This document shows positions 1-46,358 of a stretch of DNA of 46,358 nucleotides, in pieces. This DNA comes from Myxococcales bacterium (GTDB lineage Bacteria; Myxococcota; Myxococcia; Myxococcales; Myxococcaceae), in the NCBI GenBank assembly GCA_020846875.1, contig JADLDB010000032.1, positions 1-46,358 of the forward strand, written 5' to 3'. The notes under the pieces are model-generated. The model was not told where the DNA came from, did no database searches, and saw nothing but the letters and a program-made list of their open reading frames with translations. The stretch's first letter is position 1; each line of letters opens with the position of its first letter. The position numbers were made by a program, and so were the translations under genes.

Positions 1-41
1 CCCGAAAGAAATCCGCCGCGGGGCGGGTTACAACGGGCACC

Positions 42-1247
42 GTGCTGGCGTCTCGGATCGTCTTCGGCGGGTTGATGCTCGGCGTCTTCGTGGGCGCCAA
101 CGTGTACCTCTACCGGCGGTTGGTGCGCGACGTGACGGATCACCCATGGATCCGCCGCGCGGCCGCGGGGGCCATGGCCCTGGCGTTCCTCTCGGTGCCG
201 CTGATCCGCTTCGTCTTCCGAGGCACCCTGCCGCCAGCCACGGCCACCACCGTGGTGCTCTCGTGGTGGGGCGTCATCATCTACACGCTGATGGCGCTGG
301 TGGTGGCGGAGGCGGGCCGCGGCCTCCTGTCGCTGCGGACTGGGCCGAAGGTGAGCGCCGAGGCAGCGTCCGGCCTGCCCGGCAACCCCTCTCCCCAGTC
401 CACTGCCGAGAATGTCAGCCGCAGGAAGTTCCTCGCGCGCGCCACGGCGGCCGGGGCCCTCGCCGTCGGAGGAGGCTTCACCGCGTTCGGCAGCTACCGC
501 GCCTTCGCCCCGCCGGAGGTGACCGAGGTTCCGATCGTGCTGCCCGGCCTGCCGAAGTCCCTCGACGGCTTCACCATCGTCCAGCTCTCGGATCTCCACG
601 TGGGGCCGGTGATCCGGGAGCGCTTCCTCGATCAACTGGTCACCTCCGCCAACGCCGCGAAGCCGGATCTGGTGGCGATCACCGGCGATCTGGTGGACGG
701 CAAGCCCGATCAACTGGGCCGCTTCGTGGAGCGGCTCCGGAACCTGCGCTCGCGGCACGGCACGTACTTCGTGTCCGGCAACCACGACTACTACTCCGGC
801 TGGGAGGAGTGGGCCGCGGTGCTCCCTGGCGTTGGCTTCACGCTGCTGCGCAACCGCTTCGTCACCATCGGAGACGCGGGCGGCTCCTTCGATCTCGTCG
901 GCGTGGAGGACTTCGGCTCCCGCTGGGGCGCCGGCGGGTACGACCTGGACGCGGCGACGGCGGGGCGCGATCCCCAGCGCCCGTCGGTGCTGCTGGCGCA
1001 CCAGCCCAACGGCCTCGAGCTGGCCGCCCAGAAGCGGGTAGGCCTCCAGCTCTCGGGCCACACCCACGGCGGGCAGATGTTTCCCGGCACGCTGGTGGGC
1101 GAGGTGGTCTGGGGCAGCCGCAACGCGGGCCTCTCGAAGCACCGTGACACGCAGCTCTACACCAGCCGGGGCTGTGGCTTCGTAGGGCCGCCGGTGCGCG
1201 TGGGCGCGCCGCCCGAGGTGGTGAAGGTAGTCCTCGTCGCCGGCTGA
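42..1247 (+). CDS. Membrane-anchored metallophosphoesterase with internal Tat-type signal
   Basis: A 401-residue calcineurin-like phosphoesterase of the YkuE/YaeI type. The metal-binding motifs are all visible: SDLH (D184, H186), GDLVDG (D216), GNHD (246-249), AH (H320) and GHTHGGQ (339-345). Three hydrophobic segments (about 5-25, 41-60, 71-91) come before a textbook twin-arginine motif SRRKFL at 126-131 and a fourth hydrophobic stretch. Basic residues after segments 1 and 3 suggest that the twin arginines lie in the cytoplasm and the catalytic domain in the periplasm. The family includes phospholipid and UDP-diacylglucosamine phosphoesterases; the substrate here is unknown. The start taken is GTG, but the frame stays open to the left edge, so a longer N-terminus is possible. 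The neighbouring genes on the right are on the opposite strand. Confidence 0.88.
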   Translation: MLASRIVFGGLMLGVFVGANVYLYRRLVRDVTDHPWIRRAAAGAMALAFLSVPLIRFVFRGTLPPATATTVVLSWWGVIIYTLMALVVAEAGRGLLSLRTGPKVSAEAASGLPGNPSPQSTAENVSRRKFLARATAAGALAVGGGFTAFGSYRAFAPPEVTEVPIVLPGLPKSLDGFTIVQLSDLHVGPVIRERFLDQLVTSANAAKPDLVAITGDLVDGKPDQLGRFVERLRNLRSRHGTYFVSGNHDYYSGWEEWAAVLPGVGFTLLRNRFVTIGDAGGSFDLVGVEDFGSRWGAGGYDLDAATAGRDPQRPSVLLAHQPNGLELAAQKRVGLQLSGHTHGGQMFPGTLVGEVVWGSRNAGLSKHRDTQLYTSRGCGFVGPPVRVGAPPEVVKVVLVAG

Positions 1248-1250
1248 CGG

Positions 1251-1438
1251 TTACGGCGTGAAGGTGCTCGTCACCGTGCCGTGGATCAGCGTCGGGGCCG
1301 CGGACCAGAGGGGCCGCACCTCGGGGTTCAGCCCGCCGCGGATCTCCGCCTGGATGTGCCCGCCGCGGGTGCCGGCCCGCCACACGCCAGGAGTGCGAAA
1401 CCCAACAGCCCACTGAGCGCCACCCAGACGATTCGCAT
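1251..1438 (-). pseudogene. Frameshifted small lipoprotein gene
   Basis: From the ATG at 1438 the minus strand encodes a convincing lipoprotein signal (MRIVWVALSGLLGFALLACG) that then meets an in-frame stop after 36 codons. In the next frame, from about position 1360 down to a TAA at 1251, every codon ends in G or C and reads GGHIQAEIRGG...TSTFTP. The 188-base span is not a multiple of three, so the signal part and the C-terminal part are one frameshift apart. Joined, they would make a lipoprotein of about 62 residues. It follows the amidoligase gene by 48 bases on the same strand. It could be a real frameshift mutation, a sequencing error, or a genuine 36-residue peptide. Confidence 0.4.
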
Positions 1439-1486
1439 GAAGACGGCTTCAAGCACGTCCCGCAGGCGGGAACCTGGACTTCGGTG

Positions 1487-2443
1487 TCACCGCGTCAGAC
1501 AAGGCGACAGGAGCGCCTCAGCGGTCTCGAGCGCCGCCAGCACCTCCGCGCAGTGCAAGGACATCGGCAGGCAGCGCAGCTCCAGCGTAGGCTGGCGAGG
1601 CCGCGGCTCCACCACGCCCAGCACGTTGACGTCGCCTTCCTTGCGCGCCCCGGCCAGCCGCACGGCGGCCGCGAAGGTGGGGAAGCTGACCCGCGCGCCT
1701 TCCCGCGCCACGCGCACCACGGCGTCGGGGAAGGGGCCCAGCTTGAGGCAGCGGGGATTGGGCCTCAGGCGCTCGTGCCAGGCCGCGCGGTGCTCCGTAC
1801 TCTCGAGGATGAGCCGCCTCAGGGTCCGAGTCGTTCGCCAGGGCCCCGCGTCGTAGTGCGCGTGCAGGCCGGCCTCGGCGGGGACGGCGAGTCGCAGCTC
1901 GCGAGCGACGCCGAGCAGCAGCTCCGCCACCTGCCGGCGCTCGGCCCGGGTGGCCAGCGGACGGGTGACGAGCTCGCACACCCTGCCCCAGGACAGGGGC
2001 TCCTCCAGCAGCACCACCAGCGGGTGCCCGAAGGCGTCCGCGAGGGTCCCGCCCTCGATCGGCCCGCCGAAGAGCGCCGCGAGGGGCTGCAGCCGGGTGT
2101 CGCGCCGGCGGCTCCAGCAGATCCGCTCGGCGAGCAGCGCGATCCGCAGGTCATCGGTGACGCTCAACGTCCGCTGGCGAGGCGTCACCGACAGCCGGGC
2201 CCGGATCGTCGGATCATCCACCACCGTCACCAGCACGCCGCGCGCGTCCACCACCCGCACCGCGTCGGACAGCCGGCACAGCGGGCGCCCGTCGGGCAGG
2301 CGCCCTTCGCTGGTGTACTTGAAGCCGTACTCGACGTGGCCGCGCACCTTCCGGGCGATGGCGTGGGCCACCGCCGGGCGATCGACGCCGCGGGGAGCCA
2401 GCAGCTCCAGCTCGAGGCCCACGCGGGCCAGCGGATCGGCCAC
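1487..2443 (-). CDS. Putative amidoligase (Amidoligase_2-like)
   Basis: A 318-residue protein with features of the Amidoligase_2 group of COOH-NH2 ligases, which form amide bonds between carboxylates and amines using ATP. The N-terminus has the family hallmark GLELEL (E11, E13), followed by HVEYGFK, a VTVVDDPTI strand, GLHAHYDAG (192-200) where the family usually has GLHVH, and a C-terminal TLELRCLP strand resembling the family TLEFR motif. The start is GTG, six bases after the stop of the repeat protein gene, so the two are very probably cotranscribed; a second GTG lies seven codons in. Relatives have been linked to peptide tagging or modification, but the substrate here is unknown. The family assignment rests on motifs only; the central region is divergent. 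Confidence 0.6.
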   Translation of the reverse strand: MADPLARVGLELELLAPRGVDRPAVAHAIARKVRGHVEYGFKYTSEGRLPDGRPLCRLSDAVRVVDARGVLVTVVDDPTIRARLSVTPRQRTLSVTDDLRIALLAERICWSRRRDTRLQPLAALFGGPIEGGTLADAFGHPLVVLLEEPLSWGRVCELVTRPLATRAERRQVAELLLGVARELRLAVPAEAGLHAHYDAGPWRTTRTLRRLILESTEHRAAWHERLRPNPRCLKLGPFPDAVVRVAREGARVSFPTFAAAVRLAGARKEGDVNVLGVVEPRPRQPTLELRCLPMSLHCAEVLAALETAEALLSPCLTR

Positions 2444-2449
2444 CTCTCT

Positions 2450-3142
2450 TCAGCTGCGGGCGGACCAGCCGCCGTTCGCGCCGATCTGCTTGAGGAAGTC
2501 CTTCGCGAAGGCGTAGCCGTCCTTCGCGTTGAGCACCTTGAGGCCCAGGTACTGCTTCACCTCGGCGGCGGAGGAGTCCCGGAGGAAGCCGAAGCGCGCC
2601 TTCGCGTCGCGCACGTGGCGATCGCCCATGCCGGACGACTTGAAGGCGTCCATCATCTCGTGGGCGTCGTACTTGCCTTCGGTGATGCCGTGCTGCTGCA
2701 GCATCTCCAGGCCACCCTTGTAGCCGACCTCGGCGTTGCGCAGCTTGAGGCCCAGGTAGCCCTTCACCTCGTCGGTGCTGGCGCCCTTGAGGAAGGAGAA
2801 GGACTTCTTCGCCTGCGCCACGTCGGAGTCGGTGAAGCCCGAGCGCTGGAAGCGGGTCAGGCAGTCGTGATCGTCGAAGCGGTAGCGGGTGACGCCCAGC
2901 TTCTGAAGCTCGCCCTCCTGCTTGTTCAGCACCGCGCTGCCGATGAAGTCCTTCGCGAGGTCCAGCGTCTTGAGGCCCTTCTTCTCCTGCACCACCTTCG
3001 CGTCGGCGTTGGTGTACGGCGAGTGCCAGAAGGCCTTGCGCTCGACGGACCTGGTGGGGGTGCTGCGCGGGGCGACGGACTGAGCGGCGGTGGTGCGGTT
3101 GGGCATGCAGGGTGGCTCCGAACGGGTGGAGCGCGCATTCAA
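2450..3142 (-). CDS. Uncharacterised protein with 69-residue tandem repeat
   Basis: I do not recognise the family. The 230-residue protein has no signal peptide or membrane segment. It contains two copies of a unit with an exact 69-residue period: FLKGASTDEVKGYLGLKLRNAE at 118 matches FLRDSSAAEVKQYLGLKVLNAK at 187, and GFTDSDVAQAKKSFSFL at 102 matches GMGDRHVRDAKARFGFL at 171. A more diverged first copy begins near residue 60. The units look alpha-helical and rich in Lys and Asp/Glu. The ATG at 3142 has GAGGG five bases upstream; an internal ATG at 3106 also has a GGAG. The gene sits directly before the putative amidoligase gene, so this protein could be its substrate or partner (inference). 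Confidence 0.8.
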   Translation of the reverse strand: MNARSTRSEPPCMPNRTTAAQSVAPRSTPTRSVERKAFWHSPYTNADAKVVQEKKGLKTLDLAKDFIGSAVLNKQEGELQKLGVTRYRFDDHDCLTRFQRSGFTDSDVAQAKKSFSFLKGASTDEVKGYLGLKLRNAEVGYKGGLEMLQQHGITEGKYDAHEMMDAFKSSGMGDRHVRDAKARFGFLRDSSAAEVKQYLGLKVLNAKDGYAFAKDFLKQIGANGGWSARS

Positions 3143-3218
3143 CCCTCACCGGACCAGCCCGGCAAACCTCGTGTGCGCCAGCACCCGAAGCGCTCGATTC
3201 CACCAGAAGGTCCGCGCT

Positions 3219-4373
3219 TCAGGGACACCTGAGGCCGGCCTGTCCGCCAGCCAGCGCCCGGGTGCAGGCGGCCTTCAGGGTGACCTCGTCCTTGAGTTCG
3301 CGCGCCAGCCGGGCCGTCTTCACCTGGAGCTCGAAGTTACCCTTCTGCTCCGGCTCCTCGCTGACCGCGCGAAGCAGCGTCAGCGCGTCCTTCTTCCGGC
3401 CCAGAGACGCGAGCAGATCCGAAAGATCCGTCGTCTCTCGCAGCTCCTCGCCGGACGCCTTCTCCAGCGCGAGATCCAGCTCCTTCTTCAGGCACGCCTC
3501 GTCCTTCTTCTGCTGGCACAGCCGCGCCAGCGCCACGTGCACCACGCTGCGATCCTCCACCGCGAGGGACTGGCGGAAGGCAGCCTCGGCCTCGGCCGCC
3601 TGCCCCAGCTTGAGCCGCACTTCTCCCGCCAGCTCCCACAGCGTCGGATCCTTCGGATCCCCCTTCGCCGCCTTCTCGTAGGCCGCCAGCGCCTCGGGCA
3701 GCCGCTCCGCAGTCACCAGCCGATCGCCGTACTCGGACCACAGCGCCGGGCTCTCGATGCCCTTCTTCACCGCGTCTTCCAGCACCTCGAGCGCCCGCTG
3801 TGCCTTGTTCACCTTCATCAGCTCGCCGGTGGCCTTCAGCACCAGCTCCGCGCGATCGGTCCCCTGCGCCACCTCGGCGGCCAGCACGTACTGCGTCACC
3901 GCGCCGTCCACGTCGTTGGCCTTGAGCGTCAGGTCCCCCATCGCCTCGTGCGCGTTGAAGTCCTTCGGGTTGAGGGCGATCGCCTTCTCCAGCGCCACCT
4001 TCGCCTTCGCGGGCTCGTTCTTGAGCAGGTAGAGGTACCCCAGCCGGCTCCAGTTGGTGCTGCGCTTCGGATCGCGCTTCGTCGCGTCTTCGAAGCTGGC
4101 GATCGCCTCCGGCAGCTTCATCTCGGACAGGTACACCTCGCCCTCGGCCGCGGGCAGGCGCGGATCGCCCGGGTTCAGCTTCCGCACCTCCTCGAAGGCC
4201 TTGTGCGCCTCGGCGAAGTCGCCCTTCAAGAAGGCGGAGGTGCCCGCCAGGTAGTAGCCGTCGGCGCGCACCTTCGGATCCACTTGATCCTCCGGTCTCT
4301 TGCAGCCGGCCAGGCACACCAGGGCGATCGCCGCCGCGCCCCACCACCGCTGCCGTCCGCAGTCGCTCGTCAT
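3219..4373 (-). CDS. TPR-repeat lipoprotein
   Basis: A 384-residue protein with a lipoprotein signal ending in the lipobox LAGC (C24), then tandem tetratricopeptide repeats from about residue 33 to the C-terminus, for example the stretches ending in LNPGDP, RDPKRS, LNPKDF and GDPKDP. It is presumably a periplasmic, lipid-anchored scaffold. The ATG at 4373 was preferred to the GTG one codon upstream because AAGGG lies four bases before it. It begins 12 bases after the stop of the secretion-type ATPase gene, so it belongs to the same transcription unit. TPR lipoproteins often serve as pilotins or assembly factors for pili and secretion systems; that role here is inference. Confidence 0.85.
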   Translation of the reverse strand: MTSDCGRQRWWGAAAIALVCLAGCKRPEDQVDPKVRADGYYLAGTSAFLKGDFAEAHKAFEEVRKLNPGDPRLPAAEGEVYLSEMKLPEAIASFEDATKRDPKRSTNWSRLGYLYLLKNEPAKAKVALEKAIALNPKDFNAHEAMGDLTLKANDVDGAVTQYVLAAEVAQGTDRAELVLKATGELMKVNKAQRALEVLEDAVKKGIESPALWSEYGDRLVTAERLPEALAAYEKAAKGDPKDPTLWELAGEVRLKLGQAAEAEAAFRQSLAVEDRSVVHVALARLCQQKKDEACLKKELDLALEKASGEELRETTDLSDLLASLGRKKDALTLLRAVSEEPEQKGNFELQVKTARLARELKDEVTLKAACTRALAGGQAGLRCP

Positions 4374-4385
4374 CACGCCCTTTTG

Positions 4386-6209
4386 TCAATGCGTCGACGT
4401 CATGCGCAGGACTTCGTCGAAGGCCGTCACGCCCAGGGCCAGCTTCCGCACCGCCGCCTCCCGCAGGGTGCGCATCCCCTGGGACCGCGCCGCGGCGGTC
4501 AGCACGTCCACCGAGGACTTCCGGGCGATCAGATCCCGGATCTCCGGTGTGGCGTTGAAGATCTCGAAGACTGCGGTGCGGCCGTAGTACCCGGTGCCGC
4601 GGCACTTCACGCACCCCGCGCCCTTCTTGAACTGCACCCCGCCTGGCAACAACGGCACCGGGGCGCCCAGGGCAGCCACCTGCTCGGGTGTCAGCGCGGT
4701 GGGCTGGGCGCAGGCGCCGCAGTTCTTCCGCAAGAGGCGCTGGGCCATCACTCCCAAGAGGCTGGACGAGAGGAGGAAGGGCGGCACCTGCAGATCCTCG
4801 AGCCGGCCCACCGCGCCGGTGGAGTCGTTGGTGTGCAGGGTGGACAGCACCAGGTGGCCGGTGAGCGCCGACTGGATCGCGTTCTCCGCCGTCTCGGGAT
4901 CGCGAATCTCACCCACCATGATGATGTCCGGATCCTGCCGCAGGATGTGGCGGAGTGCGCTGGCGAAGTCGAGGCCGATCTTGGGCTGCACCTGCACCTG
5001 GTTGAAGGGCTCCCACACCATCTCGATCGGATCCTCGATGGTGGTGACGTTCACGTCTGGTCCGGCCAGCGCCTTGAGCGCGGAGTACAGCGTGGTCGTC
5101 TTGCCGCTGCCGGTGGGGCCGGTGACCAGGATGAGCCCGTGCGGCTCGGCGATCCACGACTCGAAGACGTGCTTCTCGTCCGGATCGAAGCCCAGTTGGG
5201 CGATGTCCACCACCAGCGTCTCCGGATCGAAGATGCGCATCACCACCTTCTCTCCGAAGGCGGTGGGCAGCGTGGACACGCGGATCTCCACCTCGCGCCC
5301 TTCCCGATCCACCTTGATGCGCCCGTCCTGTGGCTTGCGCTTCTCGGAGATGTCCAGCCGGCTGATCGTCTTGATCCGCGCCACCACCGGCAGGTGCAGC
5401 TGGGGCGGCAACTGGTAGGCGGTGTGCAGCACGCCGTCGATCCGCAGCCGCACCGTGCACTTCTCGCGCTTGGCCTCGATGTGGATGTCCGAGGCGCGGT
5501 TGTCGAAGGCGTAGCGCATCAGGTGATCGACAGCCTGGATCACCGGGCGATCGGAGGCGTCCAGCTCCCGGCCGGTGGACAACTGCACCAGTTGCTCGAA
5601 GTTGCCGATCCCTGCCCCCGTCTCCGAGTGCTCGCTGACCGCGGCCTGCAGGGTGCGCTTGAAGCCGTAGACGTCGGCGACCCCCTTCAGGATGTCGGAC
5701 CGCGCCGACAGCACCGGGATGATCGGCGACGACGTCAACCGGAAGAGGTTGTCGAACAGCTCGTGATCGAAGGGGTTGGCCACCGCCACCGTCAGCGGCG
5801 AGGCAGGCCCTCCCCCGCCCTCCAGCGCGAGGATGCAGTGCTTCTGGGCGAAGGGCCGGGACACGGTGCGCGCCGCCAGGTTCATGTCCAGCTTGAGGGG
5901 ATCGATCTTCCGGTAGCCCAGCCCCGACGCCTGCGCGGCCGCCTCGCTCACCCGATCCTGATCGAGCACCTCGCCCTGCCGGCCCGGCAGCGGCACCTGG
6001 AAGGCGGCCACCACCTCCACCGGCGAGGGGACGTAGTTGGGATCGCCCAACTGCTTGAGGATGCGCGCCTTCGCCTGGGCCTCCTTGGCGGCGATGTCCT
6101 GGGCCTGGCTCTTCACCAGCAGCTGGGCCTTCACCAACACGTCCAGCAACCAGGCCAGCGTGAATTCGTTCGCGCGCCGCCGCTCGGCCGGGGCTACCGC
6201 CGTCGCCAT
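4386..6209 (-). CDS. GspE/PilB-type secretion or pilus ATPase
   Basis: A 607-residue hexameric ATPase of the type II secretion/type IV pilus class. An N-terminal MshEN-like domain (about 95-165) is followed by the ATPase core: Walker A GPTGSGKTTT (364-373), Walker B with DIIMVGEIRDPET (428-440), the His box LSTLHTND (455-462), and a four-cysteine zinc site made of CGAC (497-500) and CVKC (533-536). All catalytic elements look intact. The ATG at 6209 has a strong GGAGG five bases upstream and lies inside the end of the protease gene (16-base overlap), implying translational coupling. No pilin, inner-membrane platform or secretin gene is nearby, so it is an orphan copy. Which machine it powers cannot be told from the window. 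Confidence 0.93.
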   Translation of the reverse strand: MATAVAPAERRRANEFTLAWLLDVLVKAQLLVKSQAQDIAAKEAQAKARILKQLGDPNYVPSPVEVVAAFQVPLPGRQGEVLDQDRVSEAAAQASGLGYRKIDPLKLDMNLAARTVSRPFAQKHCILALEGGGGPASPLTVAVANPFDHELFDNLFRLTSSPIIPVLSARSDILKGVADVYGFKRTLQAAVSEHSETGAGIGNFEQLVQLSTGRELDASDRPVIQAVDHLMRYAFDNRASDIHIEAKREKCTVRLRIDGVLHTAYQLPPQLHLPVVARIKTISRLDISEKRKPQDGRIKVDREGREVEIRVSTLPTAFGEKVVMRIFDPETLVVDIAQLGFDPDEKHVFESWIAEPHGLILVTGPTGSGKTTTLYSALKALAGPDVNVTTIEDPIEMVWEPFNQVQVQPKIGLDFASALRHILRQDPDIIMVGEIRDPETAENAIQSALTGHLVLSTLHTNDSTGAVGRLEDLQVPPFLLSSSLLGVMAQRLLRKNCGACAQPTALTPEQVAALGAPVPLLPGGVQFKKGAGCVKCRGTGYYGRTAVFEIFNATPEIRDLIARKSSVDVLTAAARSQGMRTLREAAVRKLALGVTAFDEVLRMTSTH

Positions 6210-7948
6210 GCCTGCCTCCGCGCGGCCTCGACGAAGAAGCCCAGCCAGATCAGCAACAGCGCATACAGCGTGGCGTCCACCGACTGGCAGCCGCAGCCCG
6301 CCGTGCCCGAGCCGCCCCCCGTCCCGGCGTCCACCACGGGGACGATCGGCTTGCCCGCGTCCGGCCGGTTGCACAGCGTCGTGCAGCCCGCGTCTTCGAT
6401 CGGCGAGTAGCACTCGCCCAGGTAGCAGTACTGGCCCACGGGGCACTGGGAGTCATTCTGGCAGGCCGGCAGGCAGGACTTGCCGTTGGCCGTGTCGGCG
6501 CAGCGCAGCCCCGATGGACAGGTGCCCGGGCCGGTGCAGTCGCGCAGGCAGAAGAGGCCGCGGGGGGTGCTGGTGCAGGTCGACCCGCTGGGACAGGTGG
6601 CGCAGCCGCGCGAGCACTGCCGGCTGCACTGGCTGCCGAGGAAGCTCTCACAGGTCTGCCCGGGGCCGCAGGTGGCGTCGGTGGTGCAGAGGTCGCCGAT
6701 CTGCCCTGACGGGTTCTGCTTGGCCACGCACAGCCCGTCGCACACGCGGCAGTCGTAGTTGGTGGTGTCCGCGCAGTCCGAGTTCGTCTTGCACGCGGGG
6801 ATGCACGCCGCCGTGCCGCTGGTCACCTCGGCGCAGGCGTACCCGGGCCGGCAGTCGGACAGGCCGACGCGGCAGTTCTGCAAGCAGCGGCTCACCCCTG
6901 CGCCGAAGTCGATGCACTCGGATCCAGCCGGGCACGGCGGCTGGCCCGGCGCGCAGTCCTGGCTGCAGTAGCCGTCCTCCCAGAAGATCGTCCCGGAGAC
7001 CTGCTGGCTGGGCATCAGGCAGTCCGAGTTGGGGGCGCCGCACTCGGTGTCCATGGCGCACGGCTTGCCCACCTGGGTGATCACCGTGCCGGGCAGCAGG
7101 CAGGCGCCGGAAAAGCCGGGCGAGAAGGCGGCCGACGCCTGGCAGGTGGTGGGGATCTCGCAGCCTCCGCCGGTGTTCACCGTGCACCCCTTGCTGCAGA
7201 TGCTGGTGGTGATCCCGCTGGTGAGCGGCTGCACCAGGCACTTGAGGTCGGGCCCGTTGCACCCGCCGTCGGCCAGGCAGGGCGCGGTGTAGTTGCCGGG
7301 CAACGGGTAGCGGGCGCACATCGACATCGAGTCGGCGGGGCCCAGGGTGCGGCGCACCTCCTCGGCCTGGACGGCCGCGACCATCACGTCGTTCATCACG
7401 TAGGTGCCGTTGTGGCCCAGGCCCAGGCAGTGGCCAGCCTCGTGCGTCATCACCGTCTGCAGATCCACGGCGCCGGCCGCGGTGGGGTTGGTGAGGCTCC
7501 AGGCGACGGTGCCGTTCAAGTAGACGTCGCAGGTCTTCAGCGCCCCGCCCACCGCGATGGGGACGGACACCGACAGCACGTAGAAGGGCGCCGGGCCCAG
7601 CACGTCCTGGAAGTCCGGATCGCTGGGGTTCAGCAGCCACACCGGCGCCACCGAGTAGAGATCGTACCGGTTCTCTGGATCCGGCACGACGCCGGCGGTG
7701 AGCCCTCTGGAGCGCGCCTTGGGGGACGAGCACTGGAGCGCGTTCCAGGTGTCCCACGCGGCCTCCGAGGCCTGTTGCATGCCGGAGAGCGAGAGCCCGG
7801 CGGGCGAGGAGGAGCGGCTGTCGACGTAGTACTCGAAGGGCTGCGCCTGGGTGTTGATCATCCGGAACGGCAGGTACTCGTACGGCTGCGCGGCGGCGAG
7901 CGCCGGCACCACCGCGCAGGCGAAGGCGAGGAGGCGCGCGCACCTCAT
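6194..7948 (-). CDS. Secreted matrixin-type metalloprotease with cysteine-rich repeats and MYXO-CTERM-like tail
   Basis: A 584-residue exported protein. A signal peptide ends near AAA-QP at residue 20. The catalytic domain carries the met-zincin zinc motif HEAGHCLGLGH (H169, E170, H173, H179), with a possible Met-turn at M185 or M189. From about residue 220 to 550 it is extremely cysteine-rich, with repeated short spacings such as CxxxSDC and CPSGxxC, probably a disulfide-bonded stalk. The C-terminus has GCGC, a hydrophobic helix and an arginine-rich end, matching the layout of MYXO-CTERM sorting signals that anchor and process proteins at the myxobacterial surface. The ATG overlaps the stop of the upstream gene by four bases (ATGA), with GGAG eight bases before it. 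Confidence 0.9.
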   Translation of the reverse strand: MRCARLLAFACAVVPALAAAQPYEYLPFRMINTQAQPFEYYVDSRSSSPAGLSLSGMQQASEAAWDTWNALQCSSPKARSRGLTAGVVPDPENRYDLYSVAPVWLLNPSDPDFQDVLGPAPFYVLSVSVPIAVGGALKTCDVYLNGTVAWSLTNPTAAGAVDLQTVMTHEAGHCLGLGHNGTYVMNDVMVAAVQAEEVRRTLGPADSMSMCARYPLPGNYTAPCLADGGCNGPDLKCLVQPLTSGITTSICSKGCTVNTGGGCEIPTTCQASAAFSPGFSGACLLPGTVITQVGKPCAMDTECGAPNSDCLMPSQQVSGTIFWEDGYCSQDCAPGQPPCPAGSECIDFGAGVSRCLQNCRVGLSDCRPGYACAEVTSGTAACIPACKTNSDCADTTNYDCRVCDGLCVAKQNPSGQIGDLCTTDATCGPGQTCESFLGSQCSRQCSRGCATCPSGSTCTSTPRGLFCLRDCTGPGTCPSGLRCADTANGKSCLPACQNDSQCPVGQYCYLGECYSPIEDAGCTTLCNRPDAGKPIVPVVDAGTGGGSGTAGCGCQSVDATLYALLLIWLGFFVEAARRQAWRRR

Positions 7949-8442
7949 CGGGCGTGCTCCGGCTTCCTGGCGCCCTCGAGGAGCTCCCGCTTGAGCGCCT
8001 TGAGGGGCTTCTTGCTGAAGGCGCCGGTGAAGAGGTCGTGCACCACCGCGTCGCCGCCGTCGATGGCCACCTTCCCTTCGCCCAGGGCCACCAGGAAGCA
8101 GCGCTCCGGGGTTCGGCAGTGGAGGAAGACGAGCGCCGTCTCGCCCACCGAGAAGTCCGCATCGCCGGGCACGAAGGCCTCGGTGGCGCCGGAGCGGCCG
8201 CCCAACTGCACCAGCGTCACCTCGCGCGGCCCGCTGCCCTTCAAGTCCTCTCCCACCAGAAGGCGGGTGTAGGTCTTCAGGTTCTTCCCGTCGGCCTGCG
8301 GCTCCGTCACGCGGGACAGCACCTGCACCAGCGCCACACGATCTGAGGCGGCGAAGCGCTGGGCCAGGGTGTGGGGAAGAATGGTGGAGGAGAGCGCGAC
8401 TGCCGGCAGCAGCACGCCCACGAGCAAGGCGGATCGCTTCAT
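7945..8442 (-). CDS. Exported hypothetical protein paired with the matrixin
   Basis: A 165-residue protein with a signal peptide (MKRSALLVGVLLPAVALSS), then a small beta-rich domain with the pattern SDRVALVQV..., TRLLVGEDLKG, VTLVQLGG, GDADFSVGETALVFL. I know no function for it. The layout, one exported protein with an LKG...GG...F..GE..L.FL pattern just upstream of a matrixin, is one I recall from other myxobacteria, but I cannot verify that here. Its stop codon overlaps the protease start by four bases, so the two are translationally coupled, and it may be a chaperone, inhibitor or partner of the protease (inference). The start is the ATG that opens the signal peptide; its ribosome binding site is weak. 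Confidence 0.75.
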   Translation of the reverse strand: MKRSALLVGVLLPAVALSSTILPHTLAQRFAASDRVALVQVLSRVTEPQADGKNLKTYTRLLVGEDLKGSGPREVTLVQLGGRSGATEAFVPGDADFSVGETALVFLHCRTPERCFLVALGEGKVAIDGGDAVVHDLFTGAFSKKPLKALKRELLEGARKPEHAR

Positions 8443-8500
8443 CGGGTTTGTGAGCCTACTCCGCAGCGGCCTCGAAGCGTACACCGGCCCGGAGGAACGC

Positions 8501-8881
8501 CTACAGCTTGTCGAGGATGAAGGCGGCCAGCAGATCGGCCTCGGGGCTGCCCGACTTCTTCTTCCCGTCGCCGCCCTTCGCGGCCGGGGCGCCCGCGGTG
8601 ACCTCGGTGAGGTACCCTTCGGCCACCTCGTAGGCGGTTTCCCCCACGATGCAGGAGTCGGCCATGTGCTCGGCGCCGAGATCGGCCAACTGGAGGATCG
8701 TCTTCACCCGGCCCACCAGCGCGTTCTTGTCCTCGCCGGACACCAGCCTGGAGAAGTGCACCGCCGGAGTGACGGGGTGGCTCGAGGCCCCCTCGCGGAC
8801 GACCAGCTTGCCGTCGACCAGATCGGCCTTGTCGCTGGTGGCCCACTCTTCGAGCGTCGTCTGGGGGAGAAAGAGCTTCAC
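8501..8881 (-). CDS. Conserved-looking hypothetical protein
   Basis: A 126-residue soluble protein with no recognised domain: an N-terminal part KLFLPQTTLEEWATSDKADLVDGKLVV, a helical middle, a low-complexity Ala/Gly/Lys linker (about 96-112) and a short helical end. It has no signal peptide or membrane segment. The start is GTG with GAGG ten bases upstream. It is divergent from trxA across about 97 bases, and 58 bases upstream of the exported protein gene on the same strand, so it could be the first gene of that run. The strong third-position GC supports it as real coding sequence. Confidence 0.7.
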   Translation of the reverse strand: MKLFLPQTTLEEWATSDKADLVDGKLVVREGASSHPVTPAVHFSRLVSGEDKNALVGRVKTILQLADLGAEHMADSCIVGETAYEVAEGYLTEVTAGAPAAKGGDGKKKSGSPEADLLAAFILDKL

Positions 8882-8978
8882 GCGGGTGCCACCTCGTTTT
8901 TGCTGCCCTGCACGGCCTACCTTCCGCTATTAAAACCCGAACCGCGGAAAGTCGAAACTCACAAGGGGTCAAATTCCG

Positions 8979-9305
8979 ATGTCCAAAGACACTGTCGCCG
9001 TCGCCGATGCCTCCTTCAAGGCCGAAGTCCTCGACTCCAGCGTGCCCGTGTTGGTCGACTTCTGGGCCACCTGGTGCGCCCCCTGCCGGGCGATCGCCCC
9101 GGCGCTGGAAGAGCTGGCGACGCAGTACAAGGGCAAGGTGAAGATCGCCAAGGTGGACGTGGACGAGAACCAGCAGGTCGCGCAGCAGTACGGGATCCGG
9201 TCCATCCCCACCCTGCTGCTCTTCAAGGGCGGCAAGGTGGTCGATCAACTGGTCGGCGCCGTACCCAAGGCGAAGCTGGAGGACAGCCTGAAGAAGGCGA
9301 TGTAG
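8979..9305 (+). CDS. trxA: Thioredoxin
   Basis: A 108-residue thioredoxin of normal length, a cytoplasmic dithiol reductant for ribonucleotide reductase and other oxidised proteins. The active site WCAPC has the redox cysteines C33 and C36 (the proline of the usual WCGPC is kept, the glycine is alanine), and the cis-proline lies in IPT at P77. The ATG has AGGGG about eleven bases upstream. It is followed after 19 bases by mgtE on the same strand. The divergent intergenic region upstream holds an AT-rich TATTAA at 8928-8933 that could be a -10 element, but no well-spaced -35 is visible. Confidence 0.95.
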
Positions 9306-9324
9306 GGGACTCGCTGGGGGCACC

Positions 9325-10734
9325 GTGCTCGGTCACCTGCTCAAGCCCGAGTACGAGGAGCTGATCGCCAAGAAGGACTGGGAGTCGCTGCGGATCGCCT
9401 TCGAGGAGGTCGATCCCGCCGACATCGCCGAGGTGCTGGAGGATCTGCCGGCCGCGGACTCGGGCGTCCTCTTCCGGATCCTCCCGCGCGACGTGGCGGG
9501 CGTGGCCTTCGAGTACCTTCCGCTCGAGCATCAGACCGAGATCGTCCAGACGCTGGGCAGCGAGCAGCTGACCAACGTGCTCAACGAGATGGCGCCGGAC
9601 GATCGCACGCGCCTCTTCGAGGAGCTGCCCGCGGAGGTCACCAAGCGGGCGCTGGAGCAGCTCAAGCCGGAAGAGCTCAAGGTGGCCCGGGCCCTGCTGG
9701 GCTACCCCGAGAGCTCCGCCGGCCGGTACATGACGCCGGAGTACCTGGCGCTCAAGCCGAGCATGACGGCCCAGGAGGCGCTCGACTACGTGCGCGCCAA
9801 CGGGAAGGGCCGCGAGACGTTGAACATCCTCTACGTGGTGGACGACAAGGGCATCCTGCTCGACGACGTGCGCCTCGCCGAGCTGGTGATGGCCCCGCCC
9901 CAGACGAGGGTGGCGGACGTGCCCAAGCGGGCCCTGGTGGCGCTGCAGGCGACCGCCAACCGCGCCGAGGTCCTCGAGGTGTTCGAGAAGTACGACCGGG
10001 TCGCCCTGCCGGTGACGGACAGCCGCGGGGCGATGGTGGGGATCATCACCGCCGACGACGTGCTGGACGTGGCCGAAGAGAAGGCCACCGAAGAAATCCA
10101 GAAGATGGGTGGTGTCGAGGCGCTGGACGCGCCGTACATGGACGTCGGCGCCTTCGAGATGATCAAGAAGCGCGGAAGCTGGCTGTCGGTGCTGCTGATC
10201 GGCGAGATGCTCACCACCACCGCCATGGGCTACTTCGAGCACGCGCTCGAGCAGGCGATCGTCCTGGCCCTCTTCGTCCCGCTGATCATCTCCTCGGGCG
10301 GCAACTCGGGTAGCCAGGCGACCTCGCTCATCATCCGCGCGCTGGCGGTCCGGGAAATCGGGCTCGGCGACTGGTGGCGCGTGCTGGTGCGCGAGCTGAG
10401 GTCCGGCCTCTTCCTCGGAGTGATGCTGGGGGCGATCGGCTTCACCCGCATCGTCCTGTGGGAAGGCCTGCACCACCTCGGCGTGATTCAGTCGAGCTAC
10501 GGCTCCCACTACCTGCTGGTGGGCCTCACCGTGGCCTGCAGCCTGGTGGGGGTGGTGCTCTTCGGCTCGGTGATCGGCTCCATGCTGCCCTTCATCCTGC
10601 GCCGCTTCGGCTTCGATCCCGCCACCGCCTCGGCGCCCTTCGTCGCCACGCTGGTCGACGTGACGGGCATCGTCATCTACTTCACCGCCGCCAGCCTGAT
10701 CCTCAGCGGGACGTTGCTCGGACCCGCGCCGTGA
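9325..10734 (+). CDS. mgtE: Magnesium transporter MgtE
   Basis: A 469-residue Mg2+ channel of the MgtE family, close to the usual 450-470. It has the N-terminal superhelical MgtE_N domain (about 20-130), two CBS domains (about 135-260) that sense cytoplasmic Mg2+, and a membrane domain of five helices from about residue 290. The conserved pore-side sequences PLIISSGGNSGSQA and FVATLVDVTGIVIYF are present. It starts at a GTG preceded by GGGGGC and follows trxA closely. Its last 32 bases overlap the convergent ribD gene on the other strand. Confidence 0.95.
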   Translation: MLGHLLKPEYEELIAKKDWESLRIAFEEVDPADIAEVLEDLPAADSGVLFRILPRDVAGVAFEYLPLEHQTEIVQTLGSEQLTNVLNEMAPDDRTRLFEELPAEVTKRALEQLKPEELKVARALLGYPESSAGRYMTPEYLALKPSMTAQEALDYVRANGKGRETLNILYVVDDKGILLDDVRLAELVMAPPQTRVADVPKRALVALQATANRAEVLEVFEKYDRVALPVTDSRGAMVGIITADDVLDVAEEKATEEIQKMGGVEALDAPYMDVGAFEMIKKRGSWLSVLLIGEMLTTTAMGYFEHALEQAIVLALFVPLIISSGGNSGSQATSLIIRALAVREIGLGDWWRVLVRELRSGLFLGVMLGAIGFTRIVLWEGLHHLGVIQSSYGSHYLLVGLTVACSLVGVVLFGSVIGSMLPFILRRFGFDPATASAPFVATLVDVTGIVIYFTAASLILSGTLLGPAP

Positions 10735-11809
10735 TCATCAGGTCGGGGCCGATCGGCCGGGCCTCGAGCTCCTCGAGCTGAAGGGCCTTCGCCGGCTCCT
10801 CCACCTCCAGCGCGCCGGTCCAGGTGCGGCCGGGATCGCCGAACAGCCTGGGCGCGACGAAGAGGATCACCTCGTCCGCCAGCCCCTCCTGGAGAAAGGA
10901 CTGGTGCACCAGCGAGCCGCCCTCCACCAGCAGGTGCATCAGGCCTTCCCTCACCAGCCGCTCCAGCACCGGGGCGAGGGCGACCTTCCCGTCGCGCCGC
11001 TCCAGCCGCCAGACCTCCACGCCGCGCGCGCGGAACGCCTCCGCCCGCGAGGTGCGATCGCCCAGCGCCAGGACGACGCGCCGCACGCCCGGCGCGTACA
11101 CCTTCGCCGCCGGATCCGTCACCAGGTCGGGATCGAGCACCAGCCGCGCCGGAGAGCGGCCCTGCGGCAGCCGCGTCGTCAGCTCGGGATCGTCGAAGCG
11201 CACGGTGGTGGAGCCGACGAGGATCGCGTCGCAGCGGTTCCTCAGCCGATGCGCTTCCTTCCGCGCCTCCGGGGAGGTGATCCACTTCGACTGGCCCGTG
11301 CCGGTGGCCAGCTTGCCGTCCAGGGTGATGCCGGCCTTCAGCGTCACGTACGCGCGCCCGGTGGTGATCGCCTTGAAGAAGGGGCGGTTCAGCTCATCGG
11401 CTTGGGCCCGCAGCACGTGGGGCAGCACCTCGAGGCCCGCCTTCACCAGCCGCCGCCTCCCCTTCCCGTCCACCAGCGGGTTGGGATCCGACGAGCCGTA
11501 GACGACGCGGGCGACGCCGGCCGCGATGATCGCTTCGGTGCAGGGCGGCGTGCGGCCGTAGTGGTTGCAGGGCTCCAGGGTGGAGTACAGCGTGGCGCCC
11601 TTCGCGCGCGTCCCGGCGGCCTTGAGGGCGACGATCTCTGCGTGCGGCTCGCCGGCCCTGGCGTGGAAGCCGCGCCCCACCACCTTGCCGCCCTTCACCA
11701 GCACCGCGCCCACGGCCGGGTTGGGGTGGGTGCGGCCCAGCGCCTTCTTCGCCTCGCCCAGCGCGAGCGCCATCAAGGCCTGGTCGCGGGCGCTGGGCTT
11801 CTTCGTCAC
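10703..11809 (-). CDS. ribD: Bifunctional riboflavin biosynthesis deaminase/reductase RibD
   Basis: A 368-residue two-domain enzyme. The N-terminal zinc deaminase has HAE (H56, E58) and PC...GRTPPC (C81, C90) and acts on diaminohydroxyribosylaminopyrimidine phosphate. The C-terminal reductase starts near residue 150 ([16 protein letters not shown]) and has [11 protein letters not shown]. These are the second and third steps of riboflavin synthesis. The start is the GTG at 11809, which shares GTGA with the nrdR stop, with AGGG eight bases before it. The rest of the rib pathway (ribE, ribBA, ribH) does not follow; instead the gene runs 32 bases into convergent mgtE. Confidence 0.95.
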
Positions 11810-12294
11810 GGCCTGGCCCTGCCCTTCACCGGCTTCTTCGGCTGCGTCTCGATGAGCTCCTTCAGCTCGTCCATGAACTCCGCGATGTCGCGGAAGCTGC
11901 GGTACACCGAGGCGAAGCGCACGTAGGCCACCTCGTCCAGCGCCGACAGCCGCTCCATCACCAACTCGCCCACCGTGCTCGACGGGATCTCCTTCTCGCC
12001 CAGCTCCTGCAGCGTGCGCTCGATCTCCGTCACCAGCGCCTCGACCTGCTCCACCGACACCGGGCGCTTCTCGCAGGCCTTCTTCAACCCCGCGAGCAGC
12101 TTGTCGCGATCGAACTGCTCGCGCCGCCCGTCCTTCTTCACCACCAGCGGGTTCAGCTCCTCCACCCGCTCGTAGGTGGTGAAGCGGCGCTTGCACGTCT
12201 CGCACTCGCGCCGCCTGCGGATGATGGTGCCCTCGGCGGAGTCGCGCGAGTCCAGCACGCGGGTGTCGGCGGCCTGGCAGAAGGGGCAGCGCAT
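11806..12294 (-). CDS. nrdR: Ribonucleotide reductase repressor NrdR
   Basis: A 162-residue regulator with an N-terminal zinc ribbon (CPFC at 3-6 and CETC at 31-34) and an ATP-cone domain from about residue 48, which senses ATP/dATP and represses nrd genes. The length is normal; the basic tail [10 protein letters not shown] is slightly longer than in many relatives. It starts six bases after glyA and its stop overlaps the ribD start, so glyA-nrdR-ribD form one tightly coupled unit. No NrdR box was located in the window. Confidence 0.96.
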
Positions 12295-12300
12295 GGCTCG

Positions 12301-13557
12301 TCAGCGGAGACGGGAGCGGTACAGCGGGAAGCCCCTGGTGAGCTCCTTCACCTCGTCCTTCACCTTCGCCAGGGCGCCCGCGTCGCCCGCGTGATCGAGC
12401 GCCTTGCCGATCAGCTTCGCCACCACCGCCATGTCGCTGGCGGTCATCCCCCGGGTGGTGATCGCCGGCGTCCCCACGCGGATCCCCGAAGAGACGGTGG
12501 GCTTCTCCGGATCGAAGGGGATCTGGTTCTTGTTCACGGTGATGTGCGCCAGCCCCAGCGCCTCCTCGGCCGCCTTGCCGGTCAGCGCCTTGGGCCGCAG
12601 GTCCACCAGCATCAGGTGGGTGTCGGTGCCGCCGGACACCAGGCGCAGCCCTTCCCTGGTGAGCCCCTCCGCCAGCGCCCGCGCGTTCTCCACCACCTGG
12701 TGCGCGTACACCTTGAACTCGGGCCGCAAGGCCTCGGCGAAGGCCACCGCCTTGGCGGCGATGATGTGCATCAACGGGCCGCCCTGGATGCCGGGAAAGA
12801 TCTGCGAGTTGATCGGCTTCGCCCAGTGCTCCTTCATCAGCACCAGGCCGGCGCGCGGGCCGCGCAGCGTCTTGTGGGTGGTGCTGGTGACGATGTCCGC
12901 GTGGGGCACGGGAGAGGGGTGCACCGCGCCCGCCACCAGCCCGGCGATGTGCGCCATGTCCACCATCAGCACCGCGCCCACAGAGTCGGCGATCTCCTTG
13001 AAGCGGTGGAAGTCGATGAAGCGCGGGTAGGCGGACGCGCCCACCACGACGATCCGCGGCTTGTGCTCCTTCGCCAGGTGCGCCGCCTGCGCGTAGTCGA
13101 TCCGCTCGCTCTCGCGCTCCAGCCCGTAGTGGACCACCTTGTACAGCTTGCCGGAGAAGTTGAAGGCCGCGCCGTGGGTGAGGTGCCCACCGGAGTTCAG
13201 ATCCAAGGACAGCATGGTGTCCCCCGGCTTCATCACCGCCATGAAGGCGCCCATGTTGGCCTGGCTGCCGGAGTGGGCCTGCACGTTGGCCGCCTGCGCC
13301 CCGAAGAGCTGGAGCGCCCGCTCGATCGCCAGCGCCTCCGCCTTGTCCACCTCCTCGCAGCCGCCGTAGTAGCGCTTGCCCGGGTAGCCCTCCGCGTACT
13401 TGTTGGTCAGCACGCTGCCGGCCGCCTCCAGCACCGCCGGGCTGACGAAGTTCTCGCTGGCGATCAGCTCGAGGCCCTCCTCCTGGCGCCGTGTCTCGGC
13501 CTGGATGATCTCGGAGATGGCGGGGTCGACCTGATCGAGGGGCGTCGTGTTCTCCAT
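12301..13557 (-). CDS. glyA: Serine hydroxymethyltransferase
   Basis: A 418-residue PLP enzyme that interconverts serine and glycine with tetrahydrofolate. Visible signatures: ELIASENF near residue 29, [12 protein letters not shown] at 58-68, [12 protein letters not shown] at 199-210 and the PLP lysine in [12 protein letters not shown] (K229). The ATG has GGAG seven bases upstream. It heads the glyA-nrdR-ribD unit and is divergent from the porin gene. Its leader contains a compact hairpin (13603-13624). Confidence 0.97.
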
Positions 13558-13602
13558 ATGGCGGCTCCGCGTAGCGCCAAAGCCCCGGCCTCACAAGCGA
13601 TT

Positions 13603-13624
13603 GAGGCGCGGAAGACCGTGCCTC
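13603..13624 (-). other. Hairpin in the glyA leader
   Basis: GAGGCGCGG and CCGTGCCTC form a nine-pair stem (one G-T pair) around an AAGA loop, 46 bases upstream of the glyA start in the divergent region with the porin gene. There is no following U-run, so it is not an obvious terminator. It could shape the glyA leader RNA or be chance in GC-rich DNA. It does not resemble a riboswitch I recognise. Confidence 0.35.
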
Positions 13625-13705
13625 GATCAAGCCCCTCAGCGCCCTGGGGCGAGTCACCCCGAAGTCACCATTCCGTCAACAGGGCGCCGCGCGGTTCGGG
13701 GCAAG

Positions 13706-14965
13706 ATGCGTCCCATGGAGCGCCTGGCGACTGTCATGGTGATGCTGGCGGGTGCGGCGGCGTGGGCAGAGGACGAGGACTCGGCGGGGCCTTTGAAGAC
13801 GCGGCCGCGCTTCTCCCAGACAGACGGCGGAGTGCCTCCGGCGCTCGAGCCGCCGCCCGCCAGGGACTCCGCGGTGGTGAAGGCCGGCTTCGGCGAAGGC
13901 GTCACCGTGCAGAGCGGCGACTTCCGGCTCAACCTGCGCGGCCGCATGCAGGTGCAGGGCTTCGCGGTGGTGCCCACCGAGGAGGACTCCAGCGTCGCGC
14001 GGGCCAACGGGATCCTGATCCGCCGGGCGCGCCTCGCCCTCAAAGGCGAGCTTCCCTTCGCGCTGTCCTTCACGCTCCAGCTGGCCTTCGCCAAGCTGGA
14101 CATGGAGCCGGACTACTCGAACGTGCTGCGCGACTTCTACGCGGAGTGGCGGCGCTTCCGCGACGTGTCCGTGCGCTTCGGCCAGGGCAAGGTGCAGTAC
14201 GGCGTGGAGCGCGTCATCTCCTCCAGCGCCCAGCAGTTCGTCGATCGCTCGGTGGTGGTGGGCGAGTTCAACCTGGACCGCGACGTGGGGGTGACGCTCT
14301 TCTCCGACGATCTCTTCGGGCTGGGCGGGCGGCTGCAGTACGCCTTGAGCGTCTTCGGCGGCGACGGCCGCAACCGGATCGGCACCACCCCGGGCCTGCT
14401 CTACGCAGCGCGCCTGCGTGTGAGCCCCTTCGGGAAGTTCGACGAGAGGTGGGAGGGCGACCCGGATCGCAGCAGCGAGGCGCGCCTGGGGGTGGGCGGC
14501 GGCGTGGCCTACAACGTCCAGACGAACCGGCCGCGCTCGACGACGGCCACGCCGTACCAGGCGGCCAGCTTCGACTACCTCCACGCCGGCGCCGACCTGG
14601 TCTTCAAGTGGAGGGGGCTGTCGGTGGCCTCGGAGTTCTTCTACCGCCAGGCCGACGCGCCGTCCGAGACGCACACCGTGGCGGGTGCTCCGCTGACGGA
14701 GTACTCACGGTCGGGCTGGGGCTGGTTCGCCCAGGCCGGGTACTACGTGCTGCCGTGGCTGGAGCTGGGCGCGCGCTACGGCGACGCGCGGCCCTCCGAG
14801 GGCGCCGATCCGACTTTCACCCGCCTGAGGGAGCTCGGCGGCACGGTGAACTTCATGGTGCTCAAGCACGACCTGAAGCTGCAGCTCGACTACTTCTGGC
14901 TGGACGACGGGCACTTCGGCGACGGGCGGCACCAGGTGCGCGTGCAGGCGCAGCTCTTCTTCTGA
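13706..14965 (+). CDS. Phosphate-selective porin O/P family outer membrane protein
   Basis: A 419-residue outer membrane beta-barrel. A signal peptide (MERLATVMVMLAGAAAWA) precedes a proline-rich linker, then the typical OprP/OprO opening: GDFRLNLRGRMQVQG and RRARLALKGELPFALSFTLQ, followed by DFYAEWRRFRDVSVRFGQGKVQYGVER. The alternating strands continue to a C-terminal phenylalanine (QAQLFF), the usual barrel-assembly signal. OprO/OprP porins take up phosphate or polyphosphate, but the wider family includes other specificities and no Pst genes are near. The ATG at 13706 is chosen; another lies three codons later. It is on the opposite strand inside an otherwise minus-strand fab-rpiB-glyA-ribD region. 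Confidence 0.88.
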   Translation: MRPMERLATVMVMLAGAAAWAEDEDSAGPLKTRPRFSQTDGGVPPALEPPPARDSAVVKAGFGEGVTVQSGDFRLNLRGRMQVQGFAVVPTEEDSSVARANGILIRRARLALKGELPFALSFTLQLAFAKLDMEPDYSNVLRDFYAEWRRFRDVSVRFGQGKVQYGVERVISSSAQQFVDRSVVVGEFNLDRDVGVTLFSDDLFGLGGRLQYALSVFGGDGRNRIGTTPGLLYAARLRVSPFGKFDERWEGDPDRSSEARLGVGGGVAYNVQTNRPRSTTATPYQAASFDYLHAGADLVFKWRGLSVASEFFYRQADAPSETHTVAGAPLTEYSRSGWGWFAQAGYYVLPWLELGARYGDARPSEGADPTFTRLRELGGTVNFMVLKHDLKLQLDYFWLDDGHFGDGRHQVRVQAQLFF

Positions 14966-14979
14966 AGGGCGCCGGCCGG

Positions 14980-15336
14980 CTACCGGCGGACCGGGACGAG
15001 CCAGGCGTTGGCCTCGAGCTCGGTGGGCTGATCGGCGATGCTGGCCCCGGCCTCGCGGATCCAGTGCGCCTGGCTGAAGGCGTTGCCGCCCTTCGCGCAG
15101 ACGGCCTCGCGCAGCTTCTCGAAGGTCTCTTCGTCGGTCTTCTCGTGCGGCACCTTCACCCAGCCGATGTTCTCGGCCCCCTCCGGCACGTCCGGCGCGG
15201 ACGGGTAGTCGCGCACCCGGCACTCCCCGGGCACCATGCGCTCGATCTTCGCCGGCGTCTCCTTCACCAGGGGGCGGATCTCGGTGCGGCAGCCGGCCAG
15301 CGCCAACAGCCCCAGCACCACCAGGGCGCGGCTCAT
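14980..15336 (-). CDS. Small lipoprotein
   Basis: A 118-residue lipoprotein with the lipobox LAGC (C16) and a periplasmic domain of no recognised family. Two further cysteines lie at C39 and C80, plausibly a disulfide, and the domain ends in ANAWLVPVRR. Stretches such as GWVKVPHEKTDEETFEKLREAVCAKGGNAFSQA resemble small outer-membrane stress lipoproteins with a YbjQ/RcsF-like GG-NA pattern, but this is only a resemblance. The ATG at 15336 overlaps the rpiB stop by four bases (ATGA). It converges on the porin gene with a 14-base gap. Confidence 0.8.
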   Translation of the reverse strand: MSRALVVLGLLALAGCRTEIRPLVKETPAKIERMVPGECRVRDYPSAPDVPEGAENIGWVKVPHEKTDEETFEKLREAVCAKGGNAFSQAHWIREAGASIADQPTELEANAWLVPVRR

Positions 15337-15782
15337 CGCTTCGCCTCCACCTGGCGGATCTTCTCCACCCGGCCCGCGTGGCGCCCGCCCTCGAAGGACG
15401 TGGCGAGGAAGGCCTTGACGATCTCTGCCGCCAGCCCGGCGCCGGTGACGCGTTGGCCCAGGCACAGCACGTTGGCGTCGTTGTGGCCGCGGGCCATGCG
15501 GGCCTCGAACTCGGTGCGGCAGAGCGCGGCGCGAATGCCGTGCACCTTGTTGGCGGTGATGCTCATGCCGGTCCCGGTGCCGCAGACGAGGATCCCGAGC
15601 GCCGCCTGGCCCTGGGTGACGGCCGCGGCCACCTTCACCGCGTAGTCGGGGTAGTCGACGGGCGAGGTGTCCGTCGGGCCGAGCTCCAGGGCCTCGTGTC
15701 CCAGCTTCTTCAGCTCGGCGATCACCTCGGACTTCAAGGCGAAGCCGGCGTGATCGGAAGCGATCGCGACGGTGAGTGGCAT
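15333..15782 (-). CDS. rpiB: Ribose-5-phosphate isomerase B
   Basis: A 149-residue RpiB of normal length that interconverts ribose 5-phosphate and ribulose 5-phosphate. Seen in the sequence: SDHAGF (D10, H11), the catalytic cysteine in GILVCGTGTGMSI (C67), ARGHNDANVL with H100, and the phosphate-binding GGRHAGRVEKI near the end. The internal ATG at 15782 is used because the family motif starts there; its ribosome binding site is weak. It is coupled to a downstream lipoprotein gene by a four-base overlap. Confidence 0.95.
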   Translation of the reverse strand: MPLTVAIASDHAGFALKSEVIAELKKLGHEALELGPTDTSPVDYPDYAVKVAAAVTQGQAALGILVCGTGTGMSITANKVHGIRAALCRTEFEARMARGHNDANVLCLGQRVTGAGLAAEIVKAFLATSFEGGRHAGRVEKIRQVEAKR

Positions 15783-15825
15783 GCTGCACTTGTAGCCGCG
15801 CGGGCGGTGAAGCTCAATCAGGCCC

Positions 15826-15903
15826 TCAGGGGCCGTCGGAGGGCTCGTCACCGAAGAGCGCCGCCACCGCGAGCTCGATGGCGTCGAAGGGCTCCGCTCT
15901 CAC
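15826..15903 (-). CDS. Possible 25-residue small ORF
   Basis: In the 145-base gap between the small lipoprotein gene and rpiB, a GTG-initiated frame reads VRAEPFDAIELAVAALFGDE and ends SDGP before a TGA. Most of its codons end in G or C, as in real genes here. No good ribosome binding site precedes it. It may be a micro-protein, the decayed end of a larger gene, or chance. Confidence 0.22.
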   Translation of the reverse strand: MRAEPFDAIELAVAALFGDEPSDGP

Positions 15904-15927
15904 CCGTCGGCGCCGCCTTCTCCGGCT

Positions 15928-16173
15928 TCAGTTCTCCCCACCCTGCTGGAGCTTCCAGCGGCTCTCCTCGAGCCGGTAGATCGCTTCCTTCCCGCAGCCC
16001 ATCACCTTCACCTTCGTCGAGCTGATCATCTTCTCGAGCTCTTCGTACTCGAGCTCCTGCTCGCCGCACTCCAGGTACTGCGAGGCCCGGGGCCCCAGCT
16101 CCTTCTTGAGCTGCACCAGGGGGGTGGAGCAGCCGGCCAGCGACAACGCGATGACAATGCCGAGCGTCTTCAT
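15928..16173 (-). CDS. Small lipoprotein, paralogue of the next gene upstream
   Basis: An 81-residue lipoprotein (lipobox LAGC, C15). Its mature part contains ASQYLECGEQELEYEELE, then VKVMGCGKEAIYRLEESRW. This aligns with the neighbouring 99-residue lipoprotein: both have A-S-x-x-L-x-C, a leucine five residues on, GC 21-25 residues later, and A-x-Y after that. The two domain cysteines (C36, C60) probably form a disulfide. An AGGAG seven bases before the ATG is strong. No function is known to me; I recall similar short C...V-x-GCG...A-x-Y domains in other myxobacterial lipoproteins. Confidence 0.85.
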   Translation of the reverse strand: MKTLGIVIALSLAGCSTPLVQLKKELGPRASQYLECGEQELEYEELEKMISSTKVKVMGCGKEAIYRLEESRWKLQQGGEN

Positions 16174-16183
16174 GTCGGTTCTC

Positions 16184-16483
16184 CTACAGCGCTCCCGGCG
16201 CCCTGGCGTCCTCGGTGGGCGGGACGGTGTCGTTGAGGAAGAGCGGCCCCGACGCGGTGTTGAGCCGCACGTACACCGCCCGCCGGGCGCAGCCCGACAC
16301 GCCCAGGTACACCGGGCCCACCTCGTCGGTGGCCAATTCCTGTACCTGCAGCTTGTCTGGCGAGCAGGCCAGCTCGAAGGACGCGCGCAAGAGCACCCGC
16401 TGCCTGGCCGCGTCGAAGCTGACGGGCGTGACACAGGCCGTGGCCGAGAAGCCCAGCGCGACCAAGACGAGCAGGCTCCGCAT
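16184..16483 (-). CDS. Small lipoprotein, paralogue of the next gene downstream
   Basis: A 99-residue lipoprotein with signal MRSLLVLVALGFSATAC (C17). The mature part holds ASFELACSPDKLQVQELA and VYLGVSGCARRAVYVRLN, matching the C...GC...A-x-Y pattern of the 81-residue gene that starts ten bases downstream. The ATG is preceded by GGAG at five bases. The C-terminal tail after the shared domain (GPLFLNDTVPPTEDARAPGAL) is unique. The pair lies between fabF and rpiB and most likely arose by tandem duplication. Confidence 0.85.
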   Translation of the reverse strand: MRSLLVLVALGFSATACVTPVSFDAARQRVLLRASFELACSPDKLQVQELATDEVGPVYLGVSGCARRAVYVRLNTASGPLFLNDTVPPTEDARAPGAL

Positions 16484-16539
16484 ACCCTCTCCGTGCCTCC
16501 ATCGTCCACGCGGCCTCTCCCCAGGGGGAGCGGGTGGCC

Positions 16540-17802
16540 TCAAGCCTTGAAGCGCTTGAGGATCAGCACCGCGTTGGTGCCGCCGAAGCCGAAGGAGTTG
16601 GACATCACCGCGTCTACCCGCACCTCGCGCGCCGTGTTCGGCACGTAGTCCAGGTCGCAGTCCGGATCCGGCGTCTCGTAGTTGATGGTCGGGGGAATGA
16701 TGCCCCGGTTCAACACCAGCGTGGAGACGATCGCCTCCGCCCCGCCCGCCGCGCCCAGCATGTGCCCGGTCATCGACTTGGTGGACGAGATCATCACCTT
16801 GCGCGCGTGCTCCCCGAAGACGGTCTTGATCGCCTTCGTCTCGTTCATGTCGTTGAACGGCGTGGAGGTGCCGTGCGCGTTGATGTAGCCGATGTCCTCC
16901 GGCTTCATCCCCGCCGACTGCAGCGCCAGCTTCATGCAGCGCACCGCGCCCTCGCCTTCCGGCGCCGGCTGCGTCTCGTGGTACGCGTCGGAGTTCGCCG
17001 CGTAGCCCACCACCTCCGCCAGGATCGCCGCGCCCCGCTTCTTCGCGTGCTCCAGCTCCTCCAGCACGACGATCCCCGCGCCCTCACCCATCACGAAGCC
17101 GTCGCGGTTCTTGTCGAACGGCCGGCTGGCCTTCGCCGGATCCGCGGTGTTGGTGGACAGGGCCCTCATCGCCTCGAAGCCGCCGATGCCCATGGGGGTG
17201 ACCACCGCCTCGCTGCCGCCCGCGAAGCAGGCGTCCGTCTCGCCGAAGCGAATGGACTTGTACGCCTCGCCGATCGCGTGCGCCGAGGTGCTGCACGCCG
17301 ACACCGGGCCCCAGTTCGGGCCCTTGCAGTCGTAGCGCATGGAGATCCGCCCCGGCGCCATGTTGGCGATCATCTTCAGGATGAAGAAGGGAGAGAGCCG
17401 ATCCCAGCCCTTGGTCATGCCGGTGGTGTGGCTCTCTTCGAAGGACATCAGCCCGCCGATGCCGGAGCCGACGATCACCCCGACGCGCGTGGGATCGTAC
17501 CCGTTGGCCTTGTCCTGGCCGACCGGCAGCTTCGACTCCTGCATCGCCATCTCCGCGGCGGCCAGGGCGTACTGGCAGAAGAGGTCCATGCGGCGGGCCT
17601 CCTTCTTGTCCATCCATGCCCCGGCGTCGAAGTCCGGCACCTGCCCGGCGATGTCCACCTTCAGCGGGCCCTTCTCGAAGCGGGTCTGCCGGACGATGCC
17701 GCTCTGGCCCTTGATGAGCCCCTGCCAGGACTTCTCCGTGCCCGTGCCCAGAGCGGTCACGAGCCCGGTCCCGGTGATGACGACGCGGCGCGGAGCGTTC
17801 AC
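16540..17802 (-). CDS. fabF: 3-oxoacyl-ACP synthase II
   Basis: A 420-residue condensing enzyme of fatty acid elongation. The Cys-His-His triad is visible: C170 in [16 protein letters not shown]310 in [11 protein letters not shown] and H347 in [11 protein letters not shown], with K342 just before. The start is GTG at 17802 with GGAG seven bases upstream. It is 77 bases downstream of acpP, its substrate carrier, and is the last fatty acid gene of the cluster. Confidence 0.97.
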
Positions 17803-17879
17803 GTGGGTTCTCCAGAAAAAGCGCGTGGCGGGATCACTCCGGCGGCCAGGGCGACCCCGCGGGACAGCTTCACCAACCC

Positions 17880-18122
17880 CTACTTCTTGTGGGTGTTGAT
17901 GTAGTTGATCGCGTCCCCGACGGACTTGATGTTCTCGGCCTCCTCGTCGGGGATCTCGATCTCGAACTCCTCTTCCATCGCCATCACGAGCTCGACGATA
18001 TCGAGGCTGTCCGCGCCCAGATCCTCGATGAAGGACGACTCCAGCTTGATCTCGTCCTCTCCCACGCCGAGCTGATCGGCGATGATCGACTTGACCTTGG
18101 CTTCGATGTTGGTGGCCGTCAT
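17880..18122 (-). CDS. acpP: Acyl carrier protein
   Basis: An 80-residue acidic carrier protein. The phosphopantetheine attachment serine is S39 in [18 protein letters not shown]. The start is the ATG at 18122, which opens the family N-terminus ([17 protein letters not shown]); an AGGA lies about ten bases before it. It sits between fabG and fabF as in most bacteria and carries the growing acyl chain between the neighbouring Fab enzymes. Confidence 0.97.
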
Positions 18123-18205
18123 GAATGGCTTCCTTGTGCTTGGTACTGCCGTGTGGGTTGTGCGCCGCGCGGTTAGCACAGCGCTGTGATGTGACCAACG
18201 GGGAA

Positions 18206-18952
18206 CTACATGTACATGCCGCCGTTCACCTTGAGGACTTCGCCCGTGATGTACGAGGCGGCGTCCGACGCGAGGAAGGCCACGGCAGCGGCGACCTCCT
18301 CGGCATTCCCGATGCGCGACAATGGAATCGCCGCGGCCATCTTCTCCTTGAGTTCGGCGTTGAGGCCCGCCGTCATGTCGGTAGTGATGAAGCCGGGCGT
18401 CACGCAGTTGACGCGAATGTTCCGGCTGGCCAGTTCGCGCGCCACCGACTTGGTGAGGCCGATCAGCCCTGCCTTGGACGCGGCGTAGGCCGCCTGCCCG
18501 GCGTTGCCCATCTCGCCCACCACCGACGAGAGGTTCACGATCGCCCCGCCCTTCTGCTTCATCATCGGCCGGCTGACCGCCCGCATCAGCGCGAAGGCGC
18601 CCTTGAGGTTGGTGTCCAGCGTCTTGTCCCAGTCCTCGTCCTTGAAGCGCATCAACAGGCCGTCGATCGCCACGCCCGCGTTGTTGACCAGCACGTCGAG
18701 GCGGCCCTGCTCCTTCACCACCTCGTCCACCGCCTTGCTGCAGGCCCCCGAGTCGGCCACGTCGAAGCGCACCGCCTTCGCCTTGCCACCCGCGTCGACG
18801 ATCGCCTTCACCGTCTCGGCCGCCGCCGCCTCGTTGCCGGCGTAGGACAGCACCACCGACGCGCCGCGCCTGCCCAGCTCGACGGCGATCGCCCGGCCGA
18901 TGCCGCGCGAGCCGCCCGTCACCAGCGCCACCTTGCCGCTGAAGTCGCCCAT
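18206..18952 (-). CDS. fabG: 3-oxoacyl-ACP reductase
   Basis: A 248-residue short-chain dehydrogenase that reduces 3-oxoacyl-ACP with NADPH. The nucleotide motif TGGSRGIG is at 12-19, NNAG at 90-93, and the catalytic Ser/Tyr/Lys are S143, Y156 and K160 (YAASK). The C-terminus [14 protein letters not shown] is typical of FabG. It starts four bases after fabD. Confidence 0.97.
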
Positions 18953-18956
18953 GGTG

Positions 18957-19913
18957 TCAGCCCCCGATCGCCGCCAGCGCCTTGTCCAGGCTGGCGGGAT
19001 CCTCGACGTTGACGCACTCGATCCCCTTCGAGATCCGCTTGACGAGCCCGCACAGCACCTTGCCCGGGCCCAGCTCCACCACCTGCTTCACCCCGCCCTG
19101 CTCCATCGCCTGCACGCTCTCGACCCACCGCACCGAGCCCGTCACCTGCTGCAGGAGCAGCGCCTTGAGCCGGGAAGCGTCGGCGTTGGGCTTCGCCTCC
19201 ACGTTCGTCACCACCGGGCAGGACGGCGGCTTGAAGGCCACGCGGCTGAGCACCTCGTCGAGGCGCGGCACCACCGGCTGCATCAAGGCGCAGTGGAACG
19301 GAGCGGACACCGGCAGAGGCACCACCCGCCTGGCGCCTGCGGCCTTCAGGGCCTCCGACGCGCGCTCGACCGCCTTCGCGTGGCCGGCGATCACCGTCTG
19401 GGCCGGCTCGTTGAAGTTGGCGGGAGACACCACCTCACCCTCGGCCGCCTGGGCCGCCTGCGCGCACAGCTCCTTCACCTTCTCGGGGCCCAGGCCCAGC
19501 ACCGCGGCCATCGCGCCCACGCCGGCGGGCACCGCGTCCTGCATGAAGGTGCCACGCGCCCGCACACTGCGCACCGCGTCGGCCAGGCTCATCGCGCCCG
19601 CGGCCACCAGCGCCGAGTACTCCCCCAGCGAGTGCCCGGCCACGAAGGCCGGCGCCGTGGCGCAGCGCTTCGAGAACACCGCGTGCGCCGCCACCGACAC
19701 GGTGAGGATCGCCGGCTGCGTGTTGGCGGTCAGCTTGAGCGCGTCCTCGGGCCCCTCGAAGCACAGCCTCGAAAGCTTCTCGCCCAGCGCGTCGTCGGCG
19801 GCGTCGAAGACGGCCTTCGCCTCGGGGTAGGCCTCGCACAGGGCCTTCCCCATCCCGACCTCCTGGCTGCCCTGCCCTGGAAAGATGAACGCGATGCTCA
19901 TGGGCTTGCTCAC
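18957..19913 (-). CDS. fabD: Malonyl-CoA:ACP transacylase
   Basis: A 318-residue acyltransferase that loads malonyl groups on ACP. The motif FPGQGSQ lies at 11-17, the nucleophile S95 in [11 protein letters not shown], and a conserved [12 protein letters not shown] region carries the catalytic histidine. The start is taken as the GTG at 19913, four bases after the fabH stop; an ATG four codons inside is an alternative. The tight spacing on both sides indicates translation as part of the fab operon. Confidence 0.96.
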
Positions 19914-19917
19914 TTTG

Positions 19918-20919
19918 CTACCAGCGGACCAGCGCGCTTCCCCAGGACATGCCCGCGCCGATCGCCATCATGGCGATGGTGTCGCCCGGCTGCAGGCGCC
20001 CGGCCCGGTTGGCCTCGTCCAGGGTCATCGGCAGCGACGCCGACGAGGTGTTCCCGTACTTGTCGATGTTCAGCCACGCCTTCGCCTGCGGAATGCCCAG
20101 CCGGTCCAGCACCGCGTCGATGATCCGCAGGTTCGCCTGGTGGGCGATGACGTGCGTCACGCCGTCGGCGGTGACGTGGTTGTGCTCGAGCGCCTCCTTC
20201 ACCGCCTCCGACAGCGCCCGCACCGCGAACTTGTACACCTCACGGCCGTTCATCGACACCTTGTGCAGCTTGTCCTTGAGCGCCTGCTCGCTCATCGGGT
20301 TCAGCGAGCCGCCGCCCTTGATGCAGAGGATCTGCGTCTGCGCGCCGTCGGTGTGCAGGTGCGTGGACAACACGCCCCGGCCCTCGTCTTCCGACGGCCC
20401 CATCACCATCGCGCCGGCCGCGTCGCCGAACAGCACGCAGGTGTTGCGATCCTGCCAGTCGATGATCCGCGTGAGCAGCTCCACGCCTACCACCAGCGCC
20501 CGCTTCACCGCCCCCGTCTGGATGTACTGGGCGGCCACTGACATGCCGAACAGCGAGCCCGCGCAGGCCGCCGACACGTCGAAGGCGAACGCCTTCTTCG
20601 CCCCCAGCTTGTGGGCCAGGAAGGCCGCGCACGCGGGCATGGGCATGTCCGGAGAGATGGTGCCGACGATGACGACGTCGAGATCCTCGGGGCGCGTCTG
20701 CGCCAGCTCCAGCGCGCGGATCGACGCCTTCAAGGCCATGTCGCTGGTGACTTCCCCTTCGGCCGCCACGTGCCGCTGCCGAATGCCGGTGCGCTCGACG
20801 ATCCACTCGTCGCTCGTCTCCACGAGCTTCGCCAGATCATGGTTGGTCAGCACCTTCTCGGGGGCGTAGCTGCCGGTTCCGATGATGCGGGCGCGCGTCA
20901 CGGGGCGGGCCAATACCAA
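19918..20919 (-). CDS. fabH: 3-oxoacyl-ACP synthase III
   Basis: A 333-residue initiating condensing enzyme that joins acyl-CoA to malonyl-ACP. The triad is C119 in DVSAACAGS, H260 in HQANLRI and N290 in KYGNTSS. The most upstream start is a TTG with GGGGGAAGG just before it; GTG six codons in (20901) is possible but lacks a ribosome binding site. The gene directly follows rpmF after 158 bases; plsX, which usually lies between them, is absent. Myxobacterial FabH enzymes can prime branched chains, which the sequence alone does not settle. Confidence 0.96.
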   Translation of the reverse strand: MVLARPVTRARIIGTGSYAPEKVLTNHDLAKLVETSDEWIVERTGIRQRHVAAEGEVTSDMALKASIRALELAQTRPEDLDVVIVGTISPDMPMPACAAFLAHKLGAKKAFAFDVSAACAGSLFGMSVAAQYIQTGAVKRALVVGVELLTRIIDWQDRNTCVLFGDAAGAMVMGPSEDEGRGVLSTHLHTDGAQTQILCIKGGGSLNPMSEQALKDKLHKVSMNGREVYKFAVRALSEAVKEALEHNHVTADGVTHVIAHQANLRIIDAVLDRLGIPQAKAWLNIDKYGNTSSASLPMTLDEANRAGRLQPGDTIAMMAIGAGMSWGSALVRW

Positions 20920-21077
20920 GGCACCTTCCCCCTGTCACCGCGAACCGTTTTACGCAGGTGGGAAACCGGCCTGCGCGCGCACGGCGCATCGCGTCGTGGG
21001 TGTACCCCTTCCGTGACCGGCCCCAGGAGTGACCGATCCGACCTGCAGTTGTCGCGCGCGGTGCGGCGGAAGAGGAA

Positions 21078-21266
21078 TCAATCCGCGGAGCCCGCGGCGA
21101 CCTTCTTCGACTTGTAGAAGCCGCAGCTCGGGCACACGCGGTGCGGCATCACCGCCGCTCCACAGTTGGGGCAGTTGGACACCTGCACGGCGCTCTTCAG
21201 CTTGTTGTTGGCGGCCCGCCGGCGATCCCGGCGCATCTTCGAGGTCCGCTTCTTGGGAACACCCAT
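21078..21266 (-). CDS. rpmF: Ribosomal protein bL32
   Basis: A 62-residue large-subunit protein starting MGVPKKRTSKMRRDRRRA, with the zinc-type cysteines CPNC (32-35) and CPSC (45-48), so it is the zinc-binding form. It follows yceD by 26 bases, the usual yceD-rpmF pairing, and precedes the fab genes. Confidence 0.97.
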   Translation of the reverse strand: MGVPKKRTSKMRRDRRRAANNKLKSAVQVSNCPNCGAAVMPHRVCPSCGFYKSKKVAAGSAD

Positions 21267-21292
21267 CTGGAACTTCCCGTCCTTTCAAACCG

Positions 21293-21910
21293 CTAGTTCT
21301 TCAGCTTGATGTCCTTGAGCTTCGCGAGCCGGACATCGACTTCCTTCTTCTCGGCGTGACCGCAGTTCTGCTCGTTCAGATCCTGTCCACAGGTGGCGCA
21401 CAGCCCCCGGCAATCCTCCCGGCACAGCACGGTCACCGGCAGGGCCAGCAATACCTGCTCCCGTATCACCGGGTCCAGATCGATCGTCTTGCCGTCGAAG
21501 GGCTCGGCGTCGATTTCGTCCAGCTCGAAGGAGGCGGCCAGAAGCGCCTGGCCGTCGTCGTCCTTCTTCTGCCGGCGCCTGCCCTTCGAAGGCCCCTTCG
21601 CCGCCTCCAGCTCCTCGTCCTCGTCGTCCTCCCGGGTGTGCCCCTGCGGCACCATGCGCAGGGAGAACTCCACCGGGAGATCCAGCGTCACGTCCTTCAG
21701 GCAGCGGCGGCACGGGGCCTTCACCACCGCGCCGAAGCCCCCCTTGAGGTGCACCTGCCCGGACACCCGCTTGAAGGACGCCGACAGCGGCCGCGAAGAC
21801 ACCAGCGTGTAGCCGGGCGCATCGGTGAGCGCCTCGGTCAACACCTCGGCCTTGATCGGCTCCCTGAGCTCGAGGCCAGCGCCTTGTATTTCTTCAATCT
21901 TTACGAGCAT
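21293..21910 (-). CDS. yceD: YceD/DUF177 family protein
   Basis: A 205-residue protein of the DUF177 family. In plants and bacteria, members of the family act in 23S rRNA accumulation and large-subunit assembly. The conserved cysteine cluster is CREDCRGLCATCGQDLNEQNC near residues 166-186, and an earlier CRRC occurs near 67-70. A charged low-complexity insertion (EDDEDEELEAAKGPSKGRRRQKK) lies in the middle. The start is the ATG at 21910, where the family N-terminus begins. It is the first gene of the rpmF-fab cluster and has a promoter-like sequence just upstream. Confidence 0.9.
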   Translation of the reverse strand: MLVKIEEIQGAGLELREPIKAEVLTEALTDAPGYTLVSSRPLSASFKRVSGQVHLKGGFGAVVKAPCRRCLKDVTLDLPVEFSLRMVPQGHTREDDEDEELEAAKGPSKGRRRQKKDDDGQALLAASFELDEIDAEPFDGKTIDLDPVIREQVLLALPVTVLCREDCRGLCATCGQDLNEQNCGHAEKKEVDVRLAKLKDIKLKN

Positions 21911-21942
21911 TTGCAACCACTTCCACCCCGAAAGGGCGGCGG

Positions 21943-21972
21943 AACCTACATGATGGCGGCGCGGCGAGTCAA
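21943..21972 (-). promoter_or_regulatory. Sigma-70-type promoter for yceD-rpmF-fab
   Basis: Reading the minus strand, TTGACT (21967-21972) is followed by an 18-base spacer and TAGGTT (21943-21948), ending 33 bases before the yceD ATG. The -35 box matches five of six consensus bases, the -10 box three of six. Position and orientation fit a housekeeping promoter for the ribosomal protein/fatty acid operon. Confidence 0.55.
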
Positions 21973-22017
21973 ACGCGTCCCCCGCCTGCCGGGTGATTTT
22001 GCTAAGGGGCATCGGGG

Positions 22018-22923
22018 ATGCGCGTCGGGGTGATGCTCGCAGGCTTGGTCGCGACGGGGGCGCTGGCCGACGGAGCGCTGCCTTCCGACGTGCCGCTCGC
22101 CTCGACGGTGCTCTCGCAGGTGGTACCGAAGAACGAGGCCATCGCGACGGCCAGCCAGCAGGTGGACGACGGCGACTTCGAGGACGCGGTGAAGACGCTG
22201 GAGAAGGGCCTCGAGCAGCCGGATCTCACCGACGATCAACTGGTCGAGCTGTACCGGCTGCTGGGCCTCTCGCACTTGTACCTGGGCAACGAGGACAAGG
22301 CGCGCGACGCCTTCGAGAAGCTGCTCCAGGCGCGGCCGGACTACGAGCTGCCGAAGACGGCCCCGCCGAAGATCCGTACGCTGTACGCACGGATCAAAGA
22401 AGACATCCGCAAGCGGCGGGTGCGCCCGGTGACGCTGACGGTGCAGCCCGCACCGGACGTGGACGGCGGCGAGGCGGTGGGCGTGCCCGCGCGGATCGAG
22501 GACATGGCCCTGGGCGCCAAGGCCAAGCTGTTCTACCGGCGCGCGGGGGCGCAGGCCTTCAGCTCGGTGGACTTCGTGCGCGAGAAGGGCTCGAAGGTGG
22601 ACTACCTGGCCACCATCCCCGCGTTCGAGGTGCCCGCGGAGGAGGCCGCCTGGGACATGGAGTACTACGTGGAGGTCGCCGACGCCGCGCAGCGCCGCCT
22701 GGCCGGCAAAGGGGACGCCTTCAATCCGCTGGTCTTCCAGGTGGCCGCGAAGGCGGGCGCTTCGCCTCCCGTGACGGAGTCGCGGCCCTGGTACAAGAAC
22801 CCGTGGATCTGGGTGGGGATCGGCGCGGGCGCCGCCGCGATCACCACCGGCGTGGTGCTGATCGCCACCAGCCAGCAGTCGGCCACGCTGCCGATCCAGA
22901 TCCAGATCGAGGGCATGCCGTGA
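22018..22923 (+). CDS. Exported TPR protein with C-terminal membrane anchor
   Basis: A 301-residue protein with a signal peptide ending near ALA at residue 17, a TPR-like helical region (about 40-110, including LLGLSHLYLGNEDKARDAFEKLLQARPDY), a beta-rich domain (about 137-255) and a single C-terminal membrane helix (about 274-297). It resembles the myxobacterial TPR/PEGA-type surface proteins, but I do not recognise a named family. It starts 107 bases from divergent yceD, and its stop overlaps the start of the following lipoprotein gene by four bases. Confidence 0.82.
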   Translation: MRVGVMLAGLVATGALADGALPSDVPLASTVLSQVVPKNEAIATASQQVDDGDFEDAVKTLEKGLEQPDLTDDQLVELYRLLGLSHLYLGNEDKARDAFEKLLQARPDYELPKTAPPKIRTLYARIKEDIRKRRVRPVTLTVQPAPDVDGGEAVGVPARIEDMALGAKAKLFYRRAGAQAFSSVDFVREKGSKVDYLATIPAFEVPAEEAAWDMEYYVEVADAAQRRLAGKGDAFNPLVFQVAAKAGASPPVTESRPWYKNPWIWVGIGAGAAAITTGVVLIATSQQSATLPIQIQIEGMP

Positions 22924-23417
22924 AGCGCGCGCTCCTGATGCTCGGCGCGGTGCTCTCGGGCTGTGGGCCTGCCGCGGCACCGGGAGACGGGTTCGACATT
23001 CAGCTCGCCGTCTCGCGCGGGCTGCTCGATCAGATCAGCGCCTTCCAGGTGGTGCTGGTGAAGCAGGGCGCCTCGCTCGATTGCGTGACGGTGCAGCGCG
23101 CGTGCCTCAAGGACCAGGTGGGCGCGGATCGCTTCGTCCCGGTGAAGGACTCGGCCGGCGTGACGCACCAGGCACTGCGGTTCCCGATCTCGCTCCAGAC
23201 CGGCACGCCGAACACCCAGGACGTGTCGCTCAGAGATCTCCCCCTGGGCCGCGACTTCGCGCTGGTGGTCGAGGCCCTGTCGAAGGACGCGCCACCCCGC
23301 CTCGCGGGCAGCTCGTGCAACTACGTCAAGGAGCTCACCGCCGGCACCAACGCCACCGTCTTCGCCCGGGTGGAGATGCTGACGACGCCGGCGTCGTGCG
23401 ATCCCTCGCTCCCGTAG
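22920..23417 (+). CDS. Lipoprotein coupled to the TPR protein
   Basis: A 165-residue lipoprotein with the lipobox LSGC (C15) and a beta-rich domain of unknown family (FDIQLAVSRGLLDQISAFQVVLVKQG...). Four further cysteines probably form disulfides. The start is a GTG overlapping the upstream stop (GTGA), with GAGG seven bases before it, so the two proteins are made together and probably act together in the envelope. It converges with the next gene after 13 bases. Confidence 0.82.
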   Translation: MKRALLMLGAVLSGCGPAAAPGDGFDIQLAVSRGLLDQISAFQVVLVKQGASLDCVTVQRACLKDQVGADRFVPVKDSAGVTHQALRFPISLQTGTPNTQDVSLRDLPLGRDFALVVEALSKDAPPRLAGSSCNYVKELTAGTNATVFARVEMLTTPASCDPSLP

Positions 23418-23430
23418 AAGACCAGTCCGA

Positions 23431-23820
23431 TCAGATCTCGCTCGCGTTGGCGCCCGGCTTCGCTTCCGGCTTCTCCGGGGCATGCCACACGCTGAACTGG
23501 ATCACACTCGCCCCGGTGGTGGCCATGGCCGCGTTGAGCGAAACCGAGGTGCCGCCCATCTCGCACGCCGCTTGGGCGACCGCCCCGGGGATCCGGTTGG
23601 AGGCCTCGGCGATCTCCTCGGGCGTGCCGGAAAAGGACACCAGGCCGAGCTGCGCGTAGCCCCCGGTCGCGATCTCCACGTGCTGGGCATTCAAGAACTC
23701 CAGCGAGCAGTTCCCTTCCCGTGCCGGGTACAACGGCCCCATCCGCATCACGGTGACGGCCGGTGCGCTCGCGCACCCGAGGGCCATGAGGACCAGCACC
23801 ACCGCGGCAGACAGTCGCAT
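23431..23820 (-). CDS. Small lipoprotein
   Basis: A 129-residue lipoprotein (lipobox ALGC, C16). The mature part reads CSLEFLNAQHVEIATGGYAQLGLVSFSGTPEEI and then a helical section with AACEMGGTSVSLNAAM. The pattern of an N-terminal strand pair, a GTPEE loop and AxxxGG resembles small stress-type envelope lipoproteins, but no family is assigned. Two cysteines (C38, C86) are available for a disulfide. The ribosome binding site is weak; the start is set by the signal peptide. Confidence 0.78.
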   Translation of the reverse strand: MRLSAAVVLVLMALGCASAPAVTVMRMGPLYPAREGNCSLEFLNAQHVEIATGGYAQLGLVSFSGTPEEIAEASNRIPGAVAQAACEMGGTSVSLNAAMATTGASVIQFSVWHAPEKPEAKPGANASEI

Positions 23821-23890
23821 GGGCGGGCTCGCTAGCAGCCCATCGCCCCGAAGTCGAGGAGCGCGCCGCAGAGTGCGTGCGTGCCTTCGA

Positions 23891-24229
23891 CTAACGCTTC
23901 GGCGACGGCTTGAGGTGCGACAGCCTCATCACCAGCCGCTCGATGCGCAGGCGATCGGCCTCGGGCAGCTCGAGGAACTGCACCCCCATGCCCAGCTCCT
24001 TCGCCGAGACGATCTCCCCGTCGCAGGCGATCTCCTGCGCGTCTCCCGGCAGCGTGAACTTGAGGGCCACGTGGGTGCCCAGCGGCAGCGGGATCGTCTG
24101 CGCGAAGAAGGCGCCGCCCACCGACAGGTTGGACGCCCGCTGGTAGTAGAGCTCACCTTCCCGCTCGGCCTCGATCCAGAGATCGACCGGGACGCGCAGC
24201 TCTTTGCGTTTCTCTTTCCCCTCGGCCAT
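23891..24229 (-). CDS. PilZ domain protein
   Basis: A 112-residue single-domain PilZ protein. The cyclic-di-GMP signature is visible as RKELR (R8, R12) followed by NLSVGGAFF (N34, S36, G38, G39), the usual RxxxR and [DN]xSxxG arrangement. Later strands contain GVQFLEL. It probably binds c-di-GMP as a stand-alone adaptor. The ATG at 24229 fits the domain boundary but lacks a clear ribosome binding site. It is divergent from the response regulator gene across 55 bases. Confidence 0.85.
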   Translation of the reverse strand: MAEGKEKRKELRVPVDLWIEAEREGELYYQRASNLSVGGAFFAQTIPLPLGTHVALKFTLPGDAQEIACDGEIVSAKELGMGVQFLELPEADRLRIERLVMRLSHLKPSPKR

Positions 24230-24284
24230 GAGCGAACGCGTTGGCTTATGCCATGAGTCCAGTTGCGTTAGGAAGCGTTCCTCA

Positions 24285-24961
<677 letters not shown>

Positions 24962-24962
<1 letters not shown>

Positions 24963-26290
24963 TGGAACGGCGCGCCCCACTCTCCTGGGCCCTCCCCCCG
25001 GCGCTCGCCGCCGCGGCGCTGACGTACGCCCTCTCCTCTTCCGGGTCCGCCGCCTGGCTGGCCGCGGTCACCGCCGGCCTGGGCGCGGGGCTCACCTCCC
25101 TCGCGCTCTGCCGGCTCTCTCGCCGCCGGGCCGACGCCCCCGCCCCCGCCGACGCCCTCGCCCAGCAGGTCCAGCGCACCGCAGCCGACGCGAAGGAGCT
25201 CTCGCGCCAGCTCGCCGTGCTGCGCGCGGTGATCGACGGCATGCGCGAAGGCGTGTGGATCACCAGCGAGGACGGCACCGTCGTCGAGCACAACAACGCC
25301 CTCAAGGAGCTGCTCTACACCAGCCAGCAGCTCCTCGGTCAGCGCCCGCTGGAGCTGCTACGCAGCGCCGAGCTCCAGGTGGCCGTGGAGAAGGCGTGCC
25401 GCGAAGGCCAGGCGTCGAACCTCGAGCTCACCGTGGAAGGCGTGAGGCCCGCGGTGCTGTCGGTGCGCGTCTCGCCGCTGGGGCGCGAGCTCGGCGGCTC
25501 CGCGGCCGTCTTCTTCGACGTCACCGAGCTGCGCCGGCTGGAGAAGGTCCGCAAGGACTTCGTCGCCAACGTGTCCCACGAGCTGCGCACGCCGATCACC
25601 GCGATCCGCGGGTACTCCGAGACGCTCCAGGCCGGCGCGCTGAACGATCCGGAGAACGCGCCGAAGATGGTCGACATCATCCACCGGCAGTCGGAGCGCC
25701 TGTCCGAATTGGTGGAGGATCTGCTCGAGCTGTCCCGCCTCGAGTCGCGGCAGCTCCAGCTCACGGAGAAGCCGGTGGACCTCGCCGAGGCCGCCCAGCG
25801 CGCCCTGGAGGCGGTGCGCCCCAAGGCCCGCGACCGCGGCACCGCCCTGGAGCTGCAGATCGCGCCCGGCACCTGCGTCCTCGGAGATCAACGCGCGGTC
25901 GAGCAGATCCTCTTGAACCTCGTCGACAACGCCGTGAAGTACACGCCCGCCAACGGGCATGTGTGGGTCAGCGCCGCGGAGGTCGACGGCGCGATCGAGC
26001 TGCGCGTGCGCGACGATGGCCCCGGCATCGAGCCCCGGCACCTGTCGCGCCTCTTCGAGCGCTTCTACCGGGTGGACAAGGGCCGCAGTCGCGACATGGG
26101 CGGCACGGGGCTGGGCCTGTCGATCGTCAAGCACCTGGCCACCGCCATGAATGGCGACGTGCGGGTGGAGAGCGGCGCGCGGGGAGGTTCCACCTTCTTC
26201 GTCCAGTTGCTCCCGGCGCGAAGCAGCGGCGCAGGAGCCCCGGCCCAGGGCGCCCTCCCACCGGCTGGGAATCCGTCCGCGTCAGGGTAG
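24962..26290 (+). CDS. PhoR-like sensor histidine kinase
   Basis: A 442-residue kinase. One or two membrane helices lie at about 10-50, then a short linker, a PAS domain (about 85-190, GMREGVWITSEDGTVVEHN), a HisKA domain with the phospho-acceptor H206 in NVSHELRTP, and a HATPase domain with an N box (LNLVDNAVKYTP), DDGPGIE and GGTGLGLSIVKH. The layout resembles PhoR: hardly any periplasmic loop, so it likely senses through the membrane or the PAS domain. It is coupled to the preceding regulator. The tail after about 415 is Ala/Pro/Gly-rich and unstructured. Confidence 0.94.
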
Positions 26291-26302
26291 GATTCCGGGC
26301 GG

Positions 26303-27325
26303 ATGCGGGTCGCGGTGCTGGCTGACGTCCACGGAAACCTCCCGGCCTGCGAGGCCGTGCTGGAGGACATCCGCCGCCAGAGCCCGGACGCCATCGTCGC
26401 CGCGGGGGATCTGTGCCTGCGCGGCTCCCACCCCGCCGAGGTCTTCGATCTGCTCCAGTCGCGCTGCCAGGCCCTGCTGATGGGCAACACCGACGCCTAC
26501 CTGGCGGGGATCTACCTGGGCGGCGCCTACCGGGAGTCGACGCACTGGAAGACCAACCTGCTCCACTGGACGCGCGCCCAGCTCGGGCCCACCCGCCTCG
26601 AGGCGCTGGGCAGGCTGGCCTTCTCGGTCCGCTACTCCCCTCGCCGGGGGCAGGATCTCTTCGTCTGCCACGCCAACCCGAAGAACCTCGAGGAGTCCCT
26701 GGAGCCGACGCTGGATGAGGGCACGCTGCGCCGGTACCTCTCCCACCTCGACGCCGCCGCGGTGGCCTTCGGGCACCTCCACTTCCCGTACCGCCGCCGC
26801 GTGGGCCGCATGGTGATCGCAGATGTCGCCTCCGCCGGCATTCCGCGCGACGGAGATCTCCGCCCGGCCTGGGGCCTCTTCACCTGGACGCCCCGCGGCT
26901 GGCGGGTGCAGATCCGTCGCGTGCGCTACGCCGTCCGCAAGGCCACCCAGCTCCTCACCGAGCGCCGCGTACCCGGCGCGCCCATGCTGATCCACAAGAT
27001 GGTGGAGGCGAAGTACCGCCACCACTCGCTGCTCGCCGAGGCCGCCCGCCGCCACTCGGGCCTGCCGCCCTACTTGAAGCCGCCGCCGGGCCTCACCCCG
27101 AGCGTGCTGCGCGCCACCGCCGCCCAGGCCCCGCCGCCCGTGCTGCCTCCACCCCCCGCGCTGGTGCCCCCGCCCGGCCAGTCCACCCAGCTCGACGAGG
27201 CCGCCGACGAGCTGCTCCCCGTCACCGAGCTCAAGCATGAGGCCCCCGAGCTGACCGCGCCGTCGAGCGAGCAGCCGGGAGAGGTCCCAGCCGATCCCCC
27301 GCGCGCCGCCTCGAATGACTCGTGA
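26303..27325 (+). CDS. Cytoplasmic metallophosphoesterase with proline-rich tail
   Basis: A 340-residue protein. The first 170 residues are a YfcE-type calcineurin-like phosphoesterase: ADVHGN (D8, H10), GDLCL (D36), GNTD (N62), CHANP (H123) and GHLHFPY (H158, H160). Cysteine or threonine at the third position of the GNxD motif is known in this subfamily, so the site looks intact. After a basic middle section, a long proline-rich tail from about residue 255 (PPYLKPPPG, PPPVLPPPPALVPPPG) is probably disordered and may bind partners. It starts 12 bases after the kinase and may be cotranscribed with the two-component pair. The substrate is unknown. Confidence 0.87.
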   Translation: MRVAVLADVHGNLPACEAVLEDIRRQSPDAIVAAGDLCLRGSHPAEVFDLLQSRCQALLMGNTDAYLAGIYLGGAYRESTHWKTNLLHWTRAQLGPTRLEALGRLAFSVRYSPRRGQDLFVCHANPKNLEESLEPTLDEGTLRRYLSHLDAAAVAFGHLHFPYRRRVGRMVIADVASAGIPRDGDLRPAWGLFTWTPRGWRVQIRRVRYAVRKATQLLTERRVPGAPMLIHKMVEAKYRHHSLLAEAARRHSGLPPYLKPPPGLTPSVLRATAAQAPPPVLPPPPALVPPPGQSTQLDEAADELLPVTELKHEAPELTAPSSEQPGEVPADPPRAASNDS

Positions 27326-27376
27326 TCGCCGCGGCCTTGGGGGCTCAGTGCCATCGCCCGCCACGCGGCGTGACGC

Positions 27377-27844
27377 TCACCAGCGGTGGTACGCGGGGTG
27401 TCCCGGCTGGACCGCGACGAAGGTGCCCTTGCAGGTGGCCCGCACCTTCCCCTTCGCCTCGAGGACGCCCTCCACCACGCACTTGTCGCCGTCGTGCTGC
27501 ACCACCTTCGCGGAGATCGACAGCGGCCCGTCCGTCGGGCAGGGGCGCTTGAGGCTGATCGCGTAGTCGGCGGTGACGCAGCACGGCGCCGTGTCCAGGC
27601 CGCGCGCCTTCTTGAGGAACATCACCGCCGCCCAGTTGCAGTGGCAGTCCAGCAGCGAGCCGATGATCCCCCCGTTCAAGACTCCAGGGAATGCCTCGTG
27701 GTGGGGCTCGGGCGTCCAGGCCGCCACCAGCGCGTCGCCCTGCTCGAAGGAGCGGAGCTTCAGACCCTGCGGGTTCGCCGGCCCGCAGCCGAAGCAGGCG
27801 TTGTGGGGGGCGTACGTCTCCTGGACCGACCTCAAGTCCGTCAT
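27377..27844 (-). CDS. PaaI-type hotdog thioesterase
   Basis: A 155-residue single hotdog domain. It starts with the zinc-knuckle-like NACFGCGPANPQGLKL seen in a subgroup of PaaI relatives, and has HHEAFPGVLNGGIIGSLLDCH with the GG...D active-site region, then VTADYAISLKRPCP. It probably hydrolyses an acyl-CoA of unknown chain. The ATG at 27844 has GAGG six to seven bases upstream. It begins eight bases after the lytic transglycosylase stop. Confidence 0.88.
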   Translation of the reverse strand: MTDLRSVQETYAPHNACFGCGPANPQGLKLRSFEQGDALVAAWTPEPHHEAFPGVLNGGIIGSLLDCHCNWAAVMFLKKARGLDTAPCCVTADYAISLKRPCPTDGPLSISAKVVQHDGDKCVVEGVLEAKGKVRATCKGTFVAVQPGHPAYHRW

Positions 27845-27852
27845 GGAGTCCC

Positions 27853-28494
27853 TCACCGGGAAGCCAGCGTCCAGTCGCCGGACTCGCCGTGCGCCCGCTT
27901 GAGCAGCGCGAAGTTGCGCCGCACCGCCCGCACGTAGCCCTGGTACGGCTCGGTGTTCCGCGCCTTGAGCGCCTGGATCAACCGGTTGGGCCCGGCGTTG
28001 TAGGCCATGAGCGCGAGGTCCAGGTTGCCCTTGAACTGCGCCTTCATCGCCTTCAGGTACCGCACGCCCAGCCGCACGTTGAGCGAGGGATCGGCGTCCA
28101 GCTCGGCCCGCGACAGCTTGAGGCCTTCCTTCTGCGCCATGAAGTACAGCGTGGTGGGGCGCACCTGCATCAGGCCCTTCGCGCCGACGACGGACACCGC
28201 GTCCTGCTGGAACTCGGACTCGACGGTGATCTGCGCCAGCACCAGCAGCGGATCGAGGCCGGCCTTCTCCGACTCCTCGGCGATCGCCTGGGCCACCTGG
28301 GTGCGCAGCCTGAGGCCCCAGCCCGGCGCCCGCTTCTGCAGCACCGCGTCGATCCGCGCGAAGTCGGGGTGCCGCACCTCCAGCAGACCGACGGGCTCCA
28401 GCACCACCGGCGCAGGCGGCTCGACCAGCGGCCTCCACTGGGCCGCCGCCACCGCAAGGCTGGCCAGGGCCAGCGCTGGAAGTCCCCACTTCAC
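27853..28494 (-). CDS. Lytic transglycosylase (SLT domain)
   Basis: A 213-residue membrane-anchored or exported murein-cleaving enzyme. The N-terminal hydrophobic segment (about 3-20) is a signal anchor. The SLT domain holds the catalytic glutamate E92 in ITVESEFQQDAVS, then GAKGLMQVRP, LGVRYLKAMKAQF and LMAYNAGPNRL. The start is a GTG overlapping the stop of the upstream coiled-coil gene (GTGA) with GAGG ten bases before it. It is probably one transcription unit with the two phasin-like genes and the thioesterase. Confidence 0.92.
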   Translation of the reverse strand: MKWGLPALALASLAVAAAQWRPLVEPPAPVVLEPVGLLEVRHPDFARIDAVLQKRAPGWGLRLRTQVAQAIAEESEKAGLDPLLVLAQITVESEFQQDAVSVVGAKGLMQVRPTTLYFMAQKEGLKLSRAELDADPSLNVRLGVRYLKAMKAQFKGNLDLALMAYNAGPNRLIQALKARNTEPYQGYVRAVRRNFALLKRAHGESGDWTLASR

Positions 28495-28826
28495 TTGGTC
28501 AGTGCCTCCACCCGCTTCGCCAGGGCGTTGAGCCGCGCATTCAACTGCGCCAGCTCCTCCCGCCGCGGCACCTTGAGCTTCTGCATCGACGCCTTCACCG
28601 ACTCCTCGGCGCTCCGCTCCAGCTCTCTTCTCTGGGTCGCCAGGCGCTCGGTGAACTGGTGCACCTGCCGTCGCACCTCGTCCTGGCTCCACCCCGTCAT
28701 GCCTTGCAGCCGGCCCAGGGCCTTGGCCACCTCTTCCTCCGCCCCCGTCACCGTCACCAGCGCCTGGCTCCAGACCTGCTGGAAAAATTCGGAGAAGGTC
28801 CGCTTGTCTTTCGAGGTGGGCTCCAT
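28491..28826 (-). CDS. Phasin-like coiled-coil protein
   Basis: A 111-residue, almost entirely helical protein with heptad-like stretches (LATQRRELERSAEESVKAS and LAQLNARLNALAKRVEALTK). The start at ATG 28826 has GAGG seven bases upstream. The helical N-terminus and the C-terminal coiled coil resemble polyhydroxyalkanoate granule-associated phasins and the PhaF-type oligomerisation segment. Its stop overlaps the transglycosylase start by four bases. No PHA synthase is in the window, so granule binding is not shown. Confidence 0.7.
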   Translation of the reverse strand: MEPTSKDKRTFSEFFQQVWSQALVTVTGAEEEVAKALGRLQGMTGWSQDEVRRQVHQFTERLATQRRELERSAEESVKASMQKLKVPRREELAQLNARLNALAKRVEALTK

Positions 28827-28874
28827 TGGCCCACCTCTCACCACATCGGCCGACAGGGGCGCAAGCCCCAACAA

Positions 28875-29249
28875 TCAGGCCGTCGGCTTCTTGGTGATCA
28901 GCGTGTCGACGCGCTTGCTCAACCGTGCGATCTCGCGATGGATCTGACGGATTTCGTCGCGCGAGGCCACACCCAGGGCGTCCAGCACCGTCGTCTGCAG
29001 CCCGTCGAGGCGCTTGCGGACCTCTCCGCTGGCCGCGCTGGCCTGCTTCTCCAGCTTCTTCAACTGCTTGCCCGAGCGGATGCTGGAGATCACCGACTCC
29101 AGCTCCTTCTGCTGAGTCCGCCCACGCTTCACCAGCTCCTTCTCAAATGATTGGATTCGCTTGCGCGCCTCCTCCAACTGCACCACCACGAAGTCCTGCA
29201 CTTCCTTGACGCTCTGAGGAGCCACTGCCTTGCCGTTCCGGGTCGCCAT
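28875..29249 (-). CDS. Phasin-like coiled-coil protein
   Basis: A 124-residue helical protein similar in layout to the next gene downstream: an N-terminal helix ([30 protein letters not shown]), a KK-rich linker and a C-terminal coiled coil ([22 protein letters not shown]) that matches the poly(hydroxyalkanoate) granule protein/phasin type. The ATG at 29249 has AGGAGG nine bases upstream. It leads a four-gene unit and has a candidate promoter just upstream. Confidence 0.72.
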
Positions 29250-29275
29250 GTGCGAGTCCCTCCTTTGACGCAATG

Positions 29276-29303
29276 CATATAACGCGACGCGTTACCTGCG
29301 CAA
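29276..29303 (-). promoter_or_regulatory. Candidate promoter for the phasin-like operon
   Basis: On the minus strand TTGCGC (29298-29303) and TATATG (29276-29281) are separated by 16 bases, 26 bases before the ATG. This is a local AT-rich spot in GC-rich DNA between the rpoC terminator and the first phasin-like gene. The match to consensus is moderate. Confidence 0.4.
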
Positions 29304-29315
29304 GGGGCTGTGGCA

Positions 29316-29351
29316 GAAAAAGAGGGTGACTCCGGAAGCCCGGAGTCACCC
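29316..29351 (-). terminator. Intrinsic terminator of rpoBC
   Basis: A perfect 12-base-pair stem (GGGTGACTCCGG at 29324-29335 and its complement at 29340-29351) with a four-base loop. On the minus strand it is followed by TCTTTTTC. It lies 30 bases past the rpoC stop and is the clearest rho-independent terminator in the window. Confidence 0.93.
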
Positions 29352-29381
29352 CGAAAGCTGGCTTCTTCTGGAGCCTTCCGG

Positions 29382-33608
<4,227 letters not shown>

Positions 33609-33660
33609 GGATTCACCTGGGTCTTGCGATTGAAGGTTCGAAGAAAGAGCTCAGCGGGGA

Positions 33661-37869
<4,209 letters not shown>

Positions 37870-37969
37870 TCGCTCTCTCAAAAGCTCCCCTTGAACGTCG
37901 GGAGCGGCTCGGGGTGTTGCCTAGAACTTCCTAAGCGCCAAAAGCAGCAGCCTCTTCATGCGAGGAAAG

Positions 37970-37994
37970 CCGATGACCCTTTTCGGGCCACCGG
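37970..37994 (-). other. rplL-rpoB intergenic hairpin
   Basis: On the minus strand CCGGTGGCCC and GGGTCATCGG pair over ten positions (two G-T) around a GAAAA loop, in the 155-base gap between rplL and rpoB. No U-run follows. In E. coli the same gap holds a partial attenuator and an RNase III site that set the ratio of L12 to polymerase; this hairpin could play a similar part (inference). Confidence 0.5.
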
Positions 37995-38024
37995 CTCCCC
38001 CCTCGAACCACTTGGACTTCTTGT

Positions 38025-38396
38025 CTACTTGAGCTCAACCGTCGCGCCGGCCGCGGTCAGCTTCTCTTTCATCTTGTTGGCGTCGTCCTTGCTGGCGCCT
38101 TCCTTCACCGTCTTGGGCGCGCCCTCGACCAGATCCTTGGCCTCCTTCAGGCCCAGGCCGGTGATCTCGCGGATGACCTTGATGACGTCGATCTTCTTCT
38201 CACCGGCCTTGGCCAGCACCACGGTGAACTCGGTCTTCTCCTCCGCCGGAGCCGCCGCCGCCGCCGGGCCAGCCGCCACGGCCACCGCCGCCGCCGCCGA
38301 CACGCCCCACTTCTCCTCCAGCTTCTTCACCAGGTCCGCCGCCTCCATCACGGTGAGCGACGACAGCTGGTCCACGATTGCGTTGATGTCCGCCAT
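38025..38396 (-). CDS. rplL: Ribosomal protein bL12
   Basis: A 123-residue stalk protein. An N-terminal dimerisation helix region, an Ala-rich hinge (about 37-53) and the conserved C-terminal domain ([39 protein letters not shown]) are all present. It follows rplJ by 56 bases and binds L10 as multiple dimers to recruit translation factors. Confidence 0.98.
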
Positions 38397-38452
38397 GACT
38401 TTCTTCCTTCAGTTTCGAAAAACGGGTTGATTGAAAACGGGTTGAGTGAATG

Positions 38453-38965
38453 TCACTGCTTCTCTGACTTCGCCTTGAGGACCCGCGCGAGCGCGCTGCC
38501 CGGCTCCTTGATGGTCCGGACCAGCTTCGTCGCCGGCTGGTTGATCATGCTGAGAATCGTCGCGCGCAGCTCGTTGAGCCCCGGCATCTTCGCCAGAGCC
38601 ATCACGCCGGCCTTGTCGATCTTCTGACCCTGCACGACGCCCGAGCGGATCTTGATCGACTCCAACTCCTTGATGAAGTCGGCGAGGATCTTCGCCGGTG
38701 CGATGACGTCGTCGTAGCTGATGGCGGTCGCCACCGGCCCCGTGAAGTCATCGGACACCTTCTCGACGGACGTGCCTTTCGCCGCGCGTCGCGCGAGCGT
38801 GTTCTTCAGCACCTTCCACTCGACCTTGCCCTCGCGCAGCTTCTTGCGAAGCCTGTTCACGGTGGAAACGTCGAGCTTCGAGAACTCGGCCACGACCACG
38901 GCCTTGGCGCGCGTGAACTTGCCGTTCAGCTCGCTGATCATCTGTTCCTTCTCGCTCCTGAGCAC
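38453..38965 (-). CDS. rplJ: Ribosomal protein uL10
   Basis: A 170-residue stalk base protein with VVAEFSKLDVSTVNRLRKKLREG and LKNTLARRA. The start is the GTG at 38965, because an excellent GGGAGGTGA lies seven bases before it; upstream in-frame starts have none. L10 with L12 usually represses its own operon by binding the leader, and a 403-base leader region precedes this gene. Confidence 0.97.
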   Translation of the reverse strand: MLRSEKEQMISELNGKFTRAKAVVVAEFSKLDVSTVNRLRKKLREGKVEWKVLKNTLARRAAKGTSVEKVSDDFTGPVATAISYDDVIAPAKILADFIKELESIKIRSGVVQGQKIDKAGVMALAKMPGLNELRATILSMINQPATKLVRTIKEPGSALARVLKAKSEKQ

Positions 38966-39250
38966 TTTGTCACCTCCCTTCCTGCGTTCCTGGCGCAAAG
39001 TGCAGGAGCGAGTACCGCTTCGTGAGGCGAAGCCGGGCCGGGTTCATCACCCCTTCCGTCTTCAGTCACCGCTCCCCGTCTCGGCAGGGCGGCCTTCTCT
39101 CCAGTGCATGCGAGAGCGAGGCTGCCGTTTAAACCCGCCGTCCAAGTCTGCGCGACCCACCCCCCGCCCAGATGCGCGGGGTTGCCAGGAGTCGTGCTGG
39201 CTCGAAACGCCAAGTCCCTGCTGTCTTCGTCCAGGGTATTTTTTTGTATT

Positions 39251-39280
39251 GACGCTGCCGGCCTCGCGGCCTTTGGCGTC
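39251..39280 (-). other. Nested hairpin in the rplJL leader
   Basis: GACGC...GCGTC encloses GGCC-GCGA-GGCC, giving two short stems with a small internal loop. On the minus strand it is followed by AATACAAAAAAA rather than a U-run, so it is not an intrinsic terminator. It may be part of the leader that L10 recognises. Confidence 0.45.
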
Positions 39281-39301
39281 GACATTGCAAAGCCCGGGGC
39301 C

Positions 39302-39329
39302 CTTACACGTACCCGCTGCGTCGTGTCAA
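39302..39329 (-). promoter_or_regulatory. Candidate promoter for rplJL-rpoBC
   Basis: On the minus strand a perfect TTGACA (39324-39329) is followed after 16 bases by TGTAAG (39302-39307, four of six consensus). It would give rplJ a leader of about 330 bases, comparable with the internal L10 promoter of other bacteria. Confidence 0.6.
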
Positions 39330-39368
39330 CACCCCGAAAAGTCGAGGCGCTGTGCCGACTTAGCGCGT

Positions 39369-40076
39369 CTACTTGTGGCGGGCGTTGATCTCCTGGGTGT
39401 CGAGCTTGATGCCCGGGCCCATGGTGGAGGAGATGGTGATGCCCTTGAGGTACACGCCTTTGGCGGTGGCGGGCTTCATCTTCATGATCAGCTCGATCAG
39501 CGTGTTGAAGTTCTCCTGGAGGTTCGCGGCGCTGAAGCTGGCCTTGCCCACCGGCGCGTGGACGATCCCGGCCTTCTCGGCGCGGAACTCGATCTTCCCG
39601 CCCTTGGCCTCTTTGATCGCCTTGGCCAGATCCATCGTCACCGTGCCCACCTTGGGGTTCGGCATCAGGCCGCGGGGGCCGAGCACCTTGCCCAGGCGGC
39701 CCACCACGCCCATCATGTCGGGAGTGGCGATGACCGTGTCGAAGTCCATGAAGCCTTCTTCGATCTTCTTGGCCAGGTCGGCTTCACCCACGAAGTCGGC
39801 GCCGGCGGTGGTGGCCTCGGTCTGCTTCTCGCCCTTGGCGAAGACGGCCACGCGGGCCGACTTGCCGGTGCCGTGGGGCAGCACGACGGCGCCGCGGACC
39901 ATCTGATCGGCGTGCTTGGGATCGATGCCCAGGTTCACCGCGACGTCGACGGTCTGGTCCCACTTCCCCTTGGTGAGCTCGGTGGTCTGCTTGAGGACCT
40001 GAAAGCCCTCGGTGATGGAGTAGCGCTTGTTGCGGTCGACCTTCTCGGCGGCCGCGCGGAATTTCTTGCCAGGCAT
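39369..40076 (-). CDS. rplA: Ribosomal protein uL1
   Basis: A 235-residue protein with typical L1 sequences [29 protein letters not shown] and the signature region [21 protein letters not shown]. Length is normal. It is 47 bases downstream of rplK; L1 normally represses the rplK-rplA pair by binding its mRNA. Confidence 0.98.
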
Positions 40077-40123
40077 GGTGGTGTCCTCTTTGAAAAAGTG
40101 TGTGAAGGGTGAACGCGAGGCGG

Positions 40124-40567
40124 TCAGGCGACCTCGATGCCCATCGAGCGGGCGGTGCCCGCGATCGTGCGCATCGCGGCCTCGAGGCTGCTGGCCGTGG
40201 TGTCCTGGATCTTCTGCTTCGCGATCTCCTCGACCTGCTTCTTCGTCACCTTGCCGACGGTCTCCTTGCCGGGCTTCTTCGCCCCGGAGCCCTTCTTCTT
40301 CTCGGTGTGCAGCCCGGCCGCCTTCTTGAGCAGCACCGACGCCGGCGGCGTCTTCAGCTCGAAGGAGAAGGAGCGGTCCTGGTACACGGTGATGATCACC
40401 GGGATGATCAGGGCGTCCTTCATCTGGGCCTGCGTCTTGGCGTTGAACTGCTTGCAGAACTCCATGATGTTCACGCCCAGTTGACCCAGCGCGGGGCCGA
40501 TGGGCGGAGCCGGGTTCGCCTTCCCGGCTGGGATCTGCAGCTTGCAGCTACCTGTGACCTTCTTCAT
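40124..40567 (-). CDS. rplK: Ribosomal protein uL11
   Basis: A 147-residue protein with the L11 N-terminus [35 protein letters not shown] and the C-terminal RNA-binding domain ending [12 protein letters not shown]. Length is normal. It is 86 bases downstream of nusG. Confidence 0.98.
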
Positions 40568-40653
40568 TGCGGTACGTCTCCCGTGGTCCAGACGGCCGCC
40601 TCGCGGCGACCTCCCACGCTTTCAAGGCCCGGCGGAAGTGCCGGGACAGCCAG

Positions 40654-41217
40654 TCAGCCGGTGGTCTTCTCCACCTGCATGAAGTCGAGCTCGACGGGGG
40701 TGGAGCGCCCGAAGATGCTGACCAGCACCTTCACGCGGCCCTTCTCCGGGTTCACCTCTTCCACCGTGCCGTTGAAGTTGGCGAAGGGGCCGTCGATGAC
40801 CCGCACCGTGTCGCCTTCGTCGAACTGCACCTTGGGCTTGGGGCGCATCGACCCTTCAGCCTGCTGGGTGGTGAGGCGCTGCACCTCGGCCTCCCGCAGC
40901 GGAGGGGGATCTTCCTGGCCCTGCGCCCCGAGGAAGCCGGTCACCTTGGGGGTGTTCTTCACCAGCGACTTGGCCCGGGTGGACATCGCCATCTGCACCA
41001 GGATGTAGCCGGGCATCGTCTTGCGGCGGGTGGTGCGCTTCTGGCCGTCGCGCATCTCCACCACCTGCTCGGTGGGCACGAGGATCTCTCCGAAGTCCTC
41101 CTGGAGGCCCTCCATCTTGATCTTGTCCTCGAGGGACTTCTTCGCCTTGTTCTCGAAGCCGGAGTACGTGTGCACCACGTACCACTTCTTCTCGAGCGGC
41201 TTTTCGATGTCGGTCAT
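40654..41217 (-). CDS. nusG: Transcription antitermination factor NusG
   Basis: A 187-residue elongation factor. The NGN domain has WYVVHTYSGFENKAKKSLE and MPGYILVQM, and the C-terminal KOW domain has FDEGDTVRVIDGPFANFNGTVEEV. Two ATG codons in a row follow GGGGA; the second, seven bases away, is used. The first overlaps the secE stop by one base, so the two are translationally coupled. Confidence 0.97.
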   Translation of the reverse strand: MTDIEKPLEKKWYVVHTYSGFENKAKKSLEDKIKMEGLQEDFGEILVPTEQVVEMRDGQKRTTRRKTMPGYILVQMAMSTRAKSLVKNTPKVTGFLGAQGQEDPPPLREAEVQRLTTQQAEGSMRPKPKVQFDEGDTVRVIDGPFANFNGTVEEVNPEKGRVKVLVSIFGRSTPVELDFMQVEKTTG

Positions 41218-41219
41218 CA

Positions 41220-41669
41220 TCAGGTCCCCACCGCGTTCCAGATCCTGGGCAGCCAATCGACCATCAGCTTGTAGCTCAAGCTGTCCATGCCAAAGAGGAT
41301 GAAGGCCGCCACCAACGACGCCACCACCACCGCGACGGTCGAGGTGCGAGTCTCATCCCAGCTCGGCCAGGTGACGCGCATCAACTCCTCGGCAACCTCG
41401 TTGGACAGCGCCTTCACCTTCGGGCTGGTCCACGCGTAGATCGCCAGGCCCACGGTGAGCGCGAAGCCGATCAGGTTGGCCAGCTTGAGCTCGGACAGGC
41501 CTTCCACCACCTGCGCGTTCTTCACCCCCACCGCGCCCATGGCCAGCTCCACGAGGTGGCCGAGGAAGAGGGTGAGGATGATCCCGAACACCAGGTAGCT
41601 GATGACGACCAGCCGCTGGCGGTCCATTCCCGCGCGGTTCGCTTGCTGACTGGCATCTGTGGCCGACAT
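41220..41669 (-). CDS. secE: Preprotein translocase subunit SecE
   Basis: A 149-residue SecE with three membrane helices (about 20-40, 65-82, 108-130), the longer form as in E. coli. The conserved amphipathic cytoplasmic helix EVAEELMRVTWPSWDETRTSTVAVV precedes the essential last helix. It lies between tRNA-Trp and nusG, the standard position. Confidence 0.95.
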   Translation of the reverse strand: MSATDASQQANRAGMDRQRLVVISYLVFGIILTLFLGHLVELAMGAVGVKNAQVVEGLSELKLANLIGFALTVGLAIYAWTSPKVKALSNEVAEELMRVTWPSWDETRTSTVAVVVASLVAAFILFGMDSLSYKLMVDWLPRIWNAVGT

Positions 41670-41702
41670 GCGTTGCGGCTCCTCTTTTCACTGACTCGAA
41701 AC

Positions 41703-41778
41703 TGGCAGGCCAGGAGGGATTCGAACCCCCAACAGGCGGTTTTGGAGACCGCTGCTCTACCATTGGAGCTACTGGCCT
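41703..41778 (-). tRNA. tRNA-Trp (CCA anticodon)
   Basis: A 76-base cloverleaf with acceptor stem AGGCCAG/CTGGCCT, anticodon loop CTCCAAA with anticodon CCA, TTCGAAT in the T loop and an encoded 3' CCA. It lies between rpmG and secE. Confidence 0.97.
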
Positions 41779-41811
41779 ACTGAAACCGACGACCGGCAGC
41801 GGGAGAACCGC

Positions 41812-41979
41812 TCAGCCGACCTTGCCTTCCTTGTGCGCGGTGTGCTTCCGGCACTTCGGGCAGAACTTGGACAGCTCGAGCTTGTCCTGCTGCTTCTTGC
41901 GGTTCTTCGTGGTCACGTAATTGCGATCACGGCAGACCGTGCACTCGAGCGAAATCAGGCTGCGATTGCCCTTCGGCAT
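41812..41979 (-). CDS. rpmG: Ribosomal protein bL33
   Basis: A 55-residue protein, [16 protein letters not shown]..., with the zinc-type cysteine pairs CTVC (13-16) and CPKC (40-43) and the family sequence [10 protein letters not shown]. It lies between tuf and tRNA-Trp, the usual place. The upstream leader contains GAGG seven bases before the ATG. Confidence 0.96.
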
Positions 41980-42016
41980 GACGTTCAACTCCTCAAAATG
42001 GCTGTACCAGACGACA

Positions 42017-42049
42017 GAGGGGAAGGCCCTCTGACAGAGCCCTCCCCTC
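42017..42049 (-). other. tuf-rpmG intergenic hairpin
   Basis: A 14-pair stem (two G-T pairs) with a GTCAG loop, 35 bases past the tuf stop on the minus strand. The downstream bases are only mildly U-rich (TGTCGTCTGG), so it is more likely a processing or mRNA-stability structure, or a weak attenuator, that lowers rpmG-secE-nusG expression relative to tuf. Confidence 0.5.
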
Positions 42050-42083
42050 GTGTCAAGCCAGGTCGTTTTGCGACCTACAGTCC

Positions 42084-43274
42084 TTAGGCGATCACCTCGG
42101 AGACGACGCCGGAGCCCACCGTGCGGCCACCCTCACGGATGGCGAAGCGCAGCTCCTTCTCCATGGCGATGGGGGTGATCAGCTCCACCTCGATGGCGGT
42201 GTTGTCGCCGGGCATGATCATCTCCACGCCGGCGGGCAACTGCACGGTGCCCGTCACGTCGGTGGTGCGGAAGTAGAACTGCGGGCGGTACCCCTTGAAG
42301 AACGGGGTGTGGCGGCCGCCTTCCTCCTTCGAGAGCACGTACACCTGGCCCTTGAACTTGGTGTGCGGGGTGACGCTGCCCGGCTTGGCGAGCACCTGGC
42401 CGCGCTCCACGTCCTCACGCTTCAAGCCACGCAGCAGCGCGCCGATGTTGTCCCCGGCCATGCCGCTGTCGAGCAGCTTCTTGAACATCTCGACGCCGGT
42501 GACGACGGACTTGGAGGTCGGGCGAATGCCGATGATCTCCACTTCGTCGCCCACCTTCACCACGCCACGCTCCACGCGGCCGGTGGCTACGGTGCCGCGG
42601 CCTTCGATCGAGAACACGTCCTCGACCGGCATCAGGAAGGGCTTGTCGATGGCGCGCTGCGGGGTGGGGATGTAGGAGTCCACCGCCTCCATCAGCTTGA
42701 GGATCGCCGGCTCGCCGATCTCGGACGAGTCACCCTCGAGGGCCTTGAGCGCCGAGCCGGGGATGATGGGCGTCTTGTCGCCGGGGAACTCGTACTTCTT
42801 GAGCAGGTCGCGGACCTCTTCCTCGACCAACTGGCGCAGCTCGGGGTCGTCCAGCATGTCGACCTTGTTCAGGAAGACGACGATGTACGGAACGCCAACC
42901 TGGCGGGCGAGCAGGATGTGCTCTCGGGTCTGCGGCATCGGGCCGTCCGGCGCGGACACCACCAGGATCGCGCCGTCCATCTGCGCGGCGCCGGTGATCA
43001 TGTTCTTCACGTAGTCGGCGTGGCCGGGACAGTCGACGTGCGCGTAGTGACGGTTTTTCGTCTGGTACTCGACGTGCGCGGTCGAGATGGTGATGCCGCG
43101 CGCGCGCTCCTCGGGCGCCTTGTCGATTTGATCGTACGCGAGGAAGGTGGCGCCGCCGGTCTTCGCCAGCACCTTGGTGATCGCCGCGGTCAGGGTGGTC
43201 TTGCCGTGGTCAACGTGGCCGATCGTGCCGATGTTGACGTGCGGCTTGTTCCTCTCAAACTTCTCTTTCGACAT
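42084..43274 (-). CDS. tuf: Elongation factor Tu
   Basis: A 396-residue GTPase that delivers aminoacyl-tRNA. GHVDHGKTT (19-27), DCPGH, NKVD and SALKA are intact, and the three-domain length is normal. The ATG has AAGGA five bases upstream. It directly follows tRNA-Thr(GGT), the tufB arrangement. If a second copy exists in the genome, it is outside this window. Confidence 0.99.
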
Positions 43275-43310
43275 GTCGGTCCTTCTTTCTTGTGTGGGCT
43301 GCGCTCAAAA

Positions 43311-43386
43311 TGGAGCCCTGATCCAGGATTGAACTGGAGACCTCATCCTTACCAAGGATGCGCTCTGCCAACTGAGCTATCAGGGC
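43311..43386 (-). tRNA. tRNA-Thr (GGT anticodon)
   Basis: A 76-base cloverleaf with acceptor GCCCTGA, anticodon stem CATCC/GGATG, loop TTGGTAA giving anticodon GGT, discriminator T and an encoded CCA. It is the last tRNA before tuf. Confidence 0.97.
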
Positions 43387-43458
43387 ACTGCCTGCTCGTC
43401 TCTCTTCGTTTCTCACTCACGACTGCTGCTCTCGCTGCTGCTGCATACGGCTCGAGGG

Positions 43459-43534
43459 TGGAGCGGGGAACGGGACTCGAACCCGCGACATTCAGCTTGG
43501 AAGGCTGACGCTCTACCAGCTGAGCTATCCCCGC
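43459..43534 (-). tRNA. tRNA-Gly (TCC anticodon)
   Basis: A 76-base cloverleaf with acceptor GCGGGGA, anticodon stem TCAGC/GCTGA, loop CTTCCAA with anticodon TCC, discriminator T and an encoded CCA. Confidence 0.97.
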
Positions 43535-43556
43535 GTGACGATCGACTTCCGTGGTG

Positions 43557-43640
43557 TGGAGGGGGGTGGATTCGAACCACCGAAGGTCGAGGACCGACAG
43601 ATTTACAGTCTGTTGCCGTTGGCCACTTGGCTACCCCTCC
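43557..43640 (-). tRNA. tRNA-Tyr (GTA anticodon)
   Basis: An 84-base class II tRNA with a long variable arm. The acceptor is GGAGGGG, the anticodon stem ACAGA/TCTGT and the loop CTGTAAA with anticodon GTA; the discriminator is A. The bases after it read CAC, so the 3' CCA is not encoded, unlike in the neighbouring Gly, Thr(GGT) and Trp genes. Confidence 0.95.
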
Positions 43641-43701
43641 GAAAGGGAATCGCACCTATTCAGTTGTCTGTCCCCCGCCCTTTCCCCTCGGCCACTTCCC
43701 T

Positions 43702-43774
<73 letters not shown>

Positions 43775-43838
43775 AAGGCTCCAGAACTGCACGAGGAAAC
43801 CCGCCACCTTCTCCCCCCGAAGCCTCCGAGGGCGGCGC

Positions 43839-43868
43839 TCTCTACCCACGCGCTCCACGGATAGTCAA
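43839..43868 (-). promoter_or_regulatory. Promoter of the tRNA-tuf operon
   Basis: On the minus strand TTGACT (43863-43868) is followed after 18 bases by TAGAGA (43839-43844). It lies just past the rlmB stop and 64 bases before tRNA-Thr(TGT), in the right orientation to drive the whole tRNA-tuf-rpmG-secE-nusG run. Confidence 0.55.
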
Positions 43869-43873
43869 GGAGA

Positions 43874-44623
43874 TCAACGGCCAGCGACGCCCAGGCGCTG
43901 GCGGGTGATTTCCGAGAGCAGCACCCCGGCGGAAACCGACGCGTTGAGCGAGGCCACCTGACCCACCATGGGGATGCGGACGCGGTAGTCGCAGTGCCCC
44001 AGGACGCCCTTGCGCACGCCCGCGCCCTCGGCGCCGACCACCACCGCCAGCGGCCCATCGAGCTTCGGCTGCCAGAGCGTCTGATCGCCTTCCGGATCCG
44101 CGGCTACCACCCAGAAGCCGGCCTCTTTGAGCTCCTCGAGGGCGCGCGAGAGGTTGGTGACGCGGCAGACGGGGCAGTGGGCGGTGGCGCCGGCCGACGC
44201 CTTCACCACCACCCCGGTGATCCCCGCGGCGCGATCCTTCATCACCACCACGCCGTGCGCCCCGAAGGCGTGCGCGGAGCGGATGATCGCGCCGAGGTTG
44301 TGCGGATCCTGAATGCCGTCGAGCAGCACCACCAGCGGCGGACGAGCGGACGCCTTCGCCTGGGAGATGAGCTCGCCCAGCTCGACGTACTCGAAGTCGC
44401 GCACCTCCGCGGCGACGCCCTGGTGCACGCCTCCGTCGGACAGGCGGCCCAGGCGCTCGCGATCCACGGTGTCCACCTTGAGGCCGGCGTCGCGGGCACG
44501 GCTGAAGATCTCCCCCGCCACCCGGGGGTTCACCGCGCCGCTCACCACGTACAGCTTCTCGACGCTCTGAGGCCGCGCGCGCAGCGCCTCCAGCACCGGG
44601 TTGATCCCGAAGATGACGGTCAC
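43874..44623 (-). CDS. rlmB: 23S rRNA 2'-O-methyltransferase, TrmH/SpoU family
   Basis: A 249-residue methyltransferase. The N-terminal L30e-like substrate domain begins FGINPVLEALRA. The SPOUT knot domain has motif 1 LLDGIQDPHNLGAIIRSA, motif 2 VVVGAEGAGV and motif 3 IPMVGQVASLNASVSAGVLLSE. RlmB methylates G2251 of 23S rRNA in E. coli; other TrmH members act on tRNA, but length and motifs fit RlmB best. The start is a GTG overlapping the upstream stop (GTGA), with GAGG four bases before it. Confidence 0.92.
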   Translation of the reverse strand: MTVIFGINPVLEALRARPQSVEKLYVVSGAVNPRVAGEIFSRARDAGLKVDTVDRERLGRLSDGGVHQGVAAEVRDFEYVELGELISQAKASARPPLVVLLDGIQDPHNLGAIIRSAHAFGAHGVVVMKDRAAGITGVVVKASAGATAHCPVCRVTNLSRALEELKEAGFWVVAADPEGDQTLWQPKLDGPLAVVVGAEGAGVRKGVLGHCDYRVRIPMVGQVASLNASVSAGVLLSEITRQRLGVAGR

Positions 44624-45048
44624 TGGACCTCGACGGGCAAAGACAGGGCCTTCGTCTGGCGAGCGCAGATCTTGTCGGTGCAGATGAAGAAGGTCAGCTT
44701 CGCGTCGACGGTGGCCTTGCCTTTGGTGGCGGCGGTGAAGCCGACCTCGAAGCGGGGATCGGGGTGCGCCTTCCCGCCTTCGCCCTTCTTCGCCAGCGAG
44801 TCGGTGTACGCCAGCTTCTGCTTGTCCAGCTTCGCTTCCTTGCTGGAGAGCTCGATCTTGAGCGGCGCCTCGTCAGACACGTGCGCGCCTTCCTTCGTGG
44901 TGATCGCGATCTTCACCGTGCCCTTCCCCCCGGCCTTCACCTGGGTGGAGGTGCCTTCGGTGCTGACGTCGTACAGCGCCTTCACGTCGGCCTCCGCGAG
45001 CGCGGGGAGGCCGAGGAGCAGCGTCGTCATCAAGAGGGTGCGGATCAT
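44620..45048 (-). CDS. Exported DsbD-alpha-like protein
   Basis: A 142-residue exported protein with a signal peptide (IRTLLMTTLLLGLPALAEA) and one immunoglobulin-like domain ending FFICTDKICARQTKALSLPVEV. The CxxxxC pair (C123, C128) near the last strands is where the N-terminal domain of the thiol reductase DsbD carries its redox pair. It may act in periplasmic thiol exchange (inference). The ATG has AGGAG seven bases upstream. It is coupled to rlmB by a four-base overlap. Confidence 0.75.
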   Translation of the reverse strand: MIRTLLMTTLLLGLPALAEADVKALYDVSTEGTSTQVKAGGKGTVKIAITTKEGAHVSDEAPLKIELSSKEAKLDKQKLAYTDSLAKKGEGGKAHPDPRFEVGFTAATKGKATVDAKLTFFICTDKICARQTKALSLPVEVQ

Positions 45049-45083
45049 GGGAGGACTCCTTGTGTCACGAGTATGGGGCGGTT

Positions 45084-45986
45084 TCACCCGCCGAATTCCT
45101 TCCGGGAGGCGAGCGCTTCGGCCCGCGCGATGATCGCCGTGGCGAGATCGACGCCGGTGGCCTCCTCCATGTCCGGCAGCGCGGGCGAGGCGTTGACCTC
45201 GAAGACGCGGGGCGCGCCGGACCTCGGCGCCAGCAGGTCGACGGCGCAGACCTCGAGCTCGCACAGCTTCGCGGCGGCCTCGGCGGTGGCCTTCACCTCG
45301 GGCGTCAGCGTGCAGCTCTCGAGCCGGGCAATGCGGGAGAGGGTGCGGGACAGGCGGCCGGGGCGCGCCACGCGGGACACGGCGGCCAGCGCCTGGCCCC
45401 CCACCACGAAGACGCGCAGGTCGCGGCCGGCCTTGCGCACGTACTCCTGCATCACGAGGTTGTGGCCCAGCCCCAGCACGGCCTCCAGCGCGGCCTCGAG
45501 CGACTGCTCGGTCTCGCAGAGCATCACCCCGCGGCGCTCGCTGCCGGTCAAGAGCTTCACCAGCACCGGCACGCCGCCCACCAGCGGCACCATGGCCTTC
45601 ATCTCCGCCGCGTCGCGGGCCATCACCGTAGAGGGGATGTCGATGCCGTGCGCGGACAGGCGCTGGAGGCACCGGGCCGGGTTGCGCGACTGGCCGATGG
45701 CGCGCGCCGAGTTCATCACCACCGCCCCGTGGGTGGCGAACTGCTCCACCACCGGCAGGCCGTAGCTGGCGATGGAGGCGGCGATGCGGGGGATCACCAC
45801 GTCCGGCACCTTGATCACCTTCTGCCGGTAGCGCAGGCGGCTGCCCTTGCGATCGAGGTGCACCGCCACGTGCGCCGGGCTCATCACCCGCACCGTGTGG
45901 CCCCGGGCGCGGGCCGCCTCGACGAGCCGTTTCGTCGACGGAATGCTGCGCGAGCGGCTCAGGACGACCACGTTCACGAGGCGCAT
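45084..45986 (-). CDS. RimK-like ATP-grasp ligase
   Basis: A 300-residue ATP-grasp enzyme of the RimK group, which adds glutamate or related residues to proteins, peptides or cofactors. The pre-ATP domain runs to about 95 (MNSARAIGQSRNP starts the next part), the ATP-binding region has VLVKLLTGSERRGVML (141-156), MQEYVRKAGRDLRVFVVGG (179-197) and the metal site AVDLL...VFEVNASPALPDMEEATG (248-278). All key features look intact. No S6 or F420/methanopterin gene is near, so the acceptor is unknown. The start is the ATG where the family N-terminus begins (RLVNVVVLSRS). Confidence 0.85.
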   Translation of the reverse strand: MRLVNVVVLSRSRSIPSTKRLVEAARARGHTVRVMSPAHVAVHLDRKGSRLRYRQKVIKVPDVVIPRIAASIASYGLPVVEQFATHGAVVMNSARAIGQSRNPARCLQRLSAHGIDIPSTVMARDAAEMKAMVPLVGGVPVLVKLLTGSERRGVMLCETEQSLEAALEAVLGLGHNLVMQEYVRKAGRDLRVFVVGGQALAAVSRVARPGRLSRTLSRIARLESCTLTPEVKATAEAAAKLCELEVCAVDLLAPRSGAPRVFEVNASPALPDMEEATGVDLATAIIARAEALASRKEFGG

Positions 45987-46174
45987 CGTGTAGCACCGAC
46001 GGGACGGCGCCTCACGAATTCGCGGGGAGCGCGTGTCACGGAGGTTGGCGGCGCCGGCGGGTCCGATGGCCAGGCCGCTGAATTCCCGCGAGCACCTGCC
46101 GGGACCCCACACAGGCGGCGACATGTGGGCCTGGAGCAGGAATCACCCAATTGATTCGCTCGAAGAAAGCTCCC

Positions 46175-46358
46175 ATGCTCCCGCGCGAACCCCTTCGTCG
46201 CCCTGTCCGTCCTCGCGATGGTTGGCTGCATCGTACGACCTCGAGCCGGTGGAGCCGCTGGCGGTGGCGCAGACGACGTGGAGAGAGGTGATCACCGCGC
46301 GGGAGCCGGTGCCGAACTTCATGCTGCTCGTCGATCGATCCGGCTCGATGGAAGCGCC
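46175..46358 (+). CDS. von Willebrand A lipoprotein, partial and apparently frameshifted
   Basis: The last 140 bases read EPVPNFMLLVDRSGSMEA, the first strand and DxSGS metal site of a VWA domain as in many myxobacterial surface lipoproteins. Just upstream a lipoprotein signal (NPFVALSVLAMVGC) is visible but in the preceding frame, and the nearest ATG (46175, MLPRE) is in a third frame. Two indels within about 60 bases would join them. The gene continues beyond the window, so its length and integrity cannot be judged. Confidence 0.55.

Follow-up and report, generated by a model that had tools for sequence, protein, structure and literature searches.

Does a ligase encoded directly behind a repeat protein act on its neighbour? 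The question is raised by two genes in the 46,358-nucleotide stretch of DNA analysed here (the window; Myxococcales bacterium, contig JADLDB010000032.1, from a genome of 7.06 Mb), in which the minus strand carries, in order of reading, a TPR gene (3219–4376), the repeat gene (3106–2450) and the ligase gene (2443–1487). The repeat protein has 218 aa, and the ligase, which starts with GTG, has 318 aa. The gap between the two genes (2444–2449, minus strand) is of 6 bases; the junction reads stop TGA, AGAGAG, start GTG, and is purine-rich and ribosome-binding-like.

A sequence-only reading of this DNA had placed the two ORFs 6 bases apart; both lie on the minus strand as placed, and they are borne out by a strong third-position periodicity: GC content at the three codon positions is 0.79/0.53/0.93 and 0.60/0.44/0.96 in the two ORFs, which fits the pattern of real genes in the source genome. 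The long plus-strand ORFs that cover both genes look like shadows of this codon-position GC pattern. By Pfam, the genes next to the pair in the window code for a TPR protein and a phosphoesterase; besides the TPR gene, the setting includes a gene for a type II/IV secretion ATPase. The region showed neither a sigma-70-like promoter nor a terminator, a result that is weakly informative for such an organism. A T2SSE/PilB-like ATPase ORF (4386–6446) overlaps an upstream M10-peptidase-like gene by about 250 bp, and the true start of the ATPase is probably further inside its ORF (MATAVAPAERR).

The predicted ligase and the classical Amidoligase_2 proteins

The 318-aa protein (1487–2443, minus strand) had been called a putative Amidoligase_2 enzyme, and the profile search upheld the call: it matched Pfam PF12224 with E 2.8e-8 and 34.4 bits, above the gathering cut-off of 22, and this was its sole Pfam match below E 0.1. 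Six copies of the same ligase clade in related genomes likewise passed the PF12224 cut-off in a genome scan. In the reverse direction, a profile of the ligase clade retrieved classical Amidoligase_2 genes (best E 3e-11), and hhalign aligned the clade with the classical proteins over 184 columns (P 1.4e-5, probability 80). A scan of the genome contigs with ligase-only patterns drawn from the single window sequence returned nothing.

The AlphaFold model of the ligase was confident (pLDDT 92.5, pTM 0.88). When it was compared with known structures by VIA-align, the best 50 listed were glutamine synthetases and their kin, GmaS, plant glutamate-cysteine ligase and YbdK-type proteins; the closest folds among those listed gave Z 9.4–11.1 over 173–198 residues, with an rmsd of 3.2–3.7 and an identity of 9–16%. 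The fold assignment rests on this comparison together with the Pfam match, as Foldseek alone found no significant match for the model. Taken on the predicted structure, the protein is a genuine but divergent ligase of the glutamine-synthetase fold, which shares its predicted fold with glutamine synthetase, glutamate-cysteine ligase and YbdK but is without the additional domain found in full glutamine synthetases.

Candidate catalytic or metal-binding residues are E11 and E13 (in GLELE), E157 (RVCELVTRP), H194 and H196 (HAHYD), N273, and E288 and R290 (LELR). Across the 11 aligned clade members, E11, E13, E157, H194, H196 and E288 never vary and R290 hardly does, and E157, the HxH and the ExR align with their counterparts in classical Amidoligase_2 proteins. 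The window ligase and the classical proteins of Myxococcaceae have in common GxExE, E..(S/T)xP, HxH, an N and (I/L)E(F/L)R, with CELVTRP, HAHYD and TLELR of the clade corresponding to GEIVSP, GIHIHVD and TIEFR. In this superfamily, such residues bind metal-ATP and support the acyl phosphate that an amine attacks. By sequence comparison, the ligase keeps the residues to be expected of an enzyme with ATP-dependent acyl-phosphate chemistry; because the candidate residues are conserved, it is probably an active enzyme. Pfam itself labels the Amidoligase_2 family 'putative', and for most Amidoligase_2 enzymes, to our knowledge, no substrate is known.

The window ligase differs from the classical Amidoligase_2 proteins of Myxococcaceae in its Pfam score (34 bits versus about 200) and in its HxH motif, which is HAH[YF]DA in its clade and HIH(V/I)DG in the classical proteins. 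The GLHAH motif had been put forward as a divergent variant; HAH[YF]D is, however, the norm in nearly the whole clade, so that it is no private oddity of this enzyme. The surroundings also differ: classical Amidoligase_2 genes of Myxococcaceae adjoin two genes for GGACT/AIG2-like gamma-glutamyl cyclotransferases, and no AIG2-like cyclotransferase was found beside the pair in the window or in relatives. At several loci (L032–L053) the classical gene is followed by the two AIG2-like cyclotransferase genes, and some genomes have three or four ligase copies.

The repeat protein

The gene of the repeat protein (2450–3106, minus strand) most likely starts at ATG 3106, from which it reads MPNRTTAAQ. 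The open frame reaches TTG 3142, a less likely start given that the N-terminus MPxRTTAAQ is kept in relatives. No family had been recognized for this protein, and none emerged here: it had no match in Pfam, NCBIfam or PHROGs at E up to 1, none in PADLOC and no credible match among PDB sequences. Its AlphaFold model was of medium confidence (pLDDT 77.2, pTM 0.48) and all helical, with four helices per unit; compared with PDB and viral models, this medium-confidence model gave a best Z of 3.7 over 55 residues, and Foldseek against solved and viral structures returned nothing with E under 0.8.

The protein had been described as an exact 69-residue repeat, a description that we reject. In self-comparison, offset 69 was the best, with 38 identities in about 161 compared positions, far more than any other offset (18 at the next best), and the protein consists of three diverged units of unequal length (60–69 aa): unit 1 (2888–3067, about 60 aa; unit-profile match G000:C32:2888-3067), unit 2 (2681–2887, about 69 aa) and unit 3 (2474–2680, about 69 aa), all on the minus strand, the latter two located by the unit search. 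The unit profile found three units per protein in 8 of 8 homologues searched (245–294 bits in total), and a genome-level search found three units in all 10 repeat proteins. Units 2 and 3 are of about 69 aa in the window and in the sister genus and of 61–63 aa in the Archangium-type group (units as a whole being of 60–63 aa in the more distant relatives), the 69-aa spacing being due to an insertion of 6–8 residues in these two units. The enrichment in Lys, Asp and Glu noted earlier is mild, with 10% K, 7% D and 5% E.

The best conserved stretch of the repeat protein is AFWHSPYTNADA (residues 25–36; 2999–3034, minus strand), which lies in unit 1; its 12 consecutive residues are invariant in 10 of 10 homologues, and identity over the whole protein falls to 42%. 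The DNA that encodes this stretch carries synonymous codon changes, which indicates that selection acts on the protein. The ends of the protein vary. The C-terminus is WGR, WSARS or DRHEIP according to genus. The Thr/Ala/Pro-rich N-terminal tract (3050–3106, minus strand) is probably disordered, judging from a pLDDT below 50 for residues 1–18 of the model, and is longer, about 45–55 aa, in the Archangium-type homologues. No classical signal peptide was seen by eye at the N-terminus, and a motif search for a general export signal in this tract gave nothing usable at the loci examined.

A phage or plasmid origin of the pair was also considered and rejected: viral contigs held no relatives of either protein, the repeat protein was absent from phage and plasmid records, and the ligase was absent from plasmids.

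Pairing and joint loss among relatives

The repeat protein was found in 10 of 144 related genomes, and in all 10 this ligase was next, on the same strand and in the same order (one of the ten ligases, in G031, being cut by a contig end). The repeat protein never occurred without the ligase among the 144 relatives. Co-occurrence was significant by Fisher test (p 1.4e-14, ignoring relatedness); all carriers belong to one bacterial family, the named ones being Myxococcaceae or Archangium-type metagenome-assembled genomes, so these counts are not independent. The distance between the two genes was −4 bp (stop/start overlap) in two cases, +2 in one, +6 in the window and +19 to +23 in five, the last values depending on the assumed start of the ligase, which may truly lie closer. 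In G047 the two genes are about 2 kb apart, the space being filled by an amidohydrolase gene and a DUF2378 gene.

In sister-genus ligases (L074–L077, at about 8649–8672), GLELELL is preceded by a similar lead ending in F.RV; this lead is in frame with a CTG overlapping the stop of the repeat gene (CTGA), and in L076 the assumed GTG is GTC. Together, these two features make a non-ATG ligase start coupled to the stop possible.

The pair stays together across three genera and three genomic settings. In the sister genus it is flanked by a membrane-protein-like gene on one side and an lptB-like ABC gene on the other, with an rpoN-like gene close by (the lptB and rpoN labels being our own reading of the sequences); in the Archangium-type genus, genes for an acyl-CoA thioesterase and a DUF6986 protein are nearby. 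Across genera, the pair is accompanied by no cyclotransferase, transporter or other small-molecule gene. Divergence in one protein tracks that in the other (r 0.94 across 45 pairs), and between sister genera the repeat protein is the better conserved, at 73–78% identity versus about 60% for the ligase.

One genome appears to have lost both genes. G042, of the sister genus, has broken ligase fragments in more than one frame (remnant at L200 1254–1452), 61–90% identical to relatives, beside lptB, where its genus carries the pair; the repeat gene is absent. A joint function would lead one to expect such a joint loss. In G049 and G056, the lptB flank held no trace of either gene. We left out weak ligase matches in G053 and G056 (E about 1e-4), which fall within the reading frames of unrelated genes.

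Members of the ligase clade without the repeat protein were limited to two copies in G009 (about 35% identity) and one very distant copy in G192. Copy 1 of G009 faces a PdaC-like protein (L070 1547–2779) whose N-terminal part holds two stretches with a weak likeness to the repeat unit; these scored 12.6 bits, above all 5000 self-shuffles, and are left as a lead. The L070 match in the genome-level unit search arises by construction, since its units were in the query, and the plasmid records searched contained no such stretches. At L071 (3106–7086 and 7109–8353), a 1326-aa effector-like protein with DUF4781 and Fic domains converges on copy 2 of G009, a divergent ligase. In G192, which belongs to another Myxococcota family, the ligase (26% identity) lies 12 bp after the gene of a 230–270 aa soluble protein on the same strand. 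The arrangement resembles that of the window in that a distant clade member directly follows a soluble gene; it differs in that the upstream protein has no detectable sequence in common with the repeat units, and in being a single example. The G009 and G192 cases hint that a neighbouring protein partner may be common for ligases of this clade.

A stretch of the G192 ligase (L105 1348–2409), at residues 126–199 approximately, recurs at 40–60% identity in many places of the same genome and is perhaps a repeat element inside genes. Many matches to this ligase within G192 cover only residues 126–257, mostly 126–199, and the stretch is absent from the other clade members.

Stronger evidence for a coupling of the two genes than counts within one family comes from their joint loss and from the variety of genomic settings in which the pair persists. 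The coupling had been proposed from the sequence, and it withstood the two refutation tests set in advance, the ligase profile and the co-occurrence. The pair is probably a co-translated two-gene unit; as the repeat protein never occurs without the ligase in the 144 relatives and the two are strictly co-inherited and co-lost, their functional coupling is well supported and they very probably work together. We infer that the two proteins bind each other.

Possible roles of the pair

Our favoured reading, to which we give somewhat less than an even chance, casts the repeat protein as the substrate of the ligase, unit 1 docking to the enzyme and an amide bond being formed on the repeat protein. 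The ligase would use ATP to activate a carboxylate and would join it to an amine; the repeat protein would carry the carboxylate or the amine, and would be modified either alone or through attachment of an amine, an amino acid or a small peptide; the enzyme would recognize it by unit 1 (AFWHSPYTNADA). This reading is favoured by the family and fold of the ligase, its catalytic residues, the co-occurrence, the tight coupling of the genes, their congruent divergence and co-loss, the invariant stretch, and the precedent of PafA, a ligase of the glutamine-synthetase superfamily that modifies proteins and has a dedicated protein partner, Pup (PMC3511204). The likeness to PafA/Dop pupylation, a ligase of this superfamily with a dedicated partner, is a comparison of how the systems work: the ligase had no match to the Pup ligase family in Pfam, no proteasome genes lie beside the pair, and the repeat protein, unlike Pup, is predicted to fold into three helical units and has no conserved Gln or Glu at its C-terminus. 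Against a substrate role stand the lack of an obvious acceptor residue, the C-terminus that varies by genus where that of Pup is conserved, the distance between the genes in G047, and the ligases of G009 and G192 that have no clear repeat partner (with one weak exception).

Co-inheritance is equally expected of an enzyme and its scaffold or regulatory subunit, and it is possible, if rather doubtful, that the ligase produces a small molecule (a gamma-glutamyl amine, peptide or amide) and that the repeat protein, acting as scaffold, carrier or regulatory subunit, would hold, position or control it while itself staying unmodified. The cyclotransferases beside the classical Myxococcaceae genes suggest that this classical branch deals with small gamma-glutamyl compounds, the nearest folds belong to enzymes that make small molecules, and a protein with neither a conserved C-terminus nor an obvious acceptor would suit such a role; yet no small-molecule gene of any kind accompanies the pair across genera, and one would not normally expect a plain small-molecule ligase to have a strictly co-inherited protein partner that is, between sister genera, better conserved than itself. 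It is unlikely that the repeat protein is exported or toxic and the ligase its modifier or protector (an effector with a modifying enzyme, or a toxin with an immunity enzyme). The Thr/Ala/Pro-rich tract, longer in one genus, the effector-like neighbours of the G009 copies and the patchy presence and loss of the pair would fit this, but no toxin, defence or immunity family was matched in Pfam, NCBIfam/PHROGs or PADLOC (a defence system was rejected on the PADLOC result), the G009 genes are convergent and do not form one operon, and the pair is steadily conserved, without the rapid change typical of toxin–immunity pairs. Unlikely too, in our view, is a link in which the proteins act in one pathway without contact, or which reflects chance inheritance among close relatives; the sample from one family leaves room for it, but three genera, three settings, overlapping or nearly overlapping genes and the joint loss in G042 are hard to obtain by chance.

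Tentatively, the substrate reading can be extended to a new protein-modification system, so far seen only in Myxococcaceae, in which a branch of Amidoligase_2 left gamma-glutamyl metabolism and gained a three-unit helical covalent substrate; we consider this a serious possibility that may well prove wrong. The family of the enzyme itself was already known. A literature search turned up no description of the pair; since the work that founded the field, the amidoligase survey of Iyer et al. (2009), lay outside its coverage, this result does not establish that the pair is new to the literature.

For Amidoligase_2 function this branch, inseparable as it is from a single small soluble protein, provides a simple two-gene test case. 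If no covalent product is formed, the pair would represent a ligase with a protein scaffold; if one is formed, it would add a protein-modifying member to the superfamily exemplified by PafA.
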